Origin: Salinicoccus carnicancri Crm
Lineage (GTDB): Bacteria; Bacillota; Bacilli; Staphylococcales; Salinicoccaceae
Direction: 5' to 3'
Assembly: GCF_000330705.1 (NCBI RefSeq)
Contig: NZ_ANAM01000001.1
Location: 248,001-312,000, forward strand
DNA length: 64,000 nucleotides
The notes under the pieces were generated by a model, which saw nothing but the letters and a program-made list of their open reading frames with translations, searched no databases and had not been told where the DNA came from. The translations under genes and the position numbers were made by a program. Each line of letters opens with the position of its first letter. The stretch's first letter is position 1. Shown piece by piece: positions 1-64,000 of this stretch.

Positions 1-373
1 GGCTTCAGCAACGATGCTGCTGCCGGGGATTTCAGGCTCGCTTGTCCTCCTGCTTCTCGGTTCGTATTCCATCATCATCTACTCACTGAGTGAGCTGACA
101 TCTCTGAATCTCGCTGTGCTTCCCATGCTGATTGCTGCAGGGCTTGGAATTCTTTCGGGACTGCTCGTGGCGAGCCGGATCATCCAGTATATGCTGCGCC
201 ATTACACATATCTGACATATGCGGCGATACTCGGTCTGGTCCTTGGATCCGTCTTTGCAATCTATCCGGGACTGCCCGCGACACCGCTGACCTGGCTGAC
301 TACGATCGCCGTATTCATCGCAGGTCTCATGATAAGCTATTACATGGGTAAGGAGAACGAAGACACTATTTAA
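1..373 (+). CDS. DUF368 (PopT-type) undecaprenyl-phosphate translocase, C-terminal part
   Basis: The gene enters from the left edge; the reading frame is open from base 2, so only about the last 123 residues are present. The segment contains the family hallmark TMLLPGISGS followed by four or more hydrophobic segments and a short polar end. DUF368 proteins are polytopic membrane proteins; members in Gram-positive bacteria have been shown to recycle the undecaprenyl-phosphate lipid carrier across the membrane for wall synthesis. The assignment to DUF368 rests on the PGISGS motif and the hydrophobic pattern; the transport role is from the family. The stop codon lies 18 bases before the next gene, so the two are probably cotranscribed. 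Confidence 0.8.
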   Translation, partial: ASATMLLPGISGSLVLLLLGSYSIIIYSLSELTSLNLAVLPMLIAAGLGILSGLLVASRIIQYMLRHYTYLTYAAILGLVLGSVFAIYPGLPATPLTWLTTIAVFIAGLMISYYMGKENEDTI

Positions 374-390
374 CTAGAGAGGTGAGTATT

Positions 391-1446
391 ATGTCCGGAG
401 GACATCCACTGGTCAAGGCTTTCCATAAATATATCGAGGGCACAATCGACTACCGCATCGGAGTGATGGGCCAGGTAGACGCCGGAAAAAGCGCGCTGGT
501 CAGTGCACTGGCCGGGGCCGATACACACATTTCCACCCGGACCGATGCCACGCGTACGATCTCTTCCCATAAATACGGAAAACGGGGGCAAATCCTCGAT
601 TTTCCCGGTGTAGGCACGACTGAATACTCCCCGAAACAATATAAGAAACTGATCCGCAAAGCAGATCTCGGCCATGTCCTGTATGTCTTCTCATCAAAAA
701 TCAGGGAAGCGGATGAGGAAATCATCCGCTTCCTTGCAAAAAGGAAGACGGGTATCACCTTCATCTACAGCAAATCCGACACACTGGTCGACGTATCAGG
801 AGCGAGGGAGCAGAAGATGCTCATGCATGACAAAGACACGGAACTGCATGTCACATTCAAAAAGCACCTCTCCCAGCCGCTCAATTATCATTTCGTCAGC
901 GTCAGGGACAATATCGGAATCGAAGGGCTCCAAGCCGCCCTGCAGCCGATATTCGAAGCGAAGGACAAAGAGTTCGCCAGGCGGGTGCACAGTGCGGAGT
1001 ACATGGAGAAATTTTTGAATAAAAGACTCAATACCCTTGCGTCTAAACTATTATCGCCGGGGTTGAAGGATATCATTCTCCAGAGAGCATATCGCTCCAT
1101 AGAGGAGATGACAGAAGCACATTTCGAAGTCACCCCCGAAGATGGCGAAACAATCGTCAGGGCGATACCCAGGGCCGCAGACTACATCAACAAGGCCAAA
1201 AAGACGGATAACACAGGGATGAAATCGAAGGAGTACCTCAGCCAGCTGGCAACGCTGTTCGGTACAGTATTCAAACTGAGGAAGCTGAACATCATATCAT
1301 TCATAGTATCCACCCTTGGTGAAGCCGGTATCAAAAACATATATCCGGTACTGAAAGGTATATTCGAGTACGTCGGGGATATGAACGACTTTGCACGGGA
1401 AATACTGAAGCATTACAGCAGGGAACAAAAAGAGACATCTGAATGA
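391..1446 (+). CDS. Orphan P-loop GTPase, about 351 aa
   Basis: Residues 24-34 form a G1 loop (GVMGQVDAGKS), DFPG at 70-73 is G3 and SKSD at 127-130 is G4, so this is a TRAFAC-class small GTPase domain of the Era/EutP-like kind. The C-terminal half (about 200-351) has no motif I recognise and looks largely helical, with a hydrophobic stretch near 300-330 that could touch membrane, as in dynamin-like or IRG-like GTPases. An in-frame GTG lies at 382, but the GAGAGGTG Shine-Dalgarno sequence at 377-384 favours ATG 391. It follows the lipid-carrier translocase gene closely and is closed off by a terminator. The biological role is unknown. Confidence 0.75.
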   Translation: MSGGHPLVKAFHKYIEGTIDYRIGVMGQVDAGKSALVSALAGADTHISTRTDATRTISSHKYGKRGQILDFPGVGTTEYSPKQYKKLIRKADLGHVLYVFSSKIREADEEIIRFLAKRKTGITFIYSKSDTLVDVSGAREQKMLMHDKDTELHVTFKKHLSQPLNYHFVSVRDNIGIEGLQAALQPIFEAKDKEFARRVHSAEYMEKFLNKRLNTLASKLLSPGLKDIILQRAYRSIEEMTEAHFEVTPEDGETIVRAIPRAADYINKAKKTDNTGMKSKEYLSQLATLFGTVFKLRKLNIISFIVSTLGEAGIKNIYPVLKGIFEYVGDMNDFAREILKHYSREQKETSE

Positions 1447-1458
1447 AACCTGAAAAAT

Positions 1459-1495
1459 AACCCGAAATCCATGGCCGGTGGAATTCGGGTTTTTT
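1459..1495 (+). terminator. Rho-independent terminator after the GTPase gene
   Basis: An inverted repeat (AACCCGAAATCC and GGAATTCGGGTT, one mismatch) around a 9-base loop is followed by a run of six T. It ends the transcript before the sugar operon promoter. Confidence 0.85.
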
Positions 1496-1531
1496 AATTG
1501 AATGATAAAATGGAGGAGTGAACACTCTGAC

Positions 1532-1545
1532 GCAATCGTTTGCAA
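1532..1545. promoter_or_regulatory. LacI/CcpA-type operator copy 1
   Basis: GCAATCGTTTGCAA has the CG-centred symmetry of LacI-family operators and fits the cre pattern TGNAANCGNNNNCA apart from its first base. The identical 14 bases recur at 1609-1622. It lies about 85 bases upstream of the -35 element. Confidence 0.55.
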
Positions 1546-1607
1546 TAAAAACTTTATAATACAATTTATAATCACCTTAAACATTGTCAAATATGCATAT
1601 AATACTA

Positions 1608-1622
1608 TGCAATCGTTTGCAA
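1608..1622. promoter_or_regulatory. LacI/CcpA-type operator copy 2
   Basis: TGCAATCGTTTGCAA matches the cre pattern on both strands and repeats the upstream copy 77 bases away. It ends eight bases before the predicted -35 element, a position where a bound repressor or CcpA would affect polymerase. Either the LacI-type regulator of this operon or CcpA could bind. Confidence 0.6.
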
Positions 1623-1629
1623 AAATATC

Positions 1630-1658
1630 TTGACTTATATGTTTTCTAAATATAAAAT
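1630..1658 (+). promoter_or_regulatory. Sigma-A-type promoter of the sugar operon
   Basis: TTGACT at 1630-1635 and TAAAAT at 1653-1658 are separated by 17 bases. The pair is bracketed by operator-like palindromes, leaving a leader of about 40 bases before the first gene. Confidence 0.65.
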
Positions 1659-1667
1659 CATCTGTAC

Positions 1668-1685
1668 AAGCGTTTGATAACGCTT
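1668..1685. promoter_or_regulatory. LacI-type operator downstream of the -10 box
   Basis: AAGCGTT and AACGCTT form a perfect 7-bp inverted repeat around TGAT, covering the expected transcription start. Its sequence differs from the two upstream palindromes, so it may be read by a different protein (dedicated regulator versus CcpA). Confidence 0.6.
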
Positions 1686-1707
1686 ACATAACCGAGGAGG
1701 TACTCAA

Positions 1708-3015
1708 ATGTCTAAAACAAAGTGGGGTTGTTCGTTATTGCTGTCATTGACGCTTCTGCTGGGTGCATGTGGAAACAGTGGCGATGGTGGTGGCTCTGTT
1801 TCAGAAGGCAGTGACGGAGAAGGGGGCAGCGGTGACGGAGAAGTGACAATCGACGTTTACCAGTTCAAAGTTGAATTTCGTGAGCAGTTCGAAGAACTCA
1901 TTGCACAGTACGAAGAAGAGAATCCTGATGTAACTATCAACGTTGAGACTGTAGGCGGAGGAAATGATTACGGTGCTACACTCAAATCCAAAATCGCATC
2001 AGGAGAAGAGCCGGATATCTTTAACATTGGCGGACCACAGGATTATGAGGACCACAAGGACCGTATCGCACCAATTGAAGATTCAGAAGCCGTAGATACT
2101 GCTTTGGATGGAACTTTAGATGCGGTTACCATTGATGATCAGGTATACGGTATCCCATACAACCTTGAAGGTTACGGGCTGATCTATAACAAACAGATAC
2201 TCGATGAAGCGGGTATAAACCCTGAAGAGCTGACTACAATGGAAGACCTTCAGGCGGCTACAGAAAAACTGGATAGTATGAAGGAGGAGCTTGGTCTTGA
2301 TGCAGTCTATGCATTCCCGGGCAAAGAAAGGTGGGTTTACGGCAACCACACCAGCAGTTCCTTCCTTGCTCCTGAATTCAATAATAACGTAATGGATGCA
2401 TTTGCAGCTGACACTGTTGAATTTGAACTTTCTGAAGAACTTAAGACATACATTGATATGCAGGCGGAATATTCTGTGACACCTGTTCTGAGCCTGGATT
2501 ATTCCCAGCAGGTTGAGGCGCTTTATTCCATGGGGAAAGTAGCCATGATCCAACAGGGCAACTGGGCATATCCTTCTGTAGAGCAGATTGCACCGGAAGT
2601 GGCGGAAAATTCCGGAATCTTGCCGATTCCGGTTGATGGTGAATCCAAAATGCCGGTCGGGGTTCCCCAGTACTGGGTGGTAAACTCAGGTGCGGACGAA
2701 GAAGTACAGACAGCGGCTGTAGAATTCCTGGACTGGATGTACACATCGGACGCGGGCAAGGAGATTGTCCTGAATGAATTCAACTTCATTCCTGCATTTG
2801 AAAATTACGATACTTCTCAAATATCAGATCCACTATCAAAAGAGATTTATGAATATACCGAAGAAGGTAATACAAGCGGATGGGTCTTCCTTGGATACCC
2901 GACCGGATTCTCTGAAGATGTATTTGGAAACAATGTCCAGCAATACCTTTCCGATGAAATTACCTGGGATGAAGCCATGGAGAATTCGAAAGAATATTGG
3001 GAAGAGAATCGATAA
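1708..3015 (+). CDS. Sugar ABC transporter substrate-binding lipoprotein
   Basis: This is the extracellular binding protein of a carbohydrate ABC importer (solute-binding family 1, MalE/UgpB-like; 435 aa). A signal peptide ends in a lipobox LGAC with the lipidated cysteine at residue 21, followed by a Gly/Ser/Asp/Glu-rich linker to about residue 45 and the binding domain. The pattern DIFNIGGPQDYEDH and the long C-terminal domain with many Trp/Tyr residues suit a sugar ligand. GAGGAGG sits nine bases ahead of ATG 1708. It is the first gene of the operon, followed by two permeases. The ligand cannot be read from sequence; a disaccharide or glycoside is inferred from the neighbouring enzymes. 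Confidence 0.9.
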   Translation: MSKTKWGCSLLLSLTLLLGACGNSGDGGGSVSEGSDGEGGSGDGEVTIDVYQFKVEFREQFEELIAQYEEENPDVTINVETVGGGNDYGATLKSKIASGEEPDIFNIGGPQDYEDHKDRIAPIEDSEAVDTALDGTLDAVTIDDQVYGIPYNLEGYGLIYNKQILDEAGINPEELTTMEDLQAATEKLDSMKEELGLDAVYAFPGKERWVYGNHTSSSFLAPEFNNNVMDAFAADTVEFELSEELKTYIDMQAEYSVTPVLSLDYSQQVEALYSMGKVAMIQQGNWAYPSVEQIAPEVAENSGILPIPVDGESKMPVGVPQYWVVNSGADEEVQTAAVEFLDWMYTSDAGKEIVLNEFNFIPAFENYDTSQISDPLSKEIYEYTEEGNTSGWVFLGYPTGFSEDVFGNNVQQYLSDEITWDEAMENSKEYWEENR

Positions 3016-3077
3016 TAGAAAGATGGGGGCAGGAGCAGAATTTTTGCTCCTCCCTTTCATAAAAGAGGTGTTAATAT

Positions 3078-3944
3078 ATGAAAACCAAAAGTCTGATGTA
3101 TTGGATATTTCTTGCGCCGGTATTGGCTGCTTTGCTAATAGTGGTCGTTGTTCCTTTCGTATGGGGAATCTATTACTCACTGACTGAATGGTCAGGTGAT
3201 ATGGCACAGACTCCTGTATTCAAGGGTTTTGATAATTACGCAAATCTTCTGAGTGATCCAACCTTCCTCAGCTCGTTATGGTTCACTTTCAAATATGCGA
3301 TTGTAACAGTCGTGATCATCAATATCGTCGGCTTTTCTTTAGCTTTGATTGTTACGAGCTACATAAAATCGAAAAATATTCTGAGGACAATATTCTTCAT
3401 GCCCAACCTTATCGGCGGTCTAATACTCGGGTTTATATGGCAGTTCATCTTTACAAACATTTTTAATGCAATCGGGAGTGCAATGGGTGTAGAAATGCTC
3501 CAGGGATGGCTGGCAACACCAGCGACCGGTTTTTGGGGAATGGTTATCCTTCATGTATGGCAGATGGCCGGCTATATCATGATCATTTATATCGCATACC
3601 TTCAGAGCATACCGGACGAACTGCTGGAGGCTGCGGATATGGACGGTGCGAACTACATGCAGAAGCTGAAAAACGTCATTGCGCCTCTTGTTGCACCGGC
3701 ATTTACAGTCAGCATGTTCCTCACTCTTTCGGGGTCATTTAAAATCTATGATCAGAACCTTTCTCTTACAGGCGGTGGACCGGGCGGCTCTACAAAAATG
3801 ATCGCGATGGATATTGTTGATACGGCCTTTGCCATGAATACGATGGGCATGGCCCAGGCAAAAGCAGTAGTATTTTTCATCATCGTGGCAATCCTGAGTC
3901 TCACCCAGGTTTACTACAATAAGAAGAAGGAGGTGGAGCTGTAA
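3078..3944 (+). CDS. Sugar ABC transporter permease, MalF/UgpA type
   Basis: A 288-residue inner-membrane permease with six predicted helices. The first helix is at about 8-30, and the EAA loop (EAADMDGANYMQKLKNVIAP) near residues 187-206 contacts the ATPase. The C-terminal GGGPGGSTKM is typical of the carbohydrate-1 permease family. It pairs with the next gene, whose start codon overlaps this stop by one base, indicating translational coupling. AGAGGTG lies ahead of ATG 3078. With the binding protein and the ATPase at 9575 it makes a complete importer. Confidence 0.92.
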   Translation: MKTKSLMYWIFLAPVLAALLIVVVVPFVWGIYYSLTEWSGDMAQTPVFKGFDNYANLLSDPTFLSSLWFTFKYAIVTVVIINIVGFSLALIVTSYIKSKNILRTIFFMPNLIGGLILGFIWQFIFTNIFNAIGSAMGVEMLQGWLATPATGFWGMVILHVWQMAGYIMIIYIAYLQSIPDELLEAADMDGANYMQKLKNVIAPLVAPAFTVSMFLTLSGSFKIYDQNLSLTGGGPGGSTKMIAMDIVDTAFAMNTMGMAQAKAVVFFIIVAILSLTQVYYNKKKEVEL

Positions 3945-4765
3945 TGAAAAAGAAAAAATCAAGAGGCCGCATCATATTGGAAATTATAGGGATAGCTCTT
4001 GGTTTACTATGGCTTTCACCTTTCTATATAATGCTTGTTAACGCCTTCAAATCAAAAAGGGAAATGTTTGAGAATACACTTGCGCCTCCAAAAGAACCCA
4101 TCTTTGATAATTTCATCAATGCTTTTCAGGGATTGGACTTTTTAAGAACATTTTTCAATTCTTTTCTGATTACTACTGTGAGCATAGTCTGTATCGTCTT
4201 TTTCTCTGCAATGGCGGCATACGCATTGTCAAGGAATAAAAGTAAGATCAGCGGATTCGTGTTCTTTTTGTTTGTTGCTTCAATGCTTATACCGTTCCAG
4301 GCTGTCATGATTCCGCTCATTAAGATATTCAGTGAATTGCAGAGCCTAAATAAAGGTGGCCTGATTTTCATGTATATCGGTTTCGGGTCGGGGCTTTCAC
4401 TGTTCCTTTACCATGGTGCGCTGAAAAATATTCCTGTTTCACTGGATGAGGCAGCGAAGATTGACGGGGCTACAAAATGGCAGACTTTCTGGCATGTAAT
4501 CTTCCCATTGCTTCGGCCGATAGGCGTTACAGTAGCCATACTCAACGTTATCTGGATATGGAATGACTTCCTCCTTCCAAGTCTGGTGCTGGGAAGAGGA
4601 GATGAAACGATTCCGTTGAAATTATTCCTGTTCTTTGGCCAGTACACCAAACAGTGGACATTGGCGCTCGCAGGGCTGACAATATCAATCATTCCGGTGG
4701 TTATCGGATATTTCATCGCCCAGAAGCATATCATCAAAGGAGTATCCGATGGCGCAGTGAAGTAG
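3944..4765 (+). CDS. Sugar ABC transporter permease, MalG/UgpE type
   Basis: The second, shorter permease subunit (273 aa) of the importer. It has six hydrophobic helices and an EAA motif (EAAKIDGATKWQTFWHVIFP) in the loop before the last two helices. The C-terminal QWTLALAGLTISIIPVVIGYF is characteristic of the MalG side. TAATG overlap with the preceding permease ensures matched synthesis. The regulator gene follows after 19 bases with its own AGGAGG, so the regulator is probably made from the same transcript. Confidence 0.92.
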   Translation: MKKKKSRGRIILEIIGIALGLLWLSPFYIMLVNAFKSKREMFENTLAPPKEPIFDNFINAFQGLDFLRTFFNSFLITTVSIVCIVFFSAMAAYALSRNKSKISGFVFFLFVASMLIPFQAVMIPLIKIFSELQSLNKGGLIFMYIGFGSGLSLFLYHGALKNIPVSLDEAAKIDGATKWQTFWHVIFPLLRPIGVTVAILNVIWIWNDFLLPSLVLGRGDETIPLKLFLFFGQYTKQWTLALAGLTISIIPVVIGYFIAQKHIIKGVSDGAVK

Positions 4766-4784
4766 ACAGGAGGAGTAACACATA

Positions 4785-5828
4785 ATGGTAACGATTAAAG
4801 ATGTAGCTAAACTAGCTGGTGTTTCACCCTCCACAGTTTCGAGAGTGATAAAAGATCATGATGGTATAAGCGGTGCAACAAAGAAAAAAGTGAGAAAGAT
4901 CATGGAAGAAATAGGTTATTCACCCAACATTGCAGCAAGGAATCTGGTTACGAACCAATCCTATACGATTGGATTGGTGCTGAAAAGCGGCATTCATGAA
5001 GTTAATCTGAATCCGTTCTTTTCAGATGTCAACCTGGGAGTATCTGAAGCATGCAGGGAGCATGGCTTCTCGACATTGACGACTTCCACTACCGATGATG
5101 ACTCTCTGCTGCATGAAGTGAAGGAGCTTATCAATTCGAGACAGGTTGACGGTTTCATTCTGCTGTATTCAAAAAAGGAAGATCCTGTCGTTGCTTATCT
5201 GCATGAAATAGATTTTCCATTTGTTGTCATTGGTAAGAATATCTTTGATATGAACAATGGCATTTACGTGGATAATAATAATGTGAATGCTGCAAAAACC
5301 ATGACAGAGCTACTTGTTAAAAACGGCTACAGAGACATCAGAATGATAGTGGACAACGAAGTGTTCGCTGTCTCACATGACCGGGTTGAAGGTTTTAAAA
5401 CAGCGCTCGATGAAGCGGGTATTTCTGCAGAAGATAAGATTATAAACTCTGATAATGACAGCAGGCCATTGAAGAAGCTGATTGCTGATGTACTGGAAGA
5501 AGGCCGGCCGGAAGCAATATTGACTTTGGATGCAGTACTCAATGCAAAAGTGATTTCCGCATTATATCAGTTGGAAGTCCGTATTCCGGAAGATGTTGCA
5601 ACTGCAACTTTCAATGATTCATTGTTAACGAAGTTCGCTTCTCCGCCCCAGACGACGGTGGATATATTCCCGGGTGAACTTGGCAGGGAAGCCGGAAACG
5701 AAATTATCGATTTAATAAGAAACCCTGACAAACTGAAGAAGAATATCATTATCCCGACTTCGATTATCGAACGTCAATCTACTAAAAGGAGGATGCCTGA
5801 TGAAAGTGACGGTATGGAACGAGTATAG
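4785..5828 (+). CDS. LacI-family transcriptional regulator
   Basis: Residues 1-50 form a LacI helix-turn-helix ([20 protein letters not shown], then the hinge region ending at NLVTNQS), followed by a periplasmic-binding-protein-like effector domain of about 280 residues; 347 aa is the usual family length. It is encoded inside the operon it most likely controls. The CG-centred palindromes around the promoter at 1630-1658 are the natural candidate operators. A repressor released by the imported sugar or a metabolite is the usual mode for this family, but ligand and sign are inference. The last 29 bases overlap the start of the ThuA-domain gene, so translation is coupled. Confidence 0.9.
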
Positions 5829-6522
5829 GCATGAGAATGAGTCTGACGTGGTGCGCGGGGTCTATCCTGACGGCATCCATGCGCAGATTGCCTCTTTCCT
5901 GAACGGGCATGAGGTGACAACGGCTACGCTGGATGATGAGGAGCACGGTCTTACTGATGAAGTACTGGATAGGACGGATGTCCTGGTATGGTGGGGGCAT
6001 AAGGCACATGATGAGGTGTCGGATGAGATTGCGGAAAAGGTCCGTCAGCATGTCCTTCGGGGCATGGGGCTTGTGGTGCTCCATTCGGCGCATTTTTCCA
6101 AACCATTCAAGCTGCTCATGGGTACTTCATGCGACCTTAAGTGGCGTGAGGCGAATGAGAAGGAACGGATCTGGATAGTGGATCCTGCGCATCCGATTGC
6201 CTCTGGGCTGGGGGAGTATTTTGAGCTGTCTGAAGAGGAGATGTACGGGGAGCACTTTGATATTCCGGCCCCGGATGAACTGATCATGCTCAGCTGGTTT
6301 GAGGGCGGAGAGGTGTTCAGAAGCGCCTGTACCTTCAAGCGCGGCAACGGCAAGATTTTCTATTTCCGCCCGGGACATGAAACGCACCCGACCTACTATG
6401 ATGAAAATGTGCAGAAGGTCATACAAAATGGTGTGGAATGGGTCGGATCGTCCAAAGGAACGCGCCACTATTATGGAAATTATCAACCACTAGAGGATAT
6501 AAAGGGGAATCATAATGATTAA
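5800..6522 (+). CDS. ThuA-domain protein
   Basis: A 240-residue protein with the ThuA fold (glutamine-amidotransferase-like). It shows the N-terminal MKVTVWNEY strand, [11 protein letters not shown] near residue 63, [13 protein letters not shown] near 92-104 and [17 protein letters not shown] near the end. In Sinorhizobium ThuA acts with ThuB in trehalose (and related disaccharide) use through 3-keto sugars; ThuA-like proteins have no canonical amidotransferase triad. AAAGGAGG at 5785-5792 fixes ATG 5800, inside the end of the regulator gene. The following dehydrogenase starts eight bases before this stop codon. A role in processing the imported glycoside is inferred from the thu-like gene set; the exact reaction is not visible. 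Confidence 0.85.
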
Positions 6523-7549
6523 TGTCGGAGTCATCGGATGTGGCAGCATCGGTGTTAAACGCCACATCGCGGAATACAGTGGAAACGTAGATGTCAGACT
6601 TGTCGCTTTTTGTGACAGGGTGTATTCGCGTGCAGAGGAGCAGAAGGTGCTGCATGGCGGTGCCGCCTATGAAGATTACCGGGAACTCATTGCCGACCGT
6701 AATGTGGATGCGGTCAGTGTATGCACCCCGAACCATATGCACGCCGAAATTGCGATTGCGGCGCTTGAAGCGGGCAAGCATGTGCTTTGCGAGAAGCCGA
6801 TGGGTGTGACGCTTCCGGAAATGGACGCGATGATTGAAGCTGAGAAGCGTTCGGCGGGCCAGCTCATGATCGGACATAACCAGCGTTTTGTCAAAGAGCA
6901 TGAAGTGGCGAGGGAATGGATTACTTCCGGCAGGCTGGGTAAAATTTATTCTTTCCGTACGACTTTCGGCCATGGCGGGCCTGAAGGATGGAGCGTGGAC
7001 GGCAGGGATAGCTGGTTCTTCAAAGAGAGTCAGGCGGCCATGGGCGCGATGGGAGATCTCGGAGTCCATAAGGCCGATCTGATCAGGTTCCTGTTGGGCG
7101 AAGAGGTGACAGAGGTCGGCGGTATGATTTCGAAAAAGGCCAAAGATTTTTCGGATGTCGATGACAACGCGGTATGTGTGCTGCGCACGGAATCCGGGAT
7201 TATCGGGACACTGCAGGCGAGCTGGTCGTTCTACGGAGCAGAGGATAACTCGACTGTGATATACGGCGAGAAGGGTGTGCTCCGGCTGCTCAATGATGAC
7301 AGGCATTCATTCATCTTTACAGGGACGGACGGTGAAGTGCTGAAAGAAAATTATGGCGGCATCCAGACGAATGATGATGCCGGACAGAGCAAGTCATCAC
7401 AGGTCATGGACCGCTTCATCTCGGCTCTTAAAGGCGGAGAACGTGTCCCTGTGACGGCGGAGGATGCTAAAAATTCTGTACGCATCATACTGGACGCATT
7501 CGAATCGGACAGGAAAGATAAAATTATTACTGGGGAACAGGTGTTGTAG
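6515..7549 (+). CDS. Gfo/Idh/MocA-family oxidoreductase 1 (ThuB-like)
   Basis: A 344-residue NAD(P)-dependent sugar dehydrogenase. The Rossmann start VIGCGSIG is at residues 6-13, the CTPNHMH strand near 71-77, the catalytic-lysine motif CEKPMG near 90-95 and the substrate-side motif [10 protein letters not shown] near 182-191. Family members oxidise a sugar hydroxyl or an inositol, often giving a 3-keto product. It overlaps the ThuA gene by eight bases and abuts a second, divergent family member, so two sequential or opposing redox steps are plausible. Substrate not identifiable from sequence. Confidence 0.88.
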
Positions 7550-8581
7550 ATGTCTAGAGTAAGACTGGGTTTCATCGGTGTCGGCGGTATTGCGACCGGC
7601 CGTCACATCCCGACTTTCCGAACATTGGATGAAGTCGAAATAACAGCGGTGCAGGACATCGACCGGGAACGGGCGGTGAAGGTGGCGGAAGAACTCGGAA
7701 TATCCGGAGTTTACACGGCCATCGAAGATATGTACCCGCACGTCGATGCGGTGGTGATCTGCACGCCGAATAAATTTCATGCGTCTATCAGCATCGATGC
7801 GATGAACCACGGAAAGCACGTCCTCTGCGAAAAACCGATGGCCCTTACGGCCGAGGAGTGCCGCCGGATGATCGAAGCGGAGCAGCGCAATGGTGTCAAA
7901 CTGCATATCGCCTATCACTACCGTTTCATGAAGGAGGCGATCGCCTCTAAAAAGATTATTGAGAGGGGCATCATCGGCGCTCCGATCGTTGTGCGTGTCA
8001 AAGGCCTTAGACGCCGTAAAGTCCCGGGATGGGGCGTATTCACCAACCAGGAACTTCAGGGCGGAGGGGCACTGATCGATTACGGCTGCCATCTGCTGGA
8101 TCTGGCGATGTATCTCATGGGGGATGTGAAACCGGTGGAAGTGTCCAGTTCCACATACAATCATCTCAGCAGGACGAATACGGTGAACGAATGGGGACAT
8201 TTCAACAGGGATACATTTGAAGTCGAGGATCATGTGAGTGCATTCATCCGTTTCGACAACGGTGCATCGATGCTGTTTGAAACGAGCTGGGCTGCGAATA
8301 TACCCGAGGATGAGAATCATATCAGCATCTCTGGTGTCGATGCCGGCCTCGACGTTTTTGATATGAAAGTCAACCAGGCGGATGAAGACCTGATGACGAC
8401 GATGCGCATTGACTATATAAAGGTCGATGAACCATACAGCAGACTGCAGGCGCAGGATTTCATTTCGGCAGTGAAAAACGGCACTCCGCTGCGGGTGAAG
8501 TCACATGAAGCGATGGAAGTGTCGAAAATCATTGAAGCGATATACAAAAGTTCACAAGAACAGCGCAGTGTAAGACTTTAG
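7550..8581 (+). CDS. Gfo/Idh/MocA-family oxidoreductase 2
   Basis: A second 343-residue family member with nucleotide-binding FIGVGGIATGRH, CTPNKFHA, catalytic CEKPMALT near residue 95-102 and DYGCHLLDLA near 179-188. It differs from its neighbour through most of the substrate domain, so this is not a recent duplication. The start codon directly follows the stop of the first dehydrogenase. Paired members of this family, together with an isomerase-like TIM barrel, are common in operons that break glycosides by oxidation, elimination/hydration and re-reduction. Confidence 0.88.
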   Translation: MSRVRLGFIGVGGIATGRHIPTFRTLDEVEITAVQDIDRERAVKVAEELGISGVYTAIEDMYPHVDAVVICTPNKFHASISIDAMNHGKHVLCEKPMALTAEECRRMIEAEQRNGVKLHIAYHYRFMKEAIASKKIIERGIIGAPIVVRVKGLRRRKVPGWGVFTNQELQGGGALIDYGCHLLDLAMYLMGDVKPVEVSSSTYNHLSRTNTVNEWGHFNRDTFEVEDHVSAFIRFDNGASMLFETSWAANIPEDENHISISGVDAGLDVFDMKVNQADEDLMTTMRIDYIKVDEPYSRLQAQDFISAVKNGTPLRVKSHEAMEVSKIIEAIYKSSQEQRSVRL

Positions 8582-8593
8582 GAGGTTTAATAT

Positions 8594-9562
8594 ATGAAAC
8601 TGGGAGTTTTTAATCCATTGTTCCAAAACATGGAATTTCTGGAGATGCTGGATTATGTGAAGGCATCGGGGCTTGATGCAGTGGAAGTGGGGACAGGCGG
8701 CTACCCGGGCAGTGCCCACTGTAATGTGGACAAACTGCTCGGCTCCGAAGAGGCGCGCAGTGAATATTTGTCCGAATTTGAAAAGCGGGGGCTTTCAATC
8801 AGTGGATTCAGCTGCCACGGCAACCCGATTTCGCCGGATGATGCATTCAGGAAAGAATCTGATGAAGTGCTCAGGAAGACGATTGAACTGGCTGCCATGA
8901 TGGGCGTCCCGGTGGTCAATGCGTTCAGCGGTACACCGGCCGGAAACGAAACGGACACTTCAGTGAACTGGCCCGTGACCCCATGGCCACAAGAGTATTC
9001 CGAAATCAAGGAATGGCAGTGGGAGAACCGTCTCGTGCCATACTGGAAGGGAATTGCTGAACTGGCTGAGGTGCACGATGTGAAAATCGGGCTGGAACTG
9101 CACGGTGGGTTCCTGGTGCATTCGCCGCATACGATGCTTGAGCTCAGGAGGAGGACAAATACGTACATCGGGGCAAATCTCGATCCAAGCCACATGTGGT
9201 GGCAGGGAATCGATCCTGTGGTGGCCATCAAAATACTCGGCCGTGAGGGTGCAATCCATCATTTCCATGCCAAGGATACTTACATCGACCCGGAAAATCT
9301 GAACATGTACGGATATCTGGATATGAATCCGTACGGTAAGATCAGTGACAGGAGCTGGACGTTCAGGAGTGTCGGTCTTGGCCACAGCATGGATGAATGG
9401 TCAAATATGATGAGTGCGCTCAGGACGTACGGGTATGACCATGTTGTCTCCATAGAACATGAAGACGGGCTGATGTCCATTGAAGAGGGATTCCGGACAG
9501 CGGTCCGGAATCTGCAGGGTGTAATCATAAAAGAAGAGCCGGCCGATATGTGGTGGGCTTAG
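8594..9562 (+). CDS. Sugar phosphate isomerase/epimerase-like TIM-barrel protein
   Basis: 322 residues of the xylose-isomerase-like/AP-endonuclease-2 fold. The expected metal ligands are visible: E168 (GLELHGG), D197 (NLDPSHM), H225 (FHAKD) and E288 (SIEHED). Members of this family are isomerases or epimerases, and some act as 3-keto-glycoside eliminases or hydrolases. With ThuA and two dehydrogenases beside it and no glycosidase in the operon, it is the best candidate for the bond-cleaving or carbonyl-shifting step; this is inference. Strong GGAGG at 8581-8585 precedes ATG 8594. The unusual end is rich in Trp (DMWWA). Confidence 0.85.
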   Translation: MKLGVFNPLFQNMEFLEMLDYVKASGLDAVEVGTGGYPGSAHCNVDKLLGSEEARSEYLSEFEKRGLSISGFSCHGNPISPDDAFRKESDEVLRKTIELAAMMGVPVVNAFSGTPAGNETDTSVNWPVTPWPQEYSEIKEWQWENRLVPYWKGIAELAEVHDVKIGLELHGGFLVHSPHTMLELRRRTNTYIGANLDPSHMWWQGIDPVVAIKILGREGAIHHFHAKDTYIDPENLNMYGYLDMNPYGKISDRSWTFRSVGLGHSMDEWSNMMSALRTYGYDHVVSIEHEDGLMSIEEGFRTAVRNLQGVIIKEEPADMWWA

Positions 9563-9574
9563 AGGAGTGGTCTA

Positions 9575-10738
9575 ATGGCTGAAATGAAACTCGAAAGCAT
9601 AAAGAAGACGTATGATAACGGTCCTGCAGTCGTACACGACTTCAACCTGGAAATATATGATGGTGAATTCATCGTGCTCGTCGGGCCCTCGGGGTGCGGG
9701 AAATCCACGACTCTCCGCATGATTGCAGGGCTTGAGGATATTACTGATGGGGACTTTTACATCGCCGGCAAACGGATGAATGATGTGGAGCCGAAAAACA
9801 GGGATATCGCAATGGTATTCCAGAATTATGCTCTCTATCCGCATATGAGCGTGTACGATAATATGGCTTTCGGACTCAAACTCAGAAAGGTACCTAAGCC
9901 GGAAATCAAAGAGCGGGTGGAAAAAGCGGCTGAAATCCTCGGTCTGACAGACTTTCTGGACAGGAAGCCTAAAGCGCTGTCCGGCGGACAGCGGCAGCGC
10001 GTCGCCCTGGGACGTGCAATCGTCCGCGAAGCGAATGTCTTCCTGATGGATGAGCCGCTCTCCAACCTTGATGCCAAACTCAGAGTTCAAATGCGTGCGG
10101 AAATTACCAAGCTGCACAAACGCCTGAAAACGACGACGATCTATGTCACTCATGACCAGACGGAGGCGCTCACCATGGCGACCAGGATCGTCGTCATGAA
10201 CGAGGGGGATATCATGCAGGTGGGCACGCCCAAGGAAGTTTATGATTTCCCGGAAAATGTCTTTGTGGCACAGTTCATCGGCTCGCCGGCAATGAACATA
10301 TTTGATGCCGAAATCAAAGACGGAAAGCTCGTGATCGGCAATACGGAAATCACCATACCGGAAGCGAAACGCCGCATGCTCATCGATGAAGGATACGACA
10401 ACAAAGCCTTGAAATTCGGCATCCGGCCGGAGGATATAAGGGAAGAGGCAGTATTCGTGGAATCGGCGCTCGCATCTGCATTCAAAGCAGAAGTCAAAGT
10501 GAGTGAACTGCTTGGTTCCGAAATCATGCTCTACTCCGAACTGGAAGGTCAGGAGTTCATCTCCCGTGTCGATGCGAGGAACGAACTCAACCCGGGAGAT
10601 GTTGTGAAATTCGCCTTCGATATGAATAAAGGCCATTTTTTCGATATGTATTCTGGTGAGCGCATCTCTACAAAAGAAGTACGTGAAAAAGAGCGGGGGC
10701 AGATGGAAGCTGACGGCCCGGACGTTATAAAAGCATAG
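9575..10738 (+). CDS. Carbohydrate ABC transporter ATP-binding protein, MsmK/UgpC type
   Basis: A 387-residue ATPase that powers the importer at the start of the operon. Walker [10 protein letters not shown] lies at 37-45, followed by Q-loop NYALYP, signature LSGGQRQR and Walker [11 protein letters not shown] with H-loop THDQTEA. A C-terminal TOBE/OB regulatory domain follows (about 240-387, with IRPEDI). Such ATPases can serve several sugar importers in Firmicutes, so this gene may have a wider role than its operon. It ends with a charged tail and is followed at once by a strong terminator. Confidence 0.92.
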
Positions 10739-10744
10739 AGCGAG

Positions 10745-10777
10745 ACAGCCCCTTCCTATGCGGAAGGGGCTGTTTTT
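10745..10777 (+). terminator. Rho-independent terminator of the sugar operon
   Basis: A perfect 12-bp stem (ACAGCCCCTTCC and its complement) with a 5-base loop is followed by T5. It closes the 9-kb operon. Confidence 0.93.
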
Positions 10778-10842
10778 CGCTGCAGTATATTTCGTGGAGC
10801 AGGCGTGATATTATGATATAGTTAAAAAAAGAGGTGACTGGA

Positions 10843-11529
10843 ATGGTGAAATTCGATCATATCATACACTATGTCAATCAGCTGAAGGAAGTGGAGGAGG
10901 ACCCCGTTCTGCCCATCCACTCGGGCGGCAGGCATGAGCGTTTCGGTACTGCCAATCTGCTGTCATATTTTGATTACAGGTATGTGGAATATCTGGCGAT
11001 TGAAGACAAGGAAGCATTCTGCACGCACCTGGAAGAGGGCGGGGGATCTTTTGCGGCTACGATTGACACGCTGGATTATGAAGAAGGCTTTATCCGCTAT
11101 GCTTTAAGCACTGATGACATCAAAGGTCTGGCCGAGCGTTTTCTGGCCCGTGGTTTTACTGTCCATGGCCCGGTTGAAATGGAGCGCGTGACAAAAGGGG
11201 AGGCCATCAGCTGGAAATTGCTGTATGTTGGAAGCGGCGCTGAGATATTCCCCTTTTTCATCCAGTGGGATGAGCCGGAACAGGACCGGATGAAGCGGAT
11301 TGAAGCGTTTCGTGGCAAATCCCCCCATCCCGCCATCACCATACGGCAGGAAGTTGCGGATATCCATGTATGGGAGGCGTTCTATGATGTGCTCGGCATC
11401 TGGGAGGGGGAAATCGACTCCCGTACACGTGTTGAACTTTCGCAGAACGAAAAACCATCCATCACCCTGGAAGTGGGGATGGACGGCGAGTCTGCAATAT
11501 ACAAAGGGGCAATCTACAAGTTCATATAG
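10843..11529 (+). CDS. VOC-superfamily protein (glyoxalase-like domain 3)
   Basis: A 228-residue protein beginning MVKFDHIIHYVNQL, the typical start of the glyoxalase_3 (PF13468-like) group, with conserved FGTANLLSYFDYRYVEYLAIED and a second half-domain containing FFIQWD. The fold is usually a metal-dependent enzyme or binding protein; no substrate can be inferred. An in-frame GTG at 10834 is part of the ribosome-binding site AGAGGTG, so ATG 10843 is preferred. Its 3' end overlaps by 16 bases the end of a convergent small membrane-protein gene. Confidence 0.75.
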   Translation: MVKFDHIIHYVNQLKEVEEDPVLPIHSGGRHERFGTANLLSYFDYRYVEYLAIEDKEAFCTHLEEGGGSFAATIDTLDYEEGFIRYALSTDDIKGLAERFLARGFTVHGPVEMERVTKGEAISWKLLYVGSGAEIFPFFIQWDEPEQDRMKRIEAFRGKSPHPAITIRQEVADIHVWEAFYDVLGIWEGEIDSRTRVELSQNEKPSITLEVGMDGESAIYKGAIYKFI

Positions 11530-11759
11530 ACAATCAATCCGATGTGGGTAAGGGCGATCAGTGCAGTTATGATGCTCATTATGATCATCGGGCGGGTGCC
11601 CCTTACGAGAACATATGCGAGGCTCAGCATGAATGTGATGACGGCAAGAATGATGCGCACGCTCATCAGCGCAATCAGATCGCCGCTGGAATATGCACTC
11701 AGCTGGAAACTGCTGAAAATGTTTAAAGCTGCAAGAACAGCCAGAATGGTAAGTCTCAT
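11514..11759 (-). CDS. Small membrane protein, 81 aa
   Basis: Hydrophobic throughout, with three likely transmembrane helices separated by short polar turns (SAYSSGD, RGTRPM). AAAGGGGG precedes ATG at 11759 on the minus strand. It is convergent with the VOC gene and divergent from femX. I do not recognise the family; similar small three-helix proteins are common in Bacilli. The opposite strand also has open frames, but the hydrophobic pattern and ribosome-binding site support this one. Confidence 0.6.
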   Translation of the reverse strand: MRLTILAVLAALNIFSSFQLSAYSSGDLIALMSVRIILAVITFMLSLAYVLVRGTRPMIIMSIITALIALTHIGLIVYMNL

Positions 11760-11818
11760 TCATCTGCCCCCTTTCTTTCCAGCCAATTATATCAGATATT
11801 ATTGAAATGGAGACTATT

Positions 11819-13087
11819 ATGCTTAAACTATTGAATATTATTAATAAAGAACACAACAGATTCGTCGAGTCCCACCCCTTCGGTGATTTACTGCAACTGA
11901 CGGATTGGGCACAGTCCAAACGCTTGACCGGATGGTACTCCAGACGGATTGCCGTCGGTGATGAAACGGGGGAGGTACTCGGAACGGCAATGCTCCTGTT
12001 CAAGAAAGTTCCGAAGACCGGGAGCACACTGTGTTATATTTCCCGCGGATTCGTCTGCGATTTTAACAACAGGCCGCTCGTTGAATTCATGCTGAAGGAG
12101 GCTCTGAAGATTGCAGGGGATGAAAATGCCTATGCCATCAAGATCGATCCGGACCTGCCGCTTGACAAGCATCGCAGCACCATAAAATTCCTGAAGTCGC
12201 TCGGCTTCCGCCACCGCGGCCTGCAGGATGGCATGAGCAAAGATAACATCCAGCCCCGCCAGACCATGGTGGCAGACATCGACAAAGATGACAAGGAACT
12301 TCTGCAGAGTTTTGAACGCAATAACCGGACAAAAGTCCGGAACGCATCCCGCCGGGGAACAGTGGTGTATAAGGCGGGCCGTGCAGAGCTCGGTACATTT
12401 GTGGAACTGATGAAAGAAACAGGGGAGCGTGACGGTTTCCTGACACGTGATATCACCTATTTTGAATCTATGTATGATCATCTGAACCCGAACGGCCATT
12501 TGGAACTGTTCCTGGTGAAACTCATCCCCGAAGATGTATCCGCATCTCTTCAGGAGGACCTTGTGAAAGTGGAGAAGGATATCGAGAAGACAGGCAGAAA
12601 AAAAGACAGCGGCAAAAAGGATAACCAGCTGGCAGATCTTTGGAACCGCAGGGAGAAACTCTCGAAACAGCTCGTCGAAATCGAGGTTATCAAACAGGAG
12701 CATCCGGATGGCATCATACTCTCCGGGGCATTGCTCGCTCAGTCGGGTCACAAATCCTACTATCTTTACGGGGCATCATCCGACAGCTACAGAGAGTATC
12801 TGCCGAACCACAACATGCAGTTTGAAATGATGAAATATGCCCGTGACAACGGTGCGAAAACCTACGATTTCGGCGGGGTCAGTGTTTCCCCGACTCAGGA
12901 TTCCCCGCATTTTGGATTATGGCAGTTCAAAAAAGTCTGGGGGACAGAAGTCAGTGAAAAGATCGGTGAATTTGACTATGTGATCAATCAGCCGCTGTAT
13001 ACACTGGCGGAAGTCGGTGTGCCGATGTTCCAGAAAGGAAAAGTCAAATTGAACCAGCTGATAAGGAACAGAAGGAAAGGCCGCTGA
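11819..13087 (+). CDS. femX: Lipid II:glycine glycyltransferase FemX (FmhB)
   Basis: About 422 residues, strongly resembling the staphylococcal FmhB/FemX that adds the first glycine of the pentaglycine bridge to lipid II using Gly-tRNA, at the cytoplasmic membrane face. Family signatures are visible: SHPFGDLLQLTDW, WYSRRIAVG, CYISRGFV, AIKIDP, FERNNRTKVRNA, ERDGFLTRDI, a charged coiled-coil arm at about residues 240-295, then SGALL, YLYGASS and KKVWGTEVSEKIGEFDYV. ATG 11807 is also in frame, but GGAGA at 11809-11813 points to ATG 11819. The gene implies glycine-containing interpeptide bridges in this organism. A terminator overlaps its stop codon. Confidence 0.93.
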   Translation: MLKLLNIINKEHNRFVESHPFGDLLQLTDWAQSKRLTGWYSRRIAVGDETGEVLGTAMLLFKKVPKTGSTLCYISRGFVCDFNNRPLVEFMLKEALKIAGDENAYAIKIDPDLPLDKHRSTIKFLKSLGFRHRGLQDGMSKDNIQPRQTMVADIDKDDKELLQSFERNNRTKVRNASRRGTVVYKAGRAELGTFVELMKETGERDGFLTRDITYFESMYDHLNPNGHLELFLVKLIPEDVSASLQEDLVKVEKDIEKTGRKKDSGKKDNQLADLWNRREKLSKQLVEIEVIKQEHPDGIILSGALLAQSGHKSYYLYGASSDSYREYLPNHNMQFEMMKYARDNGAKTYDFGGVSVSPTQDSPHFGLWQFKKVWGTEVSEKIGEFDYVINQPLYTLAEVGVPMFQKGKVKLNQLIRNRRKGR

Positions 13088-13104
13088 GAATTCAGCGGTT
13101 TTTT
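13081..13104 (+). terminator. Terminator overlapping the femX stop codon
   Basis: CCGCTGA and TCAGCGG pair around a 4-base loop, followed by T6. The left arm contains the stop codon. Confidence 0.85.
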
Positions 13105-13241
13105 AAATTTCTGCACAACATTCTTCTATAAGCAGACCATCAAAGTTCTATAACTGGCATCCTTGTCCGTATGTTTCCGGCATGATAGAATCAAATCTAA
13201 TTCCTATTATGTTGATATGATTTAAGCGGAGGAGGGTTTCA

Positions 13242-14021
13242 ATGAAAAAATGGACATTTTTACTTTTGGTTTTCATGCTGATTCTTACAGGCTGTAACAA
13301 TGGGGACGGTGCTTCTGCATCGGGGGGTGACAAAGTGATAAAAATCGGTTCGTCACCTGATGGTTATCCAACCTCTTACCAGCAGGACGGTGAGATGAAA
13401 GGGTTCAATGTGGACATTTACAACGCAATTTTTGATGAGCTCGGGTATGAAATAGAATGGGTGCTCACCGACTGGACCGGTGTACTTGCCAATTTGGATA
13501 CCGGCAACGTGGACACGGCGAGCAATTTTGCGCTCACCCCGGAACGGGGCGAAAAGTACATATTCACTGATCCTTATTACAACTCAAAGGCGGCCATTGC
13601 TGCTGCCCCGGGCAATGAAGAGATACAATCGGTCGAAGACATCGAAGGGAAGGATGTTGGAACGATACTCGGGACCAACTTCCAGAATGTGCTGGAGGAC
13701 CAGTATCCGGAACACGGCGGAAATATTGTCGACTATGAAAATAACGAGGTGGTCTACAGGGATGTTGGGAGCGGCAAGCTTGATGCATATATCTACGGCC
13801 GCGAACAGCTGCTGGCGATGATCAATGATAAGGATATTCCACTGAAAATTGCAGGGGAACCATTCGGCAGTCAGCCGGTCGGTCTTCCCTTCAAGGATAC
13901 AGAAGAGAACAGGGCACTGATTGAAGATATAAATGAAGTCATCGGTCAGCTGAAGCAGGAAGGCACCCTGACCCGCATTTCAGAAGACTGGTACGGCGAG
14001 GACATCTTTACGGAAGACTGA
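13242..14021 (+). CDS. Orphan amino-acid ABC transporter substrate-binding lipoprotein
   Basis: A family-3 solute-binding protein (259 aa). The signal peptide ends in LTGC with the lipidated Cys at residue 18, a Gly/Ala/Ser linker follows, then the paired lobes with GFNVDIYNAIFDELGYEIEW and SNFALTPERGEKYIFTDPYY, typical of polar-amino-acid binding proteins. AGGAGGG precedes ATG 13242. No permease or ATPase gene lies beside it, so it must work with a transporter elsewhere or act as a sensor. Acidic surface composition is marked. It is flanked by terminators on both sides, so it is a single-gene unit. Confidence 0.88.
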   Translation: MKKWTFLLLVFMLILTGCNNGDGASASGGDKVIKIGSSPDGYPTSYQQDGEMKGFNVDIYNAIFDELGYEIEWVLTDWTGVLANLDTGNVDTASNFALTPERGEKYIFTDPYYNSKAAIAAAPGNEEIQSVEDIEGKDVGTILGTNFQNVLEDQYPEHGGNIVDYENNEVVYRDVGSGKLDAYIYGREQLLAMINDKDIPLKIAGEPFGSQPVGLPFKDTEENRALIEDINEVIGQLKQEGTLTRISEDWYGEDIFTED

Positions 14022-14141
14022 TAAAAATCGAAAGGTTATTTTCAGGCGGTATCTATGAAGGTATGCTGGTGTCAACTGGCGCCACAGCCGTGATGAAGAG
14101 AAATATTTGCCCGGGGAATCATGATTGTCTCCGGAACAGAG

Positions 14142-14173
14142 AAGCGGGACCGCGTGAGCGGTCCCGCTTTTCT
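14142..14173 (+). terminator. Terminator between convergent genes
   Basis: A perfect 12-bp GC-rich stem (AAGCGGGACCGC and its complement) with a GTGA loop runs into TTTTC on the plus strand. It serves the binding-protein gene and may also block minus-strand transcripts. Confidence 0.8.
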
Positions 14174-14462
14174 ACCCCGTTATAATATGAAGGAAGTAGG
14201 GCTTGGTGAAAACGATGAGCAGTATGAAGAGGAACGAAGCAATCGAAAGGATGAACAGGGTAAGGGAGAGGCCGGAGTGCACCCTCCGGTTCTCATAGAG
14301 GTTGGGGCCGACTTTTACGGCCCGCCACCCTGTAACCAGGGAAATGCCTCCCAGGACGGACCATACATATATGTTGAAGAATATTATGCCGTCGTTAATG
14401 ATGTAATTGATGAAAAACATAAGCTGCATCAATATCAGCAATGTCAGTATGACCCGTCTCAT
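14172..14462 (-). CDS. Small membrane protein, 96 aa
   Basis: Starts MRRVILTLLILMQLMFFINYI behind a strong AGGAGGTG on the minus strand; longer upstream start codons lack such a site. Three hydrophobic helices with a polar VGPNLYENRRVHSG loop. It is the last gene of a three-gene minus-strand set with an MFS transporter and another small membrane protein (23-base gap). Family not recognised; a partner of the pump or an unrelated membrane protein are both possible. Confidence 0.65.
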   Translation of the reverse strand: MRRVILTLLILMQLMFFINYIINDGIIFFNIYVWSVLGGISLVTGWRAVKVGPNLYENRRVHSGLSLTLFILSIASFLFILLIVFTKPYFLHIITG

Positions 14463-14485
14463 GGAACACCTCCTGTCCGCCGGGG

Positions 14486-14800
14486 TTATGCTGTGAACAG
14501 TACAATTATATAGGCAGCAGCCAGCATGATTGTAAATGCATGGATCATGAACAGGCGGTCCACATCTCCCCTGTATTGCTTGAAGCCGGTAATTTCGACC
14601 GAAATGAATACGCACAGTGCAAGTGCGAATGTCAGGATACTGGCAGGGTTGCTCATGTTGAGGGAAGTGACGGTCGCCAGAAGCAAAAAGGCAATGCCGG
14701 CGAGCACCCTCAGAATGTCAAGTGTCCGGCTGCGCAGGACCAGTATGGTCGCTGCACTGACGATGAGATACATCAGGAGCATCAGAATCGGCAGAATCAT
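14486..14800 (-). CDS. Small membrane protein, 104 aa
   Basis: Hydrophobic, with three to four helices and few charged residues (EITGFKQYRGDVDR loop). Its ATG overlaps the stop of the MFS gene by four bases (ATGA), a clear sign of translational coupling. No family recognised. The size and coupling suggest a membrane partner or a passenger gene of the pump operon. Confidence 0.65.
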   Translation of the reverse strand: MILPILMLLMYLIVSAATILVLRSRTLDILRVLAGIAFLLLATVTSLNMSNPASILTFALALCVFISVEITGFKQYRGDVDRLFMIHAFTIMLAAAYIIVLFTA

Positions 14801-15948
14801 GCCATTCTCCTCCTTTTCCGATAGTATTGGAATATGAAGTATGTTGAGAATATCGTGAGGGCGGCTCCCACCCAGAACGGAAGGCCGGCTGTAATCACGA
14901 ACAGATAGTTGAATACGAGCGGACCGAAAATCCTGCCCAGGCTGTCGAGTGAATATGTCGTTGAGGTCAGCCGTCCCATCTCGTGCTGTTCTCCTTCTTT
15001 GGTGATCTGGGAAGTCAGCAGTGTTTTAACGAATGCATTACCCGACATCAACAGTACGATACATACTCCTGCATAGAGCAGGTTCGGCATGAAAGGCAGC
15101 ATGACGAAAGCAAGCAGCGCCATCGCCTGCCCGATGATCATGACCGGGTATTCCTGGCCGTCCTTCAGCCTCCCGATGATGCCCCCCTGTACACCTGCAT
15201 TGAAAATTCCTCCGATGAAGAATAAAATTCCCATCTGAGTCGGAGTGATGTCGATGCGCTCTATGCCGAGGAGCTGGAATGTACTCTCCATACCACTCAT
15301 CGTCAGCATTACAAAGAACGTACAGATGAGAAGGATGCCGACCGGCTGGATAAAGTAATCGCCGGCAAGTGCGATCCGTTTTTTGGTGTAGGCTCCCGGC
15401 CGGTATGTTTCCTGCACTTTGATGATGCTGAACAGAAGGGCTCCGATGATGACAACGGTCGTCGTGTAGTAGGCAAAGCTCAGACTGATGCCGGCCAAAA
15501 ACCCGCCGACGCCCGGTCCGAATATGAAGCCGAGCCCTATGCACATACCGACAAGGCCCATGTACCTGGTGCGCTCCTCTCGTGTAGTAATGTCGGCAAC
15601 CATGCTCGTGGTCGCCGTATAAAGCGCACCCGCGGCGGCGCCTCCTATTAAGCGGCTAACATACAGTACCCAAAGTACATCGATGAACATACCGAAGATG
15701 AGAAAGCTGAAACTGAAGGCGAGCAGTCCGTATAAAAGAAGCGGACGACGGCCGAAACGGTCACTCAGCCTGCCGAAAAAGGGGGCGGACAAAAAGCTTG
15801 CCAGTGAATAGACCGCAAGCAGCCAGCCCATATGTGTCGTGGATACGCCAAGGTCCGTCACCAGCTGAGGGATGACGGGGATGATCATGCTGAATCCGAA
15901 ATATATTAAAAACTGAATGATCATGATAAGCGAAATCATATTTTTCAT
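14797..15948 (-). CDS. MFS drug/proton antiporter of the DHA1 (NorA/Bmr-like) type
   Basis: About 383 residues, 12 predicted helices. Helix 1 is followed by the loop motif GRLSDRFGRRPLL, the motif C-like GFIFGPGVGGFLAG occurs in helix 5, and GGAAAGALYTATTSMVADI sits in helix 4-5, as in Bmr/NorA-like multidrug exporters. In-frame GTG at 15957 overlaps AGGAAG, so ATG 15948 is favoured. It opens a minus-strand unit with two coupled small membrane proteins. Substrates cannot be predicted; norA identity is not claimed. Confidence 0.88.
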   Translation of the reverse strand: MKNMISLIMIIQFLIYFGFSMIIPVIPQLVTDLGVSTTHMGWLLAVYSLASFLSAPFFGRLSDRFGRRPLLLYGLLAFSFSFLIFGMFIDVLWVLYVSRLIGGAAAGALYTATTSMVADITTREERTRYMGLVGMCIGLGFIFGPGVGGFLAGISLSFAYYTTTVVIIGALLFSIIKVQETYRPGAYTKKRIALAGDYFIQPVGILLICTFFVMLTMSGMESTFQLLGIERIDITPTQMGILFFIGGIFNAGVQGGIIGRLKDGQEYPVMIIGQAMALLAFVMLPFMPNLLYAGVCIVLLMSGNAFVKTLLTSQITKEGEQHEMGRLTSTTYSLDSLGRIFGPLVFNYLFVITAGLPFWVGAALTIFSTYFIFQYYRKRRRMA

Positions 15949-15967
15949 GTCGCGCACTTCCTATACT

Positions 15968-16138
15968 TTATTTCTGGTTTCTGAGAGCAGCTTTGGTTTC
16001 AGAGATCTCCTGCTCAATCACGGCAAGACGTTCTTCCATCTTGGAAGTATTGTTGCCAGTGGATTCCAGCTTTTCCAAATCACCCTGGATACGGACGTAT
16101 TCATTCTTCAGTTCGAGAAGTTTATAATCTAAATCCAT
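15968..16138 (-). CDS. Small coiled-coil protein (SE1832-like)
   Basis: A 56-residue, highly charged, fully helical protein beginning MDLDYKLLELKNEYVRIQGDLEKLES, with heptads throughout, resembling the staphylococcal SE1832 family of small cytosolic proteins. AAGGTGGTG precedes the ATG at 16138. It lies 19 bases upstream of the MFS start, so the two are probably cotranscribed. Function unknown. Confidence 0.7.
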   Translation of the reverse strand: MDLDYKLLELKNEYVRIQGDLEKLESTGNNTSKMEERLAVIEQEISETKAALRNQK

Positions 16139-16229
16139 GAATATCACCACCTTGAATTATAGTTGTATCATATCATAATCACATTGATATGCATAAATGA
16201 GTCGTTACATTTTATTTACATAAATAAGA

Positions 16230-16256
16230 ACCGGAATCAGGCTCTCTGATTCCGGT
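16230..16256 (-). terminator. Terminator of the PepSY lipoprotein gene
   Basis: ACCGGAATCA and TGATTCCGGT form a perfect 10-bp stem. Read on the minus strand the stem is followed by a T-rich tract (TTCTTATTTATG), weaker than a standard U-run. Confidence 0.65.
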
Positions 16257-16276
16257 CTGCTTCCATCATGAAATCA

Positions 16277-16960
16277 TCAGTCGCTGTCATCATCGCCGTT
16301 ATCATAATCTGTGCTGGTGACCTCCCCCGACTCAGCATCGATTGTAATGTCGGCATCACCATCATCTGTATTCTTCAGCTCTATTTCATACTCCAGCGCA
16401 CCGTCGTCCCTGTCGAGCGACCATCCTTCAATATCTCCGCTGCCCCCCGCTTCATCAATGGCTGTCTGGACTGCCTCTTCAGCAGTCATGGCATCACCGT
16501 ATTCAAACTGGTCTTCTGAATCTTTATCATCGTCCGTTTCGGCCTGTTCATTGATGACCGACAGGTCGTCGACTGAGAGACTGGTTTCGTATTCTTCGCT
16601 GTTCTGTTCCATATCTAACTTATATACCCACTGGCCTTCTTCATGATCAAGCTCGATTTGGGTGAGTCTGCCGTCATAGTTCTCCATGGCGGCATCCACG
16701 GCCTCCCGGGCCTCATGATTGATGTCCTCCTGCGAAATCGTTTCAGAAGAACTGCTGCCGGAAGAATCGGGCTGATCGTCTGATGTATCGTTTCCGCCGC
16801 CTGCATCTTCATTGTCTTCTTCCATGTTTTGCATTCCTTCATCTGCGGAAGTGTCCTCTGCATCACCGTTTCCGCCCGGGTCTTCTCCATCACCGCCGCA
16901 AGCAGCCATGATGAGACCTGCTGAAAGCAGGATGCCTGCCAGTTTAAATCTATGTGACAT
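16277..16960 (-). CDS. Acidic lipoprotein with two PepSY domains
   Basis: About 227 residues. The signal peptide ends in LIMAAC (lipidated Cys 21), followed by some 60 residues almost entirely Asp, Glu, Gly, Ser and Asn. Two PepSY-like repeats come next, each with an alanine-rich helix (AREAVDAAMENYDG; AEEAVQTAIDEAGG) followed by beta strands (YKLDMEQNSEEYETSLSVDD; YEIELKNTDDGDADITID). PepSY proteins at the Gram-positive surface often modulate proteases or other exported enzymes. AGAGGTGG and two ATG codons at 16963/16960 set the start. Its extreme acidity suits a salt-tolerant organism. Confidence 0.8.
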   Translation of the reverse strand: MSHRFKLAGILLSAGLIMAACGGDGEDPGGNGDAEDTSADEGMQNMEEDNEDAGGGNDTSDDQPDSSGSSSSETISQEDINHEAREAVDAAMENYDGRLTQIELDHEEGQWVYKLDMEQNSEEYETSLSVDDLSVINEQAETDDDKDSEDQFEYGDAMTAEEAVQTAIDEAGGSGDIEGWSLDRDDGALEYEIELKNTDDGDADITIDAESGEVTSTDYDNGDDDSD

Positions 16961-17106
16961 CATTACCACCTCTTCACTATATCGTTGGTTCCCAGCTTCC
17001 CGTTATGGCATGATTTAAACCCTTCATGTGAAGGCGGGCACGTATTGCATTTTTTCTCTCAAAAGCGTAAACTGTTTGAGATATGATAGGTGAGGAAGGT
17101 GTGTAA

Positions 17107-17745
17107 TTGAAACAGAATCTTGCAAAACGCTGGCTTTTTTATGTCGTTGGTCTGATCATTCTTGCCCTGGGCATCGCCCTTACAATCAAAGGCCGCCTTC
17201 TGGGACTTGGTTCCTGGGATGTCCTGCACTATGGACTCTGGCAGACATTCGGTCTGACAATCGGTTCCTGGGCGATTATTACAGGCGCTGTAATTGTTCT
17301 GCTGACTGCCATCGGAATGCGGCGCCGGCCTAAAGTCGGCGTCTATATAAATATGCTTGCAATCGGTGTGTTCATAGATATATTCAACTGGCTGATCCCC
17401 GACGTGGAGGGCTGGTTTGCACATTCTCTGATTTTTGCACTCGGTCTCTTTGTCATGGCATTCGGTGTCGCGTTCTACATCACACCCAACCTCGGGGCGG
17501 GCCCGCGGGATACCCTGATGCTTGTGCTGGTGGAAAAATTCAATATGAAGCTTTCGATGGCGCGCAATGTCATGGAACTTGGAGCCGCAGTTGCCGGCTT
17601 TCTGCTCGGCGGACCGGTATTCATCGGTACGCTGATCATCATCCTTGGTCTCGGCAGGCTGATAGAGGCATTTCTGCCCCTCACACGGAAGCTTATGGTC
17701 CGGTTTCTCGGGGGAGAAGACTCTGACATCATTAAGGTTATATAG
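17107..17745 (+). CDS. YczE/YitT-like integral membrane protein
   Basis: 212 residues with about five helices and the conserved motifs GLGSWDVLHYGL and LGAGPRDTLML, each repeated once per half of the protein, as in the YczE family. A TTG start at 17107 is placed just after GAGGAAGG. The function of YczE-like proteins is poorly known. Upstream, CTCAAA and TTTGAG form a small inverted repeat just before a TATGAT that could be a -10 element. It reads in the same direction as pbuG, 36 bases ahead of it. Confidence 0.78.
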   Translation: MKQNLAKRWLFYVVGLIILALGIALTIKGRLLGLGSWDVLHYGLWQTFGLTIGSWAIITGAVIVLLTAIGMRRRPKVGVYINMLAIGVFIDIFNWLIPDVEGWFAHSLIFALGLFVMAFGVAFYITPNLGAGPRDTLMLVLVEKFNMKLSMARNVMELGAAVAGFLLGGPVFIGTLIIILGLGRLIEAFLPLTRKLMVRFLGGEDSDIIKVI

Positions 17746-17781
17746 CCGCTCAGTCATCCTAATGAAAGAATGGAGATACTC

Positions 17782-19116
17782 ATGAAAAAATATTTTGATT
17801 TTGAAGGAAATGGAACGAGCTACCGCCGGGAAATCATCGGCGGTCTAACGACATTCCTGTCGATGGCATACATACTCGCAGTCAACCCGTCTGTCCTTTC
17901 CCTGCAGGGTGTGGAAGGCATACCTGACTCCATGAAGATGGATATGGGCGCCGTTTTCGTAGCTACTGCCCTTGCAGCGTTTATCGGCTGCATGATCATG
18001 GGGCTGTATGCGAGATACCCGATCGCACTCGCCCCGGGCATGGGGCTCAATGCATTCTTCGCATTTACAGTCGTCCTCACCATGGGGATCCCGTGGCAGA
18101 CAGCGCTGACAGGGGTTCTGTTTTCGGGGATAATCTTTGCGATTCTTACTGTTACCGGCCTGCGGGAGTATGTCATAAATTCCATACCGATGGAAATGAA
18201 AATGGCGGTCAGTGCCGGAATCGGCTTCTTCATTACATTCGTCGGCCTGCAGAGTGCGGGAATCATCACAATGGACGAAGCGACCCTGGTCGGACTGGGA
18301 GCCATCCACGACCCGAAGGTACTTCTTACTCTTTCCGGGCTGGTGATTACAGTCATACTGATGGCGAGGAAAGTGCCGGCGGCGATATTCATCGGAATGA
18401 TCATCACTGCTGTAATCGGCCTGTTCTTCGGCCTTGTTCCCATGCCTGAAGGTATTGTAGGCTCAGTCCCGAGCATCGAGCCGACCTTCGGCGTCGCATT
18501 TGATGCATTCAAAGACCCGGCGGCGTTTTTCAACATGCAGTTCCTGATCGTCGTCCTGACATTCCTGTTTGTGGATTTCTTCGACACTGCCGGAACCCTG
18601 GTCGGTGTCGCCAGCCAGGCGAACATGATTAAGGATAATAAACTTCCGCGCGCAGACCGGGCTCTCCTTTCCGATTCCATTGCCACCATTGCAGGATCGA
18701 TATTCGGTACATCGACGACAACATCTTATGTAGAGTCCACAGCAGGTGTCGCGGCCGGAGCCCGGACGGGTTTCGCGAGTGTCGTCACCGGGGTGCTGTT
18801 TCTGCTCGCAATCTTCGTATCCCCGCTGATTGTGACGTTTACGTCAGAAGTGACTGCCCCGGCACTCATCATTGTCGGCGCCCTGATGGTGTCCAACCTG
18901 TCCAAAGTCAGATGGGACCAGTTCGAAGTGGCAGTGCCTGCTTTCCTTACCATGTTCATGATGCCGTTGACATACAGCATTGCTACAGGAATCGCCATCG
19001 GCTTCGTATTCTACCCGATCACCATGATCATGGCGGGCAGGAGAAAAGAAGTACATCCGATGATGTACGCACTGTTCGTGATATTCGTCCTGTACTTCGT
19101 TTTCATTACGGAATAG
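17782..19116 (+). CDS. pbuG: Hypoxanthine/guanine permease PbuG
   Basis: A purine importer of the NCS2/AzgA-like family, about 444 residues with 12-14 helices. Very close in pattern to Bacillus PbuG: GTSYRREIIGGLTTFLSMAYIL, GMGLNAFFAF, FVGLQSAGII, LFVDFFDTAGTLVGVA (transport-site motif) and GTSTTTSYVESTAGVAAGARTGF. ATG 17770 is in frame, but GGAGA at 17772-17776 favours ATG 17782. No purine riboswitch is visible ahead of it. It is the last gene before the ribosomal cluster. Confidence 0.9.
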   Translation: MKKYFDFEGNGTSYRREIIGGLTTFLSMAYILAVNPSVLSLQGVEGIPDSMKMDMGAVFVATALAAFIGCMIMGLYARYPIALAPGMGLNAFFAFTVVLTMGIPWQTALTGVLFSGIIFAILTVTGLREYVINSIPMEMKMAVSAGIGFFITFVGLQSAGIITMDEATLVGLGAIHDPKVLLTLSGLVITVILMARKVPAAIFIGMIITAVIGLFFGLVPMPEGIVGSVPSIEPTFGVAFDAFKDPAAFFNMQFLIVVLTFLFVDFFDTAGTLVGVASQANMIKDNKLPRADRALLSDSIATIAGSIFGTSTTTSYVESTAGVAAGARTGFASVVTGVLFLLAIFVSPLIVTFTSEVTAPALIIVGALMVSNLSKVRWDQFEVAVPAFLTMFMMPLTYSIATGIAIGFVFYPITMIMAGRRKEVHPMMYALFVIFVLYFVFITE

Positions 19117-19127
19117 CGAAATTCATA

Positions 19128-19156
19128 TTGTAATATGTAACTGAATATTGTATAAT
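19128..19156 (+). promoter_or_regulatory. Upstream promoter of the S10 operon (P1)
   Basis: TTGTAA at 19128-19133 and TATAAT at 19151-19156 with a 17-base spacer, lying just after the pbuG stop codon. Confidence 0.65.
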
Positions 19157-19749
<593 letters not shown>

Positions 19750-19772
19750 TATAGCAGGAGGTGCGACTTTCG

Positions 19773-20435
19773 ATGACCAAAGGAATCTTAGGTAAAAAAG
19801 TGGGTATGACTCAGGTTTTCGGTGAAAACGGCGAGCTCATACCGGTAACAGTAGTAGAAGCAGCAGGCAACGTCGTGTTGCAGAAGAAAACGGAAGAAAC
19901 TGATGGCTACAATGCAGTGCAGATCGGTTTCGACGACAAGCGTGAATTCTTTGAAGGCGCGAGATCAAAGAAATATGCAAACAAGGCTGAGACTGGCCAT
20001 GCAAAAGCATCAGGTGCAGCCCCTAAGCGCTTCGTACGCGAATTCAAAAATCTCGAAGCAGATGAATTCGAAGTAGGTCAAGAAGTCACTGTAGATACAT
20101 TTGAAGCAGGCGACTTTGTGGACGTGACAGCAACATCAAAAGGTAAAGGCTTCCAGGGTAACATCAAACGGCACAACCAAAGCCGCGGGCCAATGAGCCA
20201 CGGTTCCCGTTTCCACAGAGCTCCCGGCTCAATCGGACAGATGAGTGACCCGGCCCGCGTTTTCAAAGGCAAAGACATGCCTGGGCGCATGGGTGGAGAG
20301 ACGGTCACGCTTCAAAACCTTGAAATCGTCAAAGTGGACACTGAGCGCAACGTCCTACTCGTTAAAGGTAACGTGCCAGGTCCTCGCAAAGGATATCTCA
20401 AAATCGCAGCAGCATTTAAAAAAGGTGTTAAATAA
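19773..20435 (+). CDS. rplC: 50S ribosomal protein L3
   Basis: 220 residues; [16 protein letters not shown] at the start and the long loop [14 protein letters not shown] typical of L3, which reaches the peptidyl-transferase centre. An earlier in-frame ATG at 19761 would add four residues, but AGGAGGTG at 19757-19764 marks ATG 19773. Second gene of the operon; rplD follows after 25 bases. Confidence 0.98.
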
Positions 20436-20460
20436 TAGATAAGGAAGGAGGATTTAACAC

Positions 20461-21084
20461 ATGGCAAGCTTAGATGTTTTATCAAAAGAAGGAACTAAGG
20501 TTAATTCTATAGATCTCAACCAGGAGATTTTCGGCATCGAACCCAACCAGCATGTCCTGTTCGAAGCTGTAAACCTACAACGCGCGTCACTCCGCCGCGG
20601 AACTCATTCCGTTAAGAACCGTTCGGCAGTACGTGGCGGCGGCAAAAAACCTTTTAGACAAAAAGGTACAGGCAACGCACGTCAGGGTACAATCCGTGCC
20701 CCTCACTACCGCGGCGGCGGAGTAGTATTCGGACCGACTCCAAGGAGCTACTCCTACAAAATGCCTAGGAAAATGCGCCGTCTGGCACTTCGTTCAGCCC
20801 TTTCCGCTAAAGTGAACGAGGAAGCATTCACGGTGGTTGAAGACTTCACCATGGATGCGCCAAAAACAAAAGATTTCCTTACAATCCTGGAAAATCTTGA
20901 AGCGAGCAAAAAGGTACTGCTTGTACTCGGAAGCGAAGATGTAAATATCGAACTTTCATCCCGTAACCTGCAGGGTGTCACTATCCTGACTCCTCAGCAA
21001 CTCAACGTACTCGACATCCTTTCTGCTGACCGTGTTATCTTCACTGAAGGTGCTATCAATAAAGCAGAGGAGGTGCTTCTGTAA
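20461..21084 (+). CDS. rplD: 50S ribosomal protein L4
   Basis: 207 residues with the L4 extended loop ([30 protein letters not shown]) that lines the exit tunnel, where macrolide-resistance changes occur; the loop looks intact. L4 can act as operon regulator in enteric bacteria, not shown for this group. The stop overlaps the ATG of rplW by one base. Confidence 0.98.
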
Positions 21085-21356
21085 TGGATGCACGCGATAT
21101 CATTCAACGCCCGGTGATCACTGAGCGTTCTGCTGATCTGATGTCTTCTGACAAGTACACTTTTGACGTGGATGTCAGGGCAAACAAGACACAGGTGAAA
21201 TATGCAATTGAAGAAATTTTCGATGTCAAAGTCGAAAAAGTGAATATCATGAACTACAAGCCGAAGAAAAAACGCATGGGGCGTTACAGCGGCTACACTA
21301 AGAGAAGAAGAAAAGCAATCGTAACACTTAAAGAAGGCTCTATTGAAATCTTCTAA
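21084..21356 (+). CDS. rplW: 50S ribosomal protein L23
   Basis: 90 residues; [12 protein letters not shown] near the start and [18 protein letters not shown] are L23 signatures. L23 sits at the tunnel exit and docks trigger factor and SRP. The start codon overlaps the rplD stop (TAATG), so the two are translationally coupled. Confidence 0.97.
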
Positions 21357-21394
21357 ATAGAAGAGCCGATATACCATTAAGGAGGTAAAACGAG

Positions 21395-22231
21395 ATGGCG
21401 ATTAAAAAATATAAGCCGACCACGAACGCTCGTCGTAATATGAGTGGTTCCGACTTTGCAGAAATTACATCAACAACGCCGGAACGCACATTATTACAGC
21501 CGCTTCCGAAAAAAGCGGGACGCAACAACCAGGGTAGAATGACAGTTCGTCATAAAGGTGGCGGGCACAAGCGTCAATACAGAGTAATCGACTTCAAACG
21601 TATCAAAGATGGCGTGCCAGGCCGTATTGCAACAATAGAATACGATCCGAACCGTTCAGCGAACATTGCACTTGTTGTATATGCAGACGGTGCGAAAAGC
21701 TACATCCTTGCACCTAAAGGCGTGAAGGTTGGCCATGAAATCATGAGCGGCCCGGATGCGGATATCAAAACGGGCAACGCAATGGCACTCAAGGACATCC
21801 CTGTAGGTACTACTATCCATAATATCGAACTTAAACCGGGAAGAGGCGGCCAGCTTGTAAGGTCTGCCGGTGCGAACGCGCAGGTCCTTGGTAAAGAAGG
21901 TAAATATGTGCTTGTAAGACTCCGTTCAGGTGAGGTCCGCATGATCCTTGCTACTTGCCGTGCAACAATCGGTTCTGTGGGCAACGAACAGCACGAACTG
22001 ATCAATGTCGGTAAAGCCGGCCGTTCCAGATGGAAGAGACAGCGACCTACAGTCCGCGGTTCTGTAATGAACCCTAACGATCACCCACACGGTGGTGGTG
22101 AAGGCCGCGCTCCAATCGGACGTCCATCACCAATGTCACCTTGGGGCAAACCGACGCTCGGTAAGAAAACCCGCAGAGGTAAAAACCGCTCTGACAAGCT
22201 GATTGTAAGAAAGCGTAAGAACAAGAAATAA
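21395..22231 (+). CDS. rplB: 50S ribosomal protein L2
   Basis: 278 residues, usual length. [16 protein letters not shown] start, the [17 protein letters not shown] basic end and [14 protein letters not shown], which carries the conserved histidine near the peptidyl-transferase centre. AAGGAGG lies ahead of ATG. Followed after 57 bases by rpsS. Confidence 0.98.
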
Positions 22232-22288
22232 AGTAACCATAGTGTGCGGATGACATATCCGCACGCATTATTGGAAGGAGGCGCCTAA

Positions 22289-22567
22289 ATGGCTCGCAGT
22301 CTTAAAAAAGGACCTTTCGTTGACGGACACCTCATGAAAAAGGTTGAAGCGAATAACGAAAGCAACAAAAAAAGTGTAATCAAAACATGGTCACGCCGTT
22401 CCACAATCTTCCCTAACTTCATCGGTCAGACAATCGCCGTATATGACGGACGCAAACATGTGCCGGTATATGTTACAGAAGACATGGTCGGACACAAACT
22501 CGGAGAATTCGCTCCAACGAGAACCTACAGAGGTCATGGGAACGACGACAAGAAAACAAGAAGATAA
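22289..22567 (+). CDS. rpsS: 30S ribosomal protein S19
   Basis: 92 residues; [31 protein letters not shown] and [17 protein letters not shown] are textbook S19. It binds 16S rRNA in the 30S head with S13. AAGGAGG precedes ATG 22289. Confidence 0.98.
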
Positions 22568-22598
22568 GTTAAAGACGGTATAAAAGGAGGAACGAAAG

Positions 22599-22988
22599 AT
22601 GCAAGCGAAAGCAGTTGCTAAAACAGTTAGAATTGCTCCACGCAAAGCGAGAATGGTACTTGACCTTATCCGCGGCAAAGAAGTTGGAGAAGCAATCGCA
22701 ATTCTTAACCTGACTAATAAAAGAACTTCGCCGGTAGTTGAGAAAGTACTCAAATCAGCCGTAGCGAACGCTGAACATAACTATGACATGGATATCGACA
22801 GCCTTGTAGTATCTGAAGCATACGCTGACGAAGGTCCGACATTGAAACGTTTCCGTCCACGTGCACAAGGACGCGCAACAAAAATCAACAAGCGTACAAG
22901 CCACATTACAGTTGTAGTTTCTGAGGCTGTGTCTGAAGAACCGGCTGCAGAAGAAACTGAAGAAAACAAAGTGGAAGAAAACGCATAA
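22599..22988 (+). CDS. rplV: 50S ribosomal protein L22 with acidic C-terminal tail
   Basis: 129 residues, about a dozen longer than typical staphylococcal L22. The core is normal ([38 protein letters not shown]), including the tunnel loop. The extra tail is strongly acidic ([18 protein letters not shown]), unusual for a ribosomal protein but in keeping with halotolerant relatives. AAAGGAGG precedes ATG. Confidence 0.97.
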
Positions 22989-23009
22989 AACCACAAGGAG
23001 GGAATTAAT

Positions 23010-23654
23010 TTGGGTCAGAAGATAAATCCTATTGGACTTCGTACAGGTGTCATCCGTGACTGGGAAGCAAAATGGTATGCAGACAAAGACTTTGCAGATC
23101 TCTTGCACGAAGACCTTAAAATCCGTGAATATATCGAAAACAACCTTAAAGACGCAGCAGTTTCCAAAGTGGAAATTGAACGCGCTGCTAACCGTGTGAA
23201 CATTGCGCTTCATACTGGCAAACCAGGCATGGTAATTGGTAAAGGTGGTAGCGAGATCGACAAACTCCGCACTGCTCTCAACAAACTTACCGGCAAAAAA
23301 GTACACATAAATGTAATAGAAGTTAAAAAAGTGGATATGGATGCTAAATTGGTAGCAGAAAGTATCGCACGTCAGCTTGAGAACCGCGTATCTTTCCGAA
23401 GAGCTCAAAAACAGGCGCTTGGAAGAGCGATCAAAGCTGGAGCAAAGGGTATCAAAACACAAGTTTCTGGTCGTCTTGGCGGCGCAGACATCGCACGTTC
23501 TGAAGGTTACAGTGAAGGAACAGTTCCACTGCATACACTTCGTGCTGACATTGATTATGCACATGAAGAAGCAGATACGACATACGGAAAACTCGGTGTC
23601 AAAGTATGGATCTACCGTGGAGAAGTTCTTCCTGTTAAGACTGACAACAAGTAA
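23010..23654 (+). CDS. rpsC: 30S ribosomal protein S3
   Basis: 214 residues, TTG start with AAGGAGGG ahead. [24 protein letters not shown] start, KH domain with [15 protein letters not shown], and the C-terminal domain with [20 protein letters not shown]3 lines the mRNA entry tunnel and carries helicase activity. Confidence 0.98.
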
Positions 23655-23670
23655 AGGAGGAAATTGACAA

Positions 23671-24105
23671 ATGCTATTACCAAAAAGAGTAAAATACCGT
23701 CGTCAACACCGTCCGGACACAAAAGGACGCGCTAAAGGCGGAACTGAAGTATCATTCGGTGAATACGGACTGCAGGCTACAACAACATCATGGATCACTT
23801 CAAGACAGATTGAAGCAGCGCGTATCGCGATGACCCGTTATATGAAACGTGGCGGTAAAGTGTGGATTAACATCTTCCCTCACACTCCATATACCAAAAA
23901 GCCGTTGGAAGTACGTATGGGTTCAGGTAAAGGTGCAGTGGAAGGCTGGATCGCAGTAGTAAAACCTGGCCGTGTCATGTTCGAAGTTGCAGGTGTAGAA
24001 GAAGATGTAGCTAAAGAGGCGCTTCGCCTTGCTGCTCATAAACTGCCTGTAAAAACAAAAATCGTAAGACGTGAAGAATTAGGTGGTGATACGAATGAAA
24101 GCTAA
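23671..24105 (+). CDS. rplP: 50S ribosomal protein L16
   Basis: 144 residues; [15 protein letters not shown], the basic [18 protein letters not shown] loop and KLPVKTKIV are L16 hallmarks. L16 helps place the A-site tRNA. Its last 11 bases overlap the start of rpmC. Confidence 0.98.
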
Positions 24106-24304
24106 AGAAATCCGTGATCTGACAACTTCCGAAATCGAAACAAACGTTAAAGAACTCAAGGAAGAACTCTTCAACCTACGCTTTCAGCTAGCAACAGGCC
24201 AGCTAGAGAACACTGCTCGTATCAAAGAGGTTAGAAAAACTATCGCAAGAATGAAAACAACTATCCGCGAGAGAGAGCTCAGCGAAGCGAAAGCAAACCA
24301 GTAA
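24095..24304 (+). CDS. rpmC: 50S ribosomal protein L29
   Basis: 69 residues, two-helix protein; [15 protein letters not shown] and [19 protein letters not shown] are typical. An in-frame ATG at 24083 is possible, but AGGTGGTG at 24081-24088 and the family length support ATG 24095, inside the end of rplP. Confidence 0.97.
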
Positions 24305-24325
24305 TTTATAAGGGAGGTTTACACA

Positions 24326-24589
24326 GTGGAAGGTAAAAACGAACGCAAGACTTACCGCGGCCGTGTTGTATCCGACAAGATGGACAAAACAATTACGGTA
24401 GTGGTAGAGACTCAAAAAAGACACCCTATCATTGGCAAACGTGTTAAATATTCTAAAAAATATAAAACTCATGATGAAAACAATTCAGCGAAAATGGGCG
24501 ACATCGTAAGAATCGAAGAGACACGTCCGTTGTCCAAGACTAAACGTTTCCGTCTCGTGGAAATCGTTGAAGAATCAGTCATCATCTAA
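24326..24589 (+). CDS. rpsQ: 30S ribosomal protein S17
   Basis: 87 residues starting with [25 protein letters not shown] and [10 protein letters not shown] are S17 signatures (OB fold, early 16S rRNA binder). GGGAGG precedes the start. Confidence 0.97.
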
Positions 24590-24603
24590 ACAATCGAAGG
24601 TAA

Positions 24604-24987
<384 letters not shown>

Positions 24988-25017
24988 TCCACATTTAAAT
25001 AAGGAGGTGCGATTCCC

Positions 25018-25350
25018 ATGCACGTAAGAACCGGAGACAAAGTCGTTGTAATCAGCGGTAAAGATAAAGGTAAAGAGGGCACAGTCCTCAAAGCAATCCC
25101 TGCAAAAGACCGTGTGGTTGTTGAAAATGTCAACATGATCAAGAAACACATGAAACCTTCCCAGATGAACCCTGAAGGCGGCATCCTCGAAACAGAGGCG
25201 GCAATCCATGTATCCAACGTAATGCACGTTGACCCTGAAACAGGCGAACGCACTCGTATCCGTCATGATTTCAAAGAAGACGGAACTAAAGTGAGAATAG
25301 CTGTAAAGTCCGGAAAAGAGATACCGGCTGTAAAATACGAAAAGAACTAA
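25018..25350 (+). CDS. rplX: 50S ribosomal protein L24
   Basis: 110 residues with the KOW motif ([20 protein letters not shown]) and [20 protein letters not shown]. An assembly initiator of the 50S subunit. AAGGAGGTG precedes ATG. Confidence 0.97.
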
Positions 25351-25376
25351 TCAGTTAATGGAAGGAGGTCCATCCA

Positions 25377-25916
25377 ATGGCACGTTTGAAAGACCGTTAC
25401 AATGAACAAATCAAAAGCGAACTTGTTAATAAATTCAATTATACATCTGTGATGCAGACACCGAAAATCGAGAAGATTGTTGTGAACATGGGTGTTGGTG
25501 ATGCAGTTCAAAATGCAAAAGTACTGGATACTGCAGTTGAAGAGCTTGAAGCAATCACTGGTCAGAAACCGGTAATCACAAAAGCTAAAAAATCCATCGC
25601 TACATTCAGGTTGCGTGAAGGAATGCCTATCGGAGCGAAAGTTACACTCCGCGGTGAAAGAATGTACGATTTCCTGGATAAACTGATCTCGGTATCCCTC
25701 CCGCGCGTAAGAGACTTCAGAGGTATTTCGAAGAAAGCATTCGACGGACGCGGTAACTACACACTCGGTGTGAAAGAGCAATTGATCTTCCCTGAAATCG
25801 ACTACGATAAAGTATCCAAAGTCAGAGGCATGGATATCGTCATCGTTACAACTGCGAATACAGACGAAGAAGCTCGTGAACTGCTTACCCAGTTCGGAAT
25901 GCCATTTCAAAAGTAA
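25377..25916 (+). CDS. rplE: 50S ribosomal protein L5
   Basis: 179 residues; [37 protein letters not shown] and [10 protein letters not shown] are L5 motifs. L5 binds 5S rRNA in the central protuberance. Confidence 0.98.
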
Positions 25917-25923
25917 GTTATAA

Positions 25924-26121
<198 letters not shown>

Positions 26122-26150
26122 GCGCCATAAATTGAAAGGAGGCACTTTAA

Positions 26151-26549
26151 ATGACAATCTCAGATCCAATTGCAGACATGCTGACACGCATTAGAAATGC
26201 GAACATCGTCAGACATGAAACACTAGAAATCCCTGCTTCTAACATCAAGAAGGAAATCGCTGAAATCCTGAAAGCAGAGGGTTATGTCAAAAATGTAGAA
26301 TACATCGAAGATGACAAGCAAGGCGTTATCCGTGTATTCCTTAAATACAGCAGTAAAAACGAAAGAGTCATCACTGGCCTGAAGCGTATCTCCAAGCCTG
26401 GACTCAGAGTATATGCACAGAGGGAAGAACTTCCTAAAGTCCTTAACGGTCTTGGAATTGCTCTTATCTCAACATCAGAAGGTGTGCTTACTGATAAAGA
26501 AGCACGCAAAAGAAATATTGGCGGGGAAGTACTCGCATACGTTTGGTAA
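26151..26549 (+). CDS. rpsH: 30S ribosomal protein S8
   Basis: 132 residues; [13 protein letters not shown] at the start and the end [22 protein letters not shown] are S8 signatures. S8 binds helix 21 of 16S rRNA and represses the spc operon in enteric bacteria. AAAGGAGG precedes ATG. Confidence 0.98.
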
Positions 26550-26573
26550 TGAATTAACAGGAGGTGCAAACTA

Positions 26574-27110
26574 ATGAGCCGTGTAGGTAAACGTATTATT
26601 GAAATTCCAAGTGATGTAACAGTCGCAATTGACGGATCTACTGTCACAGTAAAGGGTCCCAAAGGTGAGCTTGTAAATACATTTAACGAAGATATGACTT
26701 ATAACATGGAAGATAATACACTTGAAGTCGTCAGACCAAGTGATTCCAAAGAACACCGTACTGTCCATGGTACAACCCGTGCACTCATCAACAACATGGT
26801 TGTAGGCGTGTCACAGGGCTTCACCAAAGAGCTTGAGCTGGTTGGTGTAGGTTACCGTGCGCAAATGCAGGGCAGCAAACTTGTCCTGAGTGTTGGACTT
26901 TCTCACCCGGTTGAATTTGAACCTTCCGAGGACCTTTCCATCTCAGTGGAGGGTAACACGAATGTGAAAATCGAAGGCATCAACAAGGAATATGTTGGAG
27001 CACTCGCTTCAAAAATCCGTGCTGTACGTCCACCTGAACCTTACAAAGGAAAAGGTATCCGTTACAAAGATGAACTCGTTCGTAGTAAAGAAGGAAAAAC
27101 TGGTAAATAA
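26574..27110 (+). CDS. rplF: 50S ribosomal protein L6
   Basis: 178 residues; [20 protein letters not shown] and the conserved [15 protein letters not shown] near the end. L6 lies close to the sarcin-ricin loop and elongation-factor site. Confidence 0.98.
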
Positions 27111-27135
27111 TAATTAAAGTGAGGAGTGAACATCA

Positions 27136-27498
27136 ATGATCGCTAAAATTGACAAGAATAAAGTGCGTCAAAAAAGACATCAGCGAGTGCGTAACAAGCT
27201 TTCCGGCACAGCCGAAAGACCACGTTTGAACGTCTACCGTTCCAACCAGCACATCTATGCACAAGTGATTGATGACAGCCAGCAGGCTACACTTGCAAGT
27301 GCTTCTACAACTGACCCCGATTTCAAAGGTGAAAACGGCTCTAACGTAGATGCTGCTGCTGAAGTAGGCGCACTCATAGCAAAACGTGCTAAAGATAAAA
27401 ATGTAGAAACTGTAGTATTTGACCGCGGAGGCTATCTCTATCACGGACGCATTAAAGCGTTGGCAGAAGCCGCACGTGAAAACGGTCTGCAATTCTAA
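27136..27498 (+). CDS. rplR: 50S ribosomal protein L18
   Basis: 120 residues; [34 protein letters not shown] and [22 protein letters not shown] are definitive. Binds 5S rRNA with L5. Confidence 0.98.
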
Positions 27499-27519
27499 TC
27501 GAAGGAGGGAAATTCATTT

Positions 27520-28020
27520 ATGGCTCGTAGAGAAGAGAAAGTACAAGAATTCGAAGAGCGTGTGGTTACGATCAACCGTATCGCTAAAGTTGTAAAAGGT
27601 GGACGTAAGTTCCGTTTCTCAGCACTTGTTGTTGTCGGGGACAAAAAAGGCCGCGTAGGGTTCGGTTCAGGCAAAGCCCAAGAGGTACCTGAAGCGATCA
27701 AAAAAGCAATCGAAGCTGCTAAAAAAGATCTTATCGAAGTACCACTTGTTGACGGTACTGTTCCACATGAAATCATCGGACGCTTCAGCTCCGGCAGAGT
27801 ATTCATGAAACCAGCCGCTCCTGGTACAGGTGTTATCGCAGGCGGACCGGTCCGTGCGGTACTTGAGCTTGCAGGTGTTACAGATATCCTGAGTAAATCA
27901 CTGGGTGCGAACACTCCAATCAACGTTGTACGCGCAACGATCACAGGACTCACTGAACTGAAGAGTGCAGAAGAAGTTGCTGAATTGCGTGGTAAATCAG
28001 TAGAAGAGCTACGAAACTAA
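27520..28020 (+). CDS. rpsE: 30S ribosomal protein S5
   Basis: 166 residues; double-stranded RNA-binding part [35 protein letters not shown] and the [19 protein letters not shown] domain. S5 influences decoding accuracy; the residues where spectinomycin resistance arises look normal. Confidence 0.98.
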
Positions 28021-28036
28021 GGAGGGAAACACAGAT

Positions 28037-28216
28037 ATGGCAAAGATTAAAATCACCCTCAAAAAAAGCTTGATCGGCAAGCCTGAATCTCAGAGGAAAA
28101 CAGTTGCTTCACTCGGTTTGAAGAAAACAAACTCAACTGTAGAACATGAAGATACACCTCAGATCAGAGGTCAGGTTGCAAAAATCAGCCACTTGGTTAC
28201 AGTCGAAGAAAAATAA
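28037..28216 (+). CDS. rpmD: 50S ribosomal protein L30
   Basis: 59 residues, [20 protein letters not shown] through LVTVEEK. AAGGAGGG at 28019-28026 lies 10 bases ahead of ATG. It fills the gap between rpsE and rplO, the expected place. Confidence 0.96.
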
Positions 28217-28243
28217 TGATATTATAAAATAGGAGGTGCGAAG

Positions 28244-28684
28244 ATGAAATTACATGAGATGAAGCCTGTAGAAGGCGCTCGTAAAAATCGCAACCGTGTA
28301 GGGCGCGGTATGTCTTCCGGTAACGGTAAAACATCCGGACGTGGACACGATGGACAAAACTCCCGTTCTGGTGGCGGTGTTGGTCTGACATTCGAAGGTG
28401 GACAGCTTCCACTGTTCCGCAGAATTCCTAAACGCGGGTTCACGAACATCAACCGTAAAGAATACGCTGTTGTAAATTTGAGCGATCTTAACCGTTTCGA
28501 AGAAGGCGCTGAAGTTACACCGGCTATGCTGAAAGAAAATGGCATTGTTAAAAATGAAAAATCTGGTATCAAAGTCTTAGGCAATGGTGCTCTGGAGAAA
28601 AAATTAACAATTAAAGCTCATAAGTTTTCTGCTTCAGCTGCTAAAGCAATTGAGGAACAGGGCGGAAGCTACGAGGTGATCTAA
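28244..28684 (+). CDS. rplO: 50S ribosomal protein L15
   Basis: 146 residues; [22 protein letters not shown], the glycine-rich [20 protein letters not shown] and [17 protein letters not shown] are L15 signatures. The stop overlaps the secY ATG by one base. Confidence 0.98.
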
Positions 28685-29982
28685 TGATTGGCACGATCTC
28701 CAATTTCTTCAGAATCAAAGAGATCCGCAGTAAGATTCTTTTTACTCTGGCAATGCTAATCATCTTCAAAATCGGCACGTATATCCCGGTTCCCGGTGTG
28801 GATCCGAGCGTGTTTGAAATGGGAGGCGGTCAGCAGGGCGTACTTGATCTGATGAACACCTTCGGTGGTGGAGCATTGATGAACTTCTCTATCCTTGCCA
28901 TGGGCATCATGCCCTACATTACAGCATCAATCGTGGTACAACTCCTGCAGATGGATGTTGTGCCGAAGTTTGCTGAATGGGCGAAACAGGGAGAAGTTGG
29001 TCGTCGTAAGCTGACTCAATTCACCCGTTATTTCACTATAGTCCTCGCTTTTATACAATCCATCGGTATGTCATATGCATTCAACCAGATGTTCCAGGGT
29101 ATGCTTATTGAAGAAAGCAATATCGGATCATATCTGTTGATTGCACTTGTACTTACAACAGGTACTGCATTCCTGATGTGGCTGGGAGAGCAGATTACCA
29201 CACACGGTGTTGGTAACGGCATCTCCATAATTATCTTTGCAGGTATCCTGGGTGTGATTCCAAATGCAATCATCCAACTTTACCAGCAGAGATTTGTCGG
29301 CGCTGATGACACGACGATGGCTGTTTTGCAGATGGCTGCACTTTTCATATTCCTGCTCCTGATTACGGCATTTGCCGTGTTCATCCTGCAGGCGGTGCGT
29401 AAAATTCCAGTCCAGTATGCGAAACGCCAGAGAACTTCGTCCACTTTGGCACCGCAATCGACATTTCTGCCTCTGAAAGTCAACCCGGCCGGGGTAATAC
29501 CAGTAATCTTTGCGATGGCATTCTTCATGCTTCCGCAGACGCTGACGTTATTCTTCCCCGATCAGAACTGGGCCCAGACAGTGGCGAGATTTGCTGATCC
29601 GTCAGATTGGTTTGGCATGATATTCTATGTTGCCCTGATCATAGCATTCACGTACTTCTATTCATTCGTCCAGGTCAATCCTGAAAAGATGGCAGATAAC
29701 CTTAAGAAACAGGGGAGTTACGTACCCGGCATACGGCCGGGCAGAAACACCCAGGATTACATCACTTCTGTGCTGTATCGCCTGGTGTTTGTAGGTTCAC
29801 TGTTCTTAGCCGGAATATCCATCTTGCCGCTTCTTATAACGAAGTTCATGGATCTGCCGCAGGCGATTCAAATTGGAGGTACAAGCTTACTGATTGTTAT
29901 CGGTGTTGCACTTGAAACAATGAAACAATTGGAAGCACAGGCAAACCAAAGAGAATACCGCGGTTTCAGAAAACGCAGGTAG
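28684..29982 (+). CDS. secY: Protein translocase channel subunit SecY
   Basis: 432 residues with ten membrane helices; starts [37 protein letters not shown], has the plug and pore region after [22 protein letters not shown], and the cytosolic loop PVQYAKRQR that contacts ribosome and SecA. TAATG coupling to rplO. SecY forms the SecYEG channel in the membrane. Confidence 0.98.
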
Positions 29983-30642
<660 letters not shown>

Positions 30643-30794
30643 GGATATTCACCTCTTCAGACACTTTGGGTGAATCCAGCTCGTCTCACTACGAAAAATA
30701 TCCGGGTTCAATATTTAACGTTAAGAGTATGTCCAAACTTCACCTGAAGTGAATTTCTAATAGGAATTAGAAGACTGTAAAGGGGGAATTTATA
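30643..30794 (+). promoter_or_regulatory. Structured leader between adk and infA
   Basis: The 152 bases hold no gene. GGATA at 30643-30647 can pair with TATCC at 30699-30703, enclosing TTCACC (30648-30653) with GGTGAA (30669-30674). Further on, ACTTCA at 30737-30742 and TGAAGT at 30745-30750 form a short palindrome. AAAGGGGGAA at 30780-30789 is the ribosome-binding site of infA. Regulation of infA or processing of the transcript is possible. Confidence 0.4.
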
Positions 30795-31013
30795 ATGAGT
30801 AAACAGGATGTTATTGAACTGGAAGGTACCGTACTCGATACTTTACCGAACGCCATGTTCAAAGTTGAACTTGAAAATGGACATGAGATACTCGCTCATG
30901 TTTCAGGTAAAATCCGTATGAACTATATACGTATTCTTCCTGGCGATAAAGTAACAGTTGAAATGTCACCGTATGATCTGACTCGGGGCAGAATCACTTA
31001 TCGTTTCAAATAA
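30795..31013 (+). CDS. infA: Translation initiation factor IF-1
   Basis: 72 residues, exact family length; S1-type OB fold with [40 protein letters not shown] and [10 protein letters not shown]. Blocks the A site during initiation on the 30S subunit. Separated from adk by an unusually long spacer for this cluster. Confidence 0.98.
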
Positions 31014-31157
<144 letters not shown>

Positions 31158-31181
31158 AATTATAAACGGAGGTGTAATAAT

Positions 31182-31547
31182 ATGGCTCGTATTGCAGGAG
31201 TAGACGTACCACGTGAAAAACGTGTCGTAATCTCACTGACTTATATTTACGGAATTGGTCATTCCAGATCTGCAGAAATCCTGGAAAAAGCGGGTGTTGC
31301 AGAAAGCACACGCGTAAGGGATCTTACTGAAGACGAATTGAAAAAAATCCGTGAGGTTGTTGACAGCTACAAGATCGAAGGTGATCTTCGCCGTGAACAG
31401 AACCTTAACGTTAAACGTCTGATGGAAATCGCATCTTACAGAGGTATTCGCCACCGTCGTGGACTCCCGGTTCGTGGACAGAAGACTAAAAACAATGCCC
31501 GCACCCGTAAAGGTCCAGTTAAAACAGTTGCGAATAAGAAAAAATAA
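31182..31547 (+). CDS. rpsM: 30S ribosomal protein S13
   Basis: 121 residues; [26 protein letters not shown] and the basic end [24 protein letters not shown]13 contacts the P-site tRNA and S19. Confidence 0.98.
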
Positions 31548-31569
31548 GTAGGGAAAAGGAGGAATAATA

Positions 31570-31959
31570 ATGGCTCGTAGACAACAAACTCGTAAACGTA
31601 AAGTGAAAAAGAATATTGAGTCCGGTGTGGCTCACATCCGTTCAACATTCAATAACACAATCGTAACAATTACAGATGATTTCGGTAATGCATTGTCTTG
31701 GTCATCAGCAGGTGCACTCGGTTTCAAAGGATCCAAGAAATCAACACCTTTCGCTGCACAAATGGCTTCTGAAACTGCTTCTAAAGCAGCTATGGAACAT
31801 GGCCTGAAAACTGTTGAAGTTACAGTAAAAGGACCTGGTGCAGGTCGTGAAGCAGCTATCCGTGCGCTCCAGTCTGCAGGGTTGGAAATCACAGCAATCA
31901 AAGATGTAACTCCTGTACCGCACAATGGCTGCCGTCCACCTAAACGTCGCCGCGTATAA
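31570..31959 (+). CDS. rpsK: 30S ribosomal protein S11
   Basis: 129 residues; [47 protein letters not shown] and the end [13 protein letters not shown] are definitive. Part of the 30S platform near the mRNA exit. Confidence 0.98.
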
Positions 31960-32045
31960 TTGCTGGTTACAGGAACGCCATTCATGTAATGTAAACACAT
32001 GGTTGCATATTATTTCCGACGTTTAAAGGGAGGAAAAGTAAACAA

Positions 32046-32990
32046 ATGATAGAAATCGAAAAACCTAGAATTGAAACAGTTGAAGTATCGGAAGATTCTA
32101 AGTTTGGTAAGTTTGTTGTTGAACCTCTTGAACGAGGCTATGGAACAACACTTGGGAACTCCTTACGTCGCATTCTGTTATCTTCATTACCTGGTGCGGC
32201 TGTCAAAACGATAGAAATAGAAAATGTACTGCATGAGTTTTCAACAATCGAAAACGTTGTTGAAGATGTTACAACGATCGTTACGAACATTAAGAAGCTC
32301 GCACTGAAAATCTACTCTGAAGATGAGAAGACACTTGAGATAGATGTCAGCGGTGATGGTGTAGTGACGGCTGCGGACATTACCCACGACAGTGATGTCG
32401 AGATTTTGAACCGCGACCTTAAAATCGCCACTGTTTCCAAAGGCGGACAGCTTAAAATCCGTATGATTGCCAACCGCGGCAGAGGCTACACTCTTGCTGA
32501 AGGCAACAACAAAAGCGATCTGGCAATAGGTGTGATTCCAGTGGATTCAATTTATACGCCAATCGAGCAGGTGAACTATACAGTAGAAGACACCCGTGTG
32601 GGACAGATGACCAATTTCGATAAACTCACTTTGGATGTCTGGACAGATGGATCCATCAGCCCGCAGGAAGGTGTGTCACTGGCTGCCAAGATTATGAATG
32701 AGCATCTGAATATCTTTATCGGTCTTACTGATGAGGCGCAAAATGCTGAAATCATGATAGAAAAAGAAGAAGATCAGAAAGAAAAAGTTCTGGAGATGTC
32801 AATCGAGGAACTTGATCTGTCAGTACGATCCTACAACTGTCTCAAACGTGCAGGAATCAATTCTGTACAGGAACTCACTGATAAGTCAGAGGCTGACATG
32901 ATGAAAGTAAGAAATCTGGGACGCAAGTCTCTTGAAGAAGTCAAATTCAAACTTGAAGACCTCGGGTTGGGGCTTCGTAAAGAAGATTGA
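32046..32990 (+). CDS. rpoA: DNA-directed RNA polymerase alpha subunit
   Basis: 314 residues. N-terminal domain with [25 protein letters not shown] (dimerisation and beta/beta-prime docking), a short linker near 230-245, and the C-terminal domain [24 protein letters not shown]...[14 protein letters not shown], which binds UP elements and activators. GGGAGG precedes ATG. Fits the staphylococcal alpha-operon order. Confidence 0.98.
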
Positions 32991-33008
32991 TAAAGGAGGT
33001 AAATTTCA

Positions 33009-33407
33009 ATGGGCTACAGAAAACTCGGACGTACGTCTGATCAAAGAAAAGCGATGCTGCGTGATCTGGCTACATCCCTTATCGTGAGTGAACGCATTAC
33101 AACAACTGAAAAAAGAGCGAAGGAGCTCCGTAAAGTTGCTGATAAACTCGTTACACTTGGTAAAAAAGGAGATCTTGCTGCAAGACGCCGTGCAGGCCAG
33201 ACAGTACGTAACGTTGAAATCACTAACGAAGATGGAACGACTCAAGATGCGCTCCAAAAACTCTTCAACGATATCGCTCCGCGATTTGAAGATCGTCAGG
33301 GCGGATACACAAGCATCAAAAAGCTTGGAGAACGCCGCGGTGACGGTGCTGAACTCGTAATCATCGAATTCGTGCAAGGCGCTGTAACTGCTTCAGAAGA
33401 AGCATAA
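33009..33407 (+). CDS. rplQ: 50S ribosomal protein L17
   Basis: 132 residues, about ten longer than in Staphylococcus; the extra residues are the C-terminal [10 protein letters not shown]. The core is normal ([44 protein letters not shown]). Last gene of the alpha operon, followed by a structured RNA and a terminator. Confidence 0.97.
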
Positions 33408-33419
33408 TCTATAAAAGCA

Positions 33420-33530
33420 GACTGAGTGTCACGATGGTCCGGCCAAAGTGCCGTATTGTCTAGCTCATCGTACCCTGCAGGCAATACATGAATAATCGCG
33501 CTACTCCGAACGCAGGGTACGCGCTTTTTT
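33420..33530 (+). ncRNA. Structured element downstream of rplQ, ending in a terminator
   Basis: This non-coding stretch holds several interleaved pairings: ACGATG (33431-33436) with CATCGT (33466-33471); CGGC (33440-33443) with GCCG (33450-33453); GTATTG (33453-33458) with CAATAC (33482-33487); and GTACCCTGC (33470-33478) with GCAGGGTAC (33512-33520), the last running into GCGC and T6. The first and last helices compete for the same bases. The place matches the known L17 downstream element RNA motif reported in Lactobacillales and Listeria; identity with it is not verified. It could end the alpha operon or control the ecf genes that follow. Confidence 0.5.
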
Positions 33531-33557
33531 ATTACATAAATTCAGGTGGTGAGAGAT

Positions 33558-34346
33558 ATGATTGAATTTAACGATGTCACATACAGTTACAGAGAAGAAG
33601 ATCACAATGCATTGGATCATATCTCCCTGAAATTCCGGAGGGGTGAATGGACGTCTGTAATCGGGCATAACGGTTCCGGCAAGAGTACGCTGGTGAAGCT
33701 TCTGATGGGCGTGCTGGAAGGCTACACGGGCGAAATCAGGATAGACGGAGAGGTTCTGACGGAAGAGAACCTTCAGGATATCAGGCGGCGCTTTGCGATA
33801 GTGTTCCAAAATCCGGATAACCAGTTTGTCGGCGCCACCGTAGAAGATGATGTGGCGTTCGGGTTGGAAAACAACGGTGTGGAAAGAGACGAAATGGTGA
33901 GGAAAGTCGAGGAAGCACTGCGGGCAGTCAATATGTTGGAGTTCCGCACCCATGAACCGTCGAGGCTCTCAGGCGGACAGAAGCAGCGCGTGGCGATTGC
34001 GGGTGCACTTGCGATGGAACCGGACCTTCTCATCCTTGATGAGGCGACATCAATGCTCGACCCCCAGGGCAGGCGGGATGTGCTAGAGATACTCGGCCAG
34101 ATCCATAAGGATAAGATGACTACAATCATATATATCACCCATGATCTTGCAGAAATCGGGGTCAGTGACCATGCCGTGGTCATGAAGGACGGAAGTGTGA
34201 TCAATGAAGGTACTGTAGACGAAATCTACCATGATACGGAAGCGCTCATTTCAAGCCGGCTTGTCCTCCCCTTTACGATTTGGATGGCGGACCGGCTGCT
34301 TGAGGGATGCTATATGTTATACGATGAACTGGTGGAACGCCTATGA
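33558..34346 (+). CDS. ecfA1: Energy-coupling factor ATPase EcfA1
   Basis: 262 residues; one of the two ATPases of the ECF vitamin/cobalt importer module. Walker A GHNGSGKST at 36-44, Q-loop FQNPDNQFVG, signature LSGGQKQR, Walker B LLILDEATSMLD and H-loop THD. AGGTGGTG at 33544-33551 overlaps upstream GTG codons and fixes ATG 33558. The stop overlaps the start of ecfA2 by four bases. S-components lie elsewhere in the genome. Confidence 0.95.
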   Translation: MIEFNDVTYSYREEDHNALDHISLKFRRGEWTSVIGHNGSGKSTLVKLLMGVLEGYTGEIRIDGEVLTEENLQDIRRRFAIVFQNPDNQFVGATVEDDVAFGLENNGVERDEMVRKVEEALRAVNMLEFRTHEPSRLSGGQKQRVAIAGALAMEPDLLILDEATSMLDPQGRRDVLEILGQIHKDKMTTIIYITHDLAEIGVSDHAVVMKDGSVINEGTVDEIYHDTEALISSRLVLPFTIWMADRLLEGCYMLYDELVERL

Positions 34347-35206
34347 ATATCAGACTGGAAAAGCTGACAAGCATCTATCAGGAAAACACGCCGTTTGAAC
34401 ACCTGGCATTGAACAGGATCAGCACAGAGTTCGAAGAAGGAAAATACTATGGAATCATCGGACAGACCGGCAGCGGGAAGTCGACGATGATCCAGAATCT
34501 GAACGGGCTTTTGCTTCCGAGCTACGGGGAAGTGCACGTCGGGGATATTACACTCAGACGCAGGACGAAACAGAAGATCATCCATCAGGCTAAAAAGCGG
34601 GTGGGCATGGTCTTCCAGTTCCCCGAACACCAGCTTTTTGAGGAATCGGTCATAAGGGATGTGATGTTCGGGCCGAAAAATATCGGCATGGGTGAAGATG
34701 AAGCCAGGGAGAAGGCGGAATATTATCTGAAGCTGCTGAATGTCGATGAAGCTCTGTTTGATAAACAACCCTTCGATTTGTCCGGAGGACAGATGAGGAA
34801 GGTTGCCATTGCGGGAATACTGGCAATGGAACCCGATGTCCTCATCCTGGATGAACCGACAGCGGGACTCGATCCACTCAGCCATATAGAGACGATGGAA
34901 CTGTTTGGGAAAATACAGAAGGAGATGGGCATCACCGTCATACTGATCACCCATGATATGAACGATGTATACGAGTATACAGATGAAGTGAAGCTTCTGA
35001 ATCAGGGAAACCTCATCCGTTCAGGCAGTACAAAAGATATTCTGACAGATGAAGCGCTTCTCAGGGAGTACGAACTCGAAGTGCCGGATATAGTAAGACT
35101 CACCTTTGACCTTGAACGAAAGGGCATAAAGTTCGAAAAGATGCCCGGGACCAAAGAGGAATTCATCGGGCTCTATACGAAATGGAGGGATGGCCATGCT
35201 GAGTAA
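34343..35206 (+). CDS. ecfA2: Energy-coupling factor ATPase EcfA2
   Basis: 287 residues; partner ATPase with Walker A GQTGSGKST at 40-48, Q-loop FQFPEHQLFE, LSGGQMRKV, Walker B VLILDEPTAGLDP. The C-terminal 50 residues are the extended EcfA2 tail (RLTFDLERKGI). ATGA overlap with ecfA1; the ecfT start lies inside its 3' end. Confidence 0.95.
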   Translation: MNIRLEKLTSIYQENTPFEHLALNRISTEFEEGKYYGIIGQTGSGKSTMIQNLNGLLLPSYGEVHVGDITLRRRTKQKIIHQAKKRVGMVFQFPEHQLFEESVIRDVMFGPKNIGMGEDEAREKAEYYLKLLNVDEALFDKQPFDLSGGQMRKVAIAGILAMEPDVLILDEPTAGLDPLSHIETMELFGKIQKEMGITVILITHDMNDVYEYTDEVKLLNQGNLIRSGSTKDILTDEALLREYELEVPDIVRLTFDLERKGIKFEKMPGTKEEFIGLYTKWRDGHAE

Positions 35207-35993
35207 GATGCTGCTCGGGCGGTATATTCCCGGCACCAGCCTGGTCCACAGAATCGATCCCAGGGCAAAGATCATCGCGGTGCTGCTCTTCATGATCATT
35301 GTGTTTTTTGCGAACCACTGGACAGGATATCTGTTGCTGATTCTTTTTGTCCTCAGTCTGACGAAACTTGCGGGGCTCTCTCTCATATTCCTGTTCAATG
35401 GATTGAAGCTGATCCTGCTGTTGATCATATTTACATTCATGATGCACCTCTTCTTCACAAAAGGGGGGACGGTGCTGGTCGATGCGGGATGGTTCACCAT
35501 AGAAACCGAAGGCATCATACGCGGTGTCTACATTACCATACGCCTTGCAATGCTCATCCTCATCACGACACTGCTTACGCTGACTACCAGTCCACTGTCC
35601 CTGACAGATGCAATTGAGCGCATCTGCCGACCGCTTAAAGCGCTGAGGGTGCCTGTACATGAAATTGCGATGATGATGTCAATCAGCCTGCGTTTCATAC
35701 CGACACTCATGGACGAAACGGAGAAGATCATCAAGGCACAGAGCGCGAGGGGGTCCACGTTCATGACAGGCAGTCTCAGAGCACGTCTCAACGCACTTAC
35801 ACCCATATTCATCCCGCTGTTCATATCCGCCTTCAAAAGAGCGGAGGAGATGGCGGTGGCGATGGAAGTCAGGGGCTACCATGGTGAAAAGGGACGGACA
35901 AGCTATCGTGTACTGGACTGGCAGTTCAAAGATACAGCCGTCATAATAATGATGGTCCTGTTTGGAATCGTCCTGTTCATGATCAGGCAGTAA
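35196..35993 (+). CDS. ecfT: Energy-coupling factor transmembrane protein EcfT
   Basis: 265 residues with five to six membrane helices. The two coupling-helix motifs that bind the ATPases are present (SARGSTF and EVRGYHG). LLGRYIPGTSLVHRIDPRAKI is the typical N-terminus. ATG 35190 is in frame, but GGAGGG at 35183-35188 favours ATG 35196. Overlaps ecfA2 by 11 bases and is followed by truA. Confidence 0.95.
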   Translation: MLSKMLLGRYIPGTSLVHRIDPRAKIIAVLLFMIIVFFANHWTGYLLLILFVLSLTKLAGLSLIFLFNGLKLILLLIIFTFMMHLFFTKGGTVLVDAGWFTIETEGIIRGVYITIRLAMLILITTLLTLTTSPLSLTDAIERICRPLKALRVPVHEIAMMMSISLRFIPTLMDETEKIIKAQSARGSTFMTGSLRARLNALTPIFIPLFISAFKRAEEMAVAMEVRGYHGEKGRTSYRVLDWQFKDTAVIIMMVLFGIVLFMIRQ

Positions 35994-36005
35994 GGAGCAT
36001 CATCA

Positions 36006-36794
36006 ATGCGATATTTAGTAAAAGTGAGTTATAACGGCGGCAGGTTCCACGGCTTTCAGTATCAGAAGGACACCCGTACTGTACAGGGTGAAATCGAGCA
36101 GGTCCTCCGCCGCATGCATAAGGAGTTCATCCGCATCCATCCTGCGAGCCGGACCGACGCGGGAGTCCACGCAATCGAGCAGTACTTCCATTTCGATTCC
36201 CACATCGGCATTCCGGAGGATAAATGGAAATTCGCACTGAATTCAGGCCTGCCGAAAGATATACTCGTGCGCGAAGTCACAGAGATCAGTGACGAATACC
36301 ATGTGAGGTACCATTCAAAGGGCAAGGCCTATAGGTACAGGATATACCAGGGCGAAGACAGGAACCCGTTCCAGGACGGCCTCAAATCCTTCTACCCCTA
36401 TGTGCTCGATGAGAGGCTCATGCGTAAAACCATGCAGCACTTCGTTGGCACACATGATTTCACCAGCTTTTCGAGTGCCAAATCCGAAATCGAGAACAAA
36501 GTGAGGCATATCCACCGCTTCGACCTCATCAGGACAGAAGACGGATACGATTTCGTCATCATCGGCTCCGGCTTCCTCTACAATATGGTGAGGATACTTG
36601 TTGCATACGTACTCGAAGTCGGCCAGGGCAGATGGGACGGCACGAAAACAACGGAAATACTCGGGGCGCGTGACAGGAAGCTCGTGCCCAAGACGGCACC
36701 CGCTGAAGGCCTGTATCTGGAACGCGTGTTCCTCGATGAAAAAGCCCTCCAGGAAACATTGCTGGAAATGAAAAATAACCTTGAAAAACATTGA
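36006..36794 (+). CDS. truA: tRNA pseudouridine(38-40) synthase TruA
   Basis: 262 residues; makes pseudouridine at positions 38-40 of tRNA anticodon arms. Catalytic Asp 51 in ASRTDAGVHA; also FHGFQYQ, FTSFSSAKSE and GSGFLYNMVRILVAYVLEVG. AAGGAGC lies ahead of ATG. Its stop codon lies within the -35 box of a promoter for rplM-rpsI. Confidence 0.97.
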   Translation: MRYLVKVSYNGGRFHGFQYQKDTRTVQGEIEQVLRRMHKEFIRIHPASRTDAGVHAIEQYFHFDSHIGIPEDKWKFALNSGLPKDILVREVTEISDEYHVRYHSKGKAYRYRIYQGEDRNPFQDGLKSFYPYVLDERLMRKTMQHFVGTHDFTSFSSAKSEIENKVRHIHRFDLIRTEDGYDFVIIGSGFLYNMVRILVAYVLEVGQGRWDGTKTTEILGARDRKLVPKTAPAEGLYLERVFLDEKALQETLLEMKNNLEKH

Positions 36795-36819
36795 CAAAAT
36801 GCACTTATAGGGTTATCAT
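36791..36819 (+). promoter_or_regulatory. Promoter P1 of rplM-rpsI
   Basis: TTGACA at 36791-36796 and TATCAT at 36814-36819 with a 17-base spacer; the -35 box covers the truA stop codon. Confidence 0.7.
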
Positions 36820-36867
36820 AGACAACGGTATAATTTTATATCACCCGCGATAAGCCCCGGAAACTTA

Positions 36868-36895
36868 TTGTAGACTAGATATAATGACATGAAGA
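36868..36895 (+). promoter_or_regulatory. Possible promoter P2 of rplM-rpsI
   Basis: TTGTAG and TATAAT with a 16-base spacer. The sequence from 36896 to 36956 is AT-rich leader. Many Bacilli carry an L13 leader RNA here, but I cannot confirm its structure. Confidence 0.5.
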
Positions 36896-36956
36896 AGCTT
36901 TTTTTATTTTAGAGCATAAAAACGAGCATATTACTGATAAACTAGGAGGACAAAAA

Positions 36957-37394
36957 ATGCGTCAAACATTTATGGCCAACGAAGCTAACATTGAGCGTAA
37001 ATGGTATGTTGTCGATGCAGAGGGAGAGACACTCGGCCGTCTTTCCTCAGAAGTTGCAGCGATTCTTCGCGGCAAGAACAAACCGACATTCACACCGCAC
37101 GTTGATACAGGTGACAACGTAATCATCATCAACGCTGAGAAAATCGAATTGAGTGGTAACAAAGCACAGGATAAAATGTACTACAGACACTCCGGACACG
37201 TAGGTGGAATCAAATCCATCTCAGCAGGAGACCTTAGGGATACAAACCCTGTACGCCTCTTGGAGAACTCCATCAAAGGCATGCTGCCGAAGAACCCACT
37301 CGGTCGCGCAACAGGCAAGAAACTTCACGTGTATGCTGGAAGCGAGCATCCGCATGAAGCACAAAAACCAGAAAAATACGAACTTCGCGGTTAA
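36957..37394 (+). CDS. rplM: 50S ribosomal protein L13
   Basis: 145 residues; [51 protein letters not shown] and [10 protein letters not shown] are L13 signatures. AGGAGG precedes ATG. Forms a two-gene operon with rpsI, as in most Firmicutes. Confidence 0.98.
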
Positions 37395-37413
37395 GGAATA
37401 GGAGGTTAATTCA

Positions 37414-37806
37414 TTGGCTAAAGTAGAATATGCAGGAACAGGTCGTCGTAAACACTCAGTAGCACGCGTACGCTTAGTACCAGGTGAAGGTAATGTCACA
37501 GTCAACGGTCGTGACATGAGAGAATACCTTCCATTCGAAAGTCTGATCCTTGACTTGAACCAGCCTTTCGCAGTTACAGAAACAGAAGGTAACTACGATG
37601 TATTGGTAAACGTCAAAGGCGGAGGCTTCACAGGACAGGCCCAGGCAATCCGTCACGGAATTGCAAGAGCACTTCTGGAGGCAGATCCTGAAAACCGTGG
37701 ACCACTTAAGAGAGCAGGACTCCTTACACGTGACCCACGTATGAAAGAACGTTACAAATACGGCTTCAAGAAAGCCCGTCGTTCTCCACAGTTCTCAAAA
37801 CGTTAA
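37414..37806 (+). CDS. rpsI: 30S ribosomal protein S9
   Basis: 130 residues, TTG start behind [25 protein letters not shown] at the start and the universal end [12 protein letters not shown], whose terminal Arg touches the P-site tRNA. Followed by a strong terminator. Confidence 0.98.
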
Positions 37807-37821
37807 TAGTTCGAATGATAC

Positions 37822-37855
37822 AAAATCCCCCAACCATTTATGGCTGGGGGATTTT
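37822..37855 (+). terminator. Terminator of rplM-rpsI
   Basis: AAAATCCCCCAACCA pairs with TGGCTGGGGGATTTT (one mismatch) around a 4-base loop, ending in T4. It is nearly symmetric. Confidence 0.88.
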
Positions 37856-37962
37856 ATCATGTTCATTGATGAAAAAAGTAACAGGGGGTATCATATTGAT
37901 AACATAGTTTTTACAGTCACCGAAAATGGGGATGCCTTGAGGAGGGGATGTTGGACCATTGA

Positions 37963-38088
37963 TACACTGTAGGGCTTATCCGTCAACTTGGCTTGCACCG
38001 TGTCTTCAGCCTGTTCGGTTTCTATACCTTCAATATGATCGGGACATCTAAATTTATATGGATTTTCACATTTGGGAGAAAAGAGTAA
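37963..38088 (+). pseudogene. Short open frame, possible gene remnant
   Basis: In the 306-base gap between rpsI and the reductase gene, one frame is open for 41 codons after a stop and contains TVGLIRQLGLHRVFSLFGFYTF and ends FTFGRKE. It reads like the C-terminal end of a membrane-associated protein, yet has no start codon with a ribosome-binding site. I do not recognise it; the rest of the gap shows only AT-rich sequence. Chance is a real alternative. Confidence 0.25.
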
Positions 38089-38112
38089 AACATTAAGCAC
38101 GGAGGGGACATT

Positions 38113-38982
38113 ATGAAACGGGTTTTGGTCGCCGGTGCCACGGGTTATTTGGGAAGATACGTTGTAAAGGAACTGAAGAGGCAGGGTTTCCATATTAAGG
38201 CTCTGGTTCGGAGTCCGCAGAAGCTGAACCGTGCCGGGGAATTCTCTGACCCTGTAATTGGTCGGGACGTTGATGAAGTTGTCGAAGGTGATATTACAAA
38301 ACCGGATACTTTAAAGCATGTTTGTGATGATGTAGATTACGTTTTCTCATCTGTTGGAATTACCCGGAAAAGTAATGGTCTCACCTTCAACGATGTTGAT
38401 TACAAGGGTAATCTCAACTTATTGAAAGAGGCGGAATATAGTGATGTGGCCAAATTCATGTATATTCATGTGTATGCGAATGATGATTGGAAAGATCCCG
38501 GACCTTTGATCGAAGCAAAGAACCGCTTTGTGAAAGTTCTGCGAACATCAAATGTCGATCATATCATCATCAGGCCGACCGGGTACTTTTCCGATTTAAC
38601 TCAGTTTATGAAAATGGCGAGAAAAGGGAGGGTTTACTTGATCGGAAACGGCAGGGCGAGCATGAATCCGATTCATGGTGAAGATCTTGCGCAATTTTGC
38701 GTCAAGTCCCTCTCAGAGGTGAACAGCACATTGGATGTTGGCGGTCCCGAAACACTCACATATAGACAAATTGCCCAGACGGCATTTGATGTACTGGGTG
38801 AGGAAGAACACATCACACACATTCCGGCCGGTTTAATAAGCTCCGTCTCCATGGTGATGAAAGTGATCAGTAGACATAATTATGGAATACTCCGCTTCTT
38901 TATAAACGTAATGACTCATGATGTGACCGCACCGATGTACGGGAAACATAAGGTTCGGGAGATATTTCATCACATCAGTTAG
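38113..38982 (+). CDS. NmrA/atypical-SDR NAD(P)-binding reductase
   Basis: 289 residues. The dinucleotide motif GATGYLGR at 8-15 followed by VKELKRQGFHIKALVRSP is typical of atypical short-chain dehydrogenases of the NmrA/NDUFA9-like group. IIRPTGYFSD and NPIHGEDLA in the middle mark the substrate side. These act as reductases or as redox sensors. GGAGGGG precedes ATG. A small DUF3995-like membrane protein gene follows after 51 bases. Confidence 0.82.
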   Translation: MKRVLVAGATGYLGRYVVKELKRQGFHIKALVRSPQKLNRAGEFSDPVIGRDVDEVVEGDITKPDTLKHVCDDVDYVFSSVGITRKSNGLTFNDVDYKGNLNLLKEAEYSDVAKFMYIHVYANDDWKDPGPLIEAKNRFVKVLRTSNVDHIIIRPTGYFSDLTQFMKMARKGRVYLIGNGRASMNPIHGEDLAQFCVKSLSEVNSTLDVGGPETLTYRQIAQTAFDVLGEEEHITHIPAGLISSVSMVMKVISRHNYGILRFFINVMTHDVTAPMYGKHKVREIFHHIS

Positions 38983-39033
38983 AAAGACATGTTCTGTTGC
39001 CCGGAAATCTTTAACGGTAAGGGAATCATTATT

Positions 39034-39468
39034 ATGAATACGAAAAAAGTGTCATGCACAGTTTTCCTGATTGCCGGAACACTCCATTCAATCGCCACTT
39101 TTTACTGGTCGTTCGGAGGGGAGATCGGTTTGCTGACAGTCGGGCAATGGACTCTCGGGATGAAGGAGCGGTATGGCTATACAGTATTGGCGGGCTTGTT
39201 CGTATTGGGTCTGTTCAAACTGGCTGCAGCATGGATGCCATTCATTTTATACAATAATGATAATAAACTGCTGGAAATCATATCGTATGTTGGTGGCGGT
39301 ATACTGGTTATCCACGGCGGGGTCAATACTGTGGCCGGCTGGTTGAAAATCTTGGGTGTACTTCCGAGGCAATACGCCCTCAGCGAAATCGGCCAGGCTT
39401 TTATCTGGGATCCTCTATTTTTGTTGTGGGGAGCGGGGCTGATTGTATTCTTAGTGAACAGGGAATGA
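39034..39468 (+). CDS. DUF3995-like membrane protein, 144 aa
   Basis: Four predicted helices with the motif GTLHSIATFYWSFGGEIGLLTVGQWT, which resembles the DUF3995 family. The upstream in-frame ATG at 38989 would add 15 polar residues without a ribosome-binding site, so ATG 39034 (behind AAGGGA) is chosen. Function unknown; probably cotranscribed with the reductase gene. Confidence 0.65.
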   Translation: MNTKKVSCTVFLIAGTLHSIATFYWSFGGEIGLLTVGQWTLGMKERYGYTVLAGLFVLGLFKLAAAWMPFILYNNDNKLLEIISYVGGGILVIHGGVNTVAGWLKILGVLPRQYALSEIGQAFIWDPLFLLWGAGLIVFLVNRE

Positions 39469-39552
39469 ACAGGAATCATGGCGGACGCTGTTCGATGTCC
39501 TGCCGCACACATTTCTGTTATTCGCATAGCAGGCAGTGGAGGGGGAATTGGT

Positions 39553-39999
39553 ATGAAGGTCATAGTGGATGCGGATGCATGTCCGGTGAAGGATATCATT
39601 ATAGAAGAAACAAAGCATAAGGGCGTCTCTCTGGTACTGGTCTCGAGTCTGTCACACTATTCCGGCAGGGAGCTGCCGCTGCATGTGGAGACGGTCTTTG
39701 TCGAGGCGGGAGCGGATGCGGCGGATTTCAGGGTCGTCAAGCTGGCCAAAAAGGGTGATGTTGTTGTCACCCAGGACTATGGTCTCGCTTCACTGCTTCT
39801 GCCGAAAGGGTGCACGGTCATCCATCATAAGGGCTTCGAGTACAGTAATGAAAACATCAACCATCTTCTTGAGACGAGATACATGGGCAGTATGATACGT
39901 AAAGGCGGCGGACGGACGAAGGGGCCGAAACCTTTTTCCAGAGAAGACCACCGGGCTTTTTCAGCACTGTTCCGCCGGAAACTTGACGCGGGTATATAG
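39553..39999 (+). CDS. UPF0178 (YaiI/YqxD) family protein
   Basis: 148 residues beginning [16 protein letters not shown], the UPF0178 signature, with [39 protein letters not shown] and a basic, glycine-rich segment ([15 protein letters not shown]). The fold is PIN-like, so a nuclease role has been suggested for the family, but none is proven. GGAGGGGG at 39539-39546 supports ATG 39553 rather than the in-frame ATG at 39478. Confidence 0.85.
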
Positions 40000-40084
40000 A
40001 TCCAAACATTTTACATCTCCGTGCTTATCGGATATGTTGAATGGTGGCACAGAAAATAATCTAGTATAGAAAAGGAGCATGACA

Positions 40085-40594
40085 ATGGATGTGAAATTTC
40101 CTATCGGTCAATTGGATGTCCCTGAAAATGTAACGCTTGCTGACATTGAGGAATGGCTGGACCGGATTGAAACATACACTCTCAGGTTGAGGGCGGCTGT
40201 TGATTCACTGAGTGACGAGGAATTGGCGAAAACATACCGCGGGGGCAGTTTCAATGTCCGCCAGCTTGTCCATCATATTGCAGACTCACAGCTGAACATG
40301 TACCAGCGGCTGAAACTCGCCCTGACGGATGATGCGCCGACAGTGCCCGGTTTCGTCCAGGACGAATGGGCTCAGCTGCCGGATGCGGAAACCCCTGTGG
40401 AAAGTTCAGTGAAAATGCTGGAAGGCATCAATGAACGCATTGTGGCTTTGGGAAAAACTCTGACGGAAAGTCAGCTGGACAGATATTTCGTGCATGAAGC
40501 CAATGGCAGGATTACAGTGGCCACAAAGATTGCCAAACTGGCCTGGCATGAAGAGCATCACCTGGAGCATATAAAGATTGCGCTATCCAACTAA
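40085..40594 (+). CDS. DinB/YfiT-family putative metal-dependent hydrolase
   Basis: 169 residues, four-helix DinB-like fold as in Bacillus YfiT. Candidate metal ligands are the histidines in VRQLVHHIADSQ (63-64) and WHEEHHLEH near the end. Members include bacillithiol or other thiol transferases (BstA-like), so a thiol-transfer role is one possibility. AAGGAG at 40072-40077 is too close to ATG 40079 and suits ATG 40085. Confidence 0.82.
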   Translation: MDVKFPIGQLDVPENVTLADIEEWLDRIETYTLRLRAAVDSLSDEELAKTYRGGSFNVRQLVHHIADSQLNMYQRLKLALTDDAPTVPGFVQDEWAQLPDAETPVESSVKMLEGINERIVALGKTLTESQLDRYFVHEANGRITVATKIAKLAWHEEHHLEHIKIALSN

Positions 40595-40617
40595 TTGAAT
40601 TAGAGAGTGATATGATG

Positions 40618-40646
40618 AAGCCGGTTTCCCTATGGGGCCGGCTTTT
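40618..40646 (+). terminator. Terminator after the YfiT-like gene
   Basis: AAGCCGG pairs with CCGGCTT, with extra CCC/GGG pairing inside, followed by T4. Confidence 0.78.
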
Positions 40647-40693
40647 CATCGTTCTGTCACATATTTCTTTACTTCCGAGGCATTATATTTGTT

Positions 40694-40720
40694 TTAATAT
40701 ACCCCTATAGGGTATATTAA
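40694..40720. promoter_or_regulatory. CsoR-type copper operator within the copL-copB promoter
   Basis: Perfect 11-bp arms TTAATATACCC and GGGTATATTAA flank a 5-base CTATA centre; the TACCC...GGGTA core is what CsoR/CstR proteins bind. It lies between TTGTTT (40689-40694) and TATATT (40713-40718), so a bound repressor would block polymerase. No csoR gene is in the window. Confidence 0.75.
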
Positions 40721-40760
40721 ATGTGTGTTGGGATAATAGAAAACTTTGGAGGTATTAGAG

Positions 40761-41309
40761 ATGAGATTCAGAATTTTAGCGGTATTACTTACAGCAGTCG
40801 GTCTTGTGTTGGCAGCGTGCGGTACGGATGACGGAAGTTCAGAAGACGGCGGTGAGATGGATCATGCCGAAATGGACCATTCCAGTTCAGGTGAAGTCCC
40901 GGACGACCTTTCACGAGCGGAGAATCCTGAATATCCTGTGGACAGTCAGGCCGTAATCAACGCAGAGCATATGAAGGGAATGGACGGTGCGGAGGCAACT
41001 GTCACGGGAGCCTTCGATACCACAGCCTACAGTGTGACCTATACACCGACGACTGGCGGTGAGCCTGTCGAGGATCATAAATGGGTCATTCACGAGGAAA
41101 TAGAGGATGCGGCTGATGCACCTTTTGAAGCCGGTGATGAAGTCGTGCTGGAAGCTGCGCATATGGAAGGCATGGAAGGCGCCGGGGCGACAGTCGATTC
41201 AGCAGAAGATACGACTGTCTATATGGTGAGTTATACAGATACGGAAAGTGGTGATGAGGTCGAAAACCATAAATGGGTGACCGAAGAGGAATTGACGCCG
41301 GCGGAATAA
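40761..41309 (+). CDS. copL: CopL-like copper-binding lipoprotein with two DUF1541 domains
   Basis: 182 residues. Signal peptide ending LAAC (lipidated Cys 20), an acidic linker with Asp/His/Met (MDHAEMDHSS), then two copies of the YdhK/DUF1541 repeat. Each repeat has an AEHMKGMDGAEATV or AAHMEGMEGAGATV element, a VSYT/VTYT strand and a final HKWV. In Staphylococcus aureus CopL of this family is a surface copper-binding protein encoded with copB. GGAGG precedes ATG 40761. Methionine- and histidine-rich motifs suit Cu(I) binding outside the membrane. The gene precedes copB by 30 bases under a CsoR-like operator. Confidence 0.88.
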   Translation: MRFRILAVLLTAVGLVLAACGTDDGSSEDGGEMDHAEMDHSSSGEVPDDLSRAENPEYPVDSQAVINAEHMKGMDGAEATVTGAFDTTAYSVTYTPTTGGEPVEDHKWVIHEEIEDAADAPFEAGDEVVLEAAHMEGMEGAGATVDSAEDTTVYMVSYTDTESGDEVENHKWVTEEELTPAE

Positions 41310-41339
41310 CACAATTTGAACAGGAAAGAGGGATGAATC

Positions 41340-43388
41340 ATGGCAGAACATGACCATAATCATCATGATCACGACGGTCATGATGGTCACAATACGCATC
41401 AGCATGATGGCGCGGGACATGAAGGGCACCATCATCACGGGGATTTCAGGAAGAAGTTTTTCATATCCCTGATCCTTGCGGTACCTATCATCTTCCTTTC
41501 TCCGATGATGGGGATCGACCTGCCCTTCCAGTTCACTTTCCCGGGTTCCAGCTGGCTTGTGCTGGTTCTTGCCACTGTACTTTATATTTATGGCGGCCAG
41601 CCTTTCCTGGGCGGAGCGAAGGGTGAGATTAAGGCACGCAAACCAGGGATGATGACGCTGATTTCACTGGGGATATCGGTTGCGTATTTCTACAGCCTCT
41701 ATGCATTTTATATGAATCATTTCGGGGCGCCTGATGCACACACGATGGATTTCTTCTGGGAACTGGCTACACTGATTGTCGTCATGCTGCTTGGACACTG
41801 GATTGAGATGAAGGCGGTTGGCAATGCCGGAGATGCCCTCGAGAAGATGGCGGAATTGCTGCCGAGCACTGCGGTTGTCCTGGATGAAAATGGAGAAGGC
41901 AGGGAAGTTGAACTTTCTGAAGTGGGCGAGGGCGACACTGTACAGGTTAAAGCCGGGGACAATATACCGGTGGATGGTGTAATCATATCCGGCCGTACGA
42001 CTGTGGACGAAGCGCTCGTTACAGGGGAGTCGCGCAATATCGAAAAGGTTCCGGACGATGACGTGATCGGCGGCTCGGTGAACGGGTCGGGGACGATTGA
42101 TGTGAAAGTTACCGGGACCGGTGAAAGCAGCTATCTCACGCAGGTGATGGATCTGGTCAGCGAGGCACAGAGTGATAAATCGCGGTCGGAACTCCTGTCT
42201 AACCGGATTGCGGGATATTTATTCTACTTTGCCCTGATCACCGGACTGCTGGCATTCATCATCTGGCTGATGGTTTCAGGGACAATGGACTTTGCGCTTG
42301 AACGCCTGGTGACAGTGCTCATCATCGCCTGTCCACATGCACTCGGACTTGCAATTCCGCTGGTTACTGCAAGGTCGACATCACTCGGTGCGAAAAATGG
42401 CCTCATCGTCAAAAACCGGGAATCTCTCGAGACGGCCCGTCATCTGGATGTGGTCATGATGGACAAGACAGGTACATTGACTGAAGGGAATTTTGCGGTG
42501 AATCATTACAAAAGCTTCACCGACGAATATACTGATGATGAAGTGCTCGGCTTCATGGCGGGAATCGAACAGAGTTCCAGCCATCCCCTGGCAGCCGGCA
42601 TACTTGATAAGGCCCGTGCTGATAAGGTGGAAGCTGCAAAGGCCGAAGACGTCAACAACATACCTGGTGTTGGTCTCGAAGCGCAGGTTGCAGGCAAGGA
42701 TATGAAAGTTACAAGCGTCTCCTACCTTGAAGATAATGGCATTTCCTATGACAAAAAAGAGTTCGAGACCCTGGCAGGCCAGGGCAACTCCGTCAGTTTC
42801 CTTATCATAGAAGGTGAAAACAGCGGCATAGTTGCCCAGGGCGACCAGATCAAACCGGGTTCCCAAAAGATGATTGAGGGGCTGCTTGAACGTGATATCA
42901 CGCCTGTCATGCTGACGGGGGACAACAGACAGGTTGCAGAGTCCGTCGCATCGGAGCTCGGCATCAAGGATGTGCACGGTCAGCTGATGCCTGAAGACAA
43001 GGAACGCATCATCAGGGAGTATCAGGAGGAAGGCAGCAAAGTGATGATGGTGGGTGACGGAATCAACGATGCACCGAGCCTTGTGAGGGCGGATATAGGT
43101 GTTGCCATCGGTGCCGGTACAGACGTTGCGGTGGAGTCCGGGGATGTCATACTCGTCAAAAGTGAACCGTCCGACATCATCCACTTCCTTTCATTGTCAG
43201 AGAACACGATGAAAAAGACGGTGCAGAACCTATGGTGGGGCGCCGGCTACAACATTCTGGCAGTGCCTCTTGCGGCAGGAATCCTCGCTTCCATCGGCAT
43301 ACTGCTGTCACCGGCTGTGGGAGCTGTGCTGATGTCTCTAAGCACAATAATCGTCGCCTTGAATGCAATGACGCTCAAATTGGATTGA
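41340..43388 (+). CDS. copB: Copper-exporting P1B-type ATPase CopB
   Basis: 682 residues. The first 34 residues are almost all His, Asp and Gly ([14 protein letters not shown]), a metal-binding tail in place of CxxC domains. The membrane metal motif is CPH at 331-333, defining the CopB (P1B-3) group; TGES in the actuator, DKTGT with phosphorylated D375, HP in SSSHPLA and GDGINDAPS complete the ATPase. It expels copper from the cytoplasm, probably passing it near the lipoprotein CopL. Expression is likely induced by copper through the operator at 40694-40720. Confidence 0.95.
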
Positions 43389-43468
43389 TGATGCGCGAAA
43401 GGATGTGCCGGACCGGTGCATCCTTCATTTTATTGTTATAATAAAAAGAAAAGCGCAGGTGTAAATTC

Positions 43469-44254
43469 ATGATATCAACAACGAGTATAGTGCTCATGGG
43501 TATATCGGGATTGTTTTCGATACTGTTGCCTTTCATCTTCATACTGATTCTGCGCCGGCGGTTCAGTATCCGGTGGATCCCGATCCTTATCGGTGCGGCG
43601 ACGTTCATCATCTTTGCGATGGTCCTGGAACAGATTTCCCACCTCCTTGTCCTGAGGCCTGGGGAGGGAGGAGAAGTGCATACGCTGGTCGACTCGCCGT
43701 GGCTGTATGTACTCTATGGTGTGCTGGCTGCGGGAATATTTGAAGAGACGGGGCGGCTGACGGCTTTCCTGCTGATGAAAAAGAAATACAGGCAGGTGGA
43801 CTCGGCCATCTCCTACGGCATCGGTCACGGCGGCATCGAAGCGGTCATCGTCCTGGGTCTCGGCATGCTGAATACGATCATTTTCAGTTTCATGATCAAC
43901 AGCGGCAGCAGCATCGTGGACACCCTGCCCCAAGCGACAGTCGAGTCGATTGTCGGAACACCGGCCGTTGCATACGCACTCGGTATTGTTGAACGCATCT
44001 TTGCGATCGGTGTACATCTCGGTCTGTCCGTCATCGTCTTTGCTGCGGTAATGAAGGGACGGTGGCGGCTGTTTCCGCTGGCGATCGTCCTTCATGCATT
44101 GACGAACATGACAGCCGCAATGATGCAGGCCGGCCTCATCACAAGCATGTGGGTGATGTATGCCGGGTTCATAGCAATGACCCTGGTGACATTGTGGGTT
44201 GCCTATAATGTCGGCATCAGAAACAGAAGAATCGATGGGGATATGGAAACTTGA
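43469..44254 (+). CDS. YhfC-family (glutamic-type) intramembrane protease-like protein
   Basis: 261 residues with about eight helices. Conserved motifs lie within or next to helices: GIFEETGRL, ISYGIGHGGIEAVIV, GVHLGLSVIVF and VLHALTNMTAA, the arrangement of Glu and His residues found in YhfC and the wider CPBP/PrsW glutamic-protease clan. Protease activity is thus plausible, substrate unknown. It starts 81 bases after copB with a weak ribosome-binding site (AGGTG) and is closed by a bidirectional terminator. Confidence 0.75.
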   Translation: MISTTSIVLMGISGLFSILLPFIFILILRRRFSIRWIPILIGAATFIIFAMVLEQISHLLVLRPGEGGEVHTLVDSPWLYVLYGVLAAGIFEETGRLTAFLLMKKKYRQVDSAISYGIGHGGIEAVIVLGLGMLNTIIFSFMINSGSSIVDTLPQATVESIVGTPAVAYALGIVERIFAIGVHLGLSVIVFAAVMKGRWRLFPLAIVLHALTNMTAAMMQAGLITSMWVMYAGFIAMTLVTLWVAYNVGIRNRRIDGDMET

Positions 44255-44286
44255 AAAGCGCTGCAGAAATGTCTGCAGCGCTTTTC
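44253..44286. terminator. Bidirectional terminator between YhfC-like gene and oppF
   Basis: A perfect 15-bp stem with a 4-base AATG loop carries A4 on one side and T4 on the other, so it ends transcripts on both strands. It overlaps the stop codon of the plus-strand gene and abuts the oppF stop. Confidence 0.92.
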
Positions 44287-45204
44287 TCATGCTTTCCAGC
44301 TGTCATATTCTTTTTTGGAACAGTACACAAGATGATTGTTGCCGAAATCCCTGAGTTCCAGTTCTTCGTCTTCAGTATACTCATGCATGTCTGCATCGTA
44401 ACTGATCCTGCGGCGATCCTTCTCGGAATGAGGGTCCGGCTGTGGAACGGCTGAAAGCAGTGATTTGGTATATGGATGGACCGGCCGCTCATATAAATCG
44501 GCCGCGTCCCCAATTTCCATGATCTTGCCTTTATACATGACGGCAATCCTGTCGGAAATGTATTTGACCATCGAAAGGTCGTGGGCGATGAAGAGATACG
44601 CGAGCCCGCGTTCCTTCTGAATATTCTTCATCATGTTTACGACCTGTGCCTGGATTGAAACATCCAGTGCTGAAATCGGTTCGTCGGCAATAATCAGCTT
44701 CGGATCGAAACTGAGTGCCCGCGCAATGCCTATCCTCTGCCGCTGTCCGCCAGAGAATTCGTGCGGATAGCGGTTTGCATGTTCTCTGTTCAGGCCGACG
44801 GACTCGAGCAGTCCGTATATCCTCTCCCGTCTTTCTTTTTTCTTTTTATAAAGTTTATGGATGTCATACCCTTCTTCGAGTATTTCAAAGACAGTCATTC
44901 TCGGATTGAGTGACGCATATGGATCCTGGAAGATCATCTGCAGTTTCTGGTGGAACTGCTTTTGTTCCTTCCTGGACAGTCTGTCATTGTTTCTGCCGTC
45001 GAATTCCACCTCTCCGCCCGTCTTGTCATAAAGGTTTATGATAGTACGTCCCGTCGTGGATTTTCCGCACCCTGATTCCCCCACCAGACCGAGCGTTTCA
45101 CCCGGCATGACATGGAAGGAGATATCATCAACAGCTTTGAGCGGATTATTTTTGGCGCCAAAATGCTTCTGCAGGTTCTTCACTGTCAAAATCGGTTCTG
45201 CCAT
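44287..45204 (-). CDS. oppF: Oligopeptide ABC transporter ATPase OppF
   Basis: 305 residues; Walker [10 protein letters not shown], signature [15 protein letters not shown], Walker [13 protein letters not shown], and the C-terminal oligopeptide/dipeptide extension ([19 protein letters not shown]). Its ATG overlaps the oppD stop by one base (TGATG). Last gene of the opp operon. The typical Cys-containing cluster motif at the far end is shortened to [10 protein letters not shown]. Confidence 0.93.
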
Positions 45205-46250
45205 CACTGATCACCGCCGTTGTATTGCATATATCTGTTCCTGATGATTTCAGGGACTTCAGTTTTCGGAGCGGCCGGATGCAGGCGCCATGTTTTTGCA
45301 TAGTGGTCTTTGCCCGCTTCGAACATTGGGGGGCTCTTCTCGAAATCGATCTTCATCGCACGGGGATTCCTCGCAGCGAAAGCATCACCACGGGGCGGAT
45401 CGACCAGATTTGGCGGAGAGCCCGGGATCGTTCTCAATTCTTCTTTTTTATCTGCATTCATATCAGGCATTGAACCGAGCAGCCCCCATGTATAAGGGTG
45501 CTGCGGGTTGTAGAAGATATCATCGACCGAGCCGATCTCGACTATTTCACCCGCATACATGACTGCCACACGGTCAGCCACGTTCGCTACCACACCGAGG
45601 TCGTGTGTGATGAAGATGATCGATGTACGGGAGTTTTTCTGTACATCTTTCATGACTTCAAGTATCTGTGCCTGGATGGTCACATCAAGGGCGGTCGTGG
45701 GTTCATCCGCGATCAGCAGCCTGGGATCAGCAGCCAGTGCAATTGCGATGACAACCCTCTGCCTCATGCCTCCCGAAAATTCATGTGGATACTGATTAAG
45801 ACGTTTTTTTGGATTGGGTATGCCTACCAGATCCATGAGTTCCAGTGCACGTTTTTTTGCATCACCGGATGATATTTTCTTATGTTTCAGCATGACTTCT
45901 GTAATTTGTTTACCGATTTTCATGGTCGGGTTCAGCGATGTCATCGGATCCTGGAATATCATGCTGATTTCATTGCCCCGTATTCTTTCCATCTGTTTTT
46001 CCGATTTCTCAAGAATATTGCTTCCTCCAAAGAGGATTTCCCCGCCGGCATAGATCGCAGGCGGCTGGGGAAGCAGCTTCATGATGGCCTGGTTGGTCAC
46101 ACTTTTGCCTGACCCGGATTCACCCACGATAGCGAGTGTTTCTCCTTCAAATACATCAAAACTGACCTTGCGGACCGCTTTCACAGTGCCGGCATAAGTC
46201 TTAAAATCAATTTCAAGGTTTTTCATCTGCAGTATCGGTTCATTCATCAT
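45204..46250 (-). CDS. oppD: Oligopeptide ABC transporter ATPase OppD
   Basis: 348 residues; [15 protein letters not shown] Walker [12 protein letters not shown]-loop, [15 protein letters not shown] signature, [14 protein letters not shown] Walker B, and the C-terminal [14 protein letters not shown]-like segment. AAGGAAG on the minus strand suits ATG 46250 or 46247; GTG 46256 overlaps the oppC stop. Coupled to oppC upstream and oppF downstream. Confidence 0.93.
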
Positions 46251-46252
46251 AG

Positions 46253-47182
46253 TCACTTCCTTAACTTAGGGTCCAGTGCATCTCTCAAGCCGTCACCGAC
46301 AGCATTGAATGCAAAAATAGTCAGACAGATCAGTACTCCGGGGAAGAAAAGCCGCCACGGCGCATTAGCCAGTGCCGGATAGCCGTCATTGGCCATCGTT
46401 CCCCAGCTGGCGAGCGGTGCAGGGACACCAAGCCCCAGGTAGCTCAGGAATGCTTCCGTGAATATTGCGGTAGGAATCGTCAGTGTCATGGTGACGAGAA
46501 TTGCACCGAGTGCATTCGGCAGAAGGTGCCGTTTGATCAGATGGAGATTGTTCGCCCCCAGTGTTCTTGCTGCAAGGACGTATTCCTGGTTTTTCAGCTT
46601 CAGTATTTCAGAGCGTGTAATCCTCGCCATGTTGACCCAGCCCGTGAGTGACAGCGCAATGATCATCGGGAACAGTCCCGGCTGCATCACAACAAGCAGT
46701 ATGATGACAACGAGAAGGTACGGGATGGCGGTCAGTATATCGGCGATGCGCATCATGATCTCATCTGTACGCCCGCCGGTAAGGCCGGCCACCGCACCCC
46801 AGGCGACACCGATGATCAGGTCAATGATGGCTGCGGCAAAACCGATGAAGATGGAAATGCGTGCACCTATCCAGACTCGCGTGAAAATGTCCCTTCCAAG
46901 ATCGTCGGTGCCGAACCAGTATGTACCGTTCGGTGCCATGTTATAATCACCGTTCTGCTGCCGGTACGTGAATTCGGAAATCCATGGACCGCATATTGCA
47001 CCGATGATGATGATCGCGAGTGTAATGAAGCCGATGAGCGCCAGTTTGTTCTTTATGAACCTGCGGGACACTTCTCCCCAGAAGGAAATTGATTTCCTGG
47101 CAAGGGTTTCCGTCTCTGACGTCTTGTTTCCAACGATTTCAAAATCGGAAGGTTGAAGTTCGGATACGTTCTTATCTGCCAT
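46253..47182 (-). CDS. oppC: Oligopeptide ABC transporter permease OppC
   Basis: 309 residues: a cytosolic N-terminal segment of about 45 residues, six helices, and the permease loop [33 protein letters not shown]. The [20 protein letters not shown] motif is typical of OppC/DppC. Its start overlaps the end of oppB by 11 bases. Confidence 0.94.
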
Positions 47183-48110
47183 TTGATTTCCCTCCCTTCA
47201 GGCTGATGCGCGGATCGATGAAGCTGTAGAGAATATCCACGATCAGAACAGCCAGCAGCAGGATTACAGAATAGAATACGGTGGTTCCCATGATGACTGT
47301 GTAATCCCGGTTTGAAATACTCGTAACAAAATATTTGCCTATGCCGGGGATGGCGAATATCTCTTCGATTACGAAGCTGCCGGTAATGATTCCGGCAGTC
47401 AGCGGAGCAAGATATGTGACCACCGGAAGCAGGGCATTTCTCAGGGCATGCTTGAATACCACAACCCAGCGGGAAATCCCTTTGGCTTTTGCCATTTTGA
47501 CATATTCACTGTTTGTCTCTTCCAGCATGCTGGAACGGGTCAGCTTCGCAATGAATGCCATCGGTGTCGAAGCGAGGGCGACTGCCGGCAGTATGCTGTA
47601 GATGAAGCCGTTCCATCCGGCAATCGGAAACCATCCTGCCTGCAGGGCGAGATAGTACTGCAGTACTGCCGCCATGACGAATGACGGTACTGATATTCCT
47701 ATGACTGCCAGCACGCTCATCAGGTAGTCCGGCCATTTATTGTGGAACAGCGCAGCGATGGTGCCGATCAGCACACCGAAGCCGACGGCGATGAACATCG
47801 CTTCGAGGCCGAGCGTCATCGAGATCGGGAAACCTTCGGCGATCATGTCGTTCGTTTCCCTGTATTTATACTTCATCGAGGTTCCGAAGTCGCCTGTCGC
47901 ACTGTTTATGAGATAGTCTTTGTACTGTATATACCACGGGTTGTCGAGCCCGTATTTTTCATTGAGACTTTCCTGTATCGCAGGCGGCAGTGCCCTTTCG
48001 GAAGCGAAAGGGTTTCCCGGAGCCATGCGCATCAGGAAAAATGTTGCTGTAATGATCAGGAATAATGCAATGACGATATAGATCAGACGCTGACCAAGAT
48101 ATTTGATCAT
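47172..48110 (-). CDS. oppB: Oligopeptide ABC transporter permease OppB
   Basis: 312 residues; starts [35 protein letters not shown], the standard OppB N-terminus, and contains the loop [37 protein letters not shown] with nine-base spacing favours ATG 48110 over an in-frame TTG at 48131. Separated from oppA by a hairpin. Confidence 0.94.
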
Positions 48111-48129
48111 GGTTGTATGCTCCTTTTTC

Positions 48130-48162
48130 AAAAATGACAGGTGAGTATTATATACTCACCTG
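48130..48162 (-). terminator. Hairpin between oppA and oppB, likely attenuator
   Basis: A perfect 11-bp stem (48138-48148 with 48152-48162, 3-base loop) followed on the minus strand by T5. Placed right after the binding-protein gene, such hairpins partly end or stabilise transcripts, giving more OppA than transporter. Confidence 0.78.
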
Positions 48163-48175
48163 ACAAAAGAATTTC

Positions 48176-49825
48176 CTATTGTTCGATATCTACATATTTC
48201 AGCTGTACATTTCCAAGTGGATCGGATTTCATGTTTTTAACCTTCTCATCATGGACTGAGAGATTCGTGTAGAAGTAGATTGGTGCAATCGGGAACTCAC
48301 TCATGAATATCTCTTCTGCATCTTTCAGCATCTGCGTCCGTGCTGCTGGATCTGTTTCCTTGGCTGCGTCATTCAGCAGCTGAGTATACTCTTCATTTGT
48401 CCAGTTGGTGTTGTTGTTGCCGCCTTTGGCTTTGTAGATTTCAAGGAAGTTTACCGGGTCGTTGAAGTCGCCGAGCCAGCCGTAACGGCCCACCTGGTGG
48501 TTCCCGGCATCAAGTTCTTCAAGGTAGACCTGCCATTCGGAATTGTTCATCGATACATCGATGCCCAGGTCTTCTTTCCAGCCCTGCTGTATGAACTGTG
48601 CGATGGCGGCATGTGCCTCACTAGTGTTATAGGAAAGGCTGATTTTGAGTTCGGATGGATCGCTCAGGCCAAGTTCATCGAGCCCCTTATCCAGTGCTTC
48701 CTTCGCTGCTTCGATATCGTTGGAAGGGAAATATTCCGTCGGCTCCTCGAAACCTTCCATTGTCAGCGGAACAAGCCCGGTACCCGGCTTCTGTTCACCT
48801 TTGGTAACGTTCTCGATCAGTCCTTCGCGGTCGATTGCAATAGTCAGCGCTTTACGGATATTTTCATTCTGCATTATTTCATCTTCCACGTTGAACACGT
48901 ACATGTAGGTTCCCGCCTGGTCGCGGACATTAAGTGTACCGTCTTCTTTGAACTGGTTCAGGGCGTTGAGGTCGATCGTGTTGAACGGAGAGCCAAGGTA
49001 ATCCAGGTCCCCGGCCTGATACATCTTCAAAGCAGTCGCTTCACTTTCAACCATGTCGACGTTTACTGTGTTGAGTGCGACATTGTCTGCATCCCAGTAT
49101 GAGTCATTCTTCTTAAGTACGATTGAATCCGAGCTCGTGAAACTGTCAAGAGTGAACGGGCCGTTTCCAACGTAGTTCTCTCCGTTTGGATCTGTGTGCC
49201 AGTCCGGATTTTCTTCAGCCACTTTGGAATTCACAGGGTAGTAGGTATAGAATGCTGTGAGCTCATCAAAAAATGGCGTCGGGTTGTTCAGGGTCACTTC
49301 CAGAGTCTTTTCATCCACTGCTGTGACAGCTACATCCTCTGCACTGCCTTCACCCGTGTTATAAGCTTCGGCTCCTTGAATGTAGTAAAGCTGGTAGGCA
49401 TAGTCGGAAGCGTTTTCGGGGTTAAGCGCCCATTTCCATGCAAATTCGAAATCCTGTGCTGTGACCGGGTCTCCATTCGACCATTCAGCATCCCGCAAAG
49501 TGTAAGTATAAGTAAGCTCATCTTCACTCACTTCAATGTTCTCTGCCATTGCCGGTTCGGGGTTGCCTTCCGGATCGAGGCGTGTCAGCCCCTCAAATAC
49601 ACTGGCCATGATTGCGCCGGATGTCGTATCGGTTGCCAGCGCCGGGTGGAATGACGGCGGATCTGATGTTATGGACAGATTGATGGATTTTTCCGGTTCT
49701 CCCTCTTCTCCTGCGCTGTCGGCTTCGCCGCCGCCTGAGTCTCCGCCGAAATTACAGGCTGCAAGAGCAAAAACGAGGACAGAGAGGGTCAATAAAATTC
49801 TAAAACTTTTCATAAAGCAAGTCAC
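48176..49825 (-). CDS. oppA: Oligopeptide-binding lipoprotein OppA
   Basis: About 545-549 residues, family-5 solute-binding protein. The signal peptide MKSFRILLTLSVLVFALAAC ends in a lipobox; an acidic Gly/Ser/Glu linker follows, then the binding domain with SINLSITSDPPSFHPALATDTTSG, YTYTLRDAEWSNGDPVTAQDFEFAWKWALNP and GNGPFTL, standard OppA patterns. GTG 49825 has the better-spaced GGGAGA, while ATG 49813 gives the canonical signal peptide; either is possible. First gene of the minus-strand opp operon; a cre-like site lies about 85 bases upstream. Confidence 0.93.
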   Translation of the reverse strand: MTCFMKSFRILLTLSVLVFALAACNFGGDSGGGEADSAGEEGEPEKSINLSITSDPPSFHPALATDTTSGAIMASVFEGLTRLDPEGNPEPAMAENIEVSEDELTYTYTLRDAEWSNGDPVTAQDFEFAWKWALNPENASDYAYQLYYIQGAEAYNTGEGSAEDVAVTAVDEKTLEVTLNNPTPFFDELTAFYTYYPVNSKVAEENPDWHTDPNGENYVGNGPFTLDSFTSSDSIVLKKNDSYWDADNVALNTVNVDMVESEATALKMYQAGDLDYLGSPFNTIDLNALNQFKEDGTLNVRDQAGTYMYVFNVEDEIMQNENIRKALTIAIDREGLIENVTKGEQKPGTGLVPLTMEGFEEPTEYFPSNDIEAAKEALDKGLDELGLSDPSELKISLSYNTSEAHAAIAQFIQQGWKEDLGIDVSMNNSEWQVYLEELDAGNHQVGRYGWLGDFNDPVNFLEIYKAKGGNNNTNWTNEEYTQLLNDAAKETDPAARTQMLKDAEEIFMSEFPIAPIYFYTNLSVHDEKVKNMKSDPLGNVQLKYVDIEQ

Positions 49826-49843
49826 TTCTTTCTCCCTTTTGTA

Positions 49844-49872
49844 ATGTAATTCCGTTTTATGCAGAATTACAT
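49844..49872. promoter_or_regulatory. Inverted repeat in the oppA leader
   Basis: ATGTAATTC and GAATTACAT form perfect 9-bp arms 11 bases apart, just upstream of the oppA ribosome-binding site. It may be an RNA hairpin or an operator. Confidence 0.45.
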
Positions 49873-49909
49873 CCCTTTGTTCTTATTGAAAAACATACCC
49901 CTTATAAAA

Positions 49910-49923
49910 TGAAAACGCTTTCG
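49910..49923. promoter_or_regulatory. cre-like CcpA site upstream of oppA
   Basis: TGAAAACGCTTTCG matches the cre consensus TGWAARCGYTWNCW at every position but the last. It suggests carbon-catabolite control of peptide uptake. The rest of the 400-base gap to the phosphatase gene is AT-rich. Confidence 0.6.
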
Positions 49924-50140
49924 ACTTTAAATTATCTACAATATTCACAGAAAAGTCAATATTATTTTTAATATTTTGATGATATTTGAAAAAATGGAGC
50001 CCTTTACCGGTATGGAAAATGTATTTACCATGCATATATGAATTACAGAAAAACAACCTTTTGTGTAATTTGATTTCATCGGTCGCGAATTGGTCATAGC
50101 GGGTATGGTGCTATGCAGAGACATTTAAAGTAAACCTTTC

Positions 50141-50202
50141 TTTACATAAACTTAAAACTGCGTATACATTCATGTTTTACGATATAAATGCAATCATATT
50201 AT
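50141..50202 (+). promoter_or_regulatory. Pho-box-like direct repeats and promoter of the phosphatase gene
   Basis: TTTACA (50141-50146), TTAAAA (50152-50157) and TATACA (50163-50168) lie exactly 11 bases apart, and TTTTAC (50175-50180) follows one base out of phase. This matches the TT(A/T)ACA direct repeats bound by PhoP-type regulators. TATTAT at 50197-50202 is a likely -10 box, with the last repeat over the -35 region. Confidence 0.55.
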
Positions 50203-50230
50203 TGTGAAAAAAATAGGAGGCATTACGAGA

Positions 50231-52081
50231 ATGGGTTTTAATCTACTGAACAAAAAAAGGTTTACAACGGTGATCATTACAACTATGATCCTTGCAATAA
50301 TCGCATCCATGCTTCTGAGTCTGCCGGTTTCTGCAGCAGGCGGCGGGGGTCCGGCCGGCGGTCCGTCTGCGGAGGCTTCCGAAGAATCAGAGTTCGATCC
50401 TGTCCTGTCAGAGGCAAAGCCGGAAGTTGCGGAGGTTCAGGCCAATAACCAGCCGAACCGTATCATTACAACAATCAATGGGGACAGTTCAGGTGAAATG
50501 GGATTCAGCTGGTATACGACCGACCATTTTGAAGATTCCAAAGTATGGGTTTCAAAAACGGGTGAATTTGATGACGCCATTGAATTTGATGCTGAAGCAA
50601 AAGAAGTGACTTCCAGCTATGGGGAACGTGATGAAAATGGAAACTACATATTTGGCGAAGTGGAGGAAGACAGTGAAGGTGAGCCTGTCGAAGATGAGAA
50701 TGGCGATCCTGTCATTAACGGATACTACACGGATGCCCAGGCACATGGAGATGAGTGGATGTCCGGCGACTACGGACATATAGAACTGACGGATGTCACA
50801 GAGTATTCATATAAGGCGAAGGCAACTGACCTGGAGCCTGACACGACCTACCATTATAAAGTGGGGAGTGAATCGGGTGAAGTGAGCGAGAGCGGGCAAT
50901 TTAAAACGTCAGGTGAAAAGGGTGAGCCGTTCAAGTTTGTCCATTATACAGACACACAAAATGCGTTCTGGAATGAAAACGTGAGAAATGAAGCGGCATA
51001 TGGCGCGGATACATTGAAGCAGGCCCTTGAAACGGCCGAGGATGCCGATTTCACCCTCCACACAGGTGATGTTGTGGAAGTTGCTGAAGTAGAGGATGAA
51101 TGGGTGGATCTGTACGAACAGTCGCGTCCCTATTTCATGCAGACGGCCATGGCTGTGGCGCCGGGCAACCACGATGAGTATGCACTGGAATACGGGGATG
51201 ATCCGCTCACTGAAAAATTCAATGAGCACGCCAATGTGCCGGTAACGAATGAAGCTGTATCAGGGGGCTCCTACTATTCCTTCGACTACAATGGTGTACA
51301 CTTTGTAACATTGAATACGAATGACAACAAGAAGTCTGAAGACAACCCGGATGAAAAGGCGATCGGCGAGGAACAGATGGAGTGGATAAAAGAGGATGTA
51401 AAAAAGGCGCGGGAAAATGGTGCTGAATGGATTGTACTGAACTATCACAAGCCGCTCTACTCCAAATCGTATCATTCACTTCAGGATGAGGATGTCCAGA
51501 AAGTAAGGGAAGAGCTTACAGCATTGATAGACGATCTGGACATTGATCTTGCACTGCAGGGACATGATCATGTCATTTCAAGGACACATTCTCTTACCCA
51601 TGTCCCGACAGATGAGAATTTTTCCAACGCTGAAGTTGAAGATGTAGAAACGCATGTCGGGGAAAACGGTGTCGAATACATGGAACAGCCGGACGGCACG
51701 GTATATGTTCTGCCGAATACCGGCGGTACAAAAGAGTATGATGATGTTTATTCCAAAGGGCTCGAGCATCTGCATGAAGTCAGGCCGGATCTCGACTGGA
51801 TGACACAGGGGGATTTGGATCACTACAACAGCCTGTTCGGATTCGGCGGGCAGCCGCAGGAAACGGATGCGTTTGAAGAATCCCACTCCAATAACCGCGA
51901 CTCATCCACCCAGAACTTTGCAGTGTATGAAGTGGACGGCGGTGAAATGACCGTGCGCATGTATCAGATCAGCGGAGATCTGGAATCCGGTGAGGAACGC
52001 ACTGTGGAGCTCATCGATGAATTCGGCATCTCCAAAGATGCAGAGGACGGAGATGCACAGGAAGATGATGAGGCAGCATAG
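50231..52081 (+). CDS. Secreted purple-acid-phosphatase-like metallophosphoesterase
   Basis: 616 residues. A signal peptide (LLNKKRFTTVIITTMILAIIASMLL...VSAAG, cut near residue 37) is followed by a Gly-rich, acidic stretch. An N-terminal fibronectin-like domain (NRIITTINGDSSGEMGFSWYTTD to TYHYKVGSES) and a calcineurin-type domain come next. Metal ligands are D241 (TDTQ), D280 (TGDVVE), N313-H314 (GNHD), H406 (NYHKP) and H445/H447 (GHDH). Such enzymes release phosphate from esters outside the cell. The acidic end lacks an LPXTG anchor, so it is probably free. AGGAGG with ten-base spacing fixes ATG 50231. Pho-box-like repeats suggest induction by phosphate starvation. Confidence 0.88.
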   Translation: MGFNLLNKKRFTTVIITTMILAIIASMLLSLPVSAAGGGGPAGGPSAEASEESEFDPVLSEAKPEVAEVQANNQPNRIITTINGDSSGEMGFSWYTTDHFEDSKVWVSKTGEFDDAIEFDAEAKEVTSSYGERDENGNYIFGEVEEDSEGEPVEDENGDPVINGYYTDAQAHGDEWMSGDYGHIELTDVTEYSYKAKATDLEPDTTYHYKVGSESGEVSESGQFKTSGEKGEPFKFVHYTDTQNAFWNENVRNEAAYGADTLKQALETAEDADFTLHTGDVVEVAEVEDEWVDLYEQSRPYFMQTAMAVAPGNHDEYALEYGDDPLTEKFNEHANVPVTNEAVSGGSYYSFDYNGVHFVTLNTNDNKKSEDNPDEKAIGEEQMEWIKEDVKKARENGAEWIVLNYHKPLYSKSYHSLQDEDVQKVREELTALIDDLDIDLALQGHDHVISRTHSLTHVPTDENFSNAEVEDVETHVGENGVEYMEQPDGTVYVLPNTGGTKEYDDVYSKGLEHLHEVRPDLDWMTQGDLDHYNSLFGFGGQPQETDAFEESHSNNRDSSTQNFAVYEVDGGEMTVRMYQISGDLESGEERTVELIDEFGISKDAEDGDAQEDDEAA

Positions 52082-52140
52082 CCTGGAAGAGGGAGTCTGT
52101 TTATCCGCTCTGCTCTTTGATTGATAATATTACTGAATTG

Positions 52141-52161
52141 TACATTAAAGTGTATAATGTA
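52141..52161. promoter_or_regulatory. Operator-like palindrome over a -10 box
   Basis: TACATTA and TAATGTA form 7-bp arms around seven bases; TATAAT at 52153-52158 lies inside. It precedes the VOC gene by 35 bases. No matching regulator is identified. Confidence 0.4.
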
Positions 52162-52195
52162 AATGTAAAAACAATTAATCAAAGGGGATGTTGCA

Positions 52196-52633
52196 ATGTT
52201 CAATGCAATCCAGTATTTCAATTATTCCAATGCCCTGGAAGCTCTGGAGTTTTACGAAAGGAATTTCGGTGCTGAAGTGACCGGAAAGGTCATGGCAGAT
52301 AATGATATGTTCAAAGGTTCTTTGGAACATATGGGGATGAATGAAGCGGAAGCAGCGACTTTTGTGATGAATGCAGAATTCGAGATATTCGACCAGAAAT
52401 TCATGGCGAGTTCTACATGGAAGCAAAAAGAGATCGATAACGAAGGCGCAAGTGTCTGCTTTGTTTTTGACGGTAAAGATACAGAAGCGGTACAGAAGGC
52501 GAGGGCTTTCTATGATCAGGCGGTTGAAGCGGGGTGTCGCGTTGATATGGAGCTCGGCCCCACTGAATGGACCGGGCTGTTCGCAAGCATCACTGATCCA
52601 TACGGGGTTTCGTGGATGCTGAGTGCGGAATGA
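52196..52633 (+). CDS. VOC-family protein, PhnB-like
   Basis: 145 residues; YFNYSNALEALEFYERNFGAEV at the start and FASITDPYGVSWMLS at the end are typical of PhnB-like/3-demethylubiquinone-methyltransferase-like VOC proteins. They bind a metal or small ligand; no reaction can be assigned. AAAGGGG precedes ATG. Monocistronic by appearance, with a palindrome over its -10 box. Confidence 0.8.
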   Translation: MFNAIQYFNYSNALEALEFYERNFGAEVTGKVMADNDMFKGSLEHMGMNEAEAATFVMNAEFEIFDQKFMASSTWKQKEIDNEGASVCFVFDGKDTEAVQKARAFYDQAVEAGCRVDMELGPTEWTGLFASITDPYGVSWMLSAE

Positions 52634-52644
52634 TCTGCAGAAGC

Positions 52645-52915
52645 CGAAGGTATTGAGTTATATGGTGGGGGTCGAGCCGGACGGAAGCAAAGTGCGGGAG
52701 GAGAGGAACGCAAAGTCCTGTTTCACGGAACAGCCGGGATTGTTCCAGCTTGCAGTGACACTCATGCCAGAGCTCTCTCCCGGGAAGAGAGTGGCGAGTA
52801 CCGCCTTTATCACACTGTCTTCTAGTATTGCATTCATCGTCATCCCCTATGTGACAGGTCTTATCGCCAGGTACATCGGGGTGTTCAATTTAGCGACCCG
52901 TAAAAGGATGATGGA
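52645..52915 (+). pseudogene. Remnant of an MFS transporter gene
   Basis: The frame reads FTEQPGLFQLAVTLMPELSPGKRVASTAFITLSSSIAFIVIPYVTG in pieces typical of the last helices of an MFS exporter. It has no ribosome-binding site, lacks the first ten helices, and its start (SYMVGVEPDGSKVREERN) does not fit the family. It ends just before a terminator. It is best read as a decayed 3' fragment. The remaining bases to 53028 hold only the terminator and the start region of the next gene. Confidence 0.55.
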
Positions 52916-52919
52916 TGTA

Positions 52920-52960
52920 AACACTGCCCGATGCATAAATAGCATCAGGCAGTGTTTTTT
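52920..52960 (+). terminator. Terminator after the MFS remnant
   Basis: AACACTGCCCGATGC pairs with GCATCAGGCAGTGTT (one mismatch) over a 7-base loop, followed by T6. It probably once served the transporter gene and now ends the VOC transcript. Confidence 0.88.
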
Positions 52961-53028
52961 AGTTTTGATTGGAAATATGTTATAACAGGGCTACATGAGT
53001 TTTAAATCTGGTGTAAAGGGATGATTTC

Positions 53029-53310
53029 GTGGTTAAGGAAATGAAGCTGAATGATCATACGTTTGAATTGACCGGTTTTGAGGAGAGGGAAGAGAACGGC
53101 AGGCTGGTTGTTTCAGTGAAATTCAATGTGACAAGTGAAGATTATCATGATGTGACCACGCTGTTATACGAGGAAGTTTTCAATGTCTCTGTGCCCGAAA
53201 AAGATATGAGATTCAAAGGTGTCATCACAAACTATCTAACATCCCTTGATAACCTGTATGAAGAAGGTCAGGTGGGGGAGTATCAGGTGACGTTCACTGA
53301 AATTGAATAA
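53029..53310 (+). CDS. DUF3219 (YkvR-like) protein
   Basis: 93 residues, GTG start. LNVTSEDYHDVTTLLYEE-like core (FNVTSEDYHDVTTLLYEEVFNVSVPEKDMRF) and NYLTSLDNLYEEGQVGEY resemble the DUF3219 family of small cytosolic beta-rich proteins. Function unknown. The flavin monooxygenase gene starts 15 bases after its stop. Confidence 0.75.
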   Translation: MVKEMKLNDHTFELTGFEEREENGRLVVSVKFNVTSEDYHDVTTLLYEEVFNVSVPEKDMRFKGVITNYLTSLDNLYEEGQVGEYQVTFTEIE

Positions 53311-53325
53311 TTGGAGAATCACAAT

Positions 53326-54321
53326 ATGAAATTGAGTATATTGGACCAGTCCCCCATATCTGATGACCAGACACCGCGTGAAGCCCTGGAAGCCACAATG
53401 AAACTCGCACAGACGGCAGAAGCACTGGGGTACACACGCTTCTGGATAGCTGAACACCATGGCCTCCCGGGACTCGCTTCGAGTGTTCCTGAAGTGATGC
53501 TCGGCTATATCGGTGCCAATACAGATACAATAAGAATCGGATCCGGCGCAGTTCTTTTGCCGTACTATAAACCCTATAAAGTGGCGGAGACGTATAATAT
53601 GCTCGGCACCCTGTTTCCCGGCCGTGTGGATATCGGTGTCGGCAGGGCACCGGGAGGTCCCGCCGAGGTTTCTGAAGTGCTGTCCGACAACTTCCTGCAG
53701 GGTGTATTCAGCATGCCTTATCTGCTCGAAAATCTGATCAGGTATATCGATGATGCAGACGAGAAGATAAAAGCCGGCCCGTTGCCGCCTGTGAAACCTG
53801 ATATATGGATGCTCGGCACAAGTGGAAAAAGTGCAAAAGCAGCGGCTGAGAACGGCCTTTATTATGCGTTCGGACAGTTCATGAGTGATGCAGAGGGTAA
53901 AGGTGCCATTGACGAATACCGAAAGTCCTTCAAGCTCCGCTCCGAAGGACAAGTCCCGCATGCCATCGTGACACTGTCAGTCATCTGTGCGGAAACGGCC
54001 GAAAAGGCGGCGCAACTCGCAAACAGCTATCTTGTCTGGCAAGTGAAGAAGGACCGGGAAGATGTATTTGAATATCTGCCTTCTTTGAAAACGGCCGAAG
54101 CGGCGACCTTTTCCCCGGACGAGAAGAAACAGATGGATGACATGAAAGCTCAGATGATTATCGGTGATCCGGCGTCAGTGAAACAGGAACTGGAAAAGAT
54201 ACATGAAGAAACAGGAGCGGATGAAATCATGATTGTTACCATCACACATTCGCCCAGGGACAAACGGGAATCCTACAGACTGATTGCAGAACAGTTCGAT
54301 CTGGATCAGTATGATATATAA
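53326..54321 (+). CDS. Luciferase-like (LLM class) flavin-dependent monooxygenase
   Basis: 331 residues; begins MKLSILDQSPISDDQTPREAL, with FWIAEHHGLPGLASSVPEVMLGYI and FPGRVDIGVGRAPGG, the usual marks of the MsnO8/YvbT-like LLM group that use FMNH2 and oxygen. The substrate is unknown. GGAG at 53312-53315 suits ATG 53326; the in-frame TTG at 53311 lies within that site. Followed by a terminator. Confidence 0.87.
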   Translation: MKLSILDQSPISDDQTPREALEATMKLAQTAEALGYTRFWIAEHHGLPGLASSVPEVMLGYIGANTDTIRIGSGAVLLPYYKPYKVAETYNMLGTLFPGRVDIGVGRAPGGPAEVSEVLSDNFLQGVFSMPYLLENLIRYIDDADEKIKAGPLPPVKPDIWMLGTSGKSAKAAAENGLYYAFGQFMSDAEGKGAIDEYRKSFKLRSEGQVPHAIVTLSVICAETAEKAAQLANSYLVWQVKKDREDVFEYLPSLKTAEAATFSPDEKKQMDDMKAQMIIGDPASVKQELEKIHEETGADEIMIVTITHSPRDKRESYRLIAEQFDLDQYDI

Positions 54322-54326
54322 AGAAA

Positions 54327-54372
54327 CGCATCTTTCCTGCTGTGTGTACAGTATTGGAAAGATGCGATTTTT
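54327..54372 (+). terminator. Terminator after the monooxygenase gene
   Basis: CGCATCTTTCC and GGAAAGATGCG form an 11-bp stem with an 18-base loop, followed by ATTTTT. Confidence 0.85.
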
Positions 54373-54430
54373 AATTAAGCGGAGGTATTCAAATGCACCT
54401 GCGGCAATTATGTTGTTTTACCCACATATT

Positions 54431-55390
54431 TTAATAGTGGATATATTGCAGTTTTTCCAGAAAATCCAGCCCGACATTGCCGCCGGAGATAACGAGGCAC
54501 ACCTTATCTTCGGGAGAGACATCCAGTGAACCTTCCAGCAGGGCGCCGGCGGTGATGGCCGAGGAGGGTTCTGCAACAATCTTCGCCTCCATCATCAGGA
54601 GCTTGATCCCCTTTAGGATGAACTCCTCAGAGACGGTCATCATCCCATCCACGTATTCCTGAACTATCGGGAAATTCCTTGTCCCCGGCTGGGAGGTGAC
54701 GAGTGCATCCGCCACCGTTTCTTTTCTGGTCACTGCAGTGACCTCTCCTTTTGCCAGGCTTTTTGTGTATCTCGGAAGGTTTGCGGGTTCTGCGCCGTAT
54801 ACTTTCATGTCAGGTGCTGTGAGTTTGATTGCGGTGGAACTGCTTGAGAGCAGTCCGCCACCGCTTGCCGGCATGATGACATGGTCGAGCAGCTTGTTTT
54901 GTGATGTGATTTCAAGGCCGACTGTCCCCTGGCCGGCCATGACACCGTAATCATCGAACGGCGGGATATAGGTATAATCATATTTTTCAGCGAGCGCTTC
55001 GGTCACTTCGAACCTTTCTCTTACGTCACAGCGGATGAGATCGGCGCCAAGCGCTTCGATTGCATCGGCTTTGAATATGGAGCCGCTTTCCGGGACGACC
55101 ACTGTGGCATGGATGCCGAGCTGCTTTGCGGCAAATGCAACAGCCCGGCCGTGGTTGCCGGAGGAGGTCGTGATGATCCCCCTTTCCAGGTCGCTTTCCG
55201 GCAGCTGGAGGATCTTGTTCATCGCGCCGCGGATTTTGAAAGCGTTCGTCTTCTGCATGCTCTCCATTTTGAGATATACTTCGCAGCCAAGAAACGGGTC
55301 CAGATTGTTCATACGCAGAAGTGGTGTCTCCTGGATGTACGGAGCAATCCTTTCAGAGGCTTCTTCTATACGATTCAATGTCAAAGTCAT
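54431..55390 (-). CDS. Threonine/serine ammonia-lyase, catabolic type
   Basis: 319 residues of PLP fold type II. PLP-binding K52 in TNAFKIRGA, phosphate-binding SSGNHG, and the glycine loop SGGGLLSSSS. There is no C-terminal ACT regulatory domain, so it resembles the catabolic TdcB or serine racemase/hydroxyaspartate dehydratase group rather than biosynthetic IlvA. GGGAGG on the minus strand supports ATG 55390; an extension to 55453 has no such site. It is a lone gene, divergent from the next. Confidence 0.87.
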   Translation of the reverse strand: MTLTLNRIEEASERIAPYIQETPLLRMNNLDPFLGCEVYLKMESMQKTNAFKIRGAMNKILQLPESDLERGIITTSSGNHGRAVAFAAKQLGIHATVVVPESGSIFKADAIEALGADLIRCDVRERFEVTEALAEKYDYTYIPPFDDYGVMAGQGTVGLEITSQNKLLDHVIMPASGGGLLSSSSTAIKLTAPDMKVYGAEPANLPRYTKSLAKGEVTAVTRKETVADALVTSQPGTRNFPIVQEYVDGMMTVSEEFILKGIKLLMMEAKIVAEPSSAITAGALLEGSLDVSPEDKVCLVISGGNVGLDFLEKLQYIHY

Positions 55391-55544
55391 AATTGCAACC
55401 TCCCTGATAATGAACTTTACGGCACAGATAATCCCGGTCCATCCGTTGTCCATTCCATAAGTTGATGTGGTTTCATTATAGAACAGATAACTGTTTGATT
55501 CAGGTATAATGAATCCATATCAGATGAAAGGGGGAGGAAATGTG

Positions 55545-55952
55545 ATGCATCGTATAACACTGATGCAGGCATATGCGATCGAAACACTGCGGAGCACTGG
55601 CTACACCAATGAAACAATTCTGGAAAAAGTGAGAAATGATGAAATGGCGGATTTCAAATCTGCAGACAGCAGCATGGATTACAGCGGGCTCTGCGAGCTT
55701 GAATCAGAAAATTTCCTGGGAAATATACTGGAGGAAGGGTATCAGGTGAAATTCCTGACGATCAACGGACTGACGAATCTCATCCGGATGAAATACGGGA
55801 AGAAGGAAGATGAAGATTACAGACTCGAAGGGTTTAAAGTGTCGGGGCTTGAGCTCGATGACAAAGAGGCGGATGAACTCGGCAATCTGCTTTCCACGAA
55901 CTGGGAGATCGATAAGTCCCGGAGAGGCGTCATCATTGCACCGGCCGGGTAA
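55545..55952 (+). CDS. Uncharacterised protein, 135 aa
   Basis: A soluble acidic protein, MHRITLMQAYAIETLRSTGYTNETILEKV at the start and ending KSRRGVIIAPAG. The sequence alternates predicted helices and strands with no motif I recognise; FLTINGLTNLIRMKYG suggests a small alpha/beta fold. GGGGGAGG at seven bases before ATG 55545 strongly supports translation. TATAAT at 55505-55510 is a possible -10 box. Function unknown. Confidence 0.65.
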   Translation: MHRITLMQAYAIETLRSTGYTNETILEKVRNDEMADFKSADSSMDYSGLCELESENFLGNILEEGYQVKFLTINGLTNLIRMKYGKKEDEDYRLEGFKVSGLELDDKEADELGNLLSTNWEIDKSRRGVIIAPAG

Positions 55953-56048
55953 AATATCAGGAGCCGAATGTTTGCGGCTTGCATGGATTTCAATCTATGA
56001 TGGCTGTATCAGCATAATACCAAACAAAACTTACAGGAGGTATATCCA

Positions 56049-57041
56049 ATGAAAGCAGTGCTTCATGAAGGTGTATCAGGAATGGAAGGTTTGAAATACG
56101 ATGAAATGGAAAAACCGGAGCCGAAGGCGGGAGAAGTGAGAGTCAGGCTGAAGATCGCGGGCCTGAACCACCGCGACCTCTTCGTACCACACCGGCATAG
56201 CGTAGAAGATCCGGCACTGGTCCCTGGTTCTGACGGCGCCGGTATAGTGGATGCTGCAGGTGAGGGAGTGGAGAATGTAAAATCGGGGGATGAAGTCATC
56301 ATCAACCCGTCACTCGGGTGGCAGAAGAACAGCGATGCGCCGCCGGAAGGTTTTGAAATAGTGGGTATGCCCTTTGATGGCACATTCGCCCAATATATCA
56401 CGCTCCCAGCTGAAAATGCCGTGCCTAAGCCGGAGTATCTCTCGTGGGAAGAAGCCGGGGTCCTGGCGCTGTCAGCCATGACTGCATACCGGGCGCTCTT
56501 TACAAGGGCAAAAGTCAAAGAAGGGATGACAGTCCTCATCCCCGGCGCCACAGGCGGCGCCGGCACATTCCTGATCCAGTTCGCAAAGTCCGCCGGCGCG
56601 AGAGTGTATGTGACATCAAGGTCCGAAGACAAGCGCAGGCAGGCTCTGGAAGTCGGAGCACACAAGGCGATAGACAGTGAAACGGACTGGAACGAGGAGC
56701 TTTCCGGCGAAAAGGTGGATGTCGTGATTGAAAGTGTCGGAGCGGCGACATTCAACAAATCGGTCGGCCAATTGCGCCGCGGCGGCACACTCACAGCATT
56801 CGGGGCATCGGCCGGGGATACAGTGGATTTCGACCTGAGGAAATTCTTCTATGGGCAGTACAATCTTCTCGGCTCCACCATGGCGAGTGCAGAGGAGCTG
56901 GAAGAGATGCTTGAATTCATTGAAAGGCATGAAATCAGGCCCGTCATGGATAAGTCCTATCCGCTCTCCGATTTCAAAGAGGCATTCGACCGCCTGGAGA
57001 ATGCGGGGATGATGGGCAAGATAGTATTCAATATCGAATGA
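56049..57041 (+). CDS. Zinc-free quinone-oxidoreductase-like alcohol dehydrogenase (MDR family)
   Basis: 330 residues; GroES-like N-terminal domain (KIAGLNHRDLF, VPGSDGAGIV) and a Rossmann domain with IPGATGGAGTFLIQFAKSAGARVYVTSRS. The protein has no cysteine at all, so the catalytic and structural zinc sites of classical alcohol dehydrogenases are missing. An NADPH:quinone/enone reductase of the YogA type is most likely. AGGAGGT precedes ATG. A decayed yrhK-like fragment follows. Confidence 0.86.
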   Translation: MKAVLHEGVSGMEGLKYDEMEKPEPKAGEVRVRLKIAGLNHRDLFVPHRHSVEDPALVPGSDGAGIVDAAGEGVENVKSGDEVIINPSLGWQKNSDAPPEGFEIVGMPFDGTFAQYITLPAENAVPKPEYLSWEEAGVLALSAMTAYRALFTRAKVKEGMTVLIPGATGGAGTFLIQFAKSAGARVYVTSRSEDKRRQALEVGAHKAIDSETDWNEELSGEKVDVVIESVGAATFNKSVGQLRRGGTLTAFGASAGDTVDFDLRKFFYGQYNLLGSTMASAEELEEMLEFIERHEIRPVMDKSYPLSDFKEAFDRLENAGMMGKIVFNIE

Positions 57042-57071
57042 TGAGGCTTTCTGTGTAAATGTGACTCTGTA

Positions 57072-57236
57072 ATTGAATTAAGCTCCAGAGCAGAGGTCAT
57101 CGTAATCTGGTTTGTAATAGGGAGTGTATTCTTTCTCTTTCACTCGACGATGATGGCCGGTACGATTTTCTTCATCCTGGGCAGTCTGCAGCTGCTTGCC
57201 CGGCCGATTTTGAAACTGCTTCATGATTCTTCATAA
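57072..57236 (+). pseudogene. Remnant of a YrhK-like membrane protein gene
   Basis: The 406-base gap after the dehydrogenase gene has a frame reading VIWFVIGSVFFLFHSTMMAG then TIFFILGSLQLLARPILKLL before TAA, the characteristic two-helix YrhK pattern. There is no start codon with a ribosome-binding site, and the N-terminal part of the family is absent, so it is a truncated copy. The rest of the gap holds a GC-rich inverted repeat near 57320-57358 (AAGCCCG and CGGGCTT) without a T-run. Confidence 0.5.
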
Positions 57237-57447
57237 GGAAAGAGACAGAGCGGGAAATGAAAGATGACAGGCCTTCGAAAATCATGGGTGAACTGACAGA
57301 TCATGATGGACGATGAAGCATACAAAGCCCGGGGCGGAGAAATTCCGCATCGGGCTTCAATATCGGAAAATATCAAAAGTAGAGCGGTTTGCCGTCTGTA
57401 CTTGTGATAGAATCCATATATGACATATACAGAGCCGGAGGGTTCCG

Positions 57448-58155
57448 ATGAATTGGTTTTGGGATGAAGCTGTTCCATACATACAGCCGGGTGGAGCGGG
57501 ACACATTACATATATAATACTTCTCATCATTGTTTTCATCATCGTCTTTTGTAACAGGGAGAAGTTCAGCGGCAGGGAAAGCAGGGTGTACCTGATTTTG
57601 GCCGTCATCGGCCTGCTCCATCAGCTGATGATCACCAGCTGGTACATTTTTGAGACCGGCTACGATCTGAGGGATGCCATGCCGCTCCACATCTGCAGGG
57701 TGGTCGTCTGGTTCATCATCTTCCAGGGTGTCGTCAGACAGCGCTGGATGCATGATCTCATATTCTATTTCGGGCTCTATGCCTACGGTTCCTTTGCACT
57801 GCCGATTGCCATCCACCCCCCGCATCATTTCGTGGGATGGACATTTGTGCTCCTGCATACCGTCATCATCATCTATCCCTTCATCATCCACTGGATGACG
57901 GGGTGGGTGCCTGCGTTCAAAGGCGCGATACGCTGCTTTGGGGTATTCCTCGTGTACTTCGCAGTAATACTGGCTGTCAATGCACTCGTAGACGGAAACT
58001 ATTTCTATATGGATGACAGGCCTTTCCTGCATCTTATGGATGACCTTCCTTATATTATACTGAATATCGCAGGCACGTTCGGTGTTTTCATGATCGGACT
58101 CATGCTTTCCAAAATAATGCTCAAATTTGAAAAACAGAGTTATCCTGCAGAGTAA
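57448..58155 (+). CDS. TIGR02206 (YwaF-like) integral membrane protein
   Basis: 235 residues with about seven helices. Motifs MPLHICRVVVWF, GLYAYGSFALPIAIHPPHHFVGWTFVLLHTVIIIYPF and DGNYFYMDDRP are those of the YwaF family. Function unknown; the family is widespread in Firmicutes. GGAGGG precedes ATG. Another membrane protein gene follows after 57 bases. Confidence 0.82.
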   Translation: MNWFWDEAVPYIQPGGAGHITYIILLIIVFIIVFCNREKFSGRESRVYLILAVIGLLHQLMITSWYIFETGYDLRDAMPLHICRVVVWFIIFQGVVRQRWMHDLIFYFGLYAYGSFALPIAIHPPHHFVGWTFVLLHTVIIIYPFIIHWMTGWVPAFKGAIRCFGVFLVYFAVILAVNALVDGNYFYMDDRPFLHLMDDLPYIILNIAGTFGVFMIGLMLSKIMLKFEKQSYPAE

Positions 58156-58212
58156 AGGCGGATTTTGTGCTTTTTATACTTGTGTGGCATAATTTCGGGA
58201 GGAGGTAACTGC

Positions 58213-58935
58213 ATGATAATTACGATTGCTTTCATACTTTTCGCAGGGCAGCTTATCAAATCGTTCTATACGCATTACATATCAGAAAAACGGAAGTATT
58301 TCAGTTTTGACGACCGGCGGTTTACAGATGATGATTACCTGAAGGTCCAGGATTTGAATATCGACAGGCTGGAGCGCACTTTCCTCTATATAATGCTCGC
58401 CGTCTATGTGGCGGCTCTGCTGGCACATCTTTTCCTGAACCCGATCCTGAGCATATGGCTGCTGGGAGCTTTTTTCTCCTGCATCCTTCTGCTGAGCATG
58501 ATTGTCGATCTGAAGCTGTATACAATCGGCCATGACAGGACGCATATCATCATGGCTGTCATCTGGCTGGCAATGATCATCGGCATATTCGGTTTCCTGA
58601 CGATGGCAAGTGTCAAAGACAGCGACATCTCTTTTGAAGCGGATGAATTCACTCTGGCATCACTCGACTATGGCATTCCATATGGCGATATTGAAAGTGT
58701 GGAGATGACAGATGGTGTTCCTGAAATTCCGTCCAACCATCTTGTAATGGGTGCGGGCGGACACCTGCACGGCACTTTCATCGAAGGCGGAGCGAATATG
58801 TCCAGGCTGGATATCGAAGATAAAGGCCAGCCGATCGTCCACATAAAGACGGTGCATATGGATATTTATATAAACGACAGTGATGCCGGGAAGACCGAGA
58901 CGTGGTTTGAAGAACTGTCTTCACGGACAGAGTGA
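58213..58935 (+). CDS. Membrane protein with C-terminal PH-like domain
   Basis: 240 residues. One N-terminal helix, a polar stretch (SEKRKYFSFDDRRFTDDDY), three further helices to about residue 140, then a soluble beta-rich part (EADEFTLASLDYGIPYGDIESVEM to VHMDIYIND) reminiscent of bacterial PH domains. AGGAGGT lies eight bases ahead of ATG 58213; an upstream in-frame ATG has none. Not assigned to a known family. Confidence 0.65.
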   Translation: MIITIAFILFAGQLIKSFYTHYISEKRKYFSFDDRRFTDDDYLKVQDLNIDRLERTFLYIMLAVYVAALLAHLFLNPILSIWLLGAFFSCILLLSMIVDLKLYTIGHDRTHIIMAVIWLAMIIGIFGFLTMASVKDSDISFEADEFTLASLDYGIPYGDIESVEMTDGVPEIPSNHLVMGAGGHLHGTFIEGGANMSRLDIEDKGQPIVHIKTVHMDIYINDSDAGKTETWFEELSSRTE

Positions 58936-59014
58936 TGATCAGTGTTGACATGAAAGGCGTTTCATAGGGTAGACTTGCTGTAATCTTTAAAAATATGACT
59001 AGAGGTGCAGAGAA

Positions 59015-59797
59015 ATGAAGGAACAGAGTATTATTTTCTTTGATATTGACGGTACGCTGCTGGATACGGATAAAAATCTTCCGGAGTCCGCCAAAAAGTC
59101 GGTGGCCCGGCTGAAAGAGGACGGGCATATCGTGGCGATTGCCACAGGCCGCGCACCTTTCATGTACGAGGAGCTGCGCAAAGAACTCGACATCGATACG
59201 TTCGTCAGCTGTAATGGCCAGTACGTCGTGCTGGAAGGGGAAGTGATCTACCAGAACCCGCTCCACAAGGAGGATCTTGTAGCACTGACCAAAGAGGCAC
59301 TCGGCAATGACCACCCGGTCGTCTATCTCAGTGAAGAGGATATGATGTCGAATGTTCCGGAACATGAGTACATTAATGAGGGCATCGCTTCGCTGAAACT
59401 TGGAATTATGCCGGGCCACGATCCCGAGTATCTTCACGGCCGCGACCTGTATCAGACGCTGCTGTTCGTACCCGAAGGGGAAGAGGGGCAGTACATCGAT
59501 AAATATGACAACTTCGATTTTATCAGATGGCATCCGGTTTCAATGGACGTCATTCCGAAAGGGGCATCAAAGGCCGAAGGCATTGCCAAGGTAATCGATG
59601 AACTGGGTCTGCCTGCGGAAAGGCAGTATGCCTTCGGCGACGGCCCGAACGATCTTGAGATGCTGAGCACCGTCCACCACAGCTTTGCCATGGGCAACGC
59701 CAAGGATGAAGTGAAGTCAAAAGCCAGGCATATTACGAAGCATGTGAATGACAATGGTGTCGAACATGGTCTGAGGATGGCCGGGCTGATTCAATAG
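59015..59797 (+). CDS. Cof-type HAD-superfamily phosphatase
   Basis: 260 residues. Motif I FFDIDGTLLDTD with nucleophile D10 and acid D12, motif II ATGRA, motif III Lys in KGASKAEGI and motif IV FGDGPNDLEML, with a C2-type cap domain between. Family members remove phosphate from sugar phosphates, flavin nucleotides or similar small molecules; the substrate is not predictable. AGAGGTG precedes ATG. A terminator follows. Confidence 0.9.
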   Translation: MKEQSIIFFDIDGTLLDTDKNLPESAKKSVARLKEDGHIVAIATGRAPFMYEELRKELDIDTFVSCNGQYVVLEGEVIYQNPLHKEDLVALTKEALGNDHPVVYLSEEDMMSNVPEHEYINEGIASLKLGIMPGHDPEYLHGRDLYQTLLFVPEGEEGQYIDKYDNFDFIRWHPVSMDVIPKGASKAEGIAKVIDELGLPAERQYAFGDGPNDLEMLSTVHHSFAMGNAKDEVKSKARHITKHVNDNGVEHGLRMAGLIQ

Positions 59798-59810
59798 GGA
59801 TATCTGCTGG

Positions 59811-59839
59811 GAACTGTGGTACTGCCACAGTTCTTTTTT
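59811..59839 (+). terminator. Terminator after the HAD phosphatase gene
   Basis: GAACTGTGG and CCACAGTTC form a perfect 9-bp stem with a 5-base loop and T6. Confidence 0.9.
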
Positions 59840-59850
59840 ATTGCCGTAAT

Positions 59851-59893
59851 ATTGATCCCGGTCAATTTTTTGTCTGGGAATCCATCATATAAT
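59851..59893 (+). promoter_or_regulatory. FNR/FLP-type box and promoter of the metal ATPase operon
   Basis: ATTGA-N6-TCAAT (59851-59866) is a Crp/Fnr-type box. TATAAT lies at 59888-59893, with no good -35 element 17 bases upstream. A start near 59900 would place the box centre (59858.5) at -41.5, the class II activator position. Confidence 0.65.
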
Positions 59894-59947
59894 AATAGGT
59901 GAAGAAAGGGCTAAGGCCCAAAAAAACCGAAGGAAGAGGTAATCAAT

Positions 59948-60166
59948 ATGAAAACGAAACTTCAGACAGAAACGTTCACATGTCCGAGCTGCATCAAAAA
60001 AATCGAAGATAACCTGAAAAAGCGGGAAGGAATCGAGGCGGCAAAAGTGCTGTTCAATTCCAGCAAAGTGAAAGTGGAACATGATGCAGGCGAGATCAGT
60101 CCCGATGAAATCAAAGATATTGTGGAAAAACTGGGCTATCCGGTACTAGATATGAAATCCGTATAA
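59948..60166 (+). CDS. HMA-domain metallochaperone (CopZ-like)
   Basis: 72 residues: one heavy-metal-associated domain, with the metal site FTCPSCIKKIEDNL (C12 and C15) and the ferredoxin-like pattern ending EKLGYPV. It binds a soft metal ion in the cytosol and likely passes it to the ATPase encoded 29 bases downstream. AAGAGGT precedes ATG. Metal identity is open: Cu, Zn, Cd or Fe are possible. Confidence 0.85.
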   Translation: MKTKLQTETFTCPSCIKKIEDNLKKREGIEAAKVLFNSSKVKVEHDAGEISPDEIKDIVEKLGYPVLDMKSV

Positions 60167-60195
60167 TCAGATAGAATGGGGAGAGGTGAAAGAAG

Positions 60196-62091
60196 ATGAA
60201 CAAGTGGTTTAACCGTCATCTGAACACACTGATGTATACATCGGGAATACTGATTGTCACCGGTCTCATTTTCAGGTTTGCCGGATACACTGAAGTCATG
60301 AACGTCACATTCATACTCGCAACGTTGGCTGCCATAGGTCCGATCATGCAGAAGGCGTGGATGGCGCTTTCCATGAAGAGCTTCAGCATAGAGCTGTTGA
60401 TTACGATTGCAGTAATCGGTGCGCTGTTCATTCAGGAGTATACAGAGGCGGCAATCGTTACATTCCTGTTTTTGTTCGGGGCATATCTTGAAAAACGGAC
60501 GCTCAGGAAGACACGGAGTTCCATCCAGTCACTGGTGGATATGGCGCCTTCGGCCGCTTCGGTCGTGAGGGATGGAGCAGAACTGGAAGTCGACATCGAT
60601 GACGTTGAGGAAGGCGACCGTGTCATTGTCAGGCCGGGCGGCAAAGTTCCGGTTGACGGGGTCATCGTCAAAGGCCGGGCGAATATAAATGAAGCGGCGA
60701 TCACCGGTGAATCCAACCTCAAATTCAAAACAGCGGCAGCGGAAATCTTCAGCGGCAGCGTGCTGGACAGTGGATACATCGAACTCGAAGCGACAAAAGT
60801 CGGCGAGGATACGACGTTTGCGAAGATCATCGAACTTGTGGAGGATGCGCAGGAGAAAAAGAGCGGTACTGAAAAGTTCCTGAACAAATTTGCGAATTAC
60901 TATACCCCTTCCATCGCAGTGATTGCAATTCTTGTGTATTTGCTGACACGCAACCTGCACCTGGCGATTACATTCCTTGTCATCGCATGCCCTGGTGCCC
61001 TGGTAATCGGCGCACCGGTCGCATATGTGGCAGGTATCGGCAACGGCGCCCGGAAAGGTGTGCTCATCAAGGGCGGGGAAATAGTAGATAACTTTGCAAA
61101 AATAGATACTGTGATCTTCGACAAGACAGGGACACTGACAGAAGGCAGGCCGTCTGTAACAAACATCCAGATTTTCGATGATACAGATGAAGATGAATTC
61201 ATGAAGGATGTCGCGGAAATCGAGATGGTAAGTGAGCATCACCTTGGTCAGACCATCGTCACGGAAGCCGGAAGCCGTAATCTGCATCCGGACAAAGGGA
61301 ACGTCAGTGACGCCGAAGCAATAAAAGGTAAAGGTGTCAGCGGTGCGCTTGGGAATGACAACTACATCATCGGCAATCAGAAACTGATGGATGACTATGA
61401 TATCGCCATATCAAGGGATATCCGCGTGCGTTATGTAAGAGAGCAGAAAGAGGGCAACACGGCAATATTCGTAGCGAAGAACGGCAAAATTACCGGTATC
61501 GTGTCCATCATGGATAAGATCAGGAACGATGCCGCCGCGACCATACGGGCTTTCCGCGGCAGGGGCGTGAAAAACCTGGTCATGCTGACAGGCGACAACA
61601 GACATGCTGCAAAAAGAGTGAGCGACATACTTGGACTGGACGGCTTCCAGGCAGAACTCATGCCCGATGACAAGATGAAGTACATCGAGGAAGAGAAAGC
61701 GGCCGGCCGGAGAGTGATGATGGTCGGGGATGGCATCAATGATGCGCCGGCGCTGGCCTTTGCTGATGTGGGCATTGCGATGGGGCACGGAGGTACGGAT
61801 ATCGCAATGGAAACAGCTGATGTAGTACTGATGGGATCGAGTATGGAGCAGCTCGCCCATGGTTTCAACATTTCAAAAGCGTCATACCGGGTGATGCTAC
61901 AGAACACTGCCATCGCACTCCTCACAGTAGCATTGCTGCTTGCGGGAGTATTATATGGATATATCCATCTCGCATCTGGTATGCTGATTCATGAAGTGAG
62001 TGTCCTCCTTGTCATAGTGAATGCCATGAGGCTGATCAGGCTGAAGGACAGGCGGACCATAGCGGCGGAGCTCCGGGAAGGAGTGGGCTGA
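60196..62091 (+). CDS. Heavy-metal P1B-type ATPase with CPG motif
   Basis: 631 residues, no N-terminal HMA domain (the separate chaperone may replace it). The actuator TGES, phosphorylation site DKTGT with D309, and GDGINDAPA are intact. The membrane motif normally CPC or CPH is CPG (265-267), and the last helix reads HEVSVLLVIVNAMRLIRL, so the metal ligands differ from CopA, CadA and CopB. The HP motif appears as SEHHLG, which is also divergent. It should export or import a metal ion; the ion is uncertain. AGAGGTG precedes ATG. Cotranscribed with the chaperone and regulator genes. Confidence 0.87.
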   Translation: MNKWFNRHLNTLMYTSGILIVTGLIFRFAGYTEVMNVTFILATLAAIGPIMQKAWMALSMKSFSIELLITIAVIGALFIQEYTEAAIVTFLFLFGAYLEKRTLRKTRSSIQSLVDMAPSAASVVRDGAELEVDIDDVEEGDRVIVRPGGKVPVDGVIVKGRANINEAAITGESNLKFKTAAAEIFSGSVLDSGYIELEATKVGEDTTFAKIIELVEDAQEKKSGTEKFLNKFANYYTPSIAVIAILVYLLTRNLHLAITFLVIACPGALVIGAPVAYVAGIGNGARKGVLIKGGEIVDNFAKIDTVIFDKTGTLTEGRPSVTNIQIFDDTDEDEFMKDVAEIEMVSEHHLGQTIVTEAGSRNLHPDKGNVSDAEAIKGKGVSGALGNDNYIIGNQKLMDDYDIAISRDIRVRYVREQKEGNTAIFVAKNGKITGIVSIMDKIRNDAAATIRAFRGRGVKNLVMLTGDNRHAAKRVSDILGLDGFQAELMPDDKMKYIEEEKAAGRRVMMVGDGINDAPALAFADVGIAMGHGGTDIAMETADVVLMGSSMEQLAHGFNISKASYRVMLQNTAIALLTVALLLAGVLYGYIHLASGMLIHEVSVLLVIVNAMRLIRLKDRRTIAAELREGVG

Positions 62092-62115
62092 TTAGCAGGG
62101 TATGGGGGAAGAGAA

Positions 62116-62778
62116 GTGAAAAATCATCCAGGTCAGAAACTTTGTGTAAGGAACGTTCCTATTTTCAATCATCTGACAGACGGGGAAATGAATGAAGTGT
62201 TCAGCAAGGTCCATTCCACAGATTACAGAAAGAATGAACATCTTTATATGGCCGGGGATCTTGAACAGTCGCTGTATGTTCTTCACCAGGGCAAGATAAG
62301 GATCTACAGGCTGACTGATGAAGGCAGAGAACAGCTGATAAGGGTGCTGAAGCCCGGGGAGTTCACCGGGGAACTTTCCCTCTTCGGGACCGACAAGCCG
62401 CATGAATCATATGCGGAAATGATGGAGAAATCACAGGTCTGTGAAATCACCAAAGACGATATATACGGGTTGATGAAGGAATATCCTGATATCGGCATAA
62501 AGATAGTTGAGGAATTTTCAGAACGTCTTGAAGCGGCGGAACAGCAGACGACGAACATATCCCTGCTCAGCAGTGAAGAACGTCTGCTGGAATATATCAG
62601 GGGGCATGTGGATCAGGACGACTATGTGCAGCTTGAGATGACCAAAAGAGACCTGTCATCATACCTCAGTATGCAGCCCGAGACGCTGACACGCCTGTTT
62701 AAAAAGCTCGAGGCCCGGGGGGATGTTGAAAAACTGGACAATAAGACCTACAGGGTGCGCAACTATTCAATACTCTGA
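62116..62778 (+). CDS. FLP-type Crp/Fnr-family regulator
   Basis: 220 residues with GTG start behind GGGGGAAG. Cyclic-nucleotide-binding-like fold (VPIFNHLTDGEMNEVFSKV, LKPGEFTGELSLFG), dimer helix, then a winged helix with MTKRDLSSYLSMQPETLTRLFKKL. No N-terminal Fe-S cysteine cluster. Only two cysteines are present, C10 and C109, matching the spaced pair that forms a redox disulfide in lactobacillal FLP proteins. The box at 59851-59866 is a plausible target, so it probably regulates its own operon in response to thiol oxidation or metal. Confidence 0.85.
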   Translation: MKNHPGQKLCVRNVPIFNHLTDGEMNEVFSKVHSTDYRKNEHLYMAGDLEQSLYVLHQGKIRIYRLTDEGREQLIRVLKPGEFTGELSLFGTDKPHESYAEMMEKSQVCEITKDDIYGLMKEYPDIGIKIVEEFSERLEAAEQQTTNISLLSSEERLLEYIRGHVDQDDYVQLEMTKRDLSSYLSMQPETLTRLFKKLEARGDVEKLDNKTYRVRNYSIL

Positions 62779-62868
62779 GTGTCTGAGAGTTTCAGCAGTA
62801 TGGTTTATGCATGACAGCACCGGGTAGATTCATAATGATACTGACTATATTGGGAGAGGTGATAATGA

Positions 62869-63348
62869 ATGGCTAAAACGAAAGACGGCAAGAAGACGGA
62901 CAGGAAGAATGAGGTCAAAAAGTCACTGAACAAACAGGTGGCGAACTTTACCGTGCTATGGACGAAACTCCACAACTATCACTGGTATGTAAAGGGCCCC
63001 AATTTCTTTTCCCTGCATGAGAAATTCGAGGAACTCTACACCACTGCGGGCACCTATGTCGATGAACTGGCGGAAAGGCTGCTCGCCATCGGCGGTGAAC
63101 CGATCGGCAGACAATCCGATGCCATTGAGGCAGCCAGTGTAAAAGAGGCGGAGTATGACACAGAAGCCGACGATATGGTGAAGCAGCTGGTCAAGGATTA
63201 CAGTACTGTGATCAAAGAGCTTGATAAAGGTAAGAAGGCAGCAGAGGATGCAGGGGATGATCGCACGGCCGATATCTTCATCGGCATGATTACGGAAGTT
63301 GAGAAGAACAACTGGATGCTGAAATCCTTCCTCGGAAAGGATGTATAG
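62869..63348 (+). CDS. dps: Dps/ferritin-like DNA-protection protein
   Basis: 159 residues. A Lys-rich N-terminal tail (KTKDGKKTDRKNEVKK) may bind DNA. The ferroxidase ligands are placed as in Dps: H38, H50, D65 and E69, within LHNYHWYVKGPNFFSLHEKF and VDELAER. It stores iron and removes peroxide. GAGAGGTG precedes ATG 62869; an ATG four bases earlier opens a frame of three codons only. A weak PerR-like match lies at 62830-62844. Being next to the metal ATPase operon fits a stress role. Confidence 0.92.
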   Translation: MAKTKDGKKTDRKNEVKKSLNKQVANFTVLWTKLHNYHWYVKGPNFFSLHEKFEELYTTAGTYVDELAERLLAIGGEPIGRQSDAIEAASVKEAEYDTEADDMVKQLVKDYSTVIKELDKGKKAAEDAGDDRTADIFIGMITEVEKNNWMLKSFLGKDV

Positions 63349-63357
63349 ATGAGGGCG

Positions 63358-63390
63358 AAAAAAGTGGCTGGTACACCAGCCACTTTTTTT
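63358..63390. terminator. Bidirectional terminator between dps and the BCCT gene
   Basis: A 14-15-bp stem with A6 on one side and T7 on the other and a 2-base minimal loop (in practice larger) serves both convergent genes. Confidence 0.92.
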
Positions 63391-63403
63391 GGTTCACGTA
63401 TTT

Positions 63404-64000
63404 TTATTTGTCAGGTTTTCTGATGTTATACTTCCACGCTTCATCTTCATCCATCATTTTCTTGGCGGCATAGATCATGAGGAACTGGATGAAAATGATC
63501 GGGATGCCCATGATGCCCGAAACGACTTCGAGTGGTGCAAGACCGCCAATCTGCATGAGTACCAGGGCAAGTGCCGTTATGACGAAAGCCACAAAGATTC
63601 TGAGAAATTTTGACGGTTCCATCCTGCTCATGTCATTTCTGCTCGTGTAGGTGGCAATGGTGAATGTAGTGGAGTCGAGCGTCGTCGTCAGGAAAATCAA
63701 TGCAATGATGATGAAGAGCACCATCATCAACCCTGACAGGGGCAGTGTCTGCAGTATAGCCGGTATGAGCTGTACGGCCTCGTTATCCCCGAGCATCCCC
63801 AGGACATCGGTGCCGCCGTTCAGCTGCGCATTTACGCCAACACCTCCGAGGATTCCTGTCGCAACCCATGATATTGCCGTCGGTGCGAGCAGATATGTCA
63901 GGATCATCTCCTTGACGGTCCGGCCCCTGGAAATTTTGGCGGCGAATACACTGTGGAGCATCGCCCATGTTGCATTGTATGCCATCCAGAATATCAGGTG
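63404..64000 (-). CDS. BCCT-family betaine/choline transporter, C-terminal part
   Basis: The gene continues beyond the right edge; about 199 residues are present. Signature parts of the BCCT family are visible: ISRGRTVKEMIL after a helix with WMAYNATWAMLHSVFAAK, and LTTTLDSTTFTIATYTSR, the region of helix 11. The C-terminal cytosolic tail is short (KKMMDEDEAWKYNIRKPDK). Members import glycine betaine, carnitine or choline with sodium or protons for osmoprotection. The W-rich motif normally GxWTxFYWAWW at the substrate site would lie outside the window. Confidence 0.85.
   Translation of the reverse strand, partial: HLIFWMAYNATWAMLHSVFAAKISRGRTVKEMILTYLLAPTAISWVATGILGGVGVNAQLNGGTDVLGMLGDNEAVQLIPAILQTLPLSGLMMVLFIIIALIFLTTTLDSTTFTIATYTSRNDMSRMEPSKFLRIFVAFVITALALVLMQIGGLAPLEVVSGIMGIPIIFIQFLMIYAAKKMMDEDEAWKYNIRKPDK

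Follow-up and report, generated by a model that had tools for sequence, protein, structure and literature searches.

A conserved Crp/Fnr-type box at a near-constant distance from the −10 element of a metal-transport operon in Salinicoccus carnicancri

Results

The window, i.e., the whole 64,000-nucleotide stretch of Salinicoccus carnicancri DNA analyzed here, contains four consecutive genes for a metal carrier, a heavy-metal ATPase, a Crp/Fnr-type regulator and a Dps/ferritin-like protein, preceded by a proposed activator box and a −10 element (Table 1). The inverted repeat ATTGA-N6-TCAAT and the TATAAT that a preliminary description had placed at 59851–59893 are present exactly as described. 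The core box, TTGATCCCGGTCAA (TTGAT-CCCG-GTCAA, 59852–59865), has its center at 59858.5 and lies 22 bp from TATAAT. The same description had the center at exactly 41.5 bases from the start: the 22-bp gap behind this figure was confirmed, whereas the figure itself depends on the start assumed. With +1 taken seven bases past the final T of TATAAT, at 59900, the center falls at −41.5; with a start at 59899 or 59901 it would fall at −40.5 or −42.5. As the start is predicted and not known to the base, we treat the 22-bp gap as firm and −41.5 as its usual translation.

Table 1. Features of the operon and its upstream region (window coordinates)
Feature	Coordinates	Strand	Basis
Stem-loop plus T-run, intrinsic terminator of the Cof-type HAD gene upstream	59809..59835	+	terminator search
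Proposed activator box, inverted repeat ATTGA-TCCCGG-TCAAT	59851..59866	+	sequence, comparison
−10 element TATAAT, without extended −10	59888..59893	+	sequence
Predicted transcription start zone	59897..59901	+	inferred from −10 position
Probable ribosome-binding site GGAAGAGG ahead of the first gene	59932..59939	+	sequence
Gene 1, CopZ-like metal carrier of 72 aa, HMA domain with the metal-binding motif TCPSC	59948..60166	+	
Gene 2, heavy-metal ATPase of P1B type, 631 aa, with ACPGALVIG and HEVSVLLVIVNAMR as transmembrane motifs	60196..62091	+	
Gene 3, regulator of Crp/Fnr type, 220 aa, GTG start, cysteines C10 and C109 only	62116..62778	+	
Gene 4, 159-aa Dps/ferritin-like protein	62869..63348	+	

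The −35 region had been called poor, and the best match to TTGACA at spacers of 16–18 indeed agrees at only 2/6 positions; the promoter scan listed no sigma-70-like pair at the operon promoter. We rejected the upstream TTGA as the −35 of another start, as gap columns 23–28 showed no −10-like preference. At bases 59894–59901, the window and its relatives are unusually alike and carry an A/T-A-A-G-A-T-A-like run, perhaps reflecting a start-site preference. The terminator of the upstream gene is the only one in 59780–63500, where 2.7 were expected in shuffles, and since it ends just 5′ of the box, the operon needs its own promoter. No terminator was detected in the 90-bp gap between genes 3 and 4 (62779–62868), making their co-transcription possible; the gap has a weak promoter-like match at 62811–62839 and no box with fewer than three mismatches. 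An Rfam search of 59700–63500 with E up to 5 gave no riboswitch at the promoter and four weak matches, all near 63267–63459. The window also has another P1B-type ATPase region that passes the family cut-off, at 41649–43376 (+).

The bare box is no more frequent in the window than chance predicts, with one TTGA-N6-TCAA found and 1.92 expected, and we set these statistics aside as evidence. Across the 2.67-Mb genome, the same pattern occurs 65 times versus 22 in the reversed control; among the 14 strict palindromes, a convincing promoter position was judged only for the operon box, the row for L076 being uninformative. Combined with the 22-bp gap and TATAAT, the operon site was the sole exact match in the window, and with up to two mismatches two sites were found against 0.13 expected. 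The looser pattern TTGAY-N4-RTCAA-N22-TANNNT, hereafter the composite pattern, has exactly one exact match in the genome, the operon site. At up to one mismatch, the whole genome gave 19 matches versus 16 in the control, i.e., no excess, and further regulon members in this genome were not visible at that stringency. One such site, at 16156–16197 (−), has its next open frame with a ribosome-binding site 249 bases past the box start, and that frame is transporter-like. In the 3.4-kb locus of the ferritin gene of this genome (G000:C1:198157-198567), no composite site was found at two mismatches or fewer. Because the genome yielded no other composite site, the arrangement looks like a dedicated local switch.

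We compared the locus across 33 genomes of the family. A protein search found a close regulator in 29 of them (35–100% identity, E ≤ 8.7e-37), distant matches only in G005, G017 and G022, and none in G018. The distant Crp/Fnr protein of G022 (27% identity) reached 1e-31 in the profile search, the level of second distant copies elsewhere, and was counted as a paralogue, the orthologue being absent. The ATPase co-occurs with the regulator: all 29 genomes with a close regulator also have a close ATPase (45–100% identity), whereas the four others have ATPase relatives of only 37–40% identity and a single match to the composite pattern against two in the control.

The box travels with the operon genes. 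All 27 orthologous family loci that we fetched, which were chosen through the regulator and stem from related genomes such that the counts are not independent, carry one or more boxes followed by TA...T at a gap of exactly 22 bp, 5′ of the HMA, ATPase or regulator genes. The spacing is constant across differing gene orders: HMA–ATPase–regulator–Dps as in the window; regulator–Dps alone; regulator, then ATPase and HMA with a separate box apiece; and divergent HMA and ATPase with one box each way. The gap of 22 accounts for 37 of the 76 box strand-hits, each palindrome being matched on both strands (next commonest gap, 8 strand-hits). In G023, G027, G028 and G030, the regulator stays with Dps, and the ATPase and/or HMA genes are found elsewhere with the same box and gap; in L049–L052, where HMA and ATPase have moved away, the box lies 5′ of the regulator gene itself. 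In one G028 cluster (L258), two HMA boxes are accompanied by an ATPase of 45% identity that carries a box of its own, by one Dps-like and one distant Crp-like gene, and by a 477-aa open frame that by eye resembles a multicopper oxidase.

A regulator-blind search of the 33 family genomes with the composite pattern alone gave 77 matches versus 13 in the reversed control; as the genomes are related, these counts and those of regulator and ATPase co-occurrence are not independent. Sixty-three of the 77 lie 5′ of HMA (38), ATPase (21) or regulator (4) genes; eight of the remaining 14 are in long opposite open frames and probably due to chance. A composite box is found 93 bases 5′ of a ferritin gene in G004 (L277 1460-2056 (+); Pfam Ferritin, 4e-36), and others precede a 98-aa protein without a Pfam family (L266 and L279). 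L271 has a similar box and no start found downstream. In L254, a box identical to that of the window, TTGATCCCGGTCAA, lies 5′ of a putative lipoprotein gene with an Ig-like domain; L253, of the same genus, has it at the matching place with a different first open frame; the lipoprotein link is clear in L254.

Order-wide, the composite pattern occurs in 125 of 150 genomes with the regulator present or not; the sorting of matches by downstream gene covers the family. A scan of genome records through the regulator, which makes the sample lean toward it, provided the best 80 of 254 loci, among them Neobacillus, Planococcus, Trichococcus, Alkalibacterium and Clostridia. Fifty-nine of the 80 are outside the family, and TA...T is found at gap 22 in 68 of their 168 box strand-hits, the next gaps having 14 each. 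The exact site is present in 40 of the 59 loci: in 39 of the 47 with HMA or ATPase and in 1 of the 12 with neither. Nineteen lack it, eight of them despite HMA or ATPase, and boxes at gap 21 or 23 or without a −10 are seen in L151, L154 and L139.

Pooling the window, the 27 family loci and the 59 outside loci gave 103 distinct sites, whose first open frame is HMA in 46, ATPase in 34, regulator in 7, other in 14 and none in 2; at least three of the others (L127, L140 and L148) are wrong-frame readings ahead of HMA genes. Across 106 gap-22 sites, the best −35 at spacers of 16–18 reaches 4/6 in six sites and is never higher, such matches being rarer than in shuffled segments, and an extended −10 is present in six.

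Plasmid records matched the regulator in 457 cases at E ≤ 1e-15, mostly from Enterococcus, Lactococcus, Leuconostoc and Listeria. In the seven plasmid stretches that we read, gap-22 boxes lie 5′ of HMA and ATPase in L209–L213, of Dps in L210, L211 and L212, and of the regulator in L209 and L211. The exceptions are the regulator of L212 (gap 21), the HMA of L214 (gaps 21 and 23) and L215, which has a one-mismatch site only; in L210, an IS30 transposase gene is located between box and regulator. Rfam searches of 13 loci found NiCo riboswitches in two, both from Alkalibacterium (L129 9253-9364 and L141 8864-8971), where they precede or lie near a second P1B ATPase adjoining the HMA/ATPase/regulator set.

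The preliminary description had the regulator as the third gene of the operon and called the box FNR-like. Gene 3 is indeed of Crp/Fnr type, with Pfam cNMP-binding and Crp-type HTH domains, and its C10 and C109 as well as E189 and R193 of the recognition helix are kept in 87/87 relatives. The sensing part of the protein, however, is not of the FNR type. FNR proper has four cluster cysteines, three of them N-terminal; the regulator has C10 and C109 only and thus lacks the four-cysteine cluster and is not a [4Fe-4S] FNR. Judged by eye against R82/S83 of CRP, the cAMP-binding arginine–serine pair is also absent, GELSLFGTDKPHESYAE having no arginine. The two conserved cysteines, one N-terminal and the second about 97 residues on, form the pattern of Flp proteins, their counterparts in L. 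casei Flp being at positions 5 and 102. As in Flp systems, the regulator is the last of the metal-transport genes (HMA–ATPase–regulator), and Dps follows. Homologues on Lactococcus plasmids are 28–32% identical to the regulator, and its own genome gives a single match at E ≤ 0.001. The structure model is weak (mean pLDDT 73.4, pTM 0.49), and a fold search with it lists Crp/Fnr structures.

Several neighbors of the box point toward iron: the Dps gene behind the regulator, the plasmid boxes 5′ of Dps, the box 5′ of the ferritin gene in L277 and a FetB iron-exporter gene near a box-bearing Dps on a Listeria plasmid. The box also precedes genes of the ScdA/hemerythrin type, known for iron-cluster repair, in L132 and L138. 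That relatives have Dps, ferritin and iron-cluster-repair genes behind this box hints at iron. Other observations point toward zinc: L. lactis flp mutants reportedly have a zinc phenotype, and Listeria ATPases bear a ZosA-like label in two papers, which counts if they are assumed to be the same ATPases (PMC6985202, PMC7054086). The CPG motif of the ATPase is kept in 62 of 66 relatives. We set aside metal assignment from ATPase motifs, as we know of no experiment that assigns a metal to CPG. Iron-exporting P-type ATPases are described as P1B4 (PMC7762939), and one potential iron exporter reportedly carries an SPC motif (PMC6091924), in contrast to the CPG of the window ATPase. A Listeria P1B ATPase tied to a NiCo (czcD) riboswitch is described as making B. 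subtilis without pfeT resistant to Fe(II) (PMC7689651; also PMC6985202, PMC9484302); it may be a different ATPase from that under the gap-22 box.

Discussion

The preliminary description had recognized the geometry of a promoter dependent on a Crp/Fnr-type activator. The constant spacing in the family, the missing −35, the movement of the box with the genes and the joint absence of regulator and ATPase all agree with that, and the comparative data are best explained by class II activation through the Crp/Fnr-type regulator that the operon itself encodes. For CRP and FNR, it is established that class II activation is marked by a near-constant distance between site and −10 and by the lack of a −35. 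In the proposed mechanism, a dimer of the gene-3 protein would bind the palindrome TTGATCCCGGTCAA; centered about 41.5 bp 5′ of the start, i.e., at a class II site, it would replace the absent −35 and recruit RNA polymerase. The bound regulator would then raise transcription of its own operon, comprising the HMA carrier, the P1B ATPase of CPG type and the regulator itself, and probably also Dps. On the comparative evidence, we are highly confident that an Flp-type gene-3 protein autoregulates the HMA/ATPase/regulator/(Dps) operon in this way, as an activator at a class II site.

The same protein on the same box could instead mainly repress, covering the −35 region until released upon a signal. 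The box does overlap the −35 region, and some Crp/Fnr proteins repress from sites placed there. Yet repression does not call for a fixed helical spacing relative to the −10, and all family loci share the gap of 22; moreover, with a −35 of at most 4/6 and an extended −10 in 6/106 sites, there would be little to repress without help, and we consider mainly repressive action unlikely. The box could also be real and serve another activator, be it a diverged second protein of the Crp/Fnr group or some unrelated regulator. Crp/Fnr paralogues share half-sites, and several relatives hold second, distant Crp/Fnr proteins; against this, the window's own genome has a single match to the regulator, the box precedes the regulator gene itself in L049–L052, and the regulator and the box-bearing ATPase are jointly absent from 4/33 genomes, making a different activator highly improbable. 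That a chance inverted repeat happens to lie ahead of an ordinary promoter would fit the number of bare boxes, about two expected per 64 kb, but is scarcely credible given that the box and its exact gap are conserved across the family and beyond.

For class II activation by the gene-3 protein, the likely input is a change at C10 and C109, by disulfide formation or metal binding, and the response would probably be to export or handle metal and to protect against peroxide. In S. suis, however, a C129S change in FlpS left arcABC expression unchanged, and cysteine sensing is thus not assured (PMC5039431); the same study lists the Dps-like dpr as differentially expressed in the flpS mutant (PMC5039431). 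A regulon widespread in Bacillota, in which a two-cysteine Flp-type protein and not Fur or PerR activates a CPG-type P1B ATPase for Fe(II) export along with Dps/ferritin iron storage and iron-cluster repair, all with near-constant class II spacing, is a tentative proposal that we regard as rather doubtful. Our literature search, thin on subscription titles, found no published account of a Bacillota-wide spacing rule or of the link to Dps, ferritin and ScdA. Searches joining FNR-like regulator, FNR box, heavy-metal P-type ATPase and Firmicutes, or Salinicoccus Crp and P-type ATPase, likewise returned nothing within a coverage that mostly excludes such titles.

A single box is thereby extended to a defined regulon with a consensus (TTGAY-N4-RTCAA-N22-TANNNT), a regulator and core targets that recur on plasmids and in many Bacillota. 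Both the signal and the metal of Flp-type proteins thereby become testable. If the metal is iron, the regulon would amount to a switch for iron export and storage that lies outside the Fur/PerR family.

The closest known systems are those of the Flp proteins. L. lactis FlpA and FlpB, L. casei Flp and S. suis FlpS have two cysteines, like the regulator of the window. The L. lactis Flp operon has the layout orfX-orfY-flp with FNR-like sites, and an L. lactis plasmid (L213) has the same gene set as the window with gap-22 boxes 5′ of ATPase and HMA. Published studies describe Gram-positive FNR-like proteins with two cysteines and activation of arcABC by S. suis FlpS (PMC5039431), and list FlpA among the metal-homeostasis regulons of Lactobacillales (PMC3616900). 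For L. lactis MG1363, one report gives a different motif 5′ of flpA and flpB and states that the region 5′ of flpB lacked the FlpA motif that had been proposed for IL1403 (PMC3547956). Unlike these systems, the window has Dps behind the regulator and a regulon that seemingly consists of one operon, and its host is a Salinicoccus, not a lactic acid bacterium.

Class II promoters of E. coli are defined by a site centered at about −41.5 and a weak or missing −35. The CRP and FNR promoters of this class share with the window the center, half-sites of the kind TTGAT-N4-ATCAA and the lack of a good −35; the window regulator differs from CRP and FNR in having neither the FNR cysteine cluster nor the cAMP arginine–serine pair. 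The plasmid clusters of Enterococcus, Listeria and Leuconostoc (L210, L211 and L212) likewise combine Dps, regulator, HMA and ATPase with gap-22 boxes, having several separate boxes where the window has one. The locus is a further member of the FlpA-type kind of metal-homeostasis regulon, found here in Salinicoccus with Dps behind the regulator.
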